Positions 1-64,000 of a DNA stretch of 64,000 nucleotides are shown one piece after another. This DNA is from Verrucomicrobiales bacterium. Its GTDB lineage: Bacteria > Verrucomicrobiota > Verrucomicrobiia > Verrucomicrobiales > DEV007. Under the pieces are notes generated by a model, which saw nothing but the letters and a program-made list of their open reading frames with translations, made no database searches and was not told the DNA's origin. The stretch spans positions 124,001 to 188,000 of the forward strand of contig PAAG01000045.1 of NCBI GenBank assembly GCA_002698785.1. Direction: 5' to 3'. Position numbers and translations under genes: made by a program. Every line of letters begins with the position of its first letter. Position 1 is the stretch's first letter.

Positions 1-333
1 ACCTACAAAAAGCGCGTTGCTGGAACGAATCAATTCAAGGAATACCCGCTTCCCAAGATTGAACAGGTGGTTAATTCAGCAAACCAGCTCAGCTACGAGC
101 GGGCCTTTGCTGTCAAGCGCGCCTACGCCCAGTATCTTCGGGAAGCTCAGGGGTTTACCAACGACGAAATCGACCTTTCACGATTCGATGTGAAAGGGAT
201 GGGAATCTCCGATCCAATCCATGGAAAACCGACAAAACCGGAGCAGCGGGCTGAGAACATGCGGGGAGAGATGTTCATCTACGCGGTCGAAGCGGAGATC
301 CCATTGGATTTCGGAGTCGACGATCTGCAGTAA
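1..333 (+). CDS. C-terminal part of an OmpA-domain protein (5' end outside window)
   Basis: The reading frame is open from base 1, so this is the tail of a longer gene; a GTG at 67 is internal and not a credible start. The visible ~110 residues look like the second half of an OmpA-like peptidoglycan-binding domain: an RAFAVKRAYAQYL helix, then a GMGISDPI turn, then an AENMRGEMFIY strand where family members usually have NRRVE. It ends 30 bases before a VWA gene, and two genes on lies another protein with a C-terminal OmpA-like domain behind a solute-binding domain. By inference the missing N-terminus may be similar. It would act in the periplasm. The family call is fairly safe; the full architecture is unknown. 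Confidence 0.6.
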   Translation, partial: TYKKRVAGTNQFKEYPLPKIEQVVNSANQLSYERAFAVKRAYAQYLREAQGFTNDEIDLSRFDVKGMGISDPIHGKPTKPEQRAENMRGEMFIYAVEAEIPLDFGVDDLQ

Positions 334-363
334 TCGAGAGAAACCCGAACACAGGAACACGAT

Positions 364-1098
364 ATGAAGACTCGACTGATCCTCTCTTTCATCGCTTCCG
401 TCTCTCTGATCGGTTATGCGGATGACATCGAACAGGCACTGGAGGAAGAAAAACAGGCCCAGACAGCCACCGCGATCACCATCATTTTTGATACATCGGG
501 GTCGATGGAAGAGGAAAACAAGATGGCAGAGGCGAAGAGCGCATTCTCCACTTGGTTAAAAGAATTACCCACGACCTACAGCTTGGGTTTGCTCGATTTT
601 GCTCAGGGATCGGGACGTGTAGTTGTCCCGATTGGCCGGGGAGATGGACAACGTGATTCGATTGCTGGGCATGTGTCAGGAGCAAAACCTTACGGAAAAA
701 CCCCAATTGTTCAGTGCTTGCAACTGGCCCGGGAGGCCATCGCAAAGCGAAGAGAAGAGTTCTCGCCCTACGAGCGCCACGTGGTGGTCGTCTTTACCGA
801 TGGCTATGAAACGGTCGATCCTAACGGGACTCGCGGGGTCTTGAAAGAAATTCTCGCGCTACGCAGTGAAATTGTCGAAGTGGTAGGAATTGGCTTTCAT
901 GGTCAGGGCGCATATATGAAGCCGGCTGCCACCCGCTATATGGAGGCCGACAATGAACAGGAACTTGTCCAGAGCTTGCTCGAAGTCGATGCAGAGATCG
1001 GAGATGACACCGATATCGAAATTACAGATAAGGATCTCGCAGCGATGCAGGCATTGAAAGCAATCCGGCAAGTTGCACCGGGTGGGGAAACAGAATAA
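364..1098 (+). CDS. Secreted von Willebrand factor A (VWA) domain protein
   Basis: 244 residues. An N-terminal hydrophobic stretch (about 3-19) reads as a signal peptide, so the protein should be periplasmic or envelope-bound. A VWA domain spans roughly 36-210. The metal-ion-dependent adhesion site is complete: DTSGS at residues 43-47, Thr113 in KTPI, and Asp146 in FTDG. Such domains bind a divalent metal and mediate protein-protein contacts. An acidic helical tail follows the domain. It is flanked by genes for two OmpA-like-domain proteins in the same direction with short gaps (30 and 28 bases), suggesting one operon and an envelope complex. The partner and process are not evident from the sequence. 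Confidence 0.8.
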   Translation: MKTRLILSFIASVSLIGYADDIEQALEEEKQAQTATAITIIFDTSGSMEEENKMAEAKSAFSTWLKELPTTYSLGLLDFAQGSGRVVVPIGRGDGQRDSIAGHVSGAKPYGKTPIVQCLQLAREAIAKRREEFSPYERHVVVVFTDGYETVDPNGTRGVLKEILALRSEIVEVVGIGFHGQGAYMKPAATRYMEADNEQELVQSLLEVDAEIGDDTDIEITDKDLAAMQALKAIRQVAPGGETE

Positions 1099-1126
1099 AT
1101 AAGAACCCTCCCGAATTCTCCCACAA

Positions 1127-2644
1127 ATGAAGAAAGTATTTGTCGCAGCCTGTATCCTCCTGCTACTCGGGATGATTGGCTGGAAGGTGAGTGAGCCGTG
1201 GCGGGAAGCGAAAAAGGAAGAGAATCAACTTCTCAATACAAGTGACGCGAAAGGGATCGAGCATCGGATCACTATCTGTGGCGATGAATGGCTCGGGTAC
1301 CTGATCTTTCGGTCGCCCCGTTTTCGAAGTGAGATGGAGAAGCGAGCTATCGCTGTAAACTTCAAGAACGAGCCCGATTTCCAGGCACGTTTTGAAATGC
1401 TCGATTCCGGCGATTGCGATCTGGTATGCGCCACAATCGACAGTTTTCTGCTCAATGGAGAGTCAACGAATTATCCGGGAGTCATCGTCTTCGGAATTGA
1501 TGAATCGTATGGTGGCGACGCGGTGATCGCAACGGAAGGTATCGCTACCCTTGATGATCTCCGCGCTGAGAACATCAAAGGTGCATTTGTTGGCTTTTCT
1601 CCTTCTGAATTCTTGCTGAAGTCTCAAGTGGCTCACTTTGAGATTGAGAACCTTAAGACGAACCTTCCTTCTTTCCGCACTGACGATGCCCAGACCGCTT
1701 ACAATCGTCTGAAAAACGGGGATGCTGACTTTGCTGTGCTCTGGGAGCCCTTTGTATCAAAGTCCCTTCGCGAGATTCCTGGAGCGACCCGACTGATCGA
1801 TACACGGCAGGCGCGGAGCGTGATTTATGATGTCTCGATAGCTTCGCGATCTCTCGTGTCAGAGAAGCCAGCCGTTGTGCAGGCAATCACCGATGTGTAC
1901 TTCGACACGCTGAATTACTATTCATCCGACCCGGAGGAATTTCGAAAACTTGCCAAGAAAGACAGCGGAGAATCGGAGTCGAACGCAGACACCATGCTCA
2001 GTGGTATCCGCTTTCTCGATCTCAAAGGCAACCGGGATATGATCAACGGTCAGGGCGAGCTTCGCTTGACCGACGCTGTCGCGAATATCACCCGAATTCT
2101 TGTCGATGTCGGAGATCTCTCCACCGATCCGCTAGAGGGAAATCCACGTCTCATTGTGAACAGTGGGTTCCTACAGAAGAGCAGCTCCAGCATGGCTTCG
2201 AATGCTTCGACCCAAGCCGAGCCGCTTCAGCGCTTTTTTGCTCCATTGGATGAAACTGCCTGGGACGCTCTTTGGGAAAAGCGGACCGGAACATTGTTGG
2301 AAAAGCCGATCACATTTGGAGTTGGTCAGGCTACCATACCGGAAGAATTTCAGCAGGAACTTCTCGAAGCTACACAGAAGCTTGTTCACTACCCCGGGCA
2401 CCGCATCATCGTTCAGGCTCACGTCAGTCCAGGCTCGAACAAGGAGGCCGATCTTGCCCTGTCGCAGGAGAGAGCGAATGCCATCCGGGACTGCCTGATT
2501 CAGAAGGGAAAAATCTCTGAGCACCGAGTCCACGCAGTCGGGAGAGGAGGCGAGGAACCTCTGGCGAAAGAGTCCGGTGAGGGGCTGCGCTCATGGAAGC
2601 GACGTTGCCGTCGTGCCCGAATTTATCTCGCAGAGGATACCTGA
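1127..2644 (+). CDS. Solute-binding (NMT1/SsuA-like) protein fused to an OmpA-like domain
   Basis: 505 residues. The N-terminus has a short positive stretch and a hydrophobic segment (about 3-20), acting as signal peptide or anchor. Residues ~45-290 resemble periplasmic binding proteins of the nitrate/sulfonate/taurine type: an ITICGDEWLGYLIF opening strand, then an aromatic-rich region, then LKNGDADFAVLWEPFVSK. Residues ~395-500 form an OmpA-like domain, with a RIIVQAHVSPG strand and an ALSQERANAIRDCL helix, that probably binds peptidoglycan. The fusion suggests a wall-tethered ligand sensor or scaffold rather than a free transport receptor; no permease or ATPase gene is adjacent. It lies between the VWA gene and a membrane protein gene in the same direction. 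Confidence 0.65.
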   Translation: MKKVFVAACILLLLGMIGWKVSEPWREAKKEENQLLNTSDAKGIEHRITICGDEWLGYLIFRSPRFRSEMEKRAIAVNFKNEPDFQARFEMLDSGDCDLVCATIDSFLLNGESTNYPGVIVFGIDESYGGDAVIATEGIATLDDLRAENIKGAFVGFSPSEFLLKSQVAHFEIENLKTNLPSFRTDDAQTAYNRLKNGDADFAVLWEPFVSKSLREIPGATRLIDTRQARSVIYDVSIASRSLVSEKPAVVQAITDVYFDTLNYYSSDPEEFRKLAKKDSGESESNADTMLSGIRFLDLKGNRDMINGQGELRLTDAVANITRILVDVGDLSTDPLEGNPRLIVNSGFLQKSSSSMASNASTQAEPLQRFFAPLDETAWDALWEKRTGTLLEKPITFGVGQATIPEEFQQELLEATQKLVHYPGHRIIVQAHVSPGSNKEADLALSQERANAIRDCLIQKGKISEHRVHAVGRGGEEPLAKESGEGLRSWKRRCRRARIYLAEDT

Positions 2645-2663
2645 TCGATCTACGTTCCTATCC

Positions 2664-3506
2664 ATGCCGCCAGCCGACGACAGTTTGCGATCGACCTTTC
2701 CGATTCCGGACAGCAAAATAAAGGCCCGGAAGTGGAAGATTGCTCTGGGGTCTCCCATCACATGGGCCCCGTATCTTCCTGTCGTTGGAGCTTTTGCCTT
2801 CCTTGATATCGGAGCCGGTTGGTTTGCTGCGCTAGCCGCTGCCGTCACAGTCGGGATAGGTTGGTACTGGAAGGGGCACGGTCAAAAGCTCGAGTCCAAA
2901 TTGCTGGAAGAAGTGATTGCCGAAAGCAACGATAAGCAGGACAAGCATTTGATCGATGTTGCTCTCGAACTTTCCGCGAAGGGGCATGGCAAATATGCAG
3001 ATACGATGGTGAGTTTCGTGGAGAAAAAGCAGCAGATCGAGAGCGCGATCCACGGAGATGGGGATGGCCTGACTTCGCCGAAAAAGGAGGTCGAGAGCCT
3101 GACAGACGCAGTGGCATTCGGCGTAGCCGATCAACTGGAGCGTTTGGCAAATTTCGACGATCGCCTCAACAAATCGCCGGTTCCCCTGACGGTCGAACAG
3201 AGAAAGAACATTGAAGAAGCCCGTCAATCGGTTGCGGAACAGGTGCACTCCGCATGGAACACCTTGGAAGATACCTGGCAAAATCTTGGGCGGCTTCTCA
3301 ATCCATCCGGAGGCTTGGTCGATGAGGATGCCACTCACTTGGAACTGGATCGTGCAATCAATCGGCTCCGTCGGGAACAGGATATTGCGAAGCGAGTAAG
3401 TGATCGAATGTCTCAGGAATGGAGTGAAACTTTTGGCGATTTTGAAAGCGATTTATCAGCGCCGATAGAAAACTCTCAACCTATGGGAGAGTCTGAAAAG
3501 AATTGA
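2664..3506 (+). CDS. Membrane-anchored coiled-coil protein of unknown function
   Basis: 280 residues from the ATG at 2664, chosen because it clears the upstream gene; the frame is open back to 2577 but that would overlap by 68 bases. Two adjacent hydrophobic segments (about 30-70 in this numbering) form a membrane hairpin. The remaining ~200 residues are charged and helical, rich in E, K, Q and R, and should be cytoplasmic. The layout recalls XpaC-type proteins, which in other bacteria neighbour TelA-type toxic-anion genes, but I see no decisive motif and do not claim that family. The stop codon overlaps the start region of the next gene, suggesting translational coupling. Confidence 0.55.
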   Translation: MPPADDSLRSTFPIPDSKIKARKWKIALGSPITWAPYLPVVGAFAFLDIGAGWFAALAAAVTVGIGWYWKGHGQKLESKLLEEVIAESNDKQDKHLIDVALELSAKGHGKYADTMVSFVEKKQQIESAIHGDGDGLTSPKKEVESLTDAVAFGVADQLERLANFDDRLNKSPVPLTVEQRKNIEEARQSVAEQVHSAWNTLEDTWQNLGRLLNPSGGLVDEDATHLELDRAINRLRREQDIAKRVSDRMSQEWSETFGDFESDLSAPIENSQPMGESEKN

Positions 3507-3511
3507 GAGTG

Positions 3512-5305
3512 ATGTCTTTGTTTGCCGATATTGAGGATGAGTTGACTGGAGAGCTGGCATCAGATTTCTCCGAGGTGTTTTCCTCGGTGAAACGGCTCAC
3601 CGAATTGCTTAATCTGGATTCCTATGCCGAAATGGGGAAAGGCGATGTTCCTGCCTCAGTCCTCCTCCAGGCTGAGGCAGAATTGTCAGGGCTACTGAGT
3701 CATGATCTTCAGGAAAACCTCCCCACGGAAATACCCATTCCGGTGGTTGATGCGTTCCTGTTGGCCTATCGGTTGGAGCCTCTGTACCCGGATACCGTTG
3801 GAACAGTGGAAGAGACTGTGTCTACGATTGAACTCGTAACATACCCGCATTTTAAAGCCAGGAGAGTGGGCGCCGCACGACACTCGTCCGCCCTTGCCGC
3901 ACTGGCAAAGAAACTGCAGGTCTCAGAACACCGCCTCCAGGCAATCGAGGTCGAATTCAGAAAGGCCGAAGAAAAACTGAAGCAGAGACGCCTTCTCGTG
4001 GATGTTGTCAGGAAGTGGCTGGTTGATGGGGAAAATGCGGCAAAGCCGAAGAAAGAAATCAAACAAGTCTTCGATCGGTATTTCCCAGGCAATCCTCTAC
4101 GGGCGAACGAGATCGAAATGATCGTCACTCGAACCTGTCTTTACTGGAGTCTTCCCAAAGAGAAGGAACTCGAAGAAAACCGGACAGTAGAAGAAAAGGA
4201 AGAAGCGGTTGCCTGGCTCAAACACACCGGGCGATTTGCCTTTCAATATTTCAGCCATTTTCCCACATTCAGCTCTTTCGATGCAAGAGACGCAGGCCCT
4301 GATTTGGTGAGCGATTTAGCTGCGGAGTTAGGATGGACGGAAGCCGACGTTATTGAAGGACTGAACTCCACAACAACAATCGAGCGGACTGCCGAAATCG
4401 AGAAATACCTCATTCATGACACGTGGGGGCACATGTGGCAGGGCGACCTGACAGAGCTTCGCAGGCTCTACGACACGATGGAGAGTCTCAAATCTCCCGT
4501 CGATGCAAACGAACACCTCCACCTTCCCGATGGAAACGTGGTGTCTCCGCTGGACTTGGTTTATCTCACCGCCAGCGGGACGATTCGATTTGATGAAGAG
4601 TTGGCAACTCGATATCTGGACCAGTGGATACGAGAGCGGATGGACGCGCTTCTCGCTCCCATTGTGGCGGAACTGACTGCCGATTGTATCGAATACAAAT
4701 TCAAACTCGATAACGCGGAAAAAGAGGACCTGTTGCCATCTTCGTCCCTTTTCTATGATAACCCGGCCAAACTCGATTTTGCTTGGGTAGACATCGGCTA
4801 TTTCGTCCGATCCCTTCGACGAACCAATGCGATCTATCGCAAGAGCGATGAGTTGAAGCACAACCTGGTCGAGAGAATGTGCTTTCTGCTGAAGCTGAAA
4901 TACCCGAGACAGTATAAGCGGATCGAGAGCGAAGAGGCCCTCACGGCGGAAGTTGAGAAAACGGTCGGGCGATTTCTCGAGATTCTGTCAGAAAGAGAGG
5001 AAATGCACCTTAACCAGGAACTCTTGTTCGAAGACCTCGATGGCGACAGAATTCCTGAGGTGAATGCATTCTTTTTGCTCTTCACAAACTTCCTTCGCGT
5101 TCAGTTCACCTTGAATCGCCTGATCAAAGGGGAGATGGAGGGAAAAAGGACGAATCTCGCCGAACTCTTCAATGTCCTCATGATCTTCGTAGTGCGTTAC
5201 TACGAAAATGACTCAATGGTTCGCTTCTGGAGTCTCGATGAAACTCTCGGTCAGTACGGGCTCGCTTTGCTCATCGAAGCCTCCCGTGCAGAACAGGATT
5301 TTTGA
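3512..5305 (+). CDS. Large soluble protein of unknown function, last gene of the cassette
   Basis: 597 residues from the ATG at 3512; a TTG at 3503 overlapping the previous stop is an alternative start. No signal peptide or membrane segment is visible, so it should be cytoplasmic. It is acidic and largely helical, with a coiled-coil-like stretch near residues 125-165 (QAIEVEFRKAEEKLKQRR). A histidine-rich motif (LIHDTWGHMWQGD) sits near residue 300 and could bind metal, but this is inference. I recognise no family. Its tight link to the membrane protein, the VWA protein and the OmpA fusion suggests it is the cytoplasmic component of the same machinery. Confidence 0.55.
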   Translation: MSLFADIEDELTGELASDFSEVFSSVKRLTELLNLDSYAEMGKGDVPASVLLQAEAELSGLLSHDLQENLPTEIPIPVVDAFLLAYRLEPLYPDTVGTVEETVSTIELVTYPHFKARRVGAARHSSALAALAKKLQVSEHRLQAIEVEFRKAEEKLKQRRLLVDVVRKWLVDGENAAKPKKEIKQVFDRYFPGNPLRANEIEMIVTRTCLYWSLPKEKELEENRTVEEKEEAVAWLKHTGRFAFQYFSHFPTFSSFDARDAGPDLVSDLAAELGWTEADVIEGLNSTTTIERTAEIEKYLIHDTWGHMWQGDLTELRRLYDTMESLKSPVDANEHLHLPDGNVVSPLDLVYLTASGTIRFDEELATRYLDQWIRERMDALLAPIVAELTADCIEYKFKLDNAEKEDLLPSSSLFYDNPAKLDFAWVDIGYFVRSLRRTNAIYRKSDELKHNLVERMCFLLKLKYPRQYKRIESEEALTAEVEKTVGRFLEILSEREEMHLNQELLFEDLDGDRIPEVNAFFLLFTNFLRVQFTLNRLIKGEMEGKRTNLAELFNVLMIFVVRYYENDSMVRFWSLDETLGQYGLALLIEASRAEQDF

Positions 5306-5375
5306 AAGATTCGAAAAAAATTCTGCGTTTTACTAATGAATTAACAGGACGTATCGTTCTTGTTCTACCTGCCGC

Positions 5376-5395
5376 CTTAATTATTAAGACGTCTT
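5376..5395. promoter_or_regulatory. Two overlapping palindromes just before a start codon
   Basis: A 13-base palindrome CTTAATTATTAAG (5376-5388) overlaps a 10-base palindrome AAGACGTCTT (5386-5395). The ATG of the lipoprotein gene follows at 5397. The site occupies the place where a ribosome-binding site would be, and none is visible there. It may be an operator or a structure that controls translation. The palindromes are read directly; the function is inference. Confidence 0.4.
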
Positions 5396-5396
5396 T

Positions 5397-5966
5397 ATGA
5401 AACACGACACGAACCGCGCCGGATTTCCGGCTAAACGGCTGGTTTACCTATGTTCTATTCTTACTGCAACTTGGATGTTGTCCTCCTGCGAGACGACGGG
5501 ATCCAGCTCAGGTAGGAGTGGTGCTGGGCAGCTGCCTGCATCAGCACTGAACAATCCAGCGGTGAAAGCGCGTAATGCGCAAATTGCCACAGAGCCTACC
5601 GGGAACTACTACATTGGACGCCGATACTGGACGGACGGGACGCGTTTCTGGGGCTACTTACGTCAGCCACGTCAGCCTTGGTCTGAGGCGAAACTGGTGA
5701 TCATGAATGAGACCATCACCAAACAGCCAGACCGAGTACCGGAAGAAGGAACAGGCCTGACGCATGGATACGACCACAATTACGAGTACCGAATCTGGGG
5801 AAGCTTTACCGGAAAAACCATCTACGATCCCAATTCGAACTTCGTCGTTCCTGAATTTCGATTGTCGAAATACGAAGTGATCAGCCAAAACCCTGGTTTC
5901 CTCTTTTATCCGGGCGAGACATACAGTCCGCGTAGACTTCCCGTCAAGCACCCCCCGTTTCCATAA
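5397..5966 (+). CDS. Putative lipoprotein of unknown function
   Basis: 189 residues. A positive N-terminus is followed by a hydrophobic segment ending in a lipobox (LSSC, Cys31), so the mature protein should be lipid-anchored at Cys31. The remainder contains many Tyr, Trp, Pro and Arg residues (YYIGRRYWTDGTRFWGYLRQP), typical of beta-rich envelope proteins. I do not recognise a family. It precedes the two-component pair by 43 bases on the same strand and could be co-transcribed with it, but nothing shows it to be an accessory of that sensor. Confidence 0.65.
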   Translation: MKHDTNRAGFPAKRLVYLCSILTATWMLSSCETTGSSSGRSGAGQLPASALNNPAVKARNAQIATEPTGNYYIGRRYWTDGTRFWGYLRQPRQPWSEAKLVIMNETITKQPDRVPEEGTGLTHGYDHNYEYRIWGSFTGKTIYDPNSNFVVPEFRLSKYEVISQNPGFLFYPGETYSPRRLPVKHPPFP

Positions 5967-6009
5967 ACTCCGGGTTGCGAACGCGACCCGGTAGATACCC
6001 TGCCGTGTT

Positions 6010-6717
6010 TTGAGCCAAGCCCCCGTTCTTGTAGTCGAAGACGAACCGGCCATCGCCGAGACCATCGTCTATGCCTTGGAGTCGGACGGATTTTCGGTTG
6101 TCCACGCGGGAACAGGAAGGGAAGGGCTTGCCGCGTTGAAAGACGCGAATCCAAGATTTGTCGTGCTCGACGTTGGGCTGCCAGACATCACTGGATTCGA
6201 TGTCTGTCGTGAGATTCGCAAAGAATCGGAAGTCCCTATTTTATTTCTGACCGCTCGCGAAAACGAGATTGATCGTGTGGTTGGTCTCGAGTTAGGGGCG
6301 GATGATTACGTGGTGAAACCATTCAGCCCGCGTGAGCTGACCGCGAGAATCCACGCCATTCTCCGGCGGTTTGAAAGAGGCTCGTCTGGACCAGAGATAA
6401 CAGAAGAAAGAGGAAATGTCTGCTGTGGGCCCCTGACGTTGGTTCTCGATCAGTATCGAGGTACGTGTCAGGATGCCGATCTCGGGTTGTCTCGATACGA
6501 ATTCGGAATGCTGAAGGTATTTATGGAGAACCCTGAGCGGGTGTTTTCGAGGGACCAACTCATGGATCTGGTGTGGGATGAACCGGAAGCGGCATCGGAT
6601 CGCACAGTGGATGCGCACATCAAGACGCTCCGTAAGAAACTGCACGAGGTGGATCCAGACTTTGACCCTATCGTTACGCATCGCGGCCTGGGTTACAGCT
6701 TCAAACGTGCGAGGTGA
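6010..6717 (+). CDS. creB: CreB-like OmpR-family response regulator
   Basis: 235 residues from a TTG start at 6010. The receiver domain (about 4-118) has the acidic pair in VVEDEP, the phosphoacceptor Asp54 in VLDVGLPDITGFD, the conserved Thr in FLTAREN, and Lys in YVVKPFSPRE. A winged-helix DNA-binding domain follows (about 135-232), ending in THRGLGYSFK. The segments DVGLPDITGFD, DDYVVKPFSPRE and RTVDAHIKTLR closely match what I recall of Escherichia coli CreB. The histidine kinase gene begins 7 bases after the stop and resembles CreC over its whole length, which supports the pair. No creD-like gene is seen nearby. The target genes are unknown. Confidence 0.8.
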   Translation: MSQAPVLVVEDEPAIAETIVYALESDGFSVVHAGTGREGLAALKDANPRFVVLDVGLPDITGFDVCREIRKESEVPILFLTARENEIDRVVGLELGADDYVVKPFSPRELTARIHAILRRFERGSSGPEITEERGNVCCGPLTLVLDQYRGTCQDADLGLSRYEFGMLKVFMENPERVFSRDQLMDLVWDEPEAASDRTVDAHIKTLRKKLHEVDPDFDPIVTHRGLGYSFKRAR

Positions 6718-6723
6718 CATACT

Positions 6724-8151
6724 GTGAAAATCACGCTGCTGATCGTCATCGGATTTCTTGCCATCGCTGGCAGCGGGTTCTATTGGGTAATGAAAACGAT
6801 TCGGGACGATGTCTCGCGTCAGTATTCACAGGCCTCTGAGGAGCCGTTGGTGGACTTTGCCCATCTCTTTGCCGGGTTGCTCGAACAAGACCTGAGAGAT
6901 GGGAAGATTGATGTTTCGAACTTCAGGCAAGGTATAGCCAGCGCCTACAAGAGGGAATTTCTCGCGACGATCTACCAGTTGGAGAAAAGAGAGATTCAGA
7001 CAAACATCTACATCACGAACGAAGTCGGAATCGTGATTTTTGATTCCGATGAAGGCAAGAGAGAGGGAAAGGACTACTCGGAATACAATGATGTTTATCT
7101 CGCTCGGCAGGGGAAATATGGGGTGAGAAGTACCCGCCTGGATCCTGGTGATCCCAGAACGAGCGTGTTTTTTATTGCGGCGCCGATTTATTTTGAGGAC
7201 GAGATGATTGGCACGCTAACCGTCTCGAGACCCGAAGTGGCAATGGCTCCTTTTGTGGATGAATCACGTCGACTCATTCTGAAAACGAGTCTGGTGGCGG
7301 CAGCAGTTGTCGCAATTGGCTCAGTCCTTTGGGCGTATCTCATTCTTTCCCCTATCAGAAACCTCACAAGGCATGCACTGGGAGTTGCCCAAGGAGAGAA
7401 AGAAACTGTGCCGCCAACGGGTTTGGGAGAACTCAAAACACTGTCACTCGCTCTCGAGAAAATGAGAAGAGAACTCGAAGGACGGCACTACGTGGAAAAT
7501 TATGTGCAGGCATTGACCCACGAACTCAAAAGTCCTTTGGCGGCCATTCGTGGGGCTGCCGAGTTGGTAGATGAGTCCATGCCCGAAGAAACCCGTAAGC
7601 GGTTTTTGAACAATATCCTGACCGAGACCACAAGAAGCGAAGATATGGTCAGGCGATTGGTCCAGCTCGCTTCGGTCGAAAGCCAGACAACGCTGGGTCG
7701 AAAAGAAGAGATTAATCTGTCGGAGTTACTGAAGGAGGAACTGGAAGAACTCAAGACATCTCGGGAGGCCCGCAACCTCACCGTTGAGCAAAAGGGCTTG
7801 GAGAAGTCCGAGAAAATCGTTGGAGATTCGCTGATGCTCCGAATCGCAATACGAAATGTTCTCGGTAACGCATTCGATTTTTCGCCGAATGGGGGAACGG
7901 TGGAAGTTGAGCTAGCCAGGGAAGAAGGGAAAATTTCTCTTTGGGTAAGAGATGAAGGCCCGGGAATTCCTGACTTTGCAGAGGGCCGGGTTTTTGATCG
8001 CTTCTATTCGCTCAAGAATGAAGTGACGGGGCGCAAGGGCTCGGGCATTGGTTTGAGCTTTGTTCGCTCCGCGATGGAGCTTCATGGTGGCGACGCGACG
8101 CTCACCAATCGACCAGATCGCGGTGCTGTGGCGAAGCTGACATTCGCCTGA
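6724..8151 (+). CDS. creC: CreC-like sensor histidine kinase
   Basis: 475 residues from a GTG start. Transmembrane segment 1 is at about 3-22. A periplasmic sensor region follows, with the CreC-like features VGIVIFDS, GKDYSEYNDVYL and RTSVFFIAAPIY. Transmembrane segment 2 lies near 185-207, then a HAMP linker. The HisKA domain carries phosphoacceptor His266 in ALTHELKSPLAAIRGAAE, which is nearly identical to CreC. The ATPase domain shows the N box (RNVLGNAFDFSP), DEGPGIPD and GSGIGLSFVRS. It should autophosphorylate and pass phosphate to the upstream regulator. The signal is unknown. It ends 7 bases from the convergent sulfatase gene. Confidence 0.82.
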   Translation: MKITLLIVIGFLAIAGSGFYWVMKTIRDDVSRQYSQASEEPLVDFAHLFAGLLEQDLRDGKIDVSNFRQGIASAYKREFLATIYQLEKREIQTNIYITNEVGIVIFDSDEGKREGKDYSEYNDVYLARQGKYGVRSTRLDPGDPRTSVFFIAAPIYFEDEMIGTLTVSRPEVAMAPFVDESRRLILKTSLVAAAVVAIGSVLWAYLILSPIRNLTRHALGVAQGEKETVPPTGLGELKTLSLALEKMRRELEGRHYVENYVQALTHELKSPLAAIRGAAELVDESMPEETRKRFLNNILTETTRSEDMVRRLVQLASVESQTTLGRKEEINLSELLKEELEELKTSREARNLTVEQKGLEKSEKIVGDSLMLRIAIRNVLGNAFDFSPNGGTVEVELAREEGKISLWVRDEGPGIPDFAEGRVFDRFYSLKNEVTGRKGSGIGLSFVRSAMELHGGDATLTNRPDRGAVAKLTFA

Positions 8152-8158
8152 CAGGGAT

Positions 8159-9526
8159 TTATTTTTTCTTTCCTTTTTTCTTCTTCCCTCGGGATTGGTG
8201 TTCTAAAGCAGCCATTTCCGTTTCCTGACCCAGATCGCCTTGTTCCTTCATCCACGAATCGAGTCGGCCTTGGAGGTCTCGCAGAATCTCTGAATGATCT
8301 GCCGAATCGGCCAGGTTGTTCCATTTGTGCCAGCCATTTCCCACTTCGTAGAGTTCGACAGGGGGGCGGTAATGATAGCGTTCCACGAACTTTGCGGCTC
8401 GTTTCTTTCCTGACTCGGCTCGTCTGACCCACGATTGGAACTCTTCCGATTTCGAACAGGCATTCGTGAATTTTACTTCCGGGGTGAAGTTCACGATCAA
8501 TTGATGAGTCTTCGATCGAATACTCCGGATACCGAAATTCTCTGACCCGAAGTTGATCCCACGGGTCGTCATGATGCCGTACACGTATTCTTTGTGTTCG
8601 GTCGCTTCGCCTGCGAGGACAGGGAGAAAGCTCTTTCCGTCGAGTCCGTCTGGTATCTCGATGTCGACGGCATCTAGAAGCGTTGGAACGACATCGGTGT
8701 ATTCCACCATTGCGTCAGTCGATGAGCCCTCTGCCACTTTCCCCGGCCAGCGGACGAGAAGGGCGGTCTGCAAACCGGGATCGTACAGCGTCCATTTGGC
8801 GAAGGGCAGGCTGTTTCCCTGTTCGCTCGAAACCATGACAATGGTGTTTTCTGTCAGGGAATACTTATCGAGTAAGTCCAGGATTTGTCCCACCTGTCCA
8901 TCGTAGTAGGTGACCTCGGCCAGGTATTTTGACATGCCTTGACGAGTTGCCGGGGTGTCGATGAAATAAGGGGGCAGCTTGATTTCTTTTGGCGGGTACT
9001 GGGTGGCATCACCCAGGTTCCAGGGCTCGTGTGGCTCATTGGAACAAGCAAAGAGGCAGAAAGGAGTGTCGGCTTCTTTTGATTCAGCCATCAGCTTCTC
9101 GATGGCTTCCATATCCGGATTTTTCTGTCCTGAGTATTCGAAGGGAAAAACCGACTCGGGAGAAATATGCCGCTTTCCACTCAGCGCCACCCGATAGCCG
9201 TGTGGCTGTAAATAGTGCACAATGCTCTTTGTGCCTTCTTTCGCGAACGTGTGATTGGGATATGCACCCGTCTTTACCGGATAAATCCCCGTGTAGAGAT
9301 TGTGTCGTGTTGGCGAACACATGGGTGCCGCCTGGAAACACTGACGGAACACCATCCCTTCTCCCGCCAATCGGTCGAAGTTGGGTGTCTTTGCTTGCCC
9401 TCCGTAGACGCTGAGATCCGAGTGCGTCAGGTCGTCTGCATTAATGAAGACGATGTTCGGCTTGTCTGGCGCCGCAAAGGCAAGGCTGAAAAACGCGGGG
9501 AGAAAGAGAAAAGGGATCCATTTCAT
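8159..9526 (-). CDS. Secreted sulfatase (formylglycine type)
   Basis: 455 residues. A signal peptide (about 1-19, ending AFAAPDKP) exports it. The N-terminal metal-binding segment IVFINADDL and the active-site motif CSPTR with Cys70 define a Cys-type sulfatase. That cysteine is normally converted to formylglycine by a separate enzyme, which is not encoded in this window. Downstream features include SGKRH and YTDVVPTLLD. The substrate may be a sulfated polysaccharide, as is usual for the many sulfatases of marine Verrucomicrobiota and Planctomycetes, but this is inference. The C-terminus ends in a run of basic residues. It lies 24 bases downstream of the greA-like gene on the same strand. Confidence 0.88.
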   Translation of the reverse strand: MKWIPFLFLPAFFSLAFAAPDKPNIVFINADDLTHSDLSVYGGQAKTPNFDRLAGEGMVFRQCFQAAPMCSPTRHNLYTGIYPVKTGAYPNHTFAKEGTKSIVHYLQPHGYRVALSGKRHISPESVFPFEYSGQKNPDMEAIEKLMAESKEADTPFCLFACSNEPHEPWNLGDATQYPPKEIKLPPYFIDTPATRQGMSKYLAEVTYYDGQVGQILDLLDKYSLTENTIVMVSSEQGNSLPFAKWTLYDPGLQTALLVRWPGKVAEGSSTDAMVEYTDVVPTLLDAVDIEIPDGLDGKSFLPVLAGEATEHKEYVYGIMTTRGINFGSENFGIRSIRSKTHQLIVNFTPEVKFTNACSKSEEFQSWVRRAESGKKRAAKFVERYHYRPPVELYEVGNGWHKWNNLADSADHSEILRDLQGRLDSWMKEQGDLGQETEMAALEHQSRGKKKKGKKK

Positions 9527-9550
9527 CCCCGCGACTTTGCCGCAAAGTGA

Positions 9551-11392
9551 TTAGCTGCGGAAGGGACTGATTGAAGTAATCTTGTAAGACTTCGTCCCTC
9601 CATCAACCAATGGCAGGTCGACCTGATCGCCGACCTTCTTCTCCAGAATCTGGACGGCCCTCTCAGAGAGATAGGCAATGATTCCCTGTTCTGGATCAGA
9701 ATCCCAAGCACCAAGAATGGTATAAGTGAGCGTTTCGTCGTCGCTGGTAGATTCCATTTCGACGACCGTCCCGATCGACGCCTGGCTCGTGTCCGGGTTC
9801 GCGAAATCGGTTGGCTGAGCCAGTTTCAAATCGCGTTCCCAGTCGTTCTGACGCTTCATGAGAACACGCTGGTATTCCTTGGCAGACTTATACTCGAAGT
9901 TCTCGCGCAAGTCTCCGTAGGAGCGTGCAATCTTGATGTCTTCCCGGTTCTGGGGAATCTCTTCTTTGACCAATCGATCGTAGGCAGCCTTCTTGACTGT
10001 GTAGCTCTCCTCGGAAACGATGAGAGTCTCGTCCTGCTTTTTCTCATTCCCACTGACCAAATCCAACACGTCGGGGTGAAGCTTGATGACACGGGCCATG
10101 AGGGACTTTCGAGTCAATTCATCGAAAGAAGCAGAAGTAATAAGTCGGCTCGCAAAATTTCGAATTGTGTTGATGTTGGCCCCTTCGATCAAATCAGGAA
10201 TCAAGTCTTTGTCGGTTTCGACGAGGTCGCGAAGGCGGTTTGCCGAGCGAACGGAACCTTCTTCATTCAACTGGTCGGACTCAAGTGAGCTCATCACGGA
10301 AAGGCTCAGTTCTGGAGTGAAAAGATTTTTCGCCATTCCTTTTCTCTCCTTGCAGATCCATGCAAGGGAGTCGGAGGAAAGGGAGCGCTGCTGGAGTCCA
10401 TCTTCCATATACTCGATGAGTGCGGCTTTCTTCTCCGAGGACTCGAGGAAGTTCGCGATCTCTGAGATCGAGCGCAAGTTGCACTCTGGAATGATTCCGA
10501 GAATCTTGTCGACCCACTCATCGCCAAATGCCTCGGGGAAACTCTTAAGGACCTGACGAAGGCGAGTAAGTGATAGTTCTTCGAAAAGACCCGGAATGGC
10601 GCTCTCGTCGGCGGCAAGAATCTCGGAGATCTTGATCTGATCGTCACCTGCCTCAAGATCTTTGACCTTACTGCAAAGTTCTTCACGGATCAAAATGAGT
10701 TCGACCGCTTGAAGATACTGCAGTTTGACCCCTTTTCGGGCAATCTCGCTGATATCGGCGACGAGGTTTTCGAGTCTGTCCTGGTGATCTTTGAAGGCGC
10801 CGATATCTTTAATGATTGCTTCGACTGCTTTCACTTTCGCTTTGAGATCGCGTGCTTCATGAAAGTCGGCGATGAGGCCTTCTGAGGGATCGAAATCTTC
10901 CTCACGCAGTTCAAGCGGCTCTGTTCTTTTCGCTGGAACAATAAACTGAAGGTCTTCGCGAAGCTTCTTCTTGGTGGATTCCCACCAGCTTTTGTATTTT
11001 CCTTCGGTGACGATTTTTCCTTTCACCAACTCTTCCAGTTGGTCGAGGTAGAGTCTGTCACCATGGCTGCTGAGGGCGAGCTTTACCAGTTCAACGGAAT
11101 CGCTCGCTGCGAGGTCACGGAGTTCGTCGAGTGAAGAGTGCCTTTTCGCCAGGAAGGAATCCTCCGGGATAGGGGTAAGAGACATACCGGCAAATTTCAT
11201 TCCCATCTCGTGTCCTTCCTTTTCTTCAAAGTCGACGACTACCTTGACGTTCAGGCGGTCCCACTCGGCAATTTTGCCGGCGCCCCAGCTTTTGTGTTCA
11301 CAAAACGTACCAGGAGGCAGGGCCTCCAGTTGCTCTGCGGTTTCTGGCTCGATCTTTCCTCGTGCGACTAGCTTTTCAAGTTCGGGATGCAT
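9551..11392 (-). CDS. greA: GreA-type transcription elongation factor with a long N-terminal extension
   Basis: 613 residues, about four times the usual GreA length of ~158. The last ~160 residues carry the Gre coiled coil with the functional acidic tip (GDLRENFEYKSAKEYQ; the Asp and Glu that help RNA polymerase cleave backtracked RNA are kept) and the C-terminal FKBP-like domain ending YKITSISPF. Residues 1-~440 are acidic and helical; the first ~70 include FCEHKSWGAGKIAEWD, followed by a hydrophobic strand. Chlamydiae also carry long GreA proteins, so the extension looks like a PVC trait. What the extension binds is unknown. The gene probably heads a two-gene unit with the sulfatase. Confidence 0.8.
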   Translation of the reverse strand: MHPELEKLVARGKIEPETAEQLEALPPGTFCEHKSWGAGKIAEWDRLNVKVVVDFEEKEGHEMGMKFAGMSLTPIPEDSFLAKRHSSLDELRDLAASDSVELVKLALSSHGDRLYLDQLEELVKGKIVTEGKYKSWWESTKKKLREDLQFIVPAKRTEPLELREEDFDPSEGLIADFHEARDLKAKVKAVEAIIKDIGAFKDHQDRLENLVADISEIARKGVKLQYLQAVELILIREELCSKVKDLEAGDDQIKISEILAADESAIPGLFEELSLTRLRQVLKSFPEAFGDEWVDKILGIIPECNLRSISEIANFLESSEKKAALIEYMEDGLQQRSLSSDSLAWICKERKGMAKNLFTPELSLSVMSSLESDQLNEEGSVRSANRLRDLVETDKDLIPDLIEGANINTIRNFASRLITSASFDELTRKSLMARVIKLHPDVLDLVSGNEKKQDETLIVSEESYTVKKAAYDRLVKEEIPQNREDIKIARSYGDLRENFEYKSAKEYQRVLMKRQNDWERDLKLAQPTDFANPDTSQASIGTVVEMESTSDDETLTYTILGAWDSDPEQGIIAYLSERAVQILEKKVGDQVDLPLVDGGTKSYKITSISPFRS

Positions 11393-11446
11393 TGTTGCTC
11401 AACATAGAAAGAAGGAGCCCCGAGCCAAGCGAAAAAAAATTTTTGG

Positions 11447-11475
11447 TTGCCAATTATCTTGGGTCTGTCTAATCT
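11447..11475 (+). promoter_or_regulatory. Candidate sigma-70-type promoter, possibly giving a leaderless mRNA
   Basis: TTGCCA (11447-11452) and TAATCT (11470-11475) are separated by 17 bases. The next gene's ATG is at 11487, only 11 bases after the -10 hexamer, and no Shine-Dalgarno sequence is visible. If this promoter is real, the transcript would have almost no 5' leader. Confidence 0.45.
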
Positions 11476-11486
11476 GCGCACCAGAT

Positions 11487-11903
11487 ATGAGGAAATTTTT
11501 GGCCATCCTGATGCTCTTTGCGTTCTCTTCGGTAGCAGTTGCCGATATTCACGAGCCGCCGAAGACGAAATACACGAAAGCGCGGAAGTTCAGCCGCGGT
11601 CTTTCAAATATCCTTTACGGGTGGACGGAAATTCCTACCACAATGCACCGCTGGGGCGAAAGACATACAGAGCAAGCCTCTGGAATTATGTTCGCAGGAC
11701 TGATTCAGGGCACACAGCGTGCAGGTGCTCGTCTGAAGTATGGATTCTACGAGTTGATCAACTGGCAGAAGCCTCTCTACAAAGACAGCTACCGCCCAGC
11801 TATGGCAGACATCGATTATCTTCCCTGGAGCGGATACGAAGAGTTTCCTCCACAGATCGGTTTCCTGACTACGGTAGGCTACACGCGTGGTAGAACTTGG
11901 TAA
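11487..11903 (+). CDS. TIGR04073-type exosortase system-associated protein
   Basis: 138 residues from the ATG at 11487; the frame is open further upstream, but that part overlaps the divergent greA-like gene. A signal peptide covers about residues 1-19. The mature part matches what I recall of the TIGR04073 family: RKFSRGLSNILYGWTEIP, then a central AGLIQGTQRAGARLKYGFYELI, then a Tyr/Pro-rich end. The family occurs mainly in Verrucomicrobiota and relatives and is associated with exosortase/PEP-CTERM systems. Its molecular role is not known. No exosortase gene is in this window. A strong terminator follows directly. Confidence 0.72.
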   Translation: MRKFLAILMLFAFSSVAVADIHEPPKTKYTKARKFSRGLSNILYGWTEIPTTMHRWGERHTEQASGIMFAGLIQGTQRAGARLKYGFYELINWQKPLYKDSYRPAMADIDYLPWSGYEEFPPQIGFLTTVGYTRGRTW

Positions 11904-11926
11904 GTCTCTGACTGCAAAGAATTTGG

Positions 11927-11954
11927 AAAGCCGTCCTTCGGGGCGGCTTTTTTT
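11927..11954 (+). terminator. Rho-independent terminator
   Basis: A 10-base stem AAAGCCGTCC / GGGCGGCTTT (one G-U pair) with a TTCG tetraloop is followed by further T residues. It sits 23 bases after the TIGR04073 gene and between two converging genes. The T-tract favours termination on the plus strand. Confidence 0.85.
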
Positions 11955-11971
11955 GTGTCCAATAGGAAGGT

Positions 11972-13111
11972 TCACCGGTAGCAGGAAAGGAACTGCTGGT
12001 AGAACTCCACTCCGGCGAGCAGATCGTCGACCTTCAGATACTCGTCTTTCGTGTGTGCCTGGGCGATACTACCGGGGCCAACGGCAACTGCCGGAATTCC
12101 TCCGTCCTCTAGCCTTCCGGCATCGCAGAACCATGGTGCACTCGTCAGTTTCGAACCGATTGATTTGAGCTTCTGGATGCCGTCGATCTCCGGATCTGTC
12201 TGGAGAGGAGTCGAGTCACCGATGGTCGTAACTTCGAAGGCATCTTCCAGGCCCATTTTGCCTAGTGTCTCGCTGAGGAGCTTCCTACATCCGCCCCATT
12301 GGTAAAATGCGGGAGTTTCCCGAAAATCGAGGGTAATACGGCATTGCGCTGGTACGATATTCGTACTGTTGCCGCCGTGAATTGTTCCGAGGCTTACTGT
12401 AGGGTCACCGAGAACGGGGTCCGGAAAATTCTTTAAGCGGGATTCCATGCGCGTGAGAAGTTCCTCCATCACGCTGGTGAGTCTCCGGATCGCGTTCACA
12501 CCGCGTTGGGGAGTGGACCCGTGACACGACTTCCCGTTAGAGGTTAGTTCGAGCCATACGCAACCCTTGTGGGTGTATACCGTTTCTAATTCAGTGGGCT
12601 CACCCACGACAGCGAATTCGAATTCACCTGAGTGCTTGTCTGCGAAATGTTTTGACCCTGGTTGTCCTGCCTCTTCCCCCATTAGCCCGACAAAGCTCAC
12701 TGCGGCAGATAAATCAGGAATCTCTTCCCGCATCAGGTGGAGCGCCCATAGCATAGCAGCCATTGTCCCTTTTGTGTCGGAGGCACCTCGCCCATAGATT
12801 TTTCCATCTTCAATGACTCCTCCGAAAGGATCGACGGTCATTCCTTGAACGCTCACCGTGTCTGTATGGGGAGCGAATAGAATTCCAGGCTTGTTCTCCC
12901 TGCCGGGAAAATGTGCGATGACATTGGGTCTTCCCTCAAGGACTTCTTCGAATTGGACCGCTGCACCGCACTCTGTGAGAAAGGAGCCTACCCATTCAGC
13001 ACAATCTTTCTCTCCAGTAGCGCCTTGGCCAGGTGCTCCATCCGGATTTACGCTGGGGATTCGGATGAGCTCCTGGAGGAGTGCCTGTGGGCTGGTTGGG
13101 AATTCGAACAT
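11972..13111 (-). CDS. M20-family metallo-deacylase (ArgE/DapE-like)
   Basis: 379 residues from the ATG at 13111, which has a GGAG ribosome-binding site about nine bases upstream; a TTG at 13150 would add 13 residues and is less likely. The di-zinc site is visible: His82 in FAPHTDTV, Asp112 in GRGASDTKG, the Glu146-Glu147 pair in GEEAG, and a late His in GSIAQAHTKDEY. A dimerisation domain lies in the middle (KSCHGSTPQ). Members remove acyl groups from amino acids or peptides, for example acetylornithine or succinyl-diaminopimelate. The exact substrate cannot be fixed; no arginine or lysine biosynthesis genes flank it. Confidence 0.82.
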   Translation of the reverse strand: MFEFPTSPQALLQELIRIPSVNPDGAPGQGATGEKDCAEWVGSFLTECGAAVQFEEVLEGRPNVIAHFPGRENKPGILFAPHTDTVSVQGMTVDPFGGVIEDGKIYGRGASDTKGTMAAMLWALHLMREEIPDLSAAVSFVGLMGEEAGQPGSKHFADKHSGEFEFAVVGEPTELETVYTHKGCVWLELTSNGKSCHGSTPQRGVNAIRRLTSVMEELLTRMESRLKNFPDPVLGDPTVSLGTIHGGNSTNIVPAQCRITLDFRETPAFYQWGGCRKLLSETLGKMGLEDAFEVTTIGDSTPLQTDPEIDGIQKLKSIGSKLTSAPWFCDAGRLEDGGIPAVAVGPGSIAQAHTKDEYLKVDDLLAGVEFYQQFLSCYR

Positions 13112-13198
13112 ATCTTTGACTCCGTGGGACTCTAGAACATACGAGGCCAAGTGCCTTGAGAAAAATGACCGAATCGAGATTTACAAATGATTAAGCGG

Positions 13199-13228
13199 TT
13201 GACATTAAGTTAGATTCGAGGCCTTAAT
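13199..13228 (+). promoter_or_regulatory. Candidate sigma-70-type promoter
   Basis: A perfect TTGACA (13199-13204) and CTTAAT (13223-13228, four of six consensus bases) are separated by 18 bases. The spot is about 33 bases upstream of the Pro/Ala-rich protein's ATG at 13261. It fits as that gene's promoter. Confidence 0.5.
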
Positions 13229-13260
13229 GATCTCAAACAAACTTTTAAAAAGTTCGCGGA

Positions 13261-14055
13261 ATGAGTGATAAAGATCCACCCAAACCTTCGGTTAGTACGT
13301 CTACCGTGCCTCTGAAAAAGGAGACAGTTCGAATTAGTCTCAGGGCTCAGTCTGATGAGTCGGGACCTGTAGCTCCGAAAGGTTCTACCGCTCCGATTCC
13401 CTCCGACGGTCCATCAACTGCACCAATTCCTACGGACGCACCACAGACGGCTCCCATTGGCGACGTCTCGGCACCGACAGCGCCTACCGCCCCCAGTGCT
13501 CCGCCGCCTCCAAGTGCTCCTTCTGCGCCAGCACCGCCACGCGCGGCCCCTACTCCGCCTCCTGCGGCGCCACCCGCTGGCCCTAAGACTATTCCTTTGT
13601 CAAAAGCTCCAGATCCACTGGGTCCAACCACTCCTGTAGGTGTGGCGAAATCAGGGGGACCTGACCCTCTGGGACCAACAGCACCAGTTCCTACAACGAC
13701 TGCTGCAACGTCGCCTGTTGGTGCGAAGACAATTCCACTGGCTAAGGCTCCCGGAAGCGGAGGTCCTGGCCCTGTTGGGAAGACAACGACTCCTCTGCAA
13801 CAACCGGGGGGCGCTAAGCCTCTTCCTGCTGCTACCGTTAAGATGGGGCAGGCAACCCAGCCGATGGGTCAGCCAGGAAGCCCGACAAAAACCATTTCCC
13901 AAGCTCCCAACATTCAGTCCACGGAAGAAGATGCCGAGGAAGAATGGGAAGAAGAATACGAAGAATCTGGACTCATGCCTTTCGCTATCATTGTCCTTCT
14001 CCTGTCCATCGTGGTGCTCGCTATTGAGCTGTTCACGAAGATGAGCGGGGGTTGA
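13261..14055 (+). CDS. Pro/Ala/Thr-rich, C-terminally membrane-anchored protein
   Basis: 264 residues. After a charged start come about 190 residues of low-complexity sequence rich in Pro, Ala and Thr, with recurring short motifs such as TAPIP, DPLGPT and KTIPL. This is followed by an acidic patch (about 219-232) and one transmembrane helix near the C-terminus (about 237-258). With no signal peptide, the repetitive part is probably cytoplasmic and the protein tail-anchored. The KTIPL/KTTPL repeats could be binding sites or Thr-phosphorylation sites; this is inference. No family is recognised. Confidence 0.6.
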   Translation: MSDKDPPKPSVSTSTVPLKKETVRISLRAQSDESGPVAPKGSTAPIPSDGPSTAPIPTDAPQTAPIGDVSAPTAPTAPSAPPPPSAPSAPAPPRAAPTPPPAAPPAGPKTIPLSKAPDPLGPTTPVGVAKSGGPDPLGPTAPVPTTTAATSPVGAKTIPLAKAPGSGGPGPVGKTTTPLQQPGGAKPLPAATVKMGQATQPMGQPGSPTKTISQAPNIQSTEEDAEEEWEEEYEESGLMPFAIIVLLLSIVVLAIELFTKMSGG

Positions 14056-14285
14056 GGAAATTTTCATTCACAAGTTACCCTTCAGGTAGAGGCGCTGCTT
14101 CCCTTCGTGGTGGTCGGCATCCCATAGGTGTAGGAATATTGTGCATTTCGGTCGCTGTGCCGAGACGTATCCGGATTTCTCACTTGCTCACTACCGAATA
14201 ATAGGGGAATAACAGGCTCAGGCAGGAGGCCGACAACGGGCTTCTGCTCGTAATCTTTTCTGAACAACAATCTCAGTTTATACCC

Positions 14286-14615
14286 ATGGCACACGAATCT
14301 ATCGTCAATCTTACTAGCGACAATTTTGCGAGCGAAGCAGAAGGCGCATCCACACCTGTTATCATCGATTTCTGGTCCGAGCACTGCGGTCCCTGCAAGA
14401 TGCTGTCCCCAGTTCTCGATCAGGTGGCAGAGGAAGTTGCCGATACGGCGAAAGTGACCAAGGTCGATGTAATGGCTGAGCGTGAGTTGGCGATGAAATT
14501 CGGCATTCGCGCAGTCCCAACACTCGTCTTCATGAAGGATGGTGAGATCAAAGAGACAAAGACCGGCATTATGGGAAAAGATGCCATCGTCGAGAAACTG
14601 AAATCTCTCGCTTGA
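14286..14615 (+). CDS. trxA: Thioredoxin
   Basis: 109 residues, the usual length. The redox centre CGPC (Cys34 and Cys37) sits in a WSEHCGPCK context; most thioredoxins have WAEWCGPCK, so the residue before the first Cys is His instead of Trp, which may shift the redox potential. The buried Asp28 and the cis-proline segment (RAVPTLVFM) are present. It should be the cytoplasmic disulfide reductant for enzymes such as ribonucleotide reductase. The membrane protein gene starts 9 bases downstream. Confidence 0.93.
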   Translation: MAHESIVNLTSDNFASEAEGASTPVIIDFWSEHCGPCKMLSPVLDQVAEEVADTAKVTKVDVMAERELAMKFGIRAVPTLVFMKDGEIKETKTGIMGKDAIVEKLKSLA

Positions 14616-14624
14616 GGCAGGCTC

Positions 14625-15245
14625 TTGAATAGCACCAGTCCAGATAGTTCCTCCACTGCGAAGTGGTCTCGGTCGGGAGTCCCTGTTGTTCTGGGGCTCA
14701 TCCTCCTGACTGTTGCTTATCGTCTTGCCATTTCCCATTTCGGATTCGCTGGGAACACAGCTCCCCTGATGGCAACGGCCTTTGGAGGAGCTTTGCTTCT
14801 TGGGCTGCGGTTCTGGTGGATTCCCGCTCTCGCTCTTGTGGCGAGCGATTTGATTCTTGGATTCTGGCATGGCAGCGGAGGGATTGGGGGATACACGATT
14901 TTATCCGCATGCTTTATATTTGCCGTCAGCTATACGGCTGCTGTTCTCGGCCGGCGTAAAAAGACATGGGCGCGCATGCTGTTTGGAACATTGGTGTGTA
15001 GCGTAGCATTCTACGTCGTGGCGAATACATACAGCTGGCTCGCATGGCCGGGGTATGAAAAGTCACTGTTCGGTTGGTGGCAGAGCCAGACCGTGGGGGT
15101 ACCCAATGTGTCGCCTCCCGCGTGGGCGTTCTTGAGAAACGCTCTCATTGCCGACACAATCTGGTGCGGTCTAGCGGGGGTATTGTTCTTTTTTGATTTC
15201 CGCTCGCTGGGGCAGGGGCAGGCTTCCGTTTCGGAAAGCGTCTAG
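14625..15245 (+). CDS. Small multi-pass membrane protein (DUF6580-like)
   Basis: 206 residues from a TTG start just after the thioredoxin stop. Five or six hydrophobic segments are visible, with a polar N-terminus and a soluble C-terminal tail. The order of features (early [32 protein letters not shown], a central RRK loop, late [11 protein letters not shown]) resembles DUF6580-type proteins as I recall them. The function is unknown; some relatives are thought to be transporter components. It may be co-transcribed with trxA. Confidence 0.6.
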
Positions 15246-15325
15246 CTGCACGAGGCGGAAGAGAAATTGCGCAGAAATTCTTCGCAATTTCTTTACGAAA
15301 GGCTGTGTCTCCGTACCGTTCCGGC

Positions 15326-17440
15326 ATGTCTAAAATCCCTCACCCTTTTCTTTGCGACGAATTCCATATCGAATGGTCGACGCTGGTTCCGGAAGCTATC
15401 GAGCCAGACATCAAAGCGGCCCTCACTGAAGCGCAGGAAAAGATCGGTGCGCTCTGTGAGGAATTTGATCCAGAAGAGCTGACGTTCGAGAACACGATGG
15501 TGGAGATGGAAAAGGCCACCGAAACTCTTTCCCGGGCATGGGGGCTCGTAAGTCATCTCGACTCGGTCCGCAACAGTGATGAGCTACGAGCGGCATACAA
15601 TGCTATGCTGCCAGAGGTGACGCAGTTCTATTCGCGCATACCTCTGAACGAGAAGTTGTGGAAACGAATTAAGGCCTATTCGGAGACGAAAGAAGCGGCG
15701 TCATTGACTGGAATCCGAAAGCGACTCCTTGAAGAAGAGGTAAAGAGCTTTGTTCGGAGCGGTGCAGATTTGCCCGAGGATCAGAAAACGCGTCTCGAAG
15801 AAGTTCAGGCGGAACTGGCGAAGCACACCCAGAAATTTTCGGAAAACGTCCTCGACTCGACAAACGCGTGGGAACTCATCGTGGAAGATGAGAGCAGGCT
15901 CGCCGGCCTACCAGAGACAGCAATGGCTGTTCTTCGATCGGAAGCGGAAGCCAAAGATCTCGGCACGGATGAAAAGCCAGTCTGGCGGATTACCCTGAAA
16001 GCTCCGGTCTATTTCCCTGTCCTCGAATTTGCGGACGATGCATCTCTCAGGCAGGAAGTGTGGGAAGGCAGTGTTACGATTGGGCGTGGCGAGAAATTCG
16101 ATAACACAGAATTGATCTGGGACATCCTGCGCCTTCGGCATGAGAAAGCCGCGATCCTTGGAAAGGTGAATTTTGCCGATCAGGTTCTTGAAGAGCGCAT
16201 GGCGAAAGACGGAGCGACAGCGCTGAATTTTGTCGAGGACTTGGCGGAAAAGACGAAGCCGTTTTTCCAGAAGGAAATTGAGGAGCTCAGCGAATTCAGA
16301 AAAGGAAAAGAGCCTGACTGGGATGGCGATTTTCAACCATGGGATGTGCCTTACTGGTGTGAGAAGCTCCGGAAAGCCCGCTACGATTTCGACGAAGAAG
16401 AGGTCCGCCCATACTTTGCGATTGGTAATGTGATCCAGGGAATGTTCCGCCTCACGGAACAGATTTTTGGACTGGATATCACCGAGCGGGACGCGATCTA
16501 CGCCAGGCCAGGTGAGAAACCGGAAGGGGAAGGGGCGGAAGTCTGGCACCCAGAGGTGAAGTTCTACGAGCTTCGTGATTCAGAAACTGGCGAGCACCTC
16601 GGTTCCTTTTATGCTGACTGGCATCCGAGAGACGAAAAACGTGGAGGCGCCTGGATGAACTATCTTCTCACCGGTGTTCCTGGCAAAGAAGGTGCCGAAC
16701 GCGAGCCTCATCTTGGTTTGATTTGCGGCAACATGACACCTTCTTCCTCGAAGAAGCCTGCTTTGCTTACCCACAGCGAAGTAGAAACCGTTTTCCACGA
16801 ATTTGGCCATCTGCTGCACCACCTTCTGGGCGAGGTCGAAATTAAGTCTCTAAACGGAGTCAACGTCGTCTGGGACTTCGTGGAGCTGCCCTCCCAGATT
16901 ATGGAGAACTTCTGCTGGTCTCGCGTGAGCCTCGACTTTTTTGCGAAGCACTACGAGACCGGCGAGCCGATCCCGGATGCGCTGTTTGAGAAAATGTTAG
17001 GCGCGCGCAACTTCCAGTCAGCCATGGCTCAGATGAGACAGCTCTCATTCGGTAAGATGGATCTGGAGCTGCACATCAATCATTACGAAAAGCCCGAGGC
17101 AAAGACCCTCGACGAACTGGTATACCAGATTCTGGACGGTTACCTCATGCCTCTGGCGACACGTCCTCCCGCGATGGCTCGACGTTTTACCCACCTTTTC
17201 GCCAGCGCGACAGGTTACGCGGCGGGCTACTACTCTTACAAGTGGGCTGAAGTTCTTGATGCTGACGCATTCACTCGATTTGATGAAGCGGGTGTGCTGA
17301 GTTCCGAGGTCGGCCGCGAATTCCGGGAGAAAATTCTGAGCAAAGGAAACTCTCGCGAAGCCGGCGAATTGTTCCGCGAATTCATGGGCCGCGATCCCGA
17401 TCTTGCGGCTTTGTTAGAAAGAAGCGGTTTGGTAGCCTGA
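15326..17440 (+). CDS. prlC: M3-family oligopeptidase (oligopeptidase A-like)
   Basis: 704 residues from the ATG at 15326; a GTG at 15305 would add seven residues. The zinc site HEFGH is at residues 491-495, within the family motif [15 protein letters not shown]. The mostly helical N-terminal region and the late segments [20 protein letters not shown] and [19 protein letters not shown] are typical of oligopeptidase A and dipeptidyl carboxypeptidase. It should be cytoplasmic, degrading short peptides such as cleaved signal peptides. Length and motifs fit oligopeptidase A well; Dcp is the main alternative. Confidence 0.88.
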
Positions 17441-17457
17441 TTTACGGCGTCTGGGTC

Positions 17458-17964
17458 ATGAAGTGGTTTCGGCGGCGAAAGGAAGAGGCTCGATTGCGCG
17501 GTCTCTTCCAGTCGTGCGTTACTCCTGAAGCGGTTGATTCGCTCATTGCTGAAACTGGCTTAGTTGATAGTTCGTTGAAAGAGCGGGAGGTTGAGTTTGT
17601 CTGGTTATGGATTGATCTACGACTCTCCAATGAACGGGCCGAAATGCTAGGGCGAGCGATGGCATTGGCGGTTGAGAGCGGTTGTTTTGTGGACGCCATT
17701 TGCCCGCCTTTGATTACAATTTATCACAATGTGATTTCGTTCAAGGAAGGCGGCGAAACTTTCGAGAGAACTGATTTTGTTGGTCGCCTACAGGCCGAGT
17801 TTGGCTCTCGCGCAAAGGTAGTTCATGGAGCGGCAACTGCATCCGTAGGTAATATTGGATCTAAAGACCGATTCTCATATGGTGTCGTAGCGGCGTGGCA
17901 GGAACCTGTATTGATCCATCTGACTCAACAGAAATTTGGTGAGTATTCAGAATGGCATTCCTGA
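17458..17964 (+). CDS. Small protein of unknown function
   Basis: 168 residues starting 17 bases after the peptidase stop, so probably co-transcribed. There is no signal peptide or membrane helix. The N-terminus is basic (KWFRRRKEEARLR). A helical first half is followed by a beta-rich second half (VVHGAATASVGNIGS, SYGVVAAWQEPVLIHL). I recognise no family. Confidence 0.5.
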   Translation: MKWFRRRKEEARLRGLFQSCVTPEAVDSLIAETGLVDSSLKEREVEFVWLWIDLRLSNERAEMLGRAMALAVESGCFVDAICPPLITIYHNVISFKEGGETFERTDFVGRLQAEFGSRAKVVHGAATASVGNIGSKDRFSYGVVAAWQEPVLIHLTQQKFGEYSEWHS

Positions 17965-18018
17965 GGTTATGATCCAGATTTCCGCTTCAAAACTTGAGCC
18001 CTTTTTTATTTTTTTCTC

Positions 18019-18960
18019 ATGAGGTGGACAACGAAAGCTCGGATTCAGAATCTGATTTCAAAACTGCCCTCGGGTCTTTCGTATACCGCCTATTATGGGC
18101 TTCAGCGGAAATTCGGACGGCTTCGTGAATTCGAATTTCCTCGTAAGATCCGGGCCGCCAGCGAGATTTGGAGCCGAATCGAAAAGCAGGGGAGAGATCC
18201 CAAAGGTGGAGTCTTTTTCGAAGTCGGTACCGGCTGGGTGCCTGTCGTTCCCTTAACCTTCTGGCTCATGGGAGCGGAGCGAACTATTACGGTCGATTTG
18301 AATCCGTATGTTCGCCCGAAGCTCGTGGAGGAGGCCCTTCAGTTCCTCGTGGAAAAACCGAAGCGAGTGAGATCGATTCTCGACGGTCGGTTGGATGAAG
18401 CTCGGTATGAGAAGGCAATTTCGCTGCTGGAGCAGCGGCCTTTCTCCATGGAGCGATTCTACGACGAATGTGGGATCGAATACCGTGCTCCATCCGACGC
18501 ATCGGCGACAGGTTTGGACGACGATTGTATCGACTTCCATGTTTCCTTTGTCGTTCTTGAGCATATCCCTCCCGGTGTCGTAAAAGGGATTTTCGAAGAG
18601 GGGAACAGGATCGTGAAACCCGATGGTCTCTTTGTTCACTTGATTGATTACAGTGATCACTTCGCGCACACTGACAAGACGATAACCGTGATCAATTTCC
18701 TTCAATACTCGGACGAGGAGTGGGATCGCTTCGCTTCAAATCGATACATGTACATGAATCGTCTGCGGCACGATGACTACCAGGAGATCTTCCAGAATGT
18801 GGGTCACCAGGTTGTGGAGACTGAGCCGGTCACAGATGAAAGAGCGGAAATTCTCCTCTCGTCGGGCACTTTTCCTATCACAAAACGTTTCGCCTCGAAG
18901 GACCACGAAATTCTCGCAATCAAGAATTCCTGGTTCGTCTCAAGGCCGGAGTCCCCTTAA
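18019..18960 (+). CDS. SAM-dependent methyltransferase-like protein
   Basis: 313 residues. The SAM-binding loop of class I methyltransferases is visible as VFFEVGTGW near residue 72, followed by an acidic strand end (TITVDLNPY). A motif at VSFVVLEHIPPG (about 175) fits the usual 'VLEHV' block of domain type 11. The C-terminal part (HDDYQEIFQNVGHQVVETE) fits the end of such folds. The N-terminal ~60 residues are basic. The substrate is unknown. The upstream bases are a T-rich tract (18001-18018) without a clear ribosome-binding site. The stop lies 3 bases from the convergent pyrG gene. Confidence 0.65.
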   Translation: MRWTTKARIQNLISKLPSGLSYTAYYGLQRKFGRLREFEFPRKIRAASEIWSRIEKQGRDPKGGVFFEVGTGWVPVVPLTFWLMGAERTITVDLNPYVRPKLVEEALQFLVEKPKRVRSILDGRLDEARYEKAISLLEQRPFSMERFYDECGIEYRAPSDASATGLDDDCIDFHVSFVVLEHIPPGVVKGIFEEGNRIVKPDGLFVHLIDYSDHFAHTDKTITVINFLQYSDEEWDRFASNRYMYMNRLRHDDYQEIFQNVGHQVVETEPVTDERAEILLSSGTFPITKRFASKDHEILAIKNSWFVSRPESP

Positions 18961-18963
18961 TTT

Positions 18964-20565
18964 TTACCTTCGGTTTTCCAGCGCGGCAGCGACGAACCCT
19001 TTGAATAGTGGATGAGGGTTGGTTGGTTTGCTCTGGAACTCGGGGTGAAACTGAACGGCGATGAAGAAAGGGTGGTCAGGAATTTCGATGATCTCCGCGA
19101 GCGACTCGTCCGGCGAAGTTCCTACCAGCTTGAAACCCTTGCTTTCAAAGTTGTCCTTGTAGTTCTGATTGAACTCATAGCGGTGGCGGTGCCGTTCGTT
19201 TACCTTTGTGCTTCCGTAGAGTTCGGCACACTTGCTGTTCGAGTCCAGCTTGGCTTCCCAGGTTCCGAGACGCATTGTTGCTCCCATGTTCTCCACTTCC
19301 TTCTGTTCTTCGAGAAGGCAGATCACAGGATGGGGAGTAAAAGGATTGAATTCCGTGCTGTGCGCATCTTCCAGTCCGCACACATTTCGTGCGAATTCGA
19401 TGGTCGCGATCTGCATGCCCAGACAGATACCGAAATAGGGGATGTCGTTCTCGCGAGCATACTTCGCAGCCGTGATCTTCCCTTCGATCCCGCGATCTCC
19501 AAATCCACCAGGGATCAGGATGGCGGAGACGTCATCGAGATATTGCGAAGGTCCATTCTGCTCGATATCTCCGGAGTCAATTCTAACCACTTCCACCTTG
19601 GCATCGTTCGCCGCACCAGCGTGCGTGAGTGATTCGTAGATCGACTTGTAGGCATCCATCAGGTCGATGTATTTCCCGACCACTCCGATTTTCACGGTGT
19701 GCGTCGGGTTGACGATACGGTCGACCATATTTCGCCACTCGATGAGTTCAGGCTCTTTGCTTTCGAGTCCCAGGCGGTCACAAATGATGCTGTCGAGCTG
19801 CTGATCGTGAAGCTTGAGAGGCGCTTCGTAGATTGTCCCCTTCATGTCGACGAAAGGAACTACGGCCTCGGGTTTCACATTACAGAACATCGAGATTTTG
19901 CGCTTCAGATCGTTGTCCACGGGATGCTCCGATCGGCAAATGATCACATCCGGGGCGATACCGATCTCACGCAGCTTCGCGACGCTCTGCTGTGTCGGCT
20001 TTGTCTTCAGTTCTTCTGCAGCCTTGATGTATGGCACCAGGGTTGCGTGCATGTAGGCGACATTCTCGTGCCCGACTTCATCCTTGAACTGACGCAAAGC
20101 TTCCAGGAAAGGCAGCCCTTCGATGTCACCCGTTGTTCCACCGATCTCGGTGATGATAATGTCGGCGTCAGTCTGCGCAGCGACATCGTAGATTCTGCCT
20201 TTGATCTCGTCCGTCACGTGAGGAATCACCTGGACAGTAGCTCCCAGATAATCACCCTTCCGTTCTTTCCGAATCACGTTTTCGTATACCTGACCGCTCG
20301 TCAGGTTGTTCAATTGCGACAGCTTGCCACTGGTAAAACGCTCGTAGTGTCCCAAGTCCAAATCGGTCTCGGCACCGTCGTCCAAAACATAAACCTCGCC
20401 GTGCTGAAACGGGCTCATCGTGCCTGGATCAACATTCAAGTACGGATCGAATTTCTGCATGAGGACTTTGAATCCCCTGCATTCGAGCAATGTTCCGAGG
20501 GCTGCTGCTGCAAGTCCTTTTCCGAGAGAACTTACCACCCCTCCTGTGACGAAGATGTACTTCAT
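18964..20565 (-). CDS. pyrG: CTP synthase
   Basis: 533 residues, close to the usual ~545. The N-terminal synthetase domain begins [17 protein letters not shown], the ATP-binding signature. The C-terminal glutaminase domain has the nucleophile Cys in FGICLGMQ and the catalytic His-x-Glu in QFHPEF. It makes CTP from UTP with glutamine as nitrogen donor. Its ATG overlaps the kdsB stop by four bases (ATGA), so the two are translationally coupled. The pairing makes sense because KdsB consumes CTP. Confidence 0.96.
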
Positions 20566-21308
20566 GAGGTCAACTGTTCGTGGAGTATCGCTGCCTGCTC
20601 TGGCGTGTCAACGCCGGGCGAATCGTCTTCTGTTAAAACTACCCGAATTCGTCCACCGTTCTCCAGCGCACGGAGTTGTTCGAGACCTTCGGTGCGTTCC
20701 AGAAGTGATGGTTCCCAGGTAATAAAATCAAAAAGAAAGTCGCGCCGGAATCCATAAATTCCCTTGTGACGATAGTAGATCAGTTCCTCGGGAGTGTTCC
20801 TGGGGTGGGGGATCAGGCTTCGGGAGAAATAAAGTGCGTTCCCGTTCGCATCGATGGTCACCTTGACCACATTGGAATCCTCCAGAACCGGATCACCCGG
20901 TTGAATAGGGTTAGCCGCAGTAATCATGGGCAGCCCCGGCTGAGCAAGGAGATCCGCAGCGAGCCGATCAATCAAATCGGTATCGATGAGCGGTTCGTCT
21001 CCCTGGATATTGATGATGTGCGTCATCAAGGGAAATGCTTCAGCCACCTCCGCTGCACGATCCGTCCCGCTTGGATGATCATCCCTGGTCATCGTCACAT
21101 GTCCTCCGAATTCGCGAACAACCTCCGCGATCCTCTCGTCATCAGTAGCCACCGTTAGGTGGGCCAGGTTTCGACATTGCTGGCACCGATCCCAGACATG
21201 CTGGATGAGAGGTTTACCTGCAAGAGGATGAAGGGGTTTTCCGGGAAACCGGGTCGATCCCCATCGAGCGGGGATGACACCGAGAACCTGTTTGGAGTCG
21301 ATCGACAT
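20562..21308 (-). CDS. kdsB: 3-deoxy-manno-octulosonate cytidylyltransferase
   Basis: 248 residues, the family length. The nucleotide-binding start [15 protein letters not shown], the [10 protein letters not shown] motif and [15 protein letters not shown] are diagnostic. It activates Kdo with CTP to give CMP-Kdo for lipid A inner-core assembly, so the organism should make lipopolysaccharide. It is the first gene of a unit with pyrG and is divergent from thrH. Confidence 0.95.
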
Positions 21309-21396
21309 AATCCGGTCACGAAGTCTAGAATCACCAACTAATCAAGAGATTCTAGTCAGAGAATCCAATTGAATTCTCAGCCGGGATGGCGGAAAC

Positions 21397-22038
21397 GTGC
21401 GAAAGAAACAACCCGCATTTGTTTTGGAAATAGCCTGCCTAGACCTCGAAGGAGTCCTGATTCCGGAAATCTGGATCAACGTTGCCCAGAAGACGGGAAT
21501 CGACGAGTTGCTCGCAACCACTCGCGACATTCCTGACTACGACGTTTTGATGACACAGCGTTTGAGAATTCTCGACGAACACAATCTCAAGATTCAGGAT
21601 ATTCAGGAAGTCATCGATGGGCTCGGACCGCTGGAGGGGGCAAAAGACTTCCTCGATTGGTTGAAAACCGAATTCCAGGTCGTGATCCTCTCCGACACCT
21701 TCTACGAGTTTGCTGATCCCTTGATGCGTCAGTTAGGGAATCCAACACTCTTTTGCCACAAGCTTGGAATTTCAGAGGAGGGAAAAGTCGAGGCCTATCA
21801 TCTCCGGATGCCGGATCAGAAGCGTGAAGCCGTGAAGCGGTTCCACGAACTGAACTTCAAAGTAATCGCTTCAGGCGACTCCTACAACGATACCACCATG
21901 CTGGGAGAGGCGGACCGGGGTATTCTTTTCTGTCCTCCTCAGAACGTGATCGACGAATTTCCCCAGTATCCGGTCGCGACAAACTACAACGAGTTGAAGG
22001 AAGCCTTCCTCGAAGCTCGCGCGGCTATTCGCGCCTAG
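21397..22038 (+). CDS. thrH: ThrH-type phosphoserine phosphatase / homoserine phosphotransferase
   Basis: 213 residues from a GTG at 21397. A TTG at 21424 would align with the start of Pseudomonas ThrH (MEIACLDLEG) and is an alternative. The HAD-superfamily motifs are clear: CLDLEGVL with the nucleophile Asp, VVILSDTFYEF, and ASGDSYNDTTML. The long stretch around DIPDYDVLMTQRLRILDEH is nearly the same as I recall for ThrH of Pseudomonas aeruginosa. It removes phosphate from phosphoserine and can transfer it to homoserine. Its stop codon overlaps the stop of the convergent queD gene. Confidence 0.9.
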   Translation: MRKKQPAFVLEIACLDLEGVLIPEIWINVAQKTGIDELLATTRDIPDYDVLMTQRLRILDEHNLKIQDIQEVIDGLGPLEGAKDFLDWLKTEFQVVILSDTFYEFADPLMRQLGNPTLFCHKLGISEEGKVEAYHLRMPDQKREAVKRFHELNFKVIASGDSYNDTTMLGEADRGILFCPPQNVIDEFPQYPVATNYNELKEAFLEARAAIRA

Positions 22039-22490
22039 GACGCCGAGTATTCCGCCCAGGAGCTGGATGTCTCCCAGACCTTCACTGCCACGACGCGAAC
22101 GTTATCTCTCAGCCCGTACTCGTGCTCTTCGCTGGCATAAGCGGCCAGCGATTCGCTGAGGTGGTGAAAAATATCACGCGCCAACACCTCTGTAGTCGGG
22201 TCTTCTGATTCGTAGCCGATCACTCGGTCCCCAAATCGCTCCTTAAAATCGGCGTAAGAAGCATCATCCGTGTTCATGCAGATCGCGTGGTCGAATTGAT
22301 CGAGATAATCCGACAAGATCAATTTCAGCACTTTGAAATCGCAGACCATCTCATTCTTGTCCAGATCCTCGGCTTCGAGAACACATTCCACCTTGCGGGA
22401 ATGCCCGTGGGGAAAGCGGCACTTGTCGGGATGCTTGCTCAGCATGTGACCGTTTTCGATTTCAAAGATTCTGCAGACGCGATAGGGCAT
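22035..22490 (-). CDS. queD: 6-pyruvoyl-tetrahydropterin synthase family protein (QueD-like)
   Basis: 151 residues from the ATG at 22490; the frame continues open to 22634 but the added residues do not look like the family. Zinc-ligand histidines are in ENGHMLSKH and FPHGHS, with the Cys before FPHGHS matching the catalytic Cys. The DQFDHAICMN and DPTTEVLARDIF segments fit QueD. It should make 6-carboxy-5,6,7,8-tetrahydropterin on the queuosine pathway. No other queuosine gene is nearby, and a few relatives act in folate or biopterin synthesis instead. Confidence 0.85.
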   Translation of the reverse strand: MPYRVCRIFEIENGHMLSKHPDKCRFPHGHSRKVECVLEAEDLDKNEMVCDFKVLKLILSDYLDQFDHAICMNTDDASYADFKERFGDRVIGYESEDPTTEVLARDIFHHLSESLAAYASEEHEYGLRDNVRVVAVKVWETSSSWAEYSAS

Positions 22491-22649
22491 GTTCGGGTTT
22501 TTCCGGAGGGGCGCGAAATGTCCACGGGTAACGACCGAAACGCAAGCGCCATTCTCAGGCGGCGTTTTGCATGGTGTCTTCGAGGAAATCACGATTCTGG
22601 ATTGCTTCGATCGCAATTCCCGGCATGGTGACAAAAGTAACTGCGAGAA

Positions 22650-23339
22650 ATGGAGGAAGCATCGAGTTCCAGCGATACCCTGATTGGCCTTGTGGCTTGT
22701 TTCCTAATGGGCGTTGTTCCCATTCTGTTCATCATCTCGCTGGTGATGGCCATCGTCCGCAAATCGAAAGGATGGGCGATCACCTCGATGGCAACCGTTC
22801 TGCTGGGCTTCGCCTGTTTCGTCCTGCTCGCTATCTACGGAGCTGATCAGGCAAAGGAAGAAGGCGTGGAAAATGCCAAAGAAGCTCCAGTGAAATTCGA
22901 GCTTTCCGATGGCTCTGCCTTTTTCGAACCCCAGGGTATCTGGTCATTCGTGGATATGGGATTTCGCGATACCCATCTGGAAATCGGGAATTCGAACGGG
23001 CACGATTATTATGCAGTGTTTGTGGACGAAAAGGAAAACCTTCCTGCAGACTTCCTTTTGTCCGATTTCGCGGCGGTCTCGCTTGAGTTTGCCAAGTCCA
23101 CATTGAGCGCACCGGAGCTCGGAGAACCCAAGCAGGTCGAGATAGCAGGCATGCCCGGAGTCCAGCAGGAGGTCGTAGGAACGGCGTCGAATGTTGAATA
23201 CGTCTATCTCTGCACCTTTTTGGAAGGACCGGACCGATATTATCACCTTCTTGGATGGACACAGGTTCCATATCGCGAAACTTCGCTCCCTCAGCTTGAG
23301 TCGGTTGCGGAGACTTTTCGCGAAATCGAGCCGAAGTGA
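22650..23339 (+). CDS. Membrane-anchored protein of unknown function
   Basis: 229 residues. Two transmembrane helices (about 11-33 and 44-65) are followed by a soluble region of ~160 residues that is probably periplasmic. That region has alternating beta strands and ends in a helix (SLPQLESVAETFREIEP), a pattern reminiscent of PsbP/LpqN-like lipid- or stress-linked domains, but I cannot assign a family. It is divergent from queD and followed by the PEPCK-like gene after a 132-base gap. Confidence 0.5.
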   Translation: MEEASSSSDTLIGLVACFLMGVVPILFIISLVMAIVRKSKGWAITSMATVLLGFACFVLLAIYGADQAKEEGVENAKEAPVKFELSDGSAFFEPQGIWSFVDMGFRDTHLEIGNSNGHDYYAVFVDEKENLPADFLLSDFAAVSLEFAKSTLSAPELGEPKQVEIAGMPGVQQEVVGTASNVEYVYLCTFLEGPDRYYHLLGWTQVPYRETSLPQLESVAETFREIEPK

Positions 23340-23471
23340 CCCTGAATTCCGCGCATATATTGTCGTGTGTCTGCTATTTGACGAAATCGACATGGTGGAA
23401 TCCAAGATTTCCTCATGATTCCATGTGAGGTAGGCACGAGAGATGCATCAAAATCAGACTGAACGAGATAC

Positions 23472-26400
23472 ATGAGCCGTACATTAGGAGACAGAATTGG
23501 ATTTTTTGGGAAAGCGCCGGAAACGGGTAAGCAGGATGATCATCTTGCTCGGGAATATGTGAACCTGAAGCTGGCATCACGAGGCTTCCCAATTGTTGGA
23601 GAGGAAGAGGATTACCCGTTCCTGGAAATGGGTAGGTCACTCATCCAGAACTTTCAGGAACGCCTTCGTGTTCTCGAGAACTACCGGGCTCCTGTGGACC
23701 AGCACATTTCGAACTGGCTGGCTAAGTATCTGGAAGGGACTTCCGCCTTTACTGAAGGGGAGCCCATGCTTCCAGACGCGCTCGTGCTTGAGCGTCATGG
23801 CTTGGCCAGGTTGCTATCACTTCCTTCGAAAGGAGATAAGTTTCAGTCGGAAATCGTTTCCAGTTTTCGTACGTGGCAGGGAGTCTGCCACAATCCGGCC
23901 AAAGACAGGCGGACGACGAAAGGTGTCTTCCACGTCAGTGAGGGTGGTTTGCCGATTGCGGCCGACAAGAGAGCTGTGCCCAAAGAGACTTTTGCGCGTC
24001 TGTTGAAAGCTGCCTTGAATCCACCGGAAGACATCCTGACAGTTCCTTTCACCAGTGGAGAAGAGGAGCCCGTCAAAGCTTTCGTTTCTCTTATGCTGCG
24101 CCCTGTAGTTTCTCCAGAGGTATCTGGAGTGTCGGATGAAAAGACCATGGAGACTCGCTTCTTTGTGCCCGGCAACTTGGTCAGCAACCTCGATTTCGTA
24201 GAGTCGATTTTCGGCAATGCCGGTGACCCTTTCCTTCCGGAAAACGACGCGCGCCTCGACGTTGAGCACTGGTCGGGTCACACCGGGTGTGTGATTCTGG
24301 CTCCTCACCTCATCACTCTTAAGAAGAAAGATCTCGGTCTGCCACACATTTCCGAAGCAACGGAACGCCAGAAGGCTGATGGTATGTGCTGGGAAAATGA
24401 GGATGAGCTATACAACGATGGTTCAGCCTTCAAAGCGACGGCTCGCGATACTAGTGGAGTGGTTGTCACTCTCATTGCAGACAACTACTTTGGTTACTGC
24501 AAAAAAGAGGTCAAAACTCAGATTAGCTACGCGTCGAATCTTTACGGCCTCGCAGAGGAAGAGCACGCCGGTGGTGCGCTTGTCTTCCCCAGCTTCGACC
24601 TTGGCGAGCACTTCTCATTGAGCGAGCAGCACTTCGAGGTCGATCACTCGTTTCAAGAAGTCGTTGATCGTATGGGGGATCTTATCGATGTGCAGCCAGA
24701 GGGCTATGCGATCGACAAGACCTACCCGGATATCGTTTATATTCCGGAAGATGCTTACATTGATCTCCATGAGCAGGCAGTCACATGGAGCAAAGACGGG
24801 GAAGAACAGTCAATTCTTCTTCAACCGGAAAAGACCTACATCTTGCCATCCGGCTACAAGGTAGAAATGAGTAAGCCGGGAGAAGGCCAGCGTTGGAGAT
24901 TGGTGGGAACGAACGCCGAAGGGACGTTCTGCCATAAGCCCTGTACGGTCTCAGGTGGCGGTAAGTCAGAGATCTCCAAGTCTCTCTCCGATGCCATGCT
25001 GGAAGGACCTGTGATCATGCCTCGTTTTGACAACGACATGTTCCTTGTTGAACAACTCCTCCAGCGGGACTATGGAGACCGATTCAGGAATCCCCGACCC
25101 GATGCCGAGCCTAGCCGGAAGGTTCTCGATCCTAAAAGGTCTTTGGGATCGGTAGTGCGATTGTTCTCGCCCAGTGATGAATTTTCTGACGACTACAACG
25201 AATTCATTTCCACCATTCCCCGCACGGTCAGAGATTTTATTCTCACGCTGAAACGATACTGGAAGCCCGATTGGGGCGACGATTGGCGCAGCCGATTCCG
25301 AGTCGACATGATCAACGGTGGTTCAGGCTACATCCTGAAATACCGCAGGGATACGGTGATGACCCGCTATCTGAGAGTCGGTTACAGCCAGGATGGCTCT
25401 TGGAGGATGTTTGGTCTACGGAAGGATTTCTTTCCTGCAACCAAGCTTCAGAGAGAGGACGACATCACCGCCTCGATCACTCTCCCTGCCGGGAAGATTG
25501 ATCCGGCTCTTCTTCACCCTGATGTGAAATTCCCGAGCTACAAGTTTTCCCACAACTGTGAGTATCGTCTTTTCCAGAGACCCGATGAGGCAATCCATCG
25601 TGGATATGACAAGCAGACTGAAATCGACTTTTCGAAAGGCGGAAATTTCTTCTCAAACTATGAGCCTCAGACAAAAGATGATGGGAAGAAGATGGTCGAA
25701 GACGCGATTCGTTTCGACCAGTTTACCAAACCGCTGAAGAAAACGATCAACGGCTTCGTGAAAGCCAAGAGCGGTCCCGAATACTTCATCAGTTCCGCCC
25801 ATCCTCGATTGGTAAATGGAAAGCCGAGTGCAAACCCTCGCTATCTCCAGAACCGACCCGATTTGGAAAACCCGCGTGCCGAATATCTTGGAGATCTTGG
25901 TTCGCGCCTCTATCGCCGCCTGACTCCTGAACAACCCGTTCTGAATCCGGTTCACGCAGTTCTACCGGGACGTAGAAACAACCCGGCGGATACCGCCGCA
26001 GGCATTCGTGCGCTTGCCGTTTATGGGCCGATTCACTACCAGGAGTTGCCCGAACTCTTCATGGATTTTGTTGCGAGTCTCACGGGCAAATCTCCATCAA
26101 CAACTGGAGCAGGCTCGGAAGGGGCTTTGACCAAGGGGCCTTTCAATATGCTCCTGCCAGTGGTTGATTTGAACTCTGCTCTTCTCGGATACATCATGGG
26201 AGGCTACCAGGGATTCAGCACCGCAGCTGGATATATCGGACCCAATTATCGAGTCGATCACGATATCAGTCTGGTCGTTCCTGAAATCTGGAGTCGTATG
26301 TTCCTTCGTGAGCGCGATCCCAAATGGCTGATCGAGCAAGGATATCTCGAAGCGATGCAGGATTTCGAGGATAACGGCGAAACTATTCCCGGAAGCCGGT

Positions 26401-26960
26401 TGGGATACCGGATTACGTTCAAATTCGTCGATACCTTCTTCGGGCGCATGTTTACAGAGCCAAGAAGCGTCTTCACTGATGAGATGCTTCGCCCCGAACT
26501 TCAAAACCACGCCGAGTTCGTGGATGGAATCAAAAACATCACCGAGACTCAGCAGAAAGTCGCCAAGAGTTATTTCGATGATGGCGGTATCGAAGACGCT
26601 ATTCCTCCGTTGAAGGCATTGCTCCACATCATGGCGCACGGAGACTACGAAGGAAAATCGATACACGATCCAGAAGTGCGCGCGCTTTTCGACCGCGAGA
26701 CCGTGATTCAAAGCGAATGGTACAAAGAGCGCCTTGTTGCCAAGCGAGAAGCAAAATTGAACATGCTTCGAAGCCACGTGAGTTCGCTCGAATCGTTTAT
26801 TGGGCGACGGAATTACGAGAAAGAGTCCGCGAGGCTTGGCCTGCCGGAGCGATTGGAAAAAACGAAGGCAAAACTCAGCGAGATCGAGTCAGATCCAGAA
26901 GGATTCGTGAGTGGGTTAGTTGGAACGATCGGGACCGATCCCTCGGTCCTGCCGTCCTGA
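23472..26960 (+). CDS. Giant protein, candidate PPi-dependent phosphoenolpyruvate carboxykinase
   Basis: 1162 residues, no signal peptide, cytoplasmic. Length and several segments recall the PPi-type PEP carboxykinases known from Entamoeba and propionibacteria, which are about twice as long as the ATP or GTP enzymes. IADNYFGYCKKEVKTQISY (about residues 336-354) resembles the YAGE-KK region of ATP-PEPCK, and a P-loop-like CTVSGGGKSEISKSL (Lys498) lies where PEPCK has GLSGTGKT. Other striking conserved-looking stretches are WQGVCHNPAKD and GPNYRVDHDISLVV. If right, it interconverts oxaloacetate and PEP using pyrophosphate. The call rests on recall, not a search. It ends 8 bases from a convergent gene. 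Confidence 0.5.
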   Translation: MSRTLGDRIGFFGKAPETGKQDDHLAREYVNLKLASRGFPIVGEEEDYPFLEMGRSLIQNFQERLRVLENYRAPVDQHISNWLAKYLEGTSAFTEGEPMLPDALVLERHGLARLLSLPSKGDKFQSEIVSSFRTWQGVCHNPAKDRRTTKGVFHVSEGGLPIAADKRAVPKETFARLLKAALNPPEDILTVPFTSGEEEPVKAFVSLMLRPVVSPEVSGVSDEKTMETRFFVPGNLVSNLDFVESIFGNAGDPFLPENDARLDVEHWSGHTGCVILAPHLITLKKKDLGLPHISEATERQKADGMCWENEDELYNDGSAFKATARDTSGVVVTLIADNYFGYCKKEVKTQISYASNLYGLAEEEHAGGALVFPSFDLGEHFSLSEQHFEVDHSFQEVVDRMGDLIDVQPEGYAIDKTYPDIVYIPEDAYIDLHEQAVTWSKDGEEQSILLQPEKTYILPSGYKVEMSKPGEGQRWRLVGTNAEGTFCHKPCTVSGGGKSEISKSLSDAMLEGPVIMPRFDNDMFLVEQLLQRDYGDRFRNPRPDAEPSRKVLDPKRSLGSVVRLFSPSDEFSDDYNEFISTIPRTVRDFILTLKRYWKPDWGDDWRSRFRVDMINGGSGYILKYRRDTVMTRYLRVGYSQDGSWRMFGLRKDFFPATKLQREDDITASITLPAGKIDPALLHPDVKFPSYKFSHNCEYRLFQRPDEAIHRGYDKQTEIDFSKGGNFFSNYEPQTKDDGKKMVEDAIRFDQFTKPLKKTINGFVKAKSGPEYFISSAHPRLVNGKPSANPRYLQNRPDLENPRAEYLGDLGSRLYRRLTPEQPVLNPVHAVLPGRRNNPADTAAGIRALAVYGPIHYQELPELFMDFVASLTGKSPSTTGAGSEGALTKGPFNMLLPVVDLNSALLGYIMGGYQGFSTAAGYIGPNYRVDHDISLVVPEIWSRMFLRERDPKWLIEQGYLEAMQDFEDNGETIPGSRLGYRITFKFVDTFFGRMFTEPRSVFTDEMLRPELQNHAEFVDGIKNITETQQKVAKSYFDDGGIEDAIPPLKALLHIMAHGDYEGKSIHDPEVRALFDRETVIQSEWYKERLVAKREAKLNMLRSHVSSLESFIGRRNYEKESARLGLPERLEKTKAKLSEIESDPEGFVSGLVGTIGTDPSVLPS

Positions 26961-26968
26961 ATAATCTA

Positions 26969-28306
26969 CTAGCGGTTCTTCTCGAAATACCGAACCAGGC
27001 CGGCGGTGATGCCGTCGGCGTACTCTTGGTAGATGTTTTTGCGGTAGGCTCCGTTGATTTCCCGTAGCCCATCGTACTCTCCCATTTGTACCCGGTCGTA
27101 GACTTCGCGATGGTTCATGCAGTAAGGTTCGAAAAACACCACCGGGCACATGAAGACGCGGTTGGCGAGCAGGTTCCTCGCCCAGACAAGGTCGTTGTTG
27201 TTGATCGCCATCCCGTTGGTGCCGTCGTAGTGGAATGAGGGCAGGCGAGTCTCCTTTTGCATGGGGCGCGAAATCTCGTCCGCCAGCTCTACCTCCTCGT
27301 AGTAGACCCGCTGGAGAATCCGGAGGAGCATTTCCATTCGTGTGTCGTCTTCGGCGATTTCACCGCCGCTGTAGCAGCCGTTGATAAGAAGATGGAGATG
27401 ATTCGGCGTTTTGAATGACGGATAGCGTGCAGACATCGGGGACGCATTAAAATGCAGGCAGAGGGCCAAATCAGGCTGGAGACTCTCGTTCACCAAGTTG
27501 CCTCGTTCCCTGATCTCGCTGGAAATGGCAAACATCGCCTTTGCAGTGCTGGAAATTAGGCTGCCGGAGGGAACCTTCTTCCTTTGTATCAGGTAATGGC
27601 GGGCCTCTTCCTGAAGGGTTTCGACCCGTTCTTCGGTCACGGGGTGGTTGCTGTTTCTTGTCAGGAGGACTCTGGCACCGAGGAGGGAAAGATCTCGCTC
27701 GAGAATTTTTGCCACCGTTAAGGTCATTTCTCCTTCGCGAACTTCAATCGTGTCTCTACCGATCCGAAAGTGTCGGTCATCCCAAGTCACCCATTTTCCG
27801 CCGATGTGACCTGGGTCGATGGCGATAAGGACACCGTCTAGCGGCCGGGTAGAATTCGGCTCCAGGTCGGGTAAGTCGACAGGGCGGCGCCAGAATCGAG
27901 GTGGCTCGGCGGATAAGTGCCCTTTCTGCCGGAATCGCAAGTCATACCACCCGGCCTCCGGGTGGTTGGACTGCTTCAATATCAAAACCCTGTCCTCTTG
28001 GATGGTGATGAGATCTTTGTATTCCTCCTTACTTCTCGCGTAGCAATGATTCAGCAGATAAGTGAATTCTTCCCGGGTAATCGTGTGCTGGTAGGCATCC
28101 AGGATCGTCCAGTCTGGAACTTCGCCAAGGCGGGCAATGAATGGGGGAGGGGCCGAATAATCGCGAGGATCGCTTCCAGCCAGGTTCATCGAAACTGCGC
28201 CGGTCTGGGCGGGCGCTACGAAAGGAAAGCACGCCAGAGCGACGGCACTGGACGCTGCAAGTTTCGCCAAAATGATTTGAAAATATTGAGGAAAGATCTT
28301 CAACAC
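26969..28306 (-). CDS. N-acetylmuramoyl-L-alanine amidase (Amidase_3 family)
   Basis: 445 residues. A hydrophobic N-terminal segment (about 12-33) exports it. The zinc amidase motifs are in order: IAIDPGHIGG, EGEMTLTVAK, CLHFNAS, and the catalytic Glu region VVFFEPYCMN. It should cut the amide bond between N-acetylmuramic acid and the stem peptide in peptidoglycan. Compared with AmiA/B/C it has a ~140-residue N-terminal region unrelated to the AMIN domain, and an unusually long insert between the His and last Glu motifs. It is divergent from ymdB by 51 bases. Confidence 0.8.
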   Translation of the reverse strand: MLKIFPQYFQIILAKLAASSAVALACFPFVAPAQTGAVSMNLAGSDPRDYSAPPPFIARLGEVPDWTILDAYQHTITREEFTYLLNHCYARSKEEYKDLITIQEDRVLILKQSNHPEAGWYDLRFRQKGHLSAEPPRFWRRPVDLPDLEPNSTRPLDGVLIAIDPGHIGGKWVTWDDRHFRIGRDTIEVREGEMTLTVAKILERDLSLLGARVLLTRNSNHPVTEERVETLQEEARHYLIQRKKVPSGSLISSTAKAMFAISSEIRERGNLVNESLQPDLALCLHFNASPMSARYPSFKTPNHLHLLINGCYSGGEIAEDDTRMEMLLRILQRVYYEEVELADEISRPMQKETRLPSFHYDGTNGMAINNNDLVWARNLLANRVFMCPVVFFEPYCMNHREVYDRVQMGEYDGLREINGAYRKNIYQEYADGITAGLVRYFEKNR

Positions 28307-28357
28307 GGTAACTATTTGGTTTTCCCTCCTCGTAAAACCAGCTGATGTAACTGAAGC

Positions 28358-29161
28358 ATGCTCAGAATTCTATTTCTAGGAGATATTGTTGGCGAACCCG
28401 GTCGAAAAGCGGTGATTTCCCGCCTGCCTGAGATTCGGAAAGAAGAAAACGTCGACTTCATTATCGTGAACGGTGAAAACTCCGCTGGTGGACGGGGGAT
28501 CACACCGAAGATCTCCATCGAACTTATGCGGGCTGGTGCTGCGGTGATTACGTCTGGGGACCACATCTGGGACCAGCAGGAGATCGTTGATTACATGGCG
28601 ACGGAGCCTCGTCTGCTTCGACCGTTGAATTACCCGTCCGGAACTCCGGGCTTTGGCTCAATCGTGTTGGAAACCGCAAAGGGCAAGGTGGCCGTCATCA
28701 ACGCGCAGGGAAGAAGCTTCATCCAGCCACCTCTGGAAAATCCCTTCATCGCCGTTTGCGACGAAATCGAGAAGCTGAAACAGGAAGAAGAGGTGTCTGT
28801 GATTTTTGTTGATTTCCACGCCGAGACGACCAGTGAGAAGATCGCTATGGGGCGATGCCTCGATGGGCTTGCCTCTGCAGTGGTCGGAACGCACACCCAC
28901 GTGCAGACCGCGGACGAAACGATTTTCTCTGGTGGAACTGCTTATCTGACCGATGCCGGGATGTGCGGTCCGCTCGAATCCATCCTCGGGAGAGAGATCG
29001 AACCGATCGTCGAAAGGTTCCTTAAATCGACTCCGCGAAGGTTTCCTGTCGCCAAGGGAATTGTGGGAATTCGAGGAGTCATTGTGGATGTGGATGAGAA
29101 AACCGGGAAATCCGTCGAGATTCGCCGATTTTCGGAAGATTTTGATCCCCAAAATCAATGA
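28358..29161 (+). CDS. ymdB: YmdB-family metallophosphoesterase
   Basis: 267 residues, the family length. Metal-binding motifs are visible: FLGDIVGEPGR, VNGENSAGG, TSGDHIWDQ, VDFHAETTSEK and GTHTHVQTAD. These match the TIGR00282 family, of which Bacillus YmdB is a phosphodiesterase for cyclic nucleotides. It is cytoplasmic and its role here is unknown. A T-rich spacer and the tRNA-Thr/tuf region follow on the same strand. Confidence 0.92.
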   Translation: MLRILFLGDIVGEPGRKAVISRLPEIRKEENVDFIIVNGENSAGGRGITPKISIELMRAGAAVITSGDHIWDQQEIVDYMATEPRLLRPLNYPSGTPGFGSIVLETAKGKVAVINAQGRSFIQPPLENPFIAVCDEIEKLKQEEEVSVIFVDFHAETTSEKIAMGRCLDGLASAVVGTHTHVQTADETIFSGGTAYLTDAGMCGPLESILGREIEPIVERFLKSTPRRFPVAKGIVGIRGVIVDVDEKTGKSVEIRRFSEDFDPQNQ

Positions 29162-29195
29162 ATTGCTTTTTTTTAAACGAATTCGGAATATTTTT

Positions 29196-29223
29196 TTGAC
29201 AGAACCAACCTGTCGAGTAGCTT
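29196..29223 (+). promoter_or_regulatory. Weak candidate promoter for the tRNA-Thr/tuf region
   Basis: A consensus TTGACA (29196-29201) is followed after 16 bases by TAGCTT (29218-29223), a poor -10 match. It is the only -35-like consensus in the 209-base gap before tRNA-Thr. I list it because the region must have a strong promoter; the -10 assignment is uncertain. Confidence 0.3.
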
Positions 29224-29370
29224 TCGCGGCTAAATTCGCCCGTACGGCCCCTAAGTCCCCCGTGCACCCTCCCGAAAGGAAGTGATGCGTGGGGTTTATT
29301 GCCTTCAGGTGTAATTTGGATGCCTGAGTTATGGGATCATCCGGTCTTTAAGCTCAAGGTGCTTTAAAAG

Positions 29371-29445
<75 letters not shown>

Positions 29446-29563
29446 TTTTTAGTATTACGTAAACAGAACTTAGAAAAAGACATAGCGAGAACGGGAAAGC
29501 GAGAAGCGCCCACGACCTGACAGTCGATTTTTAGACGATAACCAACAAAAAAACCAAACGACA

Positions 29564-30748
29564 ATGGCAAAAGCAGCATTCGAACGAAACAAACCGCACG
29601 TGAACGTCGGAACGATCGGTCACGTTGACCACGGTAAGACGACGCTCACCGCCGCTATCACCACGACTCTCGCTGAGAAAGGTTTCGCGGAAAAGCGTGC
29701 TTACGACGAGATTGACGGTGCACCGGAAGAGCGCGAACGCGGAATTACAATTTCTACCGCACACGTTGAATACGAGACCGAGAACCGCCACTACGCCCAC
29801 GTAGATTGCCCCGGTCACGCTGACTACGTGAAAAACATGATTACTGGTGCCGCTCAGATGGACGGTGCTATCCTCGTTTGCTCTGCAGCAGACGGTCCAA
29901 TGCCTCAGACTCGTGAGCACATCCTTCTTGCTCGTCAGGTTGGTGTTCCTGCGATCGTGGTTTTCCTCAACAAGGTTGACCAGGTTGACGACGAAGAGCT
30001 TCTTGATCTAGTTGAGATGGAAGTTCGCGAACTTCTTAGCCAGTATGAGTTCCCAGGTGACGACATTCCAATCGTTCGTGGTTCTGCTCTCAAGGCTCTC
30101 GAGGGAGACGCAACTCATCAGGATGCAATCATGAAGCTCATGGAAGCTGTTGATGAATACATCCCGCTTCCTGAGCGCCCGATCGATCAGGATTTCCTTA
30201 TGCCTGTTGAGGACGTGTTCTCTATCGAAGGTCGTGGTACTGTTGCGACTGGTCGTGTTGAGCGTGGGATCGTCAAGAAGATGGAAGAAGTTGAGATTGT
30301 TGGTATTCGCGACACTGTCAAAACTACTGTTACAGACATCGAGATGTTCCGTAAGCTTCTCGACGAAGGTCGTGCAGGTGACAACGTTGGGCTTCTTCTT
30401 CGTGGCCTCAAGAAAGACGACATCGAGCGCGGTCAGGTGATTGCAAAGCCTGGCTCCATCACTCCTCACCGTAAGTTCAAGGCAGAAGTTTACGTTCTGA
30501 GCAAGGATGAGGGTGGTCGTCACACGCCATTCTTCAACAACTACCGTCCTCAGTTCTACTTCCGTACAACTGACGTAACTGGTTCTGTCCAGCTTCCTGA
30601 CGGAGTTGAGATGGTTATGCCTGGTGACAACGTTGCTATCGAAGTTGAATTGATTACTCCGATTGCTATGGAGAAGACCATCCGCTTCGCGATTCGTGAA
30701 GGTGGACGTACCGTTGGTGCGGGTCGTGTCTCCGACATCCTTGACTAA
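29564..30748 (+). CDS. tuf: Elongation factor Tu
   Basis: 394 residues, the standard length. The GTPase motifs are [10 protein letters not shown], the switch I Thr in [14 protein letters not shown] and NKVD. Domains 2 and 3 complete the protein ([13 protein letters not shown]; ending [13 protein letters not shown]). It carries aminoacyl-tRNA to the ribosome. Codon use is strongly skewed to GGT, CGT and CTC compared with flanking metabolic genes, as expected for a highly expressed gene. It lies between two tRNA genes. Confidence 0.99.
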
Positions 30749-30771
30749 TCAAGTGTAATTACTTTCTGATT

Positions 30772-30847
30772 TGTCCCGAGCTTCACGAGGAGCTCGGGGC
30801 AGCAGGAAAAACTATCGAGGGGACCCGAGATGTCGGCTCCCCTCTTT
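30772..30847 (+). other. Two strong hairpins between tuf and tRNA-Trp
   Basis: First hairpin: TGTCCCGAGCT (30772-30782) pairs with AGCTCGGGGCA (30791-30801) around an 8-base loop, and has no T-tract. Second: GAGGGGA (30817-30823) pairs with TCCCCTC (30838-30844), enclosing CCGA/TCGG around a GATG loop, then TTT. They could be RNA processing sites that free tRNA-Trp, or partial terminators that reduce readthrough from tuf. Confidence 0.6.
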
Positions 30848-30872
30848 CCGCCAATAAGTGGAAGTGGGACAT

Positions 30873-30948
30873 AGGGCAGTAGCTCAATTGGTAGAGTAGC
30901 GGTCTCCAAAACCGTTGGTTGCGAGTTCGAGTCTCGCCTGCCCTGCCA
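30873..30948 (+). tRNA. tRNA-Trp (anticodon CCA)
   Basis: Acceptor AGGGCAG/CTGCCCT, D arm GCTC/GAGT, anticodon stem GCGGT/ACCGT with loop CTCCAAA giving anticodon CCA, and T arm GCGAG/CTCGC with loop TTCGAGT. The 3' CCA is encoded. The tuf - tRNA-Trp - secE order is widely conserved in bacteria. Confidence 0.97.
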
Positions 30949-30988
30949 CTCCTGAAAAAGCGGAAAATTTAACCCCCAAATTGGAAAC

Positions 30989-31201
30989 ATGAAGTTAGGA
31001 AAATACCTGGGAGAAGTTCGCGGAGAGCTGAAGAAGGCGACGTGGCCTTGGGATCCGAAAGAAAAGGGTCTTAAGAGATACAAGCAGCTCATCGATTCCA
31101 CTGTAGTGGTCTTGATTGCGATGGTTCTCCTCGGGGCATTCGTGGCTACGATCGATTTTGCGATGCGTAACACCATGGATTTCCTCACCTCTGGATTCTA
31201 A
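30989..31201 (+). CDS. secE: Protein translocase subunit SecE
   Basis: 70 residues, the short single-helix form. The conserved amphipathic segment (LGEVRGELKKATWP) precedes one transmembrane helix (about 37-60). It stabilises the SecY channel in the inner membrane. The start is the ATG at 30989, and the nusG gene follows after 27 bases. The position before nusG is canonical. Confidence 0.95.
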   Translation: MKLGKYLGEVRGELKKATWPWDPKEKGLKRYKQLIDSTVVVLIAMVLLGAFVATIDFAMRNTMDFLTSGF

Positions 31202-31228
31202 TTCTGACGTTTTTTAACCCCTTCACCC

Positions 31229-31798
31229 ATGCCGAGTATCCCAGCACCAAATGATCAATGGTACGTGGTTCACGTTCTCTCCGGACAGGAGTTGAAAGTG
31301 CGCGACAGCATTGAGCGGCGAATCGCTGCCGAAGAAATGGGCGACCTTATCTACGAGGTGCTCGTTCCGCAGGAGCGTGTCTCAGAGGTGAAGTCTGGGC
31401 AGAAGCGGGAAGCGAATCGAAAATTCTTCCCGGGTTACATTATTATAAACATGCACCTCCTTCATGAGGACAATACCTTGGTCGACCGGACATGGTATTT
31501 CATTCAGGAGACTGATGGTGTGATTAATTTCGCCGGAACAAAAGACTACCCTATGCCCATGCCTATGCATGAAGTTGAGGGGATGCTCCAGCAGATTAAG
31601 GAGCGCGAAGGAAGCGTGAAGCCTGCTGTTGAGTTTGAGGTCGGTGATACTGTGGTGGTCTCTGATGGGCCTTTCCAGGGGCAGACCGGAATCATCGCCG
31701 AGGTTAATGAAGAAAAGGGCGAACTCATGGTGTCGGTCAACATCTTCGGGCGAGAGACACTTGTTCCGCTCGAATACTGGCAGGTAGAAGTTGGTTAA
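31229..31798 (+). CDS. nusG: Transcription antitermination factor NusG
   Basis: 189 residues. The N-terminal NGN domain starts QWYVVHVLSGQELKVRDSI; the FFPGYI motif is present. The C-terminal KOW domain is DTVVVSDGPFQGQTGIIAEV. It binds RNA polymerase and links it to Rho or the ribosome. A small hairpin (31815-31828, TGGCC/GGCCA) lies in the spacer to rplK. Confidence 0.97.
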   Translation: MPSIPAPNDQWYVVHVLSGQELKVRDSIERRIAAEEMGDLIYEVLVPQERVSEVKSGQKREANRKFFPGYIIINMHLLHEDNTLVDRTWYFIQETDGVINFAGTKDYPMPMPMHEVEGMLQQIKEREGSVKPAVEFEVGDTVVVSDGPFQGQTGIIAEVNEEKGELMVSVNIFGRETLVPLEYWQVEVG

Positions 31799-31870
31799 GA
31801 ATTTGTGGATTGATTGGCCTTGCGGCCAGTTGGACGAGGAAGAGAAAGATTTTATTTAATAGGAAGCACG

Positions 31871-32296
31871 ATGGCTAAAGAATTGGTTCAACAATTGAAG
31901 CTGCAGATCCCTGCAGGACAGGCAAACCCGTCACCTCCGGTCGGTCCGGCTCTCGGTCAGGCAGGGGTCAACATCATGGAGTTCTGTAAGGAGTTTAACG
32001 CTCGCACCCAGCAGAACGCAGGAGAGATTCTCCCCGTGGTAATCAGTGTGTTTGCAGACAAGAGTTTCACTTTCATTACCAAGAAGCCACCGGCAGCGGT
32101 TCTTCTCAAGAAGGCGGCTAACATCGCTTCCGGTTCCGGAACTCCAAACAAAACCAAGGTGGGAAAACTCACGCGCGACCAGCTCGTTGAAGTGGCTCGC
32201 ATCAAGATGGAGGATATGAACACTGATGACGAGGAGATGGCGTGCCGCATCCTTGCTGGAACAGCTCGTCAGATGGGCCTCGAAATCGTCGACTAA
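31871..32296 (+). CDS. rplK: Ribosomal protein L11 (uL11)
   Basis: 141 residues from the ATG at 31871, preceded by AGGAAG; the frame is open upstream to 31814 but the added residues are not L11. The sequence [19 protein letters not shown] is diagnostic. L11 forms part of the GTPase-associated centre. The gap to rplA (63 bases) contains a TTTTGAGT/ACTCAAAA hairpin and an AGGAGG-like sequence. Confidence 0.98.
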
Positions 32297-32359
32297 ATTT
32301 TTTGAGTAAACTCAAAACCGCAGGAGGGCTCGAAGTCCGTTCGCACTGCAACCTGAAAC

Positions 32360-33055
32360 ATGGCTAAGAAAAGAAGCAAAAGATACCTGAAGGCCGCCGA
32401 ATTGGTGGAAGCGGGAAAGATCTACTCTATTGAAGAGGCGGTCTCCCTTGTGAAGAAGTTTCCTGCACCGAAGTTCGATCAGACGGTGACGATCACATTC
32501 CGTATGGGAGTTGATCCTCGTCAGTCCGATCAGATGGTTCGCGGAACATGTCCCCTTCCAAACGGAAGCGGTAAAGAAGTGAAGGTTCTCGTTTTCGCCG
32601 AAGGTGAAGCGGCAACAGAAGCGAAAAATGCAGGAGCTGATTATGTCGGCTTCGAAGCTCTGATCAAAGAAGTGCAGGGCGGAATGATGGATTTCGACGC
32701 AGTTATCGCTACGCCAGCTGCCATGTCCGAAGTTCGTAAGCTGGGTAGACAGTTGGGACCTCGCGGTCTCATGCCAAACCCAAAAACTGGCACCGTTACC
32801 GATGATACTGCTGGTGCAGTGAAAGCGGTGAAGGCTGGTCGTGTTGACTTCAAACTCGACAAAAATGGAAACATTTCAGTTCCGATCGGAAAAGCTTCTT
32901 TCGAAGACGCTGACCTGATTGAGAACGGCAAGGCCGTGATTGATGCGGTGAATGGTAATCGTCCGGCATCGGCAAAAGGGATCTTCCTCCTGAACGGGGC
33001 GATCACTGCGACGATGACTCCCGGTGTGAATGTCGACCTTTCAGATTGGAAGTGA
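32360..33055 (+). CDS. rplA: Ribosomal protein L1 (uL1)
   Basis: 231 residues, the standard length. The motif LGRQLGPRGLMPNPKTGTV is diagnostic. L1 forms the stalk at the ribosomal E site and in many bacteria represses its own operon; no obvious copy of the rRNA-like L1 target was identified here. Confidence 0.98.
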   Translation: MAKKRSKRYLKAAELVEAGKIYSIEEAVSLVKKFPAPKFDQTVTITFRMGVDPRQSDQMVRGTCPLPNGSGKEVKVLVFAEGEAATEAKNAGADYVGFEALIKEVQGGMMDFDAVIATPAAMSEVRKLGRQLGPRGLMPNPKTGTVTDDTAGAVKAVKAGRVDFKLDKNGNISVPIGKASFEDADLIENGKAVIDAVNGNRPASAKGIFLLNGAITATMTPGVNVDLSDWK

Positions 33056-33104
33056 TCGAGAGGGCAATAACCACGAAGATTAGAATCACCAAACTTTAAG
33101 AACG

Positions 33105-33620
33105 ATGAAAGAAGTAAAACAAGTCATCATCGACGACCTTTTGGGCCGGATTAACGAGTCGCCTTTCCTGATTGTAGCTGACTACGCGGGAATGACCGTT
33201 CCTCAGTTCGAAGATTTGCGCAAGCGACTCAAAGAAAACGGAGCCAAATTCCAGGTGGCCAAAAACAGTTTTGTTAAGCGCGCTGCAAATTCTGCCGAAT
33301 ACCCAGAGGGTGTTGCGGAGTTTCTCTCCGGCCAGACAGCTGTTGTCACGGGAGAAAGCGATGTTTGCGCGGCGGCGAAAGCACTGAAAACCTTCTCGAA
33401 AGAGAACGGTGGCAAGGGTGCGGTTCGCGGTGGCGTTCTCGACGGAGAGCTGCTCGACGTCGAAAAAGTGAATGCTCTTGCAGATCTTCCTCCGAAGGAA
33501 ATTCTCCAGGCCCAGTTGCTCGGTGTGCTCAGCTCGCCAGCGCAGAAGCTCGTTACTGTTCTCAACGAACCAGGTGCTTCACTGGCACGTGTCCTTCAGG
33601 CGAAAGCCGACCAGGGATAA
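33105..33620 (+). CDS. rplJ: Ribosomal protein L10 (uL10)
   Basis: 171 residues. The N-terminal rRNA-binding domain has FLIVADYAGMTVPQFEDLR and FQVAKNSFVKRA. The C-terminal helix that holds L7/L12 dimers is present. The gene is followed by a 151-base gap before rplL. Confidence 0.97.
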   Translation: MKEVKQVIIDDLLGRINESPFLIVADYAGMTVPQFEDLRKRLKENGAKFQVAKNSFVKRAANSAEYPEGVAEFLSGQTAVVTGESDVCAAAKALKTFSKENGGKGAVRGGVLDGELLDVEKVNALADLPPKEILQAQLLGVLSSPAQKLVTVLNEPGASLARVLQAKADQG

Positions 33621-33771
33621 AACAGAAAACATTGATTTTTATTAACATTTTGGATGGCGACGATCGCCGTCTGATGAACCAGAAAACAAAAAACCGGGTT
33701 CCTTGTCGAATGCTGAGCGCAGCATCTTAATTGTCGGAACGCTTTTCGACGCGGCGATACCCACCAGAAAT

Positions 33772-34152
33772 ATGGCTGATACAGACGCATTAGTTGACCA
33801 GTTGAGTGGTCTGACGGTACTCGAGGTTGCTGACCTCGTGAAAGCATTGGAAGAAAAGTGGGGAGTTAGCGCTGCTGCTCCTGCTGCAGTTGCAGCTGCA
33901 CCCGCCGCAGGTGGTGGCGAAGCTGCTGCTGAAGAGAAGGACGAATTTGACGTTGTTCTCGAATCTTTCGGTGACAACAAGATTGCCGTGATTAAGGCAG
34001 TTCGTGAAGCAATCTCCGGCCTCGGTCTTGCCGACGCTAAGAAGATTGTTGAGAGCGCTCCTACAACTCTTAAGGAAGCTGCTTCCAAGGACGAAGCCGA
34101 AGAAATCAAGACCAAGCTTACCGAAGCCGGTGCTACCATCGAGCTCAAGTAA
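33772..34152 (+). CDS. rplL: Ribosomal protein L7/L12 (bL12)
   Basis: 126 residues from the ATG at 33772; the frame is open upstream to 33703 but only the segment from [11 protein letters not shown] fits the family. The Ala-rich hinge (~38-54) and the C-terminal domain ([25 protein letters not shown]) are complete. It recruits translational GTPases. Confidence 0.98.
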
Positions 34153-34466
34153 GTTACTGCTTTCGGGACTTCCGGCCCTTTCGGGGGCCGGAAGCTCACC
34201 CGAAAATCTTTTTTTAAGAAATTTCGCTATCCAACCGTTACTAGTTACAGAGAGCGTGCATCTAACCCCGAGGCAACAAAGCTGAATTCGACGTCGAATC
34301 CTGGCCATTTTGAGATGGTCAGGCTTCGTCGTCTCGTATTTGAGGCGGCAGGCTCCGAGGGCGATAGCGTTTTCCCGTGTACACCTGTTTGTATGGGGAT
34401 CTCGCTATCATAACGAGGGGCGCAAGAGTTCACGATCTCTAGAGACCCAATAAATCCAGCGCCATT
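34153..34466 (+). other. Structured rplL-rpoB spacer (no gene)
   Basis: This 314-base gap has no credible ORF. It holds four inverted repeats: a GC-rich hairpin at 34169-34194 (CTTCCGGCCC/GGGCCGGAAG) with a T-tract 12 bases later; a 14-base perfect palindrome ATTCGACGTCGAAT at 34286-34299; a 9-base stem at 34300-34323 (CCTGGCCAT/ATGGTCAGG); and a distant 7-base pair GATAGCG/CGCTATC at 34363-34409. The first may be a processing site or attenuator between ribosomal and polymerase genes, as known in E. coli. The remainder could be a leader RNA for rpoB. Function is inferred. Confidence 0.6.
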
Positions 34467-37400
34467 ATGTCAGCACGTGCCCAGAAACTCGAACGTTTGT
34501 ATTTCGGTAAGATTGAGGAGGCAATCGATACTCCTAACCTTATCGAGGTACAGCTTGATTCCTATCGGGAGTTCCTTCAACAAGAAGTTACTCCGTCCGA
34601 TCGGATTTCTACTGGCCTTCAGTCAGTCTTCCAGGAGGTCTTTCCGATCCAGAGTTATGACGAAAAATTCACACTCGATTTTGCAAAATATGAAGTAGGC
34701 GAGCCAAAGCTGACTGCCCTTGAGGCGCTCCGCGACGGTGAGACTTTCAGTGCTCCTCTCTACGTGACCTTTGCACTCACCGACGAGTCTGGGACGAAAG
34801 AAGAGCGTGTATACATGGGAGAGCTTCCCATGATGACCCAGCGGGGTACATTCGTCATCAACGGTGCTGAGCGTGTTGTTGTCAGCCAGCTTCACCGTTC
34901 TCCTGGTGTTTGCTTCGAAACCAACCTCCACCTGAACGGAAAGACTCTTTTTGGCTTCCGCATCATTCCTGACCGCGGTTCCTGGATGGAAGTTCAGTTT
35001 GATACGAACGACCTTCTATACGTATACCTCGACCGTCGTCGTCGCCGTCGTAAGTTCCTTGCGACAACATTCCTGCGCGCCATTGGATACCCGACTGACG
35101 AAGACATCATTTCCCAGTTTTATGAGATCGAAAAGCTGAAGATCGATCCTTCCATGGACGAGGCGGAACTCGCCAACATGGTCATTTTCGAGGACGTTAT
35201 GGATGGTGACATGGTCGTGGCAAAAGCCTACGAGCCACTCACCCTCGCCGTAATTACCCAGCTCAGCGGTCTCGGTATCAAGAGTGTTCCGATCGTTCAG
35301 GCGTCTCACGATGACCTGTTGATCAAGTCACTCAAAAAGGATCCTGCTGCTAACGAAGAGGAAGCGCTTAAGGATATCTATCGCCGTCTCCGCCCTGGCG
35401 ATCCTCCGACAGTGGCAAATGCTCGTGCGTTGCTGAAGCGCCTTTTCTTCGATCCGAAGAAGTACGACCTGACTCGTGTTGGTCGTTACAAGATCAACCA
35501 GAAACTCGGCCTCGATGTGGACGAAAACGAAAGAGTGATCACCTCCGACGATTTCCTCGTCGCTATGGGGTATCTCTTCGGTCTTCGCCGTGGTGAAGGT
35601 GTTCTCGATGACATTGACCACCTTGGTAGCCGTCGTATTCGTGCGGTAGGCGAGCTTCTCGCGAATCAGTGCCGTGTCGGTCTTGCCCGTACAGAGCGTC
35701 TCGTTAAAGAGCGAATGACTCTGTTCGACATCAATCTCGACGGAATGACTCCTTCGAAACTCGTGAACCCGAAAGCGCTTGCTGCCGTTGTTCGTGACTT
35801 CTTCGGTCGTTCTCAGTTGAGTCAGTTCATGGACCAGATCAACCCTCTGTCCGAACTGACCCACAAGCGTCGTCTTTCAGCTCTTGGACCTGGTGGTCTG
35901 AACCGTGACCGTGCCGGCTTCGAAGTGCGTGACGTTCACCCATCTCACTACGGCCGTATCTGCCCGATTGAGACACCGGAAGGTCCAAACATTGGTCTGA
36001 TTAACTCGATGAGTTGTTATGCTCGTATCAACGAGTTTGGCTTCATCGAAACTCCTTACCGTCGTATCGTGAAGGGTAAAGTTTCCAAGAAGATCGACTA
36101 TCTCACAGCTGACCAGGAAGAAAGCTACCTCATCGCTCAGGCAAACAACCCGATCGATGAGAAAGGAAATTTCCTTACTGAGAAGATCACGGTTCGTCAC
36201 CTCGGTGAATTCATCGAAGTGGACCCAACCGAGTCGACTTACATGGACGTCTCTCCGAAGCAGCTTGTCTCTGTTGCGGCGAGTCTGATTCCTTTCCTTG
36301 AGCACGATGATGCGAACCGCGCACTCATGGGCTCGAACATGCAACGCCAGGGAGTTCCGCTTCTTGTTTCCGACTCTCCTTATGTCGGAACAGGAATGGA
36401 AGGCAAAGTGGCTCGTGACTCACGCGCTGTTGTCGTATCCATCGGGGCCGGAATCGTAGCTGCTGCTACGGCAGAGATCATCGTCGTGACAAGCGACGGA
36501 GAGCTGCCTTGTTCGGAGGCTCAATTCCTGACGAATCCTTTCAAGCTGAAGAGCGATGTGGACAACGGTGTTTACGTTTACCCGTTGCGTAAGTTCATGC
36601 GTTCGAACGCGGGCACCTGCATCAACCAGAAGCCAATCATCAACCGGGGCGACAAAGTCAAAGCGGGTGATGTTCTCGCTGACGGACCGAATACCGAGCA
36701 GGGTGAGCTTGCTCTCGGGCGCAACGTGCTCGTCGCGTTCATGCCTTGGAACGGATACAACTTCGAGGATGCGATCGTGATCAGCGAGCGCATCGTGAAA
36801 GAAGACGTCTACACCTCCATTCACGTGGATGAGTTCGAAATCGGAGCTCGTGACACCAAGCTTGGACCAGAAGAAATTACTCGCGACATTCCGAACGTCG
36901 GTGAAGAGGCTCTCAAAGACCTTGGTCCTGACGGCGTTATCCGAGTCGGTGCCGAAGTGAAGCCTGGCGACATCCTCGTCGGAAAGATCACTCCGAAGAG
37001 CGAAACGGAACTTGCTCCTGAAGAGCGACTCCTCCGCGCGATCTTCGGTGAAAAAGCTGCCGACGTGAAAGACACGTCACTTCGCGTTCCTTCCGGTTGT
37101 GTTGGTATCGTGATGGACGTTCGCGTTTCTTCTCGTAACTCTTCCAGCAAAGAGAAGCTCGATCCGAAAGAGCAGCAGAAGCAGCAGAAGCAAATCATCG
37201 ACGAGCACAAGCGTCGTCATGAAGAGCTTACCGAGCAGCTCACTGAGAAGCTTTCCGACATTCTCCTCGGAGAAAAGATTCCTCTTGATGTGGTCAATGG
37301 CCGCACTGGTGAGATCATCATCCCTGCGAACCGCAAGATCACGAAGACACTCCTTCGCAAGCTTGCCGACAACTACGCCAACGTTGAAATCGATCCGAGC

Positions 37401-38318
37401 CCGATCCGTAACAAGATCCTCGACATCATTTCCAGCTACGAGCAGAAGTTCGCCGACGTCGACATGGAGCGGGAGCGTCAACTCGACCGCATCGAATCTG
37501 GCGACGAAGTTGATCCTGGTGTCATCAAGCAGGTAAAGGTATACGTCGCCAAGAAGCGTAAGCTTTCAGTCGGTGACAAGATGGCCGGTCGTCACGGTAA
37601 CAAAGGTGTTGTTGCGACGATCGTTCCGGAAGAAGACATGCCGTTCCTCGAAGATGGAACTCCAGTCGACATCTGTTTGAACCCCCTCGGCGTTCCTAGC
37701 CGAATGAACGTAGGACAGGTTCTTGAAACACACCTCGGTGTTGCTGCCAAGGCTCTTGGCTTCAAAGTGGCCACACCTGTGTTTGACGGTATTCCTGAAT
37801 CGAAAATCGTGGAGTATCTCCAGGAAGCGAAGGAGAAAGAAGGCTTCGAATGGATCGGTCTCAACGGTAAGTCACAGCTTTACGATGGCCGCACCGGCGA
37901 TCCTTTCTATCAGGAGGTCGTGGTCGGCATCATTTACATGCTGAAGCTCGGTCACCTTGTCCAGGACAAGATCCACGCCCGGGCGGTCGGTCCTTACTCG
38001 CTCGTCACCCAGCAGCCGCTTGGTGGTAAAGCCCAATACGGCGGTCAGCGATTCGGTGAGATGGAGGTGTGGGCCCTCGAGGCCTACGGTGCAGCCTACA
38101 CGCTGCAGGAACTTCTCACCGTTAAGTCTGATGACGTTCAGGGACGGACACGGATTTACGAGTCCATCGTTAAGGGGGATAACACCCTCGACGCTGGAAC
38201 GCCTGAATCATTCAACGTTCTCATCAAGGAGATGCAAAGCCTCGGTCTCGACGTTCGCGTCGGTTCTTCCGACCGTTCGCCCGAGGAAATCCTCTCCGAC
38301 AGTCTCGCAATTTCCTAA
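34467..38318 (+). CDS. rpoB: DNA-directed RNA polymerase subunit beta
   Basis: 1283 residues. Rifampicin-region motifs ([29 protein letters not shown]) and the active-centre stretch [19 protein letters not shown] are clear, as is the C-terminal clamp segment [21 protein letters not shown] lysine/glutamine-rich insert lies near residues 880-930 (KEQQKQQKQ). The codon bias matches the neighbouring ribosomal genes. rpoC follows after 52 bases. Confidence 0.99.
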
Positions 38319-38370
38319 TCCGTGTATCGCGATCCCAACCTAATCCTTCGAACCCTAGCCATTTAAAGTC

Positions 38371-41300
38371 GTGTCAGTTCCAACTTTAAGCTCAGAAACT
38401 CATCTTGACGAAATCTTCGGACTTGAGCGCAAGTCCGACAGTTTCGATCACGTTCGTATCACGGTAGCCAACCCCGAAACGATCCGCTCCTGGAGTCGTG
38501 GGGAGGTAAAAAATCCGGAAACGATTAACTACCGTACATTCAAGCCAGAAAAGGGAGGCCTTTTCTGTGAGCGGATTTTCGGTCCTACCAAGGACTGGGA
38601 ATGTGCCTGCGGTAAATACAAGCGCATCAAGCACAAAGGAACGGTCTGTGACCGTTGCGGTGTTGAGGTGACGCTCTCCCGCGTGCGTCGTGAACGCATG
38701 GGCCACATCGAATTGGCCGTGCCTGTGTCGCACATCTGGTTCTACAAGTGTATGCCTTCCCGCATCGGCCTCATGCTCGACATGAGTGCCCGTCAGCTGG
38801 AGCGCGTGATTTATTACGAAGACTATATCGTGGTTGATCCGGGCAACACCCCGCTCGAACCAGGACAGCTCCTTACCGAACTCGAATTCCGTGACGCCCA
38901 GGAAGAATACGGCGTCGAAGGTTTCGAGGCAGGAATGGGTGCTGAAGCTGTTCGCGACCTTCTTTCCCGTATAGAGCTTCCCGTCCTCATCGAGGAGATG
39001 GAAGAAGCCATGGGCAAGACCCGTTCCAAGCAGGTCCGTAAGAAGCTCGCTAAGCGCCTCAAGCTCGCTCAAGGTTTCCATTACTCAAAGACTCGTCCCG
39101 AGTGGATGATCCTTGAGGTTCTTCCTGTCATTCCTCCGGACCTTCGTCCGCTGGTTCCTCTGGAAGGTGGCCGCTTTGCTACTTCCGATTTGAACGACCT
39201 CTACCGTCGAGTCATCAACCGGAACAACCGTCTTAAGAACCTTCTGCAGCTCAAGACTCCAGACGTCATCATCCGTAACGAGAAGCGTATGCTTCAGGAA
39301 GCGGTTGATGCCCTCTTCGACAACGGACGTCATGGTCGCGCCGTCACCGGTGCTGGTAACCGTGCCCTCAAGTCGCTTTCGGACATGCTCAAAGGTAAGG
39401 GCGGACGTTTCCGTCAGAACCTTCTCGGTAAGCGAGTCGACTACTCCGGTCGTTCCGTGATCGTGATTGGTCCTGACCTCAAGCTCCACCAGTGCGGTCT
39501 TCCGAAGAAGATGGCTCTCGTTCTTTTCGAGCCATTCATCATTCGTCGCCTTAAAGAGCTTGGTTACGTACACACCGTTCGTAGCGCGAAGAAGCTCATC
39601 GAGCGCAAGACTTCTGAAGTTTGGGATATCCTCGAAGAGGTGACCAAAGGACATCCGGTCATGTTGAACCGTGCGCCCACGCTTCACCGCCTCTCGATTC
39701 AGGCATTTGAGCCTGTTCTCATCGAGGGATCGGCGATTCGTGTTCACCCGCTCGTTTGTACTGCGTATAACGCTGACTTCGATGGTGACCAGATGGCGGT
39801 TCACGTTCCTCTCTCAGTGGAAGCACAGATGGAGGCCCGCATGCTCATGCTTGCGCCGAATAACATCTTCACTCCTTCGAGTGGTAAGCCGATCACGACG
39901 CCTTCGCAGGATATTACGCTTGGTTCGTACTTCCTCACATATTGCCGTCAGATCCCTCTTCGCGATCCTGACAAAGAGCCGACGCTTCCGCTCTTCTCAG
40001 ATACTTCTGAGGTTGAGTTTGCTGTGGCGAACCGCTCCATCGACATGCACGACCCAATTCGTCTGCGTAACCCGGATTTCGGTAACAACGACACCATTTT
40101 CGGTGACGGGGAGCGCAAGGTGATCATCACCACGGCGGGACGTGTTCGTTTCAACGAGATTTGGCCCGATGCTCTTGGCTTCTTCAACGGCACTGCTGGT
40201 AAGAAGCAATTGTCTGATATCATTTGGCGTTGCTACCAGGTATCCGGTCAGGACGGAACTGTCCGTTCACTCGATCTTCTCAAATCTCTTGGGTTCAAAG
40301 AGGCGACCCGTTCCGGAACTTCTGTCGGTATCTTCGACATGATCATTCCGGATGAGAAAGCGACCGAGGTTGACGAAGCGACCGCAGAGGTGAAGAAAGC
40401 GAACGATCAGTATCGTGCTGGTGTCATCACCAACAAGGAGCGCTACAACAAGATCGTCGATATCTGGACACATGCTGGTGACGAGATCACTAAGGCGCTG
40501 TTCCGCACCATTGAGCACAACGAGGGCAAAGACCTTCCGAGTCCGCTCTTCATGATGGTCGATTCCGGTGCTCGTGGTAACCGTCAGCAGATTAAGCAGC
40601 TTTCCGGTATGCGCGGTCTTATGGCCAAGCCTTCTGGTGAGATTATTGAACGTCCGATTATTTCGAACTTCCGTTCTGGTCTTTCCGTTCTGGAATACTT
40701 CATCTCCACTCACGGTGCGCGTAAAGGTCTTGCCGATACCGCGCTTAAGACAGCTGACTCCGGTTACATGACCCGTAAGCTTGTCGATGTGGCTCAGGAC
40801 GTGATCATCACCGAAGAGGACTGTGGAACCGCAAATGGTATTCTCGTGAAGTCGATCTACGAAGGTGATGAAGAGGTCGTCGATCTCAAGACTCGTATTT
40901 ACGGTCGTGTTGCTGCTGAGAAAGTGGTGAACGGAGACGAAGCCGTCGTTAAGCCAAGCCAGATGATTGATGAGGAGATCGCGCTTCGCCTCAACGACAT
41001 CGGCCATGAGCAGCTTAAGATTCGCTCGGTCCTTACTTGTGAGAGCCGTCGCGGTTGTTGTGCTCGCTGTTATGGCATGAACCTGGCCACGAACGAAATG
41101 GCCAAGGTTGGTGAGGCTGTCGGTATTATTGCCGCCCAGTCGATTGGCGAGCCTGGAACACAGTTGACGATGCGTACATTCCACGTTGGTGGTGTTGCAT
41201 CCGGAACGTTCAAGCAGCCGATCATTAAGGTGAAGACGAAGGGTATCATTCACTACAATAACCTTCGTACGGTGGAAACGCCGGACAAGACCTTCGTTGC

Positions 41301-42534
41301 TCTGAACAAGAACGGAACGGTTTCTATTCACGACAAGGACGGGCGTGAGCTTGAGTCTTACAACATCGTCAGCGGTTCTGTGATTCAGGTCGGTGACAAC
41401 GAGGAGATCAAGAAGGGAGCCACCCTTGCGACATGGGACCCTTACAGTGTTCCGGTGATTACCGAGAAGGCTGGTAAGATTCAGTTCCGCGACATGATCC
41501 AGGGCATTACCCTTGATACTGAGATCGACAAGGAGACGAACACCAAAGGGCTCGTGGTTATCGAGCACAAAGAGGACCTCCACCCACAGATCCAGATCGT
41601 GGACGAGAAGACCGGCGAAGAGTTGGCTACCTACTCGATCCCGACAGGTGCTCACCTTTCTGTGAAGGAAGGTCAGAAAGTAACTGGTGGTGATCAGCTT
41701 GCCAAGACTCCGCGGAAAGTATCCGAGACTAAGGATATTACCGGTGGTCTTCCTCGTGTTGCTGAGCTCTTCGAAGCTCGGAAGCCGAAAGAAGTGGCCG
41801 AGATTGCGAAGATTGACGGTGAAGTATCTCTTGGAGGAACGGTTCGTGCGAAGCGTAAGCTACTCGTGACAGATCCAGACACCGGAGAGCAGGAAGAACA
41901 CCTCATTCCTCTTGGTAAGCACTACCTCGTCCAGCCCGGTGACCGTGTTCACAAGGGGCAGAAGCTCACTGAAGGTGCTGTTATTCCTCACGATATTCTC
42001 GACATTCTTGGACCACACGCTCTTATGGAGCACCTCGTTAGCGAGGTTCAGGACGTTTACCGTCTCCAGGGTGTGGAAATTAATGACAAGCACATCGAGA
42101 TCATCATCCGTCAGATGCTTCGTAAGGTTCGCATCACCGATCCTGGTGATACCCAGTTCCTCTGGGGTGACCAAATTGAGCGCACGACGTTTGAAGCCAT
42201 CAACGCTGATATGGTGGAACAAGGTGGTAAGCCTGCAGAAGGCGAGCCGGTTCTCCTTGGTATCACCAAGGCATCTCTGGAAACGGACAGCTTCATTTCT
42301 GCGGCATCCTTCCAGGATACCACTCGAGTGCTCACCGAAGCGTCTACTCTCGGCAAGATCGACTACCTCCGTGGATTCAAGGAAAACGTCATCATGGGAC
42401 ACCTCATTCCTGCGGGAACCGGTTTCCATGCGACTCGCAACCTCGGTGTTGTAGAGCATGCCGTTCCAGAAGATCTCGTAGAGAAAGAAGAAGCTCCTGT
42501 TGAAGAAGAGGAGACTGTCGAAGAACTCGCATAA
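38371..42534 (+). CDS. rpoC: DNA-directed RNA polymerase subunit beta'
   Basis: 1387 residues. The N-terminal zinc-binding cysteines ([20 protein letters not shown]) and the catalytic Mg-binding motif [12 protein letters not shown] are present, as are a second Cys cluster ([13 protein letters not shown]) and the trigger loop region ([13 protein letters not shown]). The C-terminus ends in a Glu-rich tail. A strong hairpin follows at 42550. Confidence 0.99.
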
Positions 42535-42549
42535 TAGGAATCAATTTTG

Positions 42550-42579
42550 GGGATGGCGGAGCGACAATTCCGCCATCCC
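42550..42579 (+). terminator. Hairpin after rpoC, probable terminator
   Basis: A perfect 11-base stem GGGATGGCGGA/TCCGCCATCCC with an 8-base loop is followed by TACTTTTCC, a weak T-tract. It lies 15 bases after the rpoC stop and probably reduces readthrough into rpsB. Further small repeats (GGGCG/CGCCC; TGCCC/GGGCA) lie between it and rpsB. Confidence 0.65.
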
Positions 42580-42742
42580 TACTTTTCCTTGATTTTTCTG
42601 AATTTGGGCGTTTAGTGGCGCCCCTTTCCCGACCATCCTCGAAGAACAATCGAGAAGTGAATGCCCGCAGGGGCAGGGACTAACAAGGATGGCACTTCTC
42701 AGCGAAATAACGGTTTCCTGCTAAAAGGGGCCGACCAATAAG

Positions 42743-43420
42743 ATGTCTACCGAACTCATTACTGAACTCGTTGAAGCGGGTGTCCATTTCGGACACCAGT
42801 CCCGTAAGTGGAACCCCAAAATGCGCCCCTACATCCTTGGGGAAAAGCAGAACGTTCACCTCATCAACCTCGAAAAGACTGTTGAGCAGATCGATTCAGC
42901 CAGTCAGTATCTTTCCGATCTGATTTCCAAGGGTAAGAAAGTCCTTTTCGTCGGGTGTAAGCGCCAGGCACAGGACGCCGTTCGCGAAGCCGCAGAAGCT
43001 ACCGGACAATACTACGTAAACCACCGCTGGTTGGGTGGAACCCTCACTAACCTTGAGACAGTCCGTCGCAGTGTCAGCCGCATGGAGTCTCTCGAGAACC
43101 TCCAGAAGTCGCCTGACTTCAAAAAGATGAGTAAAAAGGAGATCTCCGCGCTCAATCGCGAGAAGGAGAAGCTTCACCTTCGTCTTTCCGGAATCCGAAA
43201 CATGGATCGCCTTCCTGACGCCGTTGTCATCGTGGATTCTGCTCGCGAATACAATGCGATCAATGAAGCCCGCAAACTTCACATCCCGATCGTTGCCATG
43301 GTCGATTCGAATGCAGATCCTGATCTGGTCGAATACCCGATCGTTTCCAACGATGATGCGATTCGCTCCATCCGGGTTGTTCTGAAGAAGCTCATCGATC
43401 CGGTCATCGCAAACAACTGA
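42743..43420 (+). CDS. rpsB: Ribosomal protein S2 (uS2)
   Basis: 225 residues. VEAGVHFGHQSRKWNPKM and YVNHRWLGGTLTN are diagnostic. It is somewhat shorter at the C-terminus than E. coli S2 (241). It is paired with tsf, the usual bacterial arrangement, and the pair follows rpoC here. Confidence 0.97.
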   Translation: MSTELITELVEAGVHFGHQSRKWNPKMRPYILGEKQNVHLINLEKTVEQIDSASQYLSDLISKGKKVLFVGCKRQAQDAVREAAEATGQYYVNHRWLGGTLTNLETVRRSVSRMESLENLQKSPDFKKMSKKEISALNREKEKLHLRLSGIRNMDRLPDAVVIVDSAREYNAINEARKLHIPIVAMVDSNADPDLVEYPIVSNDDAIRSIRVVLKKLIDPVIANN

Positions 43421-43431
43421 CCGTAACGCGA

Positions 43432-43548
43432 GGGACAGAAGGAGTCGTTCTCCAAGAATACGGACGACTCCAGTCCCGGACTACGGATTCCGGTAGAGTG
43501 GCCTGCCCGAATCCAACAAAATTGCCACTGATTCCCAGTAGTGGAATC
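43432..43548 (+). other. Inverted repeats in the rpsB-tsf spacer
   Basis: A two-tier stem-loop pairs GGGAC (43432-43436) with GTCCC (43473-43477) and, inside it, GGAGTCGT (43441-43448) with ACGACTCC (43464-43471). A second hairpin GATTCC/GGAATC spans 43530-43548. They lie in the 165-base gap before tsf and could regulate tsf or mark an RNA processing site. Read directly; role inferred. Confidence 0.5.
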
Positions 43549-43585
43549 CTCACTTTTACTCCATTACCTCTAACGTAATAAAATC

Positions 43586-44479
43586 ATGGCCGAGATTACC
43601 GTAGAATTGATCAAGACACTCCGCGACAAGACGAATGCGGGAATGATGGACTGCAAAGCCGCCCTCGCTGAAGCGGGTGGTGATCTGGAAGCAGCCGAAA
43701 CTGTTCTTAGGAAGAAGGGGATTGCCGATGCCGACAAGAAAGCAGGCCGTGCCGCTAAGGAAGGTGTCATCGCATCTCGCATCGTAGAGGGAGCAAAAAC
43801 AGGTATCCTTGTCGAAGTGAACTGCGAAACTGACTTCGTTGCCAAGAATGAGAACTTTCAGGCGTTCGTTGAGCAGATCCTCGATCACATCGCCGAGAGC
43901 AAGAGCGTCGATTCTCTTGAAGAACTCAAGGCACAGAAGTTTGCTCAGGATTCTTCTCAGACTCTTGACGAGTTCATCAAAGTCAAAGTGGGTGAGCTTG
44001 GCGAGAACATGGGGCTTACCCGTTTCGCAAAATACGAACTCGATGGTGAAGGCGTTGTCGCTTCCTACATCCACATGCAGGGCCGCGTCGGTGTGCTCGT
44101 TGAAGTTTCTACCGGCGAAGCCGCGACAGCCAAGGACGACGGATTCCGTGAATTCGTCAAAGACCTGACTCTTCACATTGCAGCGGCACAGCCGATCTGC
44201 ATCGGTCGTGACGAAGTTCCTGCTGAGCTTGTCGAGAAAGAGAAGGACATCTTCCGTGAGCAGATGAAAGACAAGCCTGCTGAAATCATCGAGAAAATCA
44301 TCGGCGGTAAGATGGGCAAATTTTACAGCACCAACTGCCTCCTCGAGCAGGCGTTCATTAAGGATGGTGACAAGTCCATCGAGGACCTTATCGACGGAGT
44401 TGCTAAGTCCACTGGCGACAAGAAAATCGAGATCACTCGTTTCGAGCGCTACGCAGTGGGCGAAGAAGTAGAGGGTTAA
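43586..44479 (+). CDS. tsf: Elongation factor Ts
   Basis: 297 residues. The N-terminal motif LRDKTNAGMMDCKAALAEAGGD and the core NCETDFVAKNENF are diagnostic. It exchanges GDP for GTP on EF-Tu. It is the last gene of the gene-expression cluster and is followed by a strong terminator. Confidence 0.98.
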   Translation: MAEITVELIKTLRDKTNAGMMDCKAALAEAGGDLEAAETVLRKKGIADADKKAGRAAKEGVIASRIVEGAKTGILVEVNCETDFVAKNENFQAFVEQILDHIAESKSVDSLEELKAQKFAQDSSQTLDEFIKVKVGELGENMGLTRFAKYELDGEGVVASYIHMQGRVGVLVEVSTGEAATAKDDGFREFVKDLTLHIAAAQPICIGRDEVPAELVEKEKDIFREQMKDKPAEIIEKIIGGKMGKFYSTNCLLEQAFIKDGDKSIEDLIDGVAKSTGDKKIEITRFERYAVGEEVEG

Positions 44480-44508
44480 TTTCCTCCGAACGCTTCTCCT
44501 TATTTTCC

Positions 44509-44546
44509 AAGGCCCGTTCCTGAGAAGGAGCGGGCCTTTTTTGTTT
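44509..44546 (+). terminator. Rho-independent terminator after tsf
   Basis: A 12-base stem AAGGCCCGTTCC/GGAGCGGGCCTT (one G-U pair) with loop TGAGAA runs straight into a T-tract. It ends the gene-expression cluster and separates it from the convergent polA gene. Confidence 0.9.
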
Positions 44547-47340
44547 AATGAGCTTCCAGCCAGTTTGCTCCAGTTCCTGACTCCACAACAATGGGGACGG
44601 AGAGGGGAAGGGCTGATTTCATGGCGTCTTCGATCTTCGGAACGACTTCGTCTGCCTCTTCCTTGTGTAAGTCGAAGACCAGTTCGTCGTGCACTTGCAG
44701 GAGCATGCGTGTTTTGTAACCACCTTTGCTCAGTAGGTCGGCGACCTTTACCATCGCAATCTTGATCATGTCAGCTGCAGTTCCCTGGATGGGTGTGTTG
44801 ATCGCAGTCCGTTCTGCTGCGGCTCGGATTGTGCCGTTTCGCGAATTGATGTCGCGCAGGTAGCGGCGACGTCCCGACATGGTCTCCACGTATCCATCGC
44901 TTTGGGCCTGCTCGATTGTCTTGTCCTGGAACTCCTTAACACCGGGATATTGACGGAAATATTCTTCGATGATCTTCGATGCTTCCGAGCGGGAAACTTC
45001 TCCGTTCAATCGCTGGGACAGGCCAAAGGCGGATATCCCATAGATAATTCCAAAGTTTACCATCTTGGCCGTTCTCCTCATATCAGAAGTGACGCCATCG
45101 AGATCAACGCCGAAGACACGGGCGGCGGTTGCCGTGTGAATATCGAGTTCATTCTGGAATGCTTCGATCATGGCTGCGTCTTCACATAGAGAAGCCATTA
45201 CGCGCAGTTCAATCTGTGAGTAGTCCGCAGCGAGAAGGGTATATTCTTCACTTCTCGGGACGAAGGCTCTGCGAATTTCCCTGCCTTGGTCTGATCGAAT
45301 AGGAATGTTCTGTAGATTTGGGTTGTTCGAAGCGAGGCGCCCAGTCGCTGTCATTAGTTGATGAAACGTTGTGTGGATACGCCCCGTTTCTGAAAAAATG
45401 GCCTCTGGGAGAGCGTCGACATATGTGCTCTTCAACTTTGCAGCCTCTCGATAGGTGAGAATGTCACGCACGATCTGGTGCTCCGTGGCGAGTGCTGTCA
45501 GGGTCTGTTCGTCCGTTTTGTATTGCCCTCTCTTGGTCTTCTTCGGGTTCTCGACAAGGTGAAGTTTGTCGAAAAGAACTTCTCCCACCTGTTTTGGCGA
45601 ATTGAGATTGAACTCGGTTCCGGCTGCTGAGTAAATCGCCTTCTCTTCGGCGGCGATACGCTCTCCGAGGACGGTTCCAATTTCCGAGAGGGTATCCCGA
45701 TCTACTTTGATTCCTTCTGCTTCCATCCCCACTAGCACGGGAACGAGAGGGAACTCGATGTCGTAGAGGATCTGTTCCTGCTGTGACTTTTCGACCTGCT
45801 CACGGAGCTTTGCCGCGAGCTGCCAGGTCACGTCAGCATCTTCACACCCGTATTCTGCGACCTTTTCGAAGTCCGGTCCGGATCCCGTCATTTCGGCTTC
45901 CCCGAATAGGCTGAGTTGGCCGCTCTTTTCTGTTTCTTTTCCGAAAACGGACTCGAACGAGATAGGGGTGTATCCGAGAATTGACTCGGCGAGGTAGTCC
46001 ATCTTGTGCCGCTGGTCGGGCTCGACCAAGCTGTGGGCAAGCATCGTATCGAAGATGGGAGTTGCGACTTTGATTCCCTGCCAGAAGAGAACTCCGATAT
46101 CAAACTTCAGGTTGTGTCCGATTTTCTCGACATCTGTTTTTTCAAAGAGTGAACGAAATTCTTCGAGGATTGCTTTTCCCTTTTCGTCTTCGCTGATCTG
46201 GACGTATGCCGCTTGGTGCTGCTCCCATGAAAACCCAAGGCCGATGATACTCGCAGTTCTCTGATCGAGTGAATTCGTCTCAATGTCGAAGCACCACGAT
46301 TCCAGTTGTTCGAGTTTTGCGATCAGCTTCTCCCTCGACTTCTTGTCGTCGCTGGTGATGTACTGATAGGATTTCTTGAAGTCGCTGATGGTCTTCAATT
46401 GTGCGACCAACTCTCCGCCCTCTTCTGAGGTTGCATGACCGCGGCCTGCCTGGAAGTCAGTTCCGAAAAGCCGCTTTCCGAGAGCATTGAATTCAAACTC
46501 AACGAAGATGGACTTGATGGCTTCGTCATCGCGTTCTGTGATTTTGATGTCGTCAAAGCTCACGTCGACTGGTGCATCCTTCATGATGGTAACCAGTTCT
46601 TTGGAAAGGAGGGCCAAATCGCGATTGTTTTCTACGTTCTCTTTCTGTTTCCCCTTCAACTCATCCGTGTGCTCGAGCAGATTCTCGACGCTGTTGAAGT
46701 TTGAGATCAGCTTGATAGCAGTCTTCTCCCCGACCCCTGGAACGCCCGGAATATTGTCCGAGCTGTCGCCCATCAGTCCAAGGATGTCGATTGTCTGCAG
46801 CGGGTCTTCTACTTGCCAGTTTTCGCAGATTGCAGCTCGATCAAGGATTTGGGCTTCGCTTCCCTGGCGACCGGGTTTGTAAATCCGGGTCGTGTCAGTG
46901 ACAAGCTGGGCAAAATCTTTGTCCGGCGTCACCATATAGGTCTCGAAGTTTCCAATTTCTTCGGCTCGTTTTGCAAGAGTTCCAATGATGTCGTCGGCTT
47001 CCCAGCCGGGGCATTCTATCACGGGAATGTGAAAGGCCTCGATCAATCGCTTCACATGGGGCAGCTGAAGGCTCAGGTCCTCCGGCATGTCTTCCCGTGT
47101 TGCTTTGTATTCCGGATAGAGCTTGTGCCGAGGTGTCGGGTCACTTGTGTCGAAAGCCACGGCAATGTGGGTGGGGGACTGCTTTTCGAGCAAATCGAGA
47201 AGTGTCGTAGTGAATCCGAAAAGGGCCGAGGTATTCACTCGATTCGACGTGTAGATAGGGCTGCGGATCAGGGCGAAGTGAGCGCGATACACCAGCGCCA
47301 TGCCGTCCAGGAGAAAGAGTCGATTCGGGGATTCCGCCAT
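44545..47340 (-). CDS. polA: DNA polymerase I
   Basis: 931 residues with all three domains. The 5'-3' exonuclease (about 1-300) has LLDGMALVYRAHFA and the helix-hairpin-helix GVPGVGEKTA. The proofreading exonuclease keeps its acidic residues (CFDIETNSLD, HNLKFDIGVL, CEDADVTW), so it should be active. The polymerase domain has DYSQIELRVMA, AKMVNFGIIYGISAFGL and QVHDELVF. It acts in repair and Okazaki fragment maturation. It reads toward tsf. Confidence 0.97.
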   Translation of the reverse strand: MAESPNRLFLLDGMALVYRAHFALIRSPIYTSNRVNTSALFGFTTTLLDLLEKQSPTHIAVAFDTSDPTPRHKLYPEYKATREDMPEDLSLQLPHVKRLIEAFHIPVIECPGWEADDIIGTLAKRAEEIGNFETYMVTPDKDFAQLVTDTTRIYKPGRQGSEAQILDRAAICENWQVEDPLQTIDILGLMGDSSDNIPGVPGVGEKTAIKLISNFNSVENLLEHTDELKGKQKENVENNRDLALLSKELVTIMKDAPVDVSFDDIKITERDDEAIKSIFVEFEFNALGKRLFGTDFQAGRGHATSEEGGELVAQLKTISDFKKSYQYITSDDKKSREKLIAKLEQLESWCFDIETNSLDQRTASIIGLGFSWEQHQAAYVQISEDEKGKAILEEFRSLFEKTDVEKIGHNLKFDIGVLFWQGIKVATPIFDTMLAHSLVEPDQRHKMDYLAESILGYTPISFESVFGKETEKSGQLSLFGEAEMTGSGPDFEKVAEYGCEDADVTWQLAAKLREQVEKSQQEQILYDIEFPLVPVLVGMEAEGIKVDRDTLSEIGTVLGERIAAEEKAIYSAAGTEFNLNSPKQVGEVLFDKLHLVENPKKTKRGQYKTDEQTLTALATEHQIVRDILTYREAAKLKSTYVDALPEAIFSETGRIHTTFHQLMTATGRLASNNPNLQNIPIRSDQGREIRRAFVPRSEEYTLLAADYSQIELRVMASLCEDAAMIEAFQNELDIHTATAARVFGVDLDGVTSDMRRTAKMVNFGIIYGISAFGLSQRLNGEVSRSEASKIIEEYFRQYPGVKEFQDKTIEQAQSDGYVETMSGRRRYLRDINSRNGTIRAAAERTAINTPIQGTAADMIKIAMVKVADLLSKGGYKTRMLLQVHDELVFDLHKEEADEVVPKIEDAMKSALPLSVPIVVESGTGANWLEAH

Positions 47341-47414
47341 TGGGAAACAGAGCGGTTCCGTGGGATGGAATCAAGAGGATTGATCAGACAAATCGATCCA
47401 GGAATGTGTCGGTC

Positions 47415-48590
47415 CTACTCTCGGTCAATAGGAACACCCAGCGTCTTAAGGACAGCCTCGAGCTTTTGCTTTTCCTCAATCAATTCCGGGGCAGAACGTT
47501 CGATCTCTCCAATGATATTCGATGCAGCCACGCATTTGTGATATTCTGGGGAGCCTTCTCGGACGGGGCGCCTTTTATTGTGCGTAAGCGTATTGATTAC
47601 GTTGAGGGCGTCGTTATAGCGTTTTCGGTCGGAGTCCATCTTTGCATTGACCTCCGCTAGTTTGATCCGGACTTCGGCTTCTTTCTGCGATTGAAACTTC
47701 ACTGCATCGGTCTGCCCGGGAGTAGAAGGCGCTGCCATGTGTTTTGGTTTGGGTGCCTGTGTGATTGGTCCAGGCCTGAAAGAGAAGGAAAGGGCAGAAG
47801 GGTCGAGTTTACTGTACTCCGCAGGCTCATGTAGTACACCGCGGCCTTCAGCGGCGAGCGCTCCGGCCTGCTTACGGACCTCAGCTCGAGTCATGGCGAA
47901 AACTTCCATAATGGACCGGCCGGGCATTTGAATATGGTTGGAAAGGATCTCGGTAAACAATCCGTCGTTAGCCTGCTCACCGGCATCTGCGGAATAGCTG
48001 ATCAACATACCTGAGGGCGCGGTTACTCTGCCTAAACCACTCTTCGAGCCAGCAAGGCTACGGGTGCCGTTAGGGCCTTCGATCTCGATAGGATTGTCTC
48101 GGCAGGCGTCGAGAATGACGAGTTTCAGATTTGCTTCGGTCTCATCCAGATCATCAAGAACCTTCTGCATAGGTAGGGAATCGAAGTAAAGGCGTTCCTT
48201 CACGCGTCGCACGGTCTCATCACTTCGAGCATCGAACTTGGTGTCTTTTACCAGTAAGTAATTTTCCCCATGAAACTCAATGCCATGGCCGGCAAAATAG
48301 ACGACTGCACATTCCGCATTCGTAGCTTCTTCAATGAATGAATCGAAAGCCTGGGAGATGCTTTCCCGGTCAGGATTCGTGAGAAGGTTTACCGAAAACG
48401 GATCTGGTAAAGATTTCAACGTGTTTGCGATGAGCGATGCGTCACGAACCGCAACCTGCAATTGAGCCGCTGCCGGAAGTTCCTGATACTGGTCAACACC
48501 AATGACCAGCGCTACTCGTTCTGCAGCCCAGAGAGGCGCGCACAACGACAGCAGAGAGGCTATGACGGCTGTTCCGGCGGCCTTCTTCAT
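47415..48590 (-). CDS. Secreted caspase-like (C14/metacaspase-type) protease
   Basis: 391 residues. A signal peptide (about 1-23) sends it to the periplasm or beyond. The catalytic dyad is intact: His102 in YFAGHGIEF and Cys163 in ILDACRDNP. The domain covers about 24-270. The C-terminal ~120 residues are Pro-rich and then coiled-coil-like (EAEVRIKLAEVNAKMDSDRKRYND), of unknown role. Caspase-like proteases cut after Arg, Lys or Asp and occur in bacteria in stress, signalling or defence settings. No defence genes are adjacent, and its export argues against an intracellular death effector. Confidence 0.8.
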   Translation of the reverse strand: MKKAAGTAVIASLLSLCAPLWAAERVALVIGVDQYQELPAAAQLQVAVRDASLIANTLKSLPDPFSVNLLTNPDRESISQAFDSFIEEATNAECAVVYFAGHGIEFHGENYLLVKDTKFDARSDETVRRVKERLYFDSLPMQKVLDDLDETEANLKLVILDACRDNPIEIEGPNGTRSLAGSKSGLGRVTAPSGMLISYSADAGEQANDGLFTEILSNHIQMPGRSIMEVFAMTRAEVRKQAGALAAEGRGVLHEPAEYSKLDPSALSFSFRPGPITQAPKPKHMAAPSTPGQTDAVKFQSQKEAEVRIKLAEVNAKMDSDRKRYNDALNVINTLTHNKRRPVREGSPEYHKCVAASNIIGEIERSAPELIEEKQKLEAVLKTLGVPIDRE

Positions 48591-48729
48591 ATCTTAGAGC
48601 GGTGGTTTTAGAGTAGCGGTTCCCAGGATTTCTGGCAACCGTTTAGCATTGACTCGTTTGCGGTTACCTACGGAATCGAAAGGCACGGATTCCTGATTGA
48701 GAGAAATGTATTCAGATGCGTCTGATTGC

Positions 48730-50700
48730 CTACGCTTCCGACTCAATCCGCTCGATTTCGTCACTCATCTCACTCCAGCGAGAATAGCAACCTTCCAGCT
48801 CCGATTCTACTTCTGAGAATCGTTTTGTCGCCTCTGCTGCTTCCTCTCCCTTCTTGAAAAATTCGGGATCGACGAGTTTCCTCGTCAGTTCTGCTTTTTC
48901 CTGTTCCAGGTTGCTGATGGATTGCTCTACCTTCTCGAACTCTTTCTTCAGAGGTTTGAGCTTAGCTGCTTTCTCTTCTCTCGCTTTCGCTTCCAGTCTT
49001 CGTTGCTCCTTGCGACTGAGGCCATCAGATTCTTTCTGGGGTGCTCCTGCTTTCGATGAAGGTTGTGCCGCGCGAGATTTCTCCGCCTCCAGATCGGCCT
49101 GTTTCTTTTCGATGTAATCGCTGACGTTACCGTAGTAGACCTTCGGGGGGCGATTGGGAATAAACTCAAGAACCTTCGTGACTATAGGATCGAGGAACGA
49201 GCGGTTGTGGGAAACGATGACGTAAGCACCTGTGTAATCGAGTAGCGCTTTTTGAAGCACTTCCTGAGATTGAAGATCGAGGTGGTTCGTCGGTTCGTCG
49301 AGAATGAGAAAGTTCGCAGGCTGAAGGAGCATGCGGGCAAGTGCGAGTCGACCTCGTTCTCCACCTGACAGAACACTCACGGACTTGAATACATCGTCAC
49401 CCCTGAACAGGAAAGCTCCCAGCAGGGTTCTGAGGTTTCCTGCTGCGGCGGAAGTGACGCTACCTTCCATCGTACCGAGTACTGTCTTTTTCGGATCAAG
49501 CTCGTCGGCGTGTGTCTGGGAAAAGTAAGCGATACTCACTTTGTGACCCAGCTCCCGATCACCCGACGTGGGTTCTTCTGTTCCTGCCAGAATTCTCGAA
49601 AACGTCGATTTCCCCGCTCCGTTGACACCTACGATGGCGATCTTGTCCCCACGCTCTATCTCGAAATCGAATCCGTCGATCACGTGGTTGTCTCCGTAGT
49701 ATTTGCAGAGGTTTTCAAATTTGACCACGGTTTGGCCTGATCGCTCAGGCTGAGGAAATCGGAAATCGATGGATGAGCCTTCTTCTTCGATTTCGATGCG
49801 CTCCATCTTCTCGAGCTGTTTGATCCTGGATTGGACCATCTTTGCCTTGGAAGCCTTGGCGCGGAATCGGTTGATTAGTTTTTCAGCAGTTTCGATCTCT
49901 TTCTGCTGATTTCGGTAGGCACGCTCGACCTGTTCTCTCCGAGCGTCCCTTTCACTCAAGTAGAAGGAGTAATTTCCTGAATACTGCTCTACCCGGCCAT
50001 TCTCAAAGGCGAGAGTCCGGTTGGTGAGATTATCCAACATGCTCCGGTCGTGCGAAATCAGGATGATCGCTCCTCCGTACTGGCGAAGCCATTGCTCCAG
50101 CCATTGTACTGTCTCGATGTCCAGGTGGTTGGTCGGCTCGTCCAGTAGGAGGACGGAAGGCTCCTGAAGGAGCAGCTTTGCCATGGCAATCCGCATCTGC
50201 CATCCGCCACTGAACTCACTCGTTTCGCGCTCAAGATCGTCTTGGGAAAATCCCAGGCCATTGAGAACCGTCTCGATTCTCGGTTTCATCTTGCTGACAT
50301 CGTGGTGATCGAGCCGGAGCTGTATGTCGCCGAACACTTCCAACAAATCGCCGTATTCTTCGCTCTCGGGATCCGCCGTCTCCAGTTCCGACTCAACTTC
50401 CTGCAATTGAGCCTGCAATTGTTTCACATCGTCGAAAGCTTTGGCGGTCTCTTCAAAAACGGAAGAGCCTTTATGCTTCACACCTTCCTGAGGCAAGTAA
50501 CCTACAGTTGTCTGTTTTGCTTTGATAATGCGGCCAGTGTCGGCCGACTCAATACCGGCGATGATCTTCATCAAAGTCGATTTTCCGGCTCCATTCGGGC
50601 CAGCAAGTGACCAGCGCTCCTTTGCCCGGATCGTGAAAGAGAGATCCCGGAAGAGAGTTCGAGCGCCATATTCGATGGAGACTTTGTCGACTGCCAACAT
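48730..50700 (-). CDS. ABC-F family ATPase
   Basis: 656 residues from the ATG at 50700; the frame is open to 50832, but those residues do not belong to the family. Two ABC cassettes are fused: Walker A motifs GPNGAGKS and GVNGAGKS, signatures SGGWQM and SGGERG, and Walker B LLLDEPTNHLD and LILDEPTNHLD. A charged linker and a C-terminal coiled coil (about 540-650) are typical. There are no membrane segments; such proteins act on the ribosome or DNA (Uup/YheS-like). The exact subfamily is not clear. Confidence 0.9.
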   Translation of the reverse strand: MLAVDKVSIEYGARTLFRDLSFTIRAKERWSLAGPNGAGKSTLMKIIAGIESADTGRIIKAKQTTVGYLPQEGVKHKGSSVFEETAKAFDDVKQLQAQLQEVESELETADPESEEYGDLLEVFGDIQLRLDHHDVSKMKPRIETVLNGLGFSQDDLERETSEFSGGWQMRIAMAKLLLQEPSVLLLDEPTNHLDIETVQWLEQWLRQYGGAIILISHDRSMLDNLTNRTLAFENGRVEQYSGNYSFYLSERDARREQVERAYRNQQKEIETAEKLINRFRAKASKAKMVQSRIKQLEKMERIEIEEEGSSIDFRFPQPERSGQTVVKFENLCKYYGDNHVIDGFDFEIERGDKIAIVGVNGAGKSTFSRILAGTEEPTSGDRELGHKVSIAYFSQTHADELDPKKTVLGTMEGSVTSAAAGNLRTLLGAFLFRGDDVFKSVSVLSGGERGRLALARMLLQPANFLILDEPTNHLDLQSQEVLQKALLDYTGAYVIVSHNRSFLDPIVTKVLEFIPNRPPKVYYGNVSDYIEKKQADLEAEKSRAAQPSSKAGAPQKESDGLSRKEQRRLEAKAREEKAAKLKPLKKEFEKVEQSISNLEQEKAELTRKLVDPEFFKKGEEAAEATKRFSEVESELEGCYSRWSEMSDEIERIESEA

Positions 50701-50812
50701 GAAGGCGGCGAATGTAGCGCAGTTCTGGCAGCCTTCTACCGTGGATTCTATGTGGGAAGAATTTCGTTTGTACTGGCGATTGACTCCAACGTGAACGAAT
50801 GTTGCGTCACCT

Positions 50813-51487
50813 ATGGTGTCCCACCAATACATCGAGACCTACCCTGCGCTGTCGAATATGGATGGACTGGTTCACGGGTTTATTTTGAAACACCCGGAGA
50901 TTGACGTGAAAACGGACCGTGAGACTGCTCTGCACCGGTTGGAGGAGCATCACATCGCGCAATTGAAGGAGTTAGGAATCTCTCGCAGTGATCTTGCAAC
51001 GGGGCAGCAAGTGCATGGAAATAACGTCCAGATTTGCACACCGGAGAGCGGTGCTGTCGACACGCGGTATCCGGATACTGATGGTCTAGTCACGAGCACT
51101 CCCGGACAGTTCCTGGGGATTTTTGTAGCGGATTGCGCAGCTGTATTCATGGCCGATCCGGTAAAGAAGGTCTGCGGTTTGGTTCACTCCGGAAAAAAAG
51201 GCACGGAAATGGCAATCGCTCCGGTGGCTATTGAGACGATGATGGATCATTTTGGTTCGAACCCGGAAGATATCATTGTTCAGGTCGCTCCCTGCATTCG
51301 GCCTCCCGAGTACGAAGTGAATTTCGCTTTCAATATCGTCGAAAATTGTGTCTCGGCAGGTGTCCCGGAATCTCAGGTTTTTGATTGTGGCGTCTGCACA
51401 ACGAGCGATCCGAATCGCTACTACAGTTATCGAAAAGAAAAGGGAAAGACCGGGCGTTTGTTCGCTGTGATTGGTTGGCAGGAATGA
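50813..51487 (+). CDS. pgeF: PgeF/YfiH-type laccase-domain protein
   Basis: 224 residues. The family's metal-binding residues are seen in GQQVHGNNV, VADCAAVFMADP and GLVHSGKKG, though the last motif is usually HAGWRG. PgeF edits peptidoglycan precursors (UDP-MurNAc-L-Ser) in E. coli; other members act on purine nucleosides. The C-terminal segments VQVAPCIRPPEYEV and CTTSDPNRYYSYRKEKGKTGR also fit. The stop overlaps the ispE start (ATGA). It is divergent from the ABC-F gene. Confidence 0.85.
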   Translation: MVSHQYIETYPALSNMDGLVHGFILKHPEIDVKTDRETALHRLEEHHIAQLKELGISRSDLATGQQVHGNNVQICTPESGAVDTRYPDTDGLVTSTPGQFLGIFVADCAAVFMADPVKKVCGLVHSGKKGTEMAIAPVAIETMMDHFGSNPEDIIVQVAPCIRPPEYEVNFAFNIVENCVSAGVPESQVFDCGVCTTSDPNRYYSYRKEKGKTGRLFAVIGWQE

Positions 51488-52353
51488 GCGATTTTCCCGA
51501 TATGACAGGCGCGTTCGAAATTGACGCGCCCGCCAAGACGAATCTGTGGCTTCGAGTGCTGGGAAAGAGGGAGGACGGATTCCATGAGATTGACACCCGT
51601 ATGGTTTGTCTGTCCCTCCGGGATACTCTGTTTTTGAAATGGCGGGACGATGGAAGAGTGGTGCTCCGGTGTTCTGACCCATCTCTTCCCACTGGAGAAG
51701 AGAATCTGGTGGTTCGTGCTGTTCGCGCGTTGGAAAGGCATTGCCAGAAAAAACTCGCGTTGAGTATCGATTTGGAAAAGAGCATTCCCTCAGGAGCTGG
51801 ACTCGGGGGGGGAAGTAGCGATGCCGCCGCGGTTCTGCGAGCGATCAATCAAATGGCAGAACTCAATCTCAGTGAGGAGGTATTGTCAGGAATCGCTGCG
51901 ACAATAGGCTCGGACATTCCTTTTTTTGTCTACGATCGTCCATGCGATTGCAGGGGAAGGGGAGAACTCGTCACACCTGTGAAGGGAAATCAGCAGCCCA
52001 AGCGGTTGGGGATTTTTCTCTGCAAACCCCCTTTTGAGATTGCCGCGGGCTGGGCCTACCAACGCTTTGCTGAGTCAGCTGAATACAAGGGGTTTCATTA
52101 CCTTCCCCAAGTGTGTGCCTGGGGTGAAATGGTAAACCATTTGGAGCGGCCCGTTTTTGAGAAGTTCCCTATCTTGGGGGATATGAAAAAGTGGCTTCTG
52201 GAGCAGCCGGAGATTCATGCTGCCCTTTTGTCCGGTTCAGGATCGACTATGCTCGCCATGTTGAAGAATGGTGCTTCCGGGGAATCGCTGGGCGAAAAAG
52301 TGAAGGCCCGATATGGTGAAACGTGTTGGACCTATGTAGGGACGACGGTATAA
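51484..52353 (+). CDS. ispE: 4-diphosphocytidyl-2-C-methyl-D-erythritol kinase
   Basis: 289 residues from the ATG at 51484, which overlaps the pgeF stop; the frame is open further upstream but the family starts here. The opening IDAPAKTNLWLRVLGKREDGFHEIDT and the GHMP ATP-binding motif PSGAGLGGGSSDAAA are diagnostic. It phosphorylates CDP-ME in the non-mevalonate isoprenoid pathway. It appears to be co-translated with pgeF. Confidence 0.93.
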   Translation: MSDFPDMTGAFEIDAPAKTNLWLRVLGKREDGFHEIDTRMVCLSLRDTLFLKWRDDGRVVLRCSDPSLPTGEENLVVRAVRALERHCQKKLALSIDLEKSIPSGAGLGGGSSDAAAVLRAINQMAELNLSEEVLSGIAATIGSDIPFFVYDRPCDCRGRGELVTPVKGNQQPKRLGIFLCKPPFEIAAGWAYQRFAESAEYKGFHYLPQVCAWGEMVNHLERPVFEKFPILGDMKKWLLEQPEIHAALLSGSGSTMLAMLKNGASGESLGEKVKARYGETCWTYVGTTV

Positions 52354-52379
52354 TTTCACAGAAGTGAAGTGACAGATTC

Positions 52380-52844
52380 GTGGAAGAGAGAGACGAAGAG
52401 AAAATCGAGAGTGTCCGGGTAGATCTGTGGACGTATTCGGTGCGCTTATTCAAGACTCGAAGTCAGGCCTCAGCCGCCTGCCGAAAGGCGCATTTGCTTG
52501 TGAATGATCAGAAGTGCCGACCGTCTCGCCATATTCGAGTGGGAGACACATTAAAAGTGAAGCGTGGTTTTCTGACTCGTACAGTCGAAGTGAAAGAGCT
52601 TTTGGAAAAGCGGGTAGGTGCCAAAGTTGTTGACGACTATCTGATAGACCAGACCCCGGCTGAAGAATACGAGCGTGCTGCAGAGATTGCTAAGGCATCG
52701 CGAGAAGTCGCACCAAAGCGTGACGCCGGGGCTGGGCGCCCAACAAAACGAGATCGACGAAATCTTGATGAATTGATGGAAGAAGCTGCTGCAGAGAAAG
52801 ACCACTTCGATCAATTCGTGAAAACAATCAGGAAACGCCGGTGA
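52380..52844 (+). CDS. S4-domain RNA-binding protein (Hsp15-like)
   Basis: 154 residues from a GTG start. An S4 domain covers about 10-75 (VRVDLWTYSVRLFKTRSQA, then VNDQKCRPSRHIRVGDTLKV). A basic, disordered-looking tail follows (RPTKRDRRN). The order and size fit Hsp15, which helps release nascent chains from broken 50S subunits. The family is safe, the specific ortholog less so. Confidence 0.82.
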   Translation: MEERDEEKIESVRVDLWTYSVRLFKTRSQASAACRKAHLLVNDQKCRPSRHIRVGDTLKVKRGFLTRTVEVKELLEKRVGAKVVDDYLIDQTPAEEYERAAEIAKASREVAPKRDAGAGRPTKRDRRNLDELMEEAAAEKDHFDQFVKTIRKRR

Positions 52845-52908
52845 ATCTGATAATGCATGAGTTTGCGGCTCGTTTTGCCTCTCTTCTTCGTGTAGATTCC
52901 CCGGATTC

Positions 52909-54624
52909 GTGATTATGGGAACTTTTGGTTGGGCGGGTGAAATTCGCCATATCTATCTATCGGGAGCTGCAAACCAGTTTGTCGTACATGGAAACGTTAA
53001 CGACCGGTTTCTCCTCGCAGATGAAAGCACGGGAGGTTCACGGATTGGAAATCTGACGGATTACTTTCGAGAGGTGCAACTGCAGAAATTCGATCTCATC
53101 TTGAGTTATGAGCTAGGCTCTGGGCTAACAATAGAACGCGGTGAAGAACTCTATCGCCAACTTCGTTTCTCCGATGATTTTCCAAAAGATCCACCTGGTG
53201 CGATTGGTTTTCTCGACAGTTTTCTACGGTTTTGTGTGAACCTGAGAAATTTGAGCCCTGGTGAGGTGGAGGAGAGTCTTGCCGGTCGAAACTTCCATGT
53301 CGCGGTCCTGATCAAAACGGCAGAATTGGTTTTTCCTGTCGCGAAACAGATTAGGGACTACCAACTGAACTCTATGGCATCTGCGGTGAGGGCGTGGTCG
53401 AACGAGACGCACTTCACTGAACAGAATCTGGCGGTGTTTTTGATCTCGGAGAATCTCAATGATTTGAATCACATCCTCGCGCAAAATCAGCGTGCCGCTC
53501 AGATCGAAATCCCTATGCCTGAGTTGGCGGAGCTGACGGCGGCCTTTGCGTATTTTGAAAAGGAGTATCCAGTCGCTCTGAAAAATTTCCAGGGACTGGC
53601 AGGCGAGGTAGCCGGAAGACTTGCCGGTGCGACTATCGGCTCCATTGAAGCATTGTTGAAACGTCGAGAGTATGAATCAGAGCCTCTCTTGGAAAAGGAC
53701 TTTGCCGATCTTAAAAAGTGTCTCGTCGAACAGGACTCGCAGGGGCTGATCGAGTTTCTCGAACCTACCCGGACGCTTGACGATGTGTACGGCCATGACG
53801 CCATCAAAACCTGGATGCGACAGGATATTGAATTATGGAAACAAGGAGACCTTGCTGCAATGCCGATGGGTTATTTGTTGTGTGGTCCTGTGGGGACGGG
53901 AAAGACCTACATAGTGGAGTGCCTTGCTGGAGAGGCTGGTGTCCCCGTGGTAAAGATGAAAAACTTTCGAGATCGGTGGGTAGGAAGCACAGAGGGGAAC
54001 CTGGAAAAGATCTTCGGATTACTTCATGCTCTCGGTCGATGCATCGTGTTCATCGACGAAGCCGATCAGGCTCTGGGAAGTCGTGACTCTGGATCCGGCG
54101 ACTCAGGTGTGTCTGGACGGGTGTATTCCATGATGGCGAAGGAAATGAGCGATAGCCAAAATCGCGGTCGCATTCTCTGGATACTTGCTTCCAGTCGCCC
54201 CGACTTGATTGAAGTCGATCTGAAACGTCCCGGCAGAGTGGATGTGAAGATACCGCTGTTTCCTGCTCATGAGGCAGGAGAAGCGTATCATTTGATTCGC
54301 GCTCTGGGGAAAAAACACGATCTGGATTTACCGAAGGAGTGCCCGGAAGACCTCCTCCCTCTCGTTCCTGGATTGGTCACCGCTGGTGCGGCCGAGTCAA
54401 TCGCGGTTAAGGTGTATCGGCAGGTCAAGACAGACTCAATCACGGCAGAGGAGGCACTTCGTGATTGCTTGGATGAGTACCAGAATCCCATCCCACCTGA
54501 TGTGATGGATTTTCAAATCACGATTGCTGTTCGAGAAGCGAGTGACCTGGATTTTGTTCCCGAAGAATTTCGAAAGTATCAGGAAGCGAAACCAGGCCCT
54601 ACCGGCGGTGTTTCATTCGACTGA
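52909..54624 (+). CDS. AAA+ ATPase with an unusual N-terminal domain
   Basis: 571 residues from GTG at 52909 (ATG at 52915 is equally possible). The AAA module covers about 290-500: Walker A GPVGTGKT (326-333), Walker B CIVFIDEAD (Asp383, Glu384), sensor-1 region ASSRPDLI, and an RPGR arginine-finger segment. The N-terminal ~270 residues begin with IYLSGAANQFVVHGNVNDRF and carry few motifs I know; overall layout is reminiscent of Ycf46-like proteins. The substrate is unknown. Its stop overlaps the next start (TGATG), so the two are translationally coupled. Confidence 0.75.
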   Translation: MIMGTFGWAGEIRHIYLSGAANQFVVHGNVNDRFLLADESTGGSRIGNLTDYFREVQLQKFDLILSYELGSGLTIERGEELYRQLRFSDDFPKDPPGAIGFLDSFLRFCVNLRNLSPGEVEESLAGRNFHVAVLIKTAELVFPVAKQIRDYQLNSMASAVRAWSNETHFTEQNLAVFLISENLNDLNHILAQNQRAAQIEIPMPELAELTAAFAYFEKEYPVALKNFQGLAGEVAGRLAGATIGSIEALLKRREYESEPLLEKDFADLKKCLVEQDSQGLIEFLEPTRTLDDVYGHDAIKTWMRQDIELWKQGDLAAMPMGYLLCGPVGTGKTYIVECLAGEAGVPVVKMKNFRDRWVGSTEGNLEKIFGLLHALGRCIVFIDEADQALGSRDSGSGDSGVSGRVYSMMAKEMSDSQNRGRILWILASSRPDLIEVDLKRPGRVDVKIPLFPAHEAGEAYHLIRALGKKHDLDLPKECPEDLLPLVPGLVTAGAAESIAVKVYRQVKTDSITAEEALRDCLDEYQNPIPPDVMDFQITIAVREASDLDFVPEEFRKYQEAKPGPTGGVSFD

Positions 54625-55256
54625 TGAGTCAATCCCTTGCCATTCTCCTATGTTCTATTGTTTTGGTAAGCGCCTCGGCGCAGGAGATGGGAGTGGTTTT
54701 TATTCCAGAAGAGGTTGGAGATTCAGATTTCGGTGCTTTGCAGGAGCAGTCACCGTTCACTCGGGCGATTAACTTGAGCGATTCATTGATCCTGACTGGG
54801 GTTGCCTTGGTAGATGACGAGCGAGTGGCGACGCTCCTCAATAAAGAGACCAAGGAGACGTTTGTTGTTTCGAGTCAACTGAACTCGCAGGGATGGAAAA
54901 TGGTCGAGTTAAAGGAAGATTCCGATCTCGAAAAAGTAGCGGCGAAGGTCTCCGTGAACGGCGGCGAAGTAGTGACCGTACGATACGCGGAATGGCAATT
55001 GAAACCGGGTGAATCAAAACCGGGTGCCGGGTCTGGAGGGGGAGATCGGGAGTCTCGTGAGCGGGATGGTGGGCGCAAAAGAGGTTTTGGACCTCCGCCT
55101 GAATTCCGGGAGAAAATGGAGAAGCTGAGTGAAGACCAGCGCCAGAAACTGTTCAAGAAGATGGGGGAGCTTCGAGAGAAGAACCCGGAAATGCCTCGCG
55201 AAGAGCGAGGACAAATCATGATGAAGATGATGGACAAAATGTTGAAAAGCAAATGA
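54624..55256 (+). CDS. Small secreted protein, coupled to the AAA+ gene
   Basis: 210 residues. A signal peptide (about 1-19, ending SASAQ) exports it. The central part is beta-rich; a Gly/Ser/Arg linker (about 128-150) is followed by a helical, Met/Lys/Glu-rich end (REKMEKLSEDQRQKLFKKM) that resembles the helical repeats of CpxP/Spy-type periplasmic proteins. No family is assigned. Its start overlaps the AAA+ stop, although one product is cytoplasmic and the other exported. Confidence 0.55.
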   Translation: MSQSLAILLCSIVLVSASAQEMGVVFIPEEVGDSDFGALQEQSPFTRAINLSDSLILTGVALVDDERVATLLNKETKETFVVSSQLNSQGWKMVELKEDSDLEKVAAKVSVNGGEVVTVRYAEWQLKPGESKPGAGSGGGDRESRERDGGRKRGFGPPPEFREKMEKLSEDQRQKLFKKMGELREKNPEMPREERGQIMMKMMDKMLKSK

Positions 55257-55310
55257 GCGCACCCGCAGGTACGCTCATTGCAATTTTTCGATAAATGGTG
55301 GTTGGAAAGT

Positions 55311-55784
55311 TTACTTCTTCTTAGCCACTTTTTTGCGCGCAGTCTTCTTCTTAGTAGCAGCCTTTTTCTTAGGAGCTGCTTTCTTTTTTACTGCTGCTTT
55401 CTTTTTTGCGGCGGCCTTTTTCTTAGGAGCCGCCTTCTTCTTCACCGCGGCTTTCTTTTTAGCAGCGGCCTTTTTCTTAGGAGCCGCCTTCTTCTTCACC
55501 GCGGCTTTCTTCTTGGCAGCGGCCTTTTTCTTAGGGGCAGCCTTCTTCTTCACCGCGGCTTTCTTTTTAACTGCAGCCTTTTTCTTAGGGGCAGCCTTTT
55601 TCTTCACAGCGGCTTTCTTTTTAACTGCAGCCTTTTTCTTGGGAGCAGCCTTTTTCTTCACAGCGGCCTTTTTCTTAGGAGCTGCCTTCTTCTTCACAGC
55701 AGCCTTTTTCTTCGGCGCTGCCTTCTTCTTTGCAGCGACCTTTTTCTTCGGTGCTGCCTTTTTAGACGCAGTTTTCTTTTTCAT
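55311..55784 (-). CDS. Histone H1-like lysine/alanine-repeat DNA-binding protein
   Basis: 157 residues made almost entirely of hexapeptide repeats of the form KKKAAP, KKKAAV or KKKAAA, about two dozen copies, between a short start and a basic end. The composition matches bacterial H1-like proteins (as in chlamydiae and AlgP of Pseudomonas), which bind and compact DNA without sequence preference. The gene is a tandem array of ~18-base units and is likely to vary in length between strains. Its ATG overlaps the dehydrogenase stop (ATGA), so the two are probably co-translated. The antisense frame is a meaningless poly-Phe ORF. Confidence 0.8.
   Translation of the reverse strand: MKKKTASKKAAPKKKVAAKKKAAPKKKAAVKKKAAPKKKAAVKKKAAPKKKAAVKKKAAVKKKAAPKKKAAVKKKAAVKKKAAPKKKAAAKKKAAVKKKAAPKKKAAAKKKAAVKKKAAPKKKAAAKKKAAVKKKAAPKKKAATKKKTARKKVAKKK
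55311..55784. repeat. Tandem ~18-base coding repeats of the H1-like gene
   Basis: The whole gene is built from degenerate 18-base units that encode KKKAA plus Pro, Val or Ala. Synonymous third positions differ between copies, which argues for an old array under protein-level selection rather than a recent duplication. Copy number could change by slippage in steps of six residues. Confidence 0.75.
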
Positions 55785-56734
55785 TTCTTGCGGCGAGTTG
55801 GTTTCTTCTTCGTGCCGGATCTTCCGGGGAAGGTCAGCTCGGCAACTCCTGATTTATCAAGGTCACCGATTCCCAACTGTACCATGCGATCGTATTGAGC
55901 TTTGGTCGCATCGTTCAGTGGTAGGGAAAGTTTCTTTGCCTTGGCGAGACCTCCGGCAATTCCGGAATCCTTGGCGGCGTGTTCGGCGGAAAACCAACAT
56001 TCGTGATCGCGTGCGATCATATCTTCCGCATCGGTTTCCAGGACCCGTGAGTTGGCACCGGTCTGGGAAAAGACTTCGCATATCATTTCCAAGTCATGTC
56101 CAAGTGCTTTTGCTAGTCCAAGCCCTTCAGCAAGCCCTGCGGTGTTAATGTTCATGACCATGTTTACGAGAGCTTTCACTTCGGCAGCTTTTCCGACTTT
56201 ACCAATGTGCCGGAGATTCACACTGATATCTTGAAGCAGCTTCTCGTTCGCTTTGAAAACATCATCGTCTGCGCCCACCATCAGGTAGAGCTGTCCCGTT
56301 CGGGCGTGGCTGATGCTACTCGCCATACATGCTTCGATGCAACTGGCCTTTCTTCTCTTCGCAGACGTCGCGACCTCTTTTTGAATTCCGGGGGACAGTG
56401 TCGCGCAGTTGATAAATGTCTTTCCGGCAGGTGAAGTGAAAAGACTGTCTCTCTTTCCGAAGAAGATTTTCTTCATCGCAGCATCGTTCGTTACCACCGT
56501 AAAAATGATGTCTGCATTTGCCGTCACATCTGCCAGCTTCGAGTATGCAGTTGCACCTATCTCTTCTGCAAGTTCATTGGCTGCGGTACGATTGACATCG
56601 TATACAGCTGTCACGTTGTAGTTTAGATCTTTCAGATGACGAGCCATGTTAGCACCCATTTTGCCAACTCCTACGAAACCGATTTTCTTTCTGCTCGGTC
56701 GGGCTGCTTTCTTCTTCGCGGCTTTTTTGGTCAT
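55781..56734 (-). CDS. Beta-hydroxyacid dehydrogenase (HIBADH family) with histone-like basic tails
   Basis: 317 residues. The Rossmann motif is GFVGVGKMG (Gly22, Gly24, Gly27). The catalytic lysine motif is kept (Lys187, Asn191 in GKVGKAAEVKALVN). The substrate-binding SGG of most members (residues ~138-140) is replaced by ASS. Both ends are basic: MTKKAAKKKAARPSRKK at the N-terminus and GRSGTKKKPTRRKK at the C-terminus, the same style as the H1-like protein encoded next. The tails could tether the enzyme to DNA. Substrate and cofactor preference are not known. It is divergent from dgkA. Confidence 0.75.
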   Translation of the reverse strand: MTKKAAKKKAARPSRKKIGFVGVGKMGANMARHLKDLNYNVTAVYDVNRTAANELAEEIGATAYSKLADVTANADIIFTVVTNDAAMKKIFFGKRDSLFTSPAGKTFINCATLSPGIQKEVATSAKRRKASCIEACMASSISHARTGQLYLMVGADDDVFKANEKLLQDISVNLRHIGKVGKAAEVKALVNMVMNINTAGLAEGLGLAKALGHDLEMICEVFSQTGANSRVLETDAEDMIARDHECWFSAEHAAKDSGIAGGLAKAKKLSLPLNDATKAQYDRMVQLGIGDLDKSGVAELTFPGRSGTKKKPTRRKK

Positions 56735-56803
56735 AATCGGAAATGGGTTTTAATCAGCGGATGGTTAATATTTAACGGATATTTATTATACGCCAAGTAA
56801 TTT

Positions 56804-57196
56804 ATGAAGGAACCGCAAGAACGTTTTCGAACTTTGGAAAAGTTTAAAGCGGCATTTTCTGGCATTGTTAGCGCAATAAGGAGCGAGGTGAATCTTCGTA
56901 TTCAATTGGTAGTTTTCGGAATTGTTGTTGCGCTAGGTTTGTGGTTCCAGCTGGATGCAATGGAGTGGGTGGCGGTACTCTTGGTGTCAGGTTTGGTTCT
57001 CTCCGCAGAGATCATGAATACGTCGATCGAGAAGCTGTGTGATGTGCTTCATCCGAATCGTGACCCGGGGATTGGAAAAGTGAAAGACTTGAGTGCTGGT
57101 GCCGTGTTGGTCGCCGCGCTTGCAGCGGCAGCAGTCGGCGCTATCGTCTTTATTCCTAAAGTATGGCAATTGATCAAAACGTTTTGGGAGAAGTAG
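56804..57196 (+). CDS. dgkA: Diacylglycerol/undecaprenol kinase (DgkA family)
   Basis: 130 residues with three transmembrane helices. The family active-site segment AEIMNTSIEKLCD is present, followed by DPGIGKVKDLSAGAV. It phosphorylates diacylglycerol or undecaprenol in the inner membrane, recycling lipid carriers. The next gene starts within its last 34 bases. Confidence 0.9.
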   Translation: MKEPQERFRTLEKFKAAFSGIVSAIRSEVNLRIQLVVFGIVVALGLWFQLDAMEWVAVLLVSGLVLSAEIMNTSIEKLCDVLHPNRDPGIGKVKDLSAGAVLVAALAAAAVGAIVFIPKVWQLIKTFWEK

Positions 57197-58578
57197 CCGC
57201 ACCTGCTGATTGGGTGGAGGAGCTCTCCGAGGTAGTCGGTTCGGAAAAGTTATCCACGGCGGATGATGTCCGTAGGGAATTTGGTGTAGATCGGTGGCAT
57301 GCTGCTGCCATGCCTGATGTTGTGATCCACGCGCTATGTCGGGAAGATGTGCAGGCTGTTCTGAAGTTTTCCAATGAGAGAGGTATTCCGGTAACGACAC
57401 GTGGTGCTGGGGTAGGTTACGTTGGTGGATGCGTTCCGGTAAAAGGTGGAATCTTGCTCTCCGTTCGAAAGATGGATCAAATCCTGGAGGTTAACCCGGA
57501 GGATGGAGTCGCGGTTGTCGAACCGGGAGTCATTTTAAATGATCTACAGGAAGCTGCTCGCGAGTTGGGGTGGTATTACCCACCTGATCCAGCAAGTCTG
57601 AAAGAGTGTTCCGTCGGTGGAACAATTGCGACAAATGCAGGTGGCCCTCGATGTGTAAAATACGGCGTCACAAGACCATATGTTTTGGGTTTAGAAGTGG
57701 TTCTTCCAAACGGTGAGATTCTTGAGACTGGAGGTCGTTGTCATAAGAACAAAACCGGTCTCGATTTGATAGGAATGTTTGTTGGGTCGGAGGGGCTTTT
57801 GGGTGTGGTAACAAAAGCAACGTTGCGTTTGATTCCTCATCCGGAAGCGAGGGCGATGCTGACTGCGACCTTTCCAGCATTCGAAGTTGCAGCGGAAGCG
57901 GTTCAAAAGATTCTCGATTCAGGCTGGCAGCCCTCTGGCCTGGAAATCACCGATGGATTCACCTTGCAGGCTGCTCGGGATTACCTTGGCCCTGAGATGC
58001 TTCCAGATGGGAATGCTCATTTGATCGTTGAGTTAGATGGGCGAAAAGATTCGGTGCTTCGAGATCTCTCATCGTTGAAAGAGTTGGTCGAAGGTTCGGG
58101 AGCAATCTCCGTAGAAGAAGCGAGGGACAAAGATGCCTGCGAAGCGATTTGGAAATTGAGGAGAGAATTTTCTTATTCGTTGCGAGCTACTGGTCTGATC
58201 AAACTGAACGAAGACATTGTCGTGCCCCGATCCAAACTGGTCGAGCTGGTTCGTTTTGCCCGGAAGCTTCAGGACGACACTGGCATTCCAGTTGCGTGCT
58301 TTGGGCATGCAGGGGACGGGAACATTCACACCAATCTCATGGTCAAAGATTATGATTCCGATCCGGTCGCAAGAGAGAAGGCCGACGATGCGCTGGATAT
58401 TTTGTTTCGATGGATCATCGAAAACAATGGTCAAATTACGGGCGAACACGGAGTAGGTCTTGCCAAAAAGCGCTGGTTCAAGGATGCTGTCTCCCCGGTT
58501 TCTGTTGAGATTCACAAAAAACTGAAAGCGACCTTGGATCCCAACGGGATTCTTAACCCCGGAAAGTTTATCGAATAA
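57163..58578 (+). CDS. glcD: Glycolate oxidase subunit GlcD-like FAD-linked oxidase
   Basis: 471 residues. The FAD-binding type 4 domain has PVTTRGAGVGYVGGCVPV and DPASLKECSVGGTIATNAGGPR. The C-terminal oxidase domain has CFGHAGDGNIHTN and ITGEHGVGLAKK, typical of GlcD and D-lactate dehydrogenases. It oxidises glycolate or D-lactate. No glcE or glcF partner is adjacent, so the physiological electron acceptor is unclear. The start lies inside the dgkA gene. Confidence 0.88.
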   Translation: MAIDQNVLGEVAAPADWVEELSEVVGSEKLSTADDVRREFGVDRWHAAAMPDVVIHALCREDVQAVLKFSNERGIPVTTRGAGVGYVGGCVPVKGGILLSVRKMDQILEVNPEDGVAVVEPGVILNDLQEAARELGWYYPPDPASLKECSVGGTIATNAGGPRCVKYGVTRPYVLGLEVVLPNGEILETGGRCHKNKTGLDLIGMFVGSEGLLGVVTKATLRLIPHPEARAMLTATFPAFEVAAEAVQKILDSGWQPSGLEITDGFTLQAARDYLGPEMLPDGNAHLIVELDGRKDSVLRDLSSLKELVEGSGAISVEEARDKDACEAIWKLRREFSYSLRATGLIKLNEDIVVPRSKLVELVRFARKLQDDTGIPVACFGHAGDGNIHTNLMVKDYDSDPVAREKADDALDILFRWIIENNGQITGEHGVGLAKKRWFKDAVSPVSVEIHKKLKATLDPNGILNPGKFIE

Positions 58579-58584
58579 ACATAC

Positions 58585-59295
58585 ATGTCAGACGAAATCC
58601 CCTCCTCTGGTAACGAGACAGCTTCCAATGGCTTTCCCGTTCTTACCTTCGCAGAAACTCGCGTGCTCGGATGTCTTTTAGAGAAGGAAGCCACCACGCC
58701 TGATCATTATCCACTCACGTTCAACAGTCTTCACTCCGCCTGCAACCAATCGAGCAATCGGGACCCGGTTACCGATCTGGGAACTGATGAGGTGGAAGAG
58801 GCAATGGAAGGGCTTCGTTATAAAAAGCTTTCCATGCTGGTCCATCAGGCCGGGGCACGCGTGCCTAAGTGCAAGCACACGATCGAAAATAAGCTTCCGT
58901 ATTTGACGAAGGGGCAGCAGGCAATTCTCTGTGTATTACTACTCAGAGGGCAGCAAACCGCTGGCGAATTGAGGCAGAGAACAGAGCGATTACATCCTTT
59001 CGTGGATGTGGAGAAAGTGCAGTCGACTCTCGACGAGATGGCAGACTTTAAACCATCTCCACTTGTGAAGCTCGTTCCAGCAGGTGGCGGACGTCGTGTT
59101 GCTACCTACGTGCACCTTTTGTCAGGGGATGTAGCGCCCGAGCAATCAGCTATCTCCGCAGCGCCAACTCGTGAAGTCGCTCCAGCAGCAACGTGGAGAG
59201 AAGAAATGGAAGAAACTATCTCAAGCCTCAAAGAAGAGATCGAATCGTTGCGTGGCGAACTGGATGATTTAAAAAGAAACCTTGGTGTCGAATGA
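58585..59295 (+). CDS. YceH-like DUF480 protein
   Basis: 236 residues. The two winged-helix-like units of the family are seen: ETRVLGCLLEKEATTPDHYPLTFNSL at the start, then LTKGQQAILCVLLLRGQQTAGELRQR. The linker has HQAGARVPKCKHTIE. A coiled-coil tail (about 205-235) ends the protein. The role is unknown; the fold suggests DNA binding. The next gene overlaps its end (ATGA). Confidence 0.85.
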   Translation: MSDEIPSSGNETASNGFPVLTFAETRVLGCLLEKEATTPDHYPLTFNSLHSACNQSSNRDPVTDLGTDEVEEAMEGLRYKKLSMLVHQAGARVPKCKHTIENKLPYLTKGQQAILCVLLLRGQQTAGELRQRTERLHPFVDVEKVQSTLDEMADFKPSPLVKLVPAGGGRRVATYVHLLSGDVAPEQSAISAAPTREVAPAATWREEMEETISSLKEEIESLRGELDDLKRNLGVE

Positions 59296-60503
59296 AACTC
59301 CCTATCACTCTACTTCTCACTGTTTTTGTTATGACAACGTCTGCCTGGTCTCAGGAGACAACCTCATTATGGCCTGAGGGAAAAATGCCGTTTCCGAATT
59401 CTGAGGACCAGGAAGATGTTTTTCCCATTCTGAATCTTTATCCCACTCAAAATGCTGAGTCCCATACTCGGGCGGCAGTCGTCGTCTGTCCCGGTGGGGG
59501 ATATGGTGGCCTGGCGAAGGACCACGAAGGCCATCAGATCGCCGAATGGTACAACGAAAGGGGTGTGTCTGCCTTTGTTCTTCACTATCGGTTAGGTTCG
59601 CAGGGGTATCATTACCCGGCAGAGTTGGCAGATGTTCAACGGGCCATTCGCTGGGTTCGCTCAAATGCAGAGAGCTATGACATCGATCCGGAGAGAATTG
59701 CGGTCATGGGTTTTTCCGCCGGTGGGCACCTTGCCAGCATGGCTGCGACCCTTTTTGATAGAGAGGTCTATGATGCAGTCGATGAAATAGATAAAGCCAG
59801 TGCGCGTCCGGATCTCGCCGTGTTGTGCTATCCGGTCATCAGCATGGATTCGGAAATCACCCATGGAGGCTCGAGAAAAAATCTTCTGGGCCCAGACAAA
59901 TATCAGGATGAAGATTTGGCCGTTTCAGTCTCCTCCGAGAAAAACGTTACTTCGGACACTCCTCCCACGTTTCTTTTCCAGACAGATGAGGATTCGGCAG
60001 TTCCTGCGGAAAATGCCGTTCGGTTCTACCTCGCTTTGCGCGAAAATGGAGTTCCTGCCGAGATGCACATATACGAAAAGGGACCGCACGGAGTTGGTTT
60101 ATATGGTGGGGACCCTGTTCTTGGAACATGGTCGGGGCTTCTGGATAATTGGCTTCGCAGCCGTTCCTTCTATTCCGGGCCTGCTTCTCAGGCCTCTGTC
60201 TCGGGAGAGGTAAAACTGGATGGGCTCCCGGTGAGTTGGGGGGTGCTCACGTTTTATCCTGAAGAGGGTAGCTTCCCAATAGTGTCAGTGAGAGTCAGGC
60301 GCGGGAAATTCTCTTCTCCCGAATCAACCGGTCCAGTAGTTGGGGCTTCAAAACTCCGTTTCGAAGGGAGTATCTGGGAGGAAACGGAGGACGCTGAAGA
60401 CAAAATCGTTCAATTGGACTCGCTCAAGCCGGGAGGCGAGCCACTTCTCGTCGAAGTAAAACCGGGAATGTCCCCTCTACGTTTCGAATTCTCTTCGAAA
60501 TAG
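59292..60503 (+). CDS. Secreted alpha/beta hydrolase (esterase-like) with extra C-terminal domain
   Basis: 403 residues. A signal peptide (about 1-20) is followed by an alpha/beta hydrolase: oxyanion-region CPGGGYGGLAKDHEG, nucleophile Ser142 in GFSAGGHLAS, a likely acid Asp in FQTDEDSAVPAE, and His in GPHGVGLY. The layout fits acetyl-xylan/carbohydrate esterases of the BD-FAE type. The last ~100 residues form a separate beta-rich region (SGEVKLDGLPVSWGVLTFYP) common in secreted proteins of planctomycetes and relatives. It probably removes ester groups from polysaccharides outside the cytoplasm. Confidence 0.78.
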   Translation: MKLPITLLLTVFVMTTSAWSQETTSLWPEGKMPFPNSEDQEDVFPILNLYPTQNAESHTRAAVVVCPGGGYGGLAKDHEGHQIAEWYNERGVSAFVLHYRLGSQGYHYPAELADVQRAIRWVRSNAESYDIDPERIAVMGFSAGGHLASMAATLFDREVYDAVDEIDKASARPDLAVLCYPVISMDSEITHGGSRKNLLGPDKYQDEDLAVSVSSEKNVTSDTPPTFLFQTDEDSAVPAENAVRFYLALRENGVPAEMHIYEKGPHGVGLYGGDPVLGTWSGLLDNWLRSRSFYSGPASQASVSGEVKLDGLPVSWGVLTFYPEEGSFPIVSVRVRRGKFSSPESTGPVVGASKLRFEGSIWEETEDAEDKIVQLDSLKPGGEPLLVEVKPGMSPLRFEFSSK

Positions 60504-60652
60504 ATTTCTGGGAGAACTCATCTCAAGGAATTGGAAGAATCGTCGTTTACGCGGTTTGCCGGTCCGCATTTAGCACCACTGCGAAAACTCCCGGAAATGG
60601 GATTCAATTTCGATTGTAATTAGGGAAAATACTTCGCGATAAAAAGATATTA

Positions 60653-60678
60653 AACTTGTGTAAGTTGTAATTTATTAC
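60653..60678. promoter_or_regulatory. Two adjacent palindromes upstream of the solute-binding gene
   Basis: AACTTGTGTAAGTT (60653-60666) and GTAATTTATTAC (60667-60678) are inverted repeats placed back to back in an AT-rich 196-base gap, 22 bases before the ATG at 60700. They look like operator half-sites for dimeric regulators. The arrangement is seen directly; binding is inferred. Confidence 0.45.
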
Positions 60679-60699
60679 GATATTTATTCTTTTTATAAG

Positions 60700-61869
60700 A
60701 TGGGTATCCCGCACAAGTTTGCTGCTTTATGTGTGCTGGTAGCTTTTTTCGCCAGTGTCACATCTTGCAAGAAATTGGAGATTGCTTCCATTCGTCCCGA
60801 GAAAGGGCGAGATGGAGCGGTCGTGCGTATTCTGACATCGACAGGGTATCTTTCTAAATCTGTCGTTCGGGATTTCACATGGGAGACGGGAATCTCTGTA
60901 GAGAAACACGAGTTCTCTACAACTGAAGAGATGGTGGCTCAGCTTCGGGCGTATCCACACAGGTATGATTTGGTGGCTGTGGAGGCGAGTTCTGTTTCTC
61001 GTCTTGCAAAGCAGAAATTGTTGAGGCGGCTCGACCTGCAAAAACTCCCGGCGATCGATGAGTTGATGCCTGAAGTTCTCCAGAACCTTTCAGAAGAAGT
61101 TTCCAGTTACTCAATACCGTATCACTGGGGCACAACCATCGTCGCCTATCGATCCGATAAGATTGCGTCTCCGGAAAAGAGCTTCGAGATGCTCTTTGAG
61201 CCTCAGATGAAAGGGAAGGTGCTATTGCTTGATAATCCATTCGAATGCCTCGGCGTTATTCACCGAATGAGCGGGAAATCAATCAATGCCTACTCAGAAG
61301 AAGACATCGACCTTGCTTCAGATAGGCTGAACGAATTGGTGGAAAAATGTGAATTACGCTTCGCTTCGCAGGACATTGTGAAGAAAAGCCTTTTGGAGGG
61401 CGAATATTGGGCAGGCCTTTGCTACAGCGGGGAATGTGTTCGCATGGCCGAAAGGGATTCTCGTATTTCTTATTTTCTTCCAAAAGAGGGAGCCGGGATG
61501 TGGTTGGATGTTTTCGCGATGTCTCGTGACGCTGAGAACGTGGACGAAGTTTATAGTTTTCTCAGCTATCTGATGCGACCGGCTTGCATCGCAAAAAGTT
61601 CCGAGGAATTAAAGTATCCCAATCCGTATCCTGCCTCCTGGGACAATGTGGATGCGGCCATGCTGGACAAAGAATTACTGTGGCCTGGCGAAGAAGAGCT
61701 GAAACATTATGAGCTTTTCGGGCCACGACCAGCGCAGCAGTTTTCTCAGATTAGCCGGAGGTTCAGTGAGGTGACGCGTGGGCGCCTACTTCGTGTTAGT
61801 CAGGCGCAAAAATTTAGTATTCGAACGAGGCAGGAGAACGGTAATCCAACCAGTCAAAGTGAGCAGTAA
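60700..61869 (+). CDS. Solute-binding lipoprotein (PotD/extracellular solute-binding type)
   Basis: 389 residues. A lipobox (SVTSC, Cys23) shows it is a lipoprotein. The body resembles extracellular solute-binding proteins of the spermidine/putrescine group: VVRILTSTGYLSKSVVRDF, YDLVAVEASS, IPYHWGTTIVAYR, GKVLLLDNPFECLGVI and WAGLCYSGECVRM. No transporter permease or ATPase gene accompanies it; instead a sensor kinase overlaps its end. It may present a ligand to that kinase. The C-terminal ~60 residues are basic and outside the core fold. Confidence 0.75.
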   Translation: MGIPHKFAALCVLVAFFASVTSCKKLEIASIRPEKGRDGAVVRILTSTGYLSKSVVRDFTWETGISVEKHEFSTTEEMVAQLRAYPHRYDLVAVEASSVSRLAKQKLLRRLDLQKLPAIDELMPEVLQNLSEEVSSYSIPYHWGTTIVAYRSDKIASPEKSFEMLFEPQMKGKVLLLDNPFECLGVIHRMSGKSINAYSEEDIDLASDRLNELVEKCELRFASQDIVKKSLLEGEYWAGLCYSGECVRMAERDSRISYFLPKEGAGMWLDVFAMSRDAENVDEVYSFLSYLMRPACIAKSSEELKYPNPYPASWDNVDAAMLDKELLWPGEEELKHYELFGPRPAQQFSQISRRFSEVTRGRLLRVSQAQKFSIRTRQENGNPTSQSEQ

Positions 61870-64000
61870 GGCTAAAAAATGGAATATTAAGTGGGGAATC
61901 CGCAGTCGGTTGACTGCGGCTTTTGTACTTGTTAGTCTGTTCCCGATTGGATTGCTGGTTTTTCTATCGCACTGGTTCACAAGGGAGAACATTCGAGACG
62001 ATTATTATCGCAAGAACGCGACTATGGTGTCGCAGATTGCTTCGCAATTGGAATCCGTCTTAACCCGCAGTTACGAGGATTTCGAAGCCCTCGCATCGAA
62101 CCCTGCTCTGTCGGGAAAAGGGGGAGCAGAAGAGGCAGTATTCAAAGAGATGGAGCGCCTTGTGGAGGGCATCTACAGCGAGGTCACCCTTTTGGACAAT
62201 GCGGGATACGTTATCGAATCCACGTCCGAGACCCTCGACATCAGGGACGAATCAGTCTGGTTCCGACACGCTTTGGAGAAGGAGGAACTCATCATGTCTT
62301 CTCCTCAGAAATTGATACACGAAAAGGACATCATTGTTTCTGTTTACATTCCTATTCCCGAAGCCGAATCGAATGCTCGAATCATTCGTGCCAGTGTACC
62401 GTTTGAGCGTTTAGGTGGTACGATCCGGGCTGTTCACACACCTCCTGGTAACGAATTGTATTTGTTGGATGCTTCTGGAAACATACTCATCTCAACCGAT
62501 GGATCAGAACCATTCACGAAATTCGACGACGAAAAGTCAGCTTCATTCTGGAGCGTCCCGGGAAGAGGAGTCTACAAAACGAGCGCAAGCGGAGAAGAGT
62601 TCGATTTTGTGACTCGCCTCGTAAAGCCTGCATTTCAGTTGGAGTCGAATCGTCCTTGGCGCATTGTTTGGATGGAGAATTCGATCATTTCCATGGTGGC
62701 TGTCCGAGAATCGACATTCTTCCATATCCTGGCGGCTCTCTTCGGAATTCTCCTCTCGGCTTTCCTGGGGATGGTGGCTGGAAATCATCTTTCGAAGCCA
62801 GTTCGCTGCGCGTCTGACGCTGCGCGTAATGTCGCAGAGGGATACATGAAGGATCGAGTTCCGGTCGACTCCGGAACCATTGAGCTGGATCAACTCGGCG
62901 AATCTTTCAATCATATGGTGATGAAGTTGGAATCGGCACAGGGCTCTCTGAAGGATTCGCTACTTTCCCGGACGAAGATGCTGAAGGAGAGAGAGCGAAC
63001 AACGGCCCACCTCCGAGCATCGTGGGAGGCTGTACAACATGCATTGATCTTGGTCGGTCCGGACAACAAAGTTGTGGAACTGAATTCAGTTTTCTCAAAA
63101 ATGTTCCGTTTCAGTCCGGCTGTTCATAGAGGGGCTTCTTTCGAGGACATCATGAATGTGATCACCGAACATTGCGGCAATGCTGACGAGTTTCGGGAAA
63201 TGTATGCAAGCATTGGAAACGACCCCGGCTGTCTGACCAAGAGTGAATGGGTGTTTGCGCTTGATCGGGATAGGGTCGTTCAGGTTTCCTCAGCACCAGT
63301 TCAAGTGGGAGTGGAGACGGGCAATCGCGCCCGGTTGTGGATTTTTCACGATCTTACAGATCAAAGACAACTATCGGAGCAGCTTCGTCAGGCTCAGAAA
63401 ATGGAGGCCGTTGGGCGTCTTGCAGGAGGGGTGGCACATGATTTTAACAACCTCCTCACAAGCATTTGCGGTAACCTGGCGATCGTGAACGAATGCCTCG
63501 AAGAGAAAGCATACGAATCAGCCATGCCCCATCTGGATACGGCTCAGAAGGCCGGTGCTCGTGCGGGTACTCTGGTTGAGAAGCTTCTTGCCTACTCTCG
63601 AACCAGCACGATGCAGTCAAGGGTTTGTTGCCTGAACGATGTGGTAGAAGATACGCGAGAGCTATTGAAGCACTCCTTGGGTCCATCTATCTCGTTGGAG
63701 TTGGTTTGCAATACCGAACTCTGGCCGGTGGTGGGAGATAGCAATCAGTTGCAGCAGGTCATGATGAACCTGTGCGTAAACGCCCGTGACGCCATCGCGG
63801 AATCCGGAAGAATCATTCTAAGAACAGGTAATGTGGAGCTCTCTCCACGAGTGATTCAAAGTTTCGACGGCGAATCGATGGTTGGGGAGTTTGTCTTTGT
63901 GGATGTGATAGACAACGGAAGTGGCATGTCCAAAGAGATTCAGGACAAGATCTTCGAACCATTTTTTACGACAAAAGAGCAAGGAAAAGGGACGGGGCTT
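61859..64000 (+). CDS. Sensor histidine kinase, 3' end outside window
   Basis: The frame is open from a GTG at 61859 (overlapping the previous gene by 11 bases) to the window end, at least 714 residues. One transmembrane helix is near residues 18-40 and another near 288-310, enclosing a periplasmic region of ~245 residues that looks like a dCACHE-type sensor. A HAMP linker, a coiled coil and a PAS-like region follow. HisKA carries His527 in GRLAGGVAHDFNNLLTSI, and the ATPase domain shows the N box MMNLCVNARDAI and DNGSGMSK. A receiver domain may follow beyond the window. It probably pairs functionally with the upstream binding lipoprotein. Confidence 0.85.
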   Translation, partial: MSSKAKKWNIKWGIRSRLTAAFVLVSLFPIGLLVFLSHWFTRENIRDDYYRKNATMVSQIASQLESVLTRSYEDFEALASNPALSGKGGAEEAVFKEMERLVEGIYSEVTLLDNAGYVIESTSETLDIRDESVWFRHALEKEELIMSSPQKLIHEKDIIVSVYIPIPEAESNARIIRASVPFERLGGTIRAVHTPPGNELYLLDASGNILISTDGSEPFTKFDDEKSASFWSVPGRGVYKTSASGEEFDFVTRLVKPAFQLESNRPWRIVWMENSIISMVAVRESTFFHILAALFGILLSAFLGMVAGNHLSKPVRCASDAARNVAEGYMKDRVPVDSGTIELDQLGESFNHMVMKLESAQGSLKDSLLSRTKMLKERERTTAHLRASWEAVQHALILVGPDNKVVELNSVFSKMFRFSPAVHRGASFEDIMNVITEHCGNADEFREMYASIGNDPGCLTKSEWVFALDRDRVVQVSSAPVQVGVETGNRARLWIFHDLTDQRQLSEQLRQAQKMEAVGRLAGGVAHDFNNLLTSICGNLAIVNECLEEKAYESAMPHLDTAQKAGARAGTLVEKLLAYSRTSTMQSRVCCLNDVVEDTRELLKHSLGPSISLELVCNTELWPVVGDSNQLQQVMMNLCVNARDAIAESGRIILRTGNVELSPRVIQSFDGESMVGEFVFVDVIDNGSGMSKEIQDKIFEPFFTTKEQGKGTGL

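Follow-up and report, generated by a model that had tools for sequence, protein, structure and literature searches.

The window analysed here, a stretch of 64,000 nucleotides from a Verrucomicrobiales bacterium, encodes on its minus strand a beta-hydroxyacid dehydrogenase (beta-HAD) with basic tails at both ends, whose stop codon overlaps the start of a second frame coding for a histone H1-like protein. The tails and the overlap had been described in an initial annotation of this DNA, and we confirmed them with exact coordinates. The features of this gene pair are the following:

56734-55781, minus strand: beta-HAD of 317 residues, core at about residues 16-305 (Pfam, AlphaFold and fold search)
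56684..56734, minus strand: basic N-terminal tail, residues 1-17, net charge +9, sequence MTKKAAKKKAARPSRKK
56315..56335, minus strand: EACMASS, motif of the substrate loop at residues 134-140, placed by alignment with 5je8, 3w6u and 1yb4
56162..56176, minus strand: KALVN, Lys187 to Asn191, aligning with the conserved Lys/Asn stretch of HIBADH
55784..55819, minus strand: basic C-terminal tail, residues 306-317, net charge +7, sequence SGTKKKPTRRKK
55784-55311, minus strand: H1-like Lys/Ala-rich protein of 157 residues, net charge +80, start overlapping the enzyme stop (ATGA)
55353..55730, minus strand: array of 21 six-residue units KKKAA[PVAT] within the H1-like protein

Two Pfam domains follow each other in the enzyme, PF03446 (NAD_binding_2, E 2.1e-30) and PF14833 (NAD_binding_11, E 1.1e-17). 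The AlphaFold model (mean pLDDT 89.3, pTM 0.82) predicts a confident beta-HAD fold with a disordered N-terminus, residues 1-9 having a pLDDT below 50. A Foldseek search with this model returned many beta-HADs; the top matches superposed with an rmsd of 13-14 Å and a TM of about 0.6, owing to a different domain arrangement, and E. coli YihU superposed at 2.6 Å with a TM of 0.79-0.85. The enzyme shares its Pfam domains, fold and aligned Lys and Asn with the known members of the beta-HAD family (HIBADH, tartronate semialdehyde reductase, YihU, L-serine 3-dehydrogenase), but differs from them by an E-x-x-MASS sequence in place of the DAPVSGG-type motif, by the basic tails found in two of its clades and by scores below the NCBIfam cutoffs. 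None of the NCBIfam equivalog cutoffs was reached (best score 128 bits for a cutoff of 340.75), and NCBIfam assigned the enzyme to no named member (HIBADH, TSR, threonate dehydrogenase or YihU). In the alignment with 5je8, 3w6u and 1yb4, EACMASS occupies the position of the DAPVSGG-type motif, which is present neither in the window enzyme nor in its subfamily, where E-x-x-MASS is conserved instead: E134, M137, A138, S139 and S140 are invariant among 40 sequences and positions 135 and 136 vary in relatives. K187 and N191 are invariant as well (18 of 18 and 40 of 40 sequences), the lysine aligning with that of 5je8, and their stretch aligns with the HIBADH residues that we take to be catalytic. 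D46, located after the second strand, is invariant in both alignments of orthologs (18 and 40 sequences); an aspartate at this place is presumably a sign of NAD preference, and it suggests NAD as the cofactor. Since the active-site Lys and Asn are invariant while the usual substrate motif is replaced by E-x-x-MASS, these enzymes form a distinct, probably active subfamily. Because of the divergence at the substrate motif, we gave the enzyme no substrate name.

The enzyme had initially been likened to the eukaryotic protein GLYR1/NPAC/NDF, in which a domain of the same beta-HAD fold belongs to a chromatin-binding protein. The likeness stands as a concept but not as a special kinship in sequence or fold. 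N-PAC was the tenth-listed PDB sequence match of the enzyme (83 bits, compared to 130 for the best) and first appeared at rank 17 in the fold search; homology to GLYR1/NPAC in particular was rejected, as other beta-HADs score better by sequence and rank higher by fold. In addition, GLYR1/NPAC combines a PWWP domain with a dehydrogenase-like domain reported to have no detectable activity (PMC12112590), whereas the window enzyme, as judged from its sequence, keeps the active-site Lys and Asn and has no Pfam match to a PWWP domain.

Orthologs of the enzyme, at 59-87% identity, occur throughout the order. A search at E 1e-50 gave matches in 75 of 387 genomes of the phylum, all from the same order or class among the matches listed, and the enzyme was absent from the listed genomes of one genus (g4). 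The subfamily is narrow, met here only in class Verrucomicrobiia, and usually untailed. The ortholog set comprised 169 loci, from which 10 were dropped as incomplete or unmatched at the end motif (L052, L120, L130, L147, L175, L176, L190, L199, L201 and L206; L120 is N-tailed and cut at a contig end); with 25 identical cores counted once, 134 distinct orthologs remained. Sequences with a net charge of +5 or more at either end were classed as tailed. This was the case for 38 of the 134, with 34 tailed at both ends, three at the C-terminus only and one at the N-terminus only (L196, a label that is unsure because its C-terminus lies at a contig end). C-tail length in the tailed rows ranged from 4 to 107 residues, with a median of 18.5, and pN/pS among 13 relatives was 0.25 in the tails for 0.12 in the core. 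The other 96 orthologs are untailed, examples being those of Roseibacillus persicicus and Brevifollis, and untailed relatives were part of what the initial annotation had named as counting against its reading; the pattern of tail gains and loss is nevertheless informative. In a tree of 46 orthologs, basic tails were found at both ends in 27 of the 28 rows of one clade. A quick tree of the 134 cores required three tail changes, and three are forced by its starred branches. The large tailed group (35 rows, support 94) contains one untailed member, L033 from genome G020, which represents a tail loss. The second tailed group is a separate starred clade of 4 rows, from all four genomes of one genus (g42); six genomes from other genera of its family are untailed but distant from it in the gene tree. 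Tails were thus gained twice and lost once in two branches of Verrucomicrobiota. They are not a habit of the beta-HADs of the window genome, whose three paralogs (L003, L004 and L005) have no comparable tails, L004 ending in a few lysines. The same genome holds on another contig a second, untailed relative, 66% identical to the enzyme (G000:C20:9913-10800; L002, L053), which may be foreign or a contaminant, given an estimated contamination of 4.97%.

The separate H1-like protein is composed of 79 Lys, 52 Ala, 11 Val and 9 Pro among its 157 residues, with neither Asp nor Glu. It had been described as made only of KKKAA repeats, which holds for its 21 consecutive units but not for 18 N-terminal and 13 C-terminal residues that deviate from the repeat. 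It resembles chlamydial HC2 and other bacterial H1-like proteins in composition, but at E 0.001 it was matched neither by Pfam, with its HC2 profile (PF07382), nor by NCBIfam. Comparison of the 21 units shows invariant first and second bases in the five KKKAA codons and variable third bases, giving 18 distinct DNA units, with a between-unit divergence of pS 0.85 and pN 0.077. This combination of fixed first and second bases with variable third bases indicates that selection acts at the protein level, rather than chance or DNA slippage. Exact KKKAA-coding sites number 34 in the whole genome (8 for a reversed control pattern), 22 of them in the enzyme and H1-like genes; some of the other 12 lie in other proteins with shorter basic stretches.

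The pairing of the two genes, presented initially as a notable trait, is rare: an H1-like ORF lies downstream of the enzyme in 5 of the 38 tailed rows (L001, L009, L011, L014 and L016). The C-tail measures 12-13 residues in all five; the two frames overlap by ATGA in L001 and are separated by a non-repeat spacer of about 57-60 nt in the other four. An origin of the ORF from a long tail by frameshift was considered but gained no support. No H1-like ORF was found downstream in nine close relatives with C-tails of 19 (shortened by masked bases) to 74 residues. A strict swap of a long tail for a separate ORF was nonetheless rejected: 14 rows with C-tails of at most 18 residues also have no ORF, so the two are not simply exchanged, although among these 14 rows L022 and L196 have too little downstream sequence to tell (the scan covered less than 350 nt in L016, L022 and L196). 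An assembly error was rejected too, since the H1-like pair recurs in four other genomes and both tails are present in 27 of 28 orthologs of the surrounding clade.

The body of the enzyme differs between the two classes as well. Without the tails, the core net charge averages +2.9 in tailed orthologs (n = 38, from -5 to +10) compared to -12.2 in untailed ones (n = 96, from -25 to +6), means that ignore relatedness, and 16 of the 96 untailed cores have a charge of -5 or higher. The gain consists mostly of lysine (23.7 Lys per core in tailed and 13.1 in untailed orthologs). With the tails included the ranges no longer overlap (+12 to +61 for tailed, -25 to +6 for untailed), a gap that is partly a matter of definition since tailed rows were selected by tail charge. 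In the tail-loss row L033 the core stands at -15 and has 17.5 charges less than its clade, the pattern of this drop mirroring that of the gain (r 0.52); L036, L038 and L039, untailed and from the same family, range from -17 to -21. In the second tailed clade the cores carry +3 to +9 (mean 6.2), compared to -9 to -14 in untailed members of its family; the untailed rows closest to it in the gene tree, however, are nearly neutral (mean -2.3 for 13 rows, 0.3 for the nine nearest). A shift does exist in this clade, though a smaller one, and some of it may predate the tails. A paired test over the three independent tail changes gave p 0.25 and cannot reach significance at that number of changes.

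The two tailed clades gained positive charge in part at shared sites, and this gain is reverted in L033. In 14 alignment columns the charge of each tailed clade is higher by more than 0.4 than that of all untailed rows; these include 11 residues of the window enzyme, which lie within the following span:

55931..56539, minus strand: span with the core positions more basic in both tailed clades, residues 66, 89, 94, 95, 127-129, 209, 265, 267 and 268

When each clade was compared with its own baseline, the per-site shifts of the two clades were correlated (136 variable columns, r 0.43, a value reached by 0 of 20000 permutations). As controls, nine hand-picked untailed clades gave r from -0.37 to 0.12, and random four-row untailed sets gave a maximum of 0.33. 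Restricting the analysis to 34 columns that tolerate Lys or Arg left r at 0.40, with 162 of 20000 permutations as high; the twelve top sites of the two clades have four residues in common (89, 94, 95 and 209, p 0.012). These results also bear on a neutral growth of Lys/Ala repeats devoid of function. The wide spread of C-tail lengths resembles that of slippage-prone repeats, but the synonymous variation between units whose protein repeat is kept, the two origins of the tails, the core shift partly at shared sites and its reversal upon tail loss already disfavour such an explanation, which we regard as highly improbable. Selection for polyanion binding most simply explains why tails and a more basic body appeared twice and disappeared once. 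To this extent the initial interpretation is supported: tails kept in one clade and regained in a second, together with a more basic body, are signs of an enzyme adapted to a polyanion.

The genes around the enzyme were then compared between genomes. Those of the window that enter the comparison or the discussion of the target are:

56804..57196, plus strand: diacylglycerol kinase (DAGK_prokar), divergent neighbour, found in 15 same-clade genomes (cluster of 16 loci, 2 from one genome)
57163..58578, plus strand: FAD oxidase of GlcD-like type, scoring under the glcD cutoff, the following divergent gene, present in 21 same-clade genomes (cluster of 22 loci, 2 from one genome)
54624..55256, plus strand: convergent ORF with a start that we read as signal-peptide-like, no Pfam match, downstream of the enzyme in 14 same-clade genomes
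52380-52844: S4-domain protein, a relative of the ribosome-associated Hsp15

Many untailed orthologs are preceded by a gene of about 280 codons that encodes a metallo-beta-lactamase domain and an N-terminus which appears helix-turn-helix-like in our reading of the sequence. This hydrolase gene was directly upstream in 46 of 82 untailed loci but in 3 of 19 tailed ones (loci with at least 900 nt upstream, duplicates retained), and these three all belong to the second tailed clade. Hydrolase and enzyme are fused in L043:2062-3786 and L049:1920-3641, and the upstream gene is unfused in L041, L042, L045, L046 and L048. In the large tailed clade the neighbours of the enzyme are genes for diacylglycerol kinase and a GlcD-like protein, and no hydrolase gene adjoins it. 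Among 56 related genomes, with enzyme presence called at E < 1e-100, 44 have both genes and eight have neither; the enzyme occurs alone in G003 and G023 and the hydrolase alone in G002 and G009, all four genomes being 53-75% complete. Six of the eight double absences come from one genus, and in one of the eight, G049, a fragment of the enzyme lies at the edge of a contig, so that the co-occurrence is suggestive rather than independent evidence. The enzyme and the metallo-beta-lactamase-fold hydrolase likely form a two-gene pathway. The hydrolase also served as the one control protein for a proteome-wide charge drift, which was rejected: its charge is -12.5 in hosts of a tailed enzyme (n = 17) compared to -13.9 in the others (n = 49), with 10.3 and 10.4 Lys respectively.

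This neighbourhood bears on two further explanations. The initial annotation had raised the idea of a redox sensor, a nucleoid factor in which binding of NAD(H) or of a substrate alters DNA compaction. In its favour, enzyme and H1-like protein are co-encoded in five rows and the core itself is more basic; however, the active site is conserved just as in the untailed orthologs that lie beside or co-occur with the hydrolase gene, and nothing there points to regulation. We consider this very unlikely. The target of the tails might also be RNA or the ribosome, the tails keeping the enzyme with transcripts or translation or merely aiding solubility and assembly. Lys-rich stretches bind RNA too (PMC6821194), and the Hsp15-related protein is encoded in the window, but among the gene clusters that recur within about 1.5 kb of the enzyme in the tailed clade, none to which a name could be given is RNA-related, and we judge an RNA target distinctly unlikely.

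The H1-like protein, used as a query at E 1, retrieved three other Lys/Ala-rich proteins from its own genome. One appears to be a gyrase/topoisomerase-A-like C-terminus (our own reading, Pfam giving only a weak HC2 match), one is a DksA-type zinc-finger protein and the third is a small protein of no named family. HC2 scores were 28.0 for the DksA-like tail and 23.7 for the topoisomerase-like tail, below the cutoff of 40. DksA-type proteins with Lys/Ala/Pro-rich N-terminal tails were found in the window genome (L087:589-1476, G000:C56) and in L265-L282. With a Lys-rich N-terminus defined as at least six Lys among residues 1-30, 17 of 18 sampled DksA-like proteins have one, with or without enzyme tails in the same genome (the protein of G038 was unreadable, and some, for example that of G036, are mixed and less plainly basic). 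Lys-rich N-termini of DksA-like proteins are old. The enzyme tails were therefore rejected as a mere sign of a genome newly gaining Lys-rich tails, as these N-termini are Lys-rich also where the dehydrogenase is untailed.

H1-like tails are already known on bacterial proteins, and the tailed dehydrogenase is an added variant; in the open-access literature on H1-like or Lys-rich bacterial tails, which leaves subscription papers and preprints mostly outside, no such dehydrogenase was reported among the matches listed. The closest likeness in possible mode is to Pseudomonas PhaF and AlgP, which also carry a disordered Lys/Ala(/Pro) repeat tail on another domain (PMC9239181). In PhaF and AlgP the tail is joined to a granule protein or to a small helical domain, whereas here it would be an apparently active dehydrogenase whose body is basic too. 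According to the same source, DNA is bound in vitro by a fragment of the AlgP tail and by KPAA peptides, PhaF is thought to bind it, and AlgP, with its KPAA tail, localises to polyphosphate granules and is required to space them evenly (PMC9239181). Polyphosphate is also bound by Lys-rich regions of E. coli YihI and Rnr (PMC12345225). Owing to AlgP and to these E. coli regions, polyphosphate granules are a real rival to DNA as the polyanion, the tails docking the enzyme there as in the H1-like AlgP. Against it, similar tails in the window genome sit on topoisomerase-like and DksA-like proteins, whose families act at DNA or at RNA polymerase, and we hold docking on polyphosphate to be unlikely. 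We favour DNA for this same reason, for the in vitro binding of the AlgP tail fragment and KPAA peptides (PMC9239181) and for the enrichment of prokaryotic Lys-rich low-complexity regions in DNA-binding proteins (PMC6821194).

Considering the genes, the tails, the clade pattern, the core charge difference and the kept active-site residues, the best reading is an adaptation to a polyanion, most likely nucleoid DNA, in the manner of the KPAA tails of AlgP and PhaF. The enzyme would be held on the polyanion by charge, through disordered Lys/Ala tails at one terminus or both and through added surface lysines, and an enzyme oligomer could bind in a multivalent fashion. DNA would be the target of the tails, on charge evidence that fits RNA or polyphosphate equally. 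The enzyme would work in one pathway with the hydrolase, and the benefit might be that a reactive aldehyde is handled, or reducing power supplied, beside DNA. The window organism and four relatives additionally encode a separate H1-like protein directly downstream. We give an even chance to the whole of this proposal, namely a probably active, probably NAD-using beta-HAD, likely in one pathway with the hydrolase, that was twice refitted for a polyanion, most likely nucleoid DNA. The stronger statement, that an active dehydrogenase works on the bacterial chromosome after two independent conversions by tails and by lysines that in part occupy shared surface sites, with an H1-like protein of its own in some species, is more tentative, and we place it below even chances. 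If true, it would make the enzyme a convergent bacterial counterpart, with catalysis retained, of the chromatin-bound metabolic enzymes of eukaryotes; to our knowledge, such enzymes have been discussed chiefly for eukaryotes. Tailed and untailed orthologs, with two gains, one loss and named surface positions, constitute a natural experiment on nucleoid attachment by tail swaps, and the small conserved set of partners offers a route to the purpose of the attachment.

Further H1-like stretches were observed in related genomes. In G038, a PEP-utilising enzyme, which we read as of the pyruvate phosphate dikinase type, continues in frame into an H1-like Lys-rich C-terminus of more than 100 residues (L216:606-2498) and would be a further metabolic enzyme with an H1-like tail. 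A penicillinase-repressor-type regulator of G041 continues in frame into an H1-like stretch starting with MAKKKTT (L212:1504-2211). Near-perfect KKAAPA repeat proteins are encoded at L215:3-350 in G017 and at L214:1498-1782 in G020, the latter being the genome whose dehydrogenase lost its tails.
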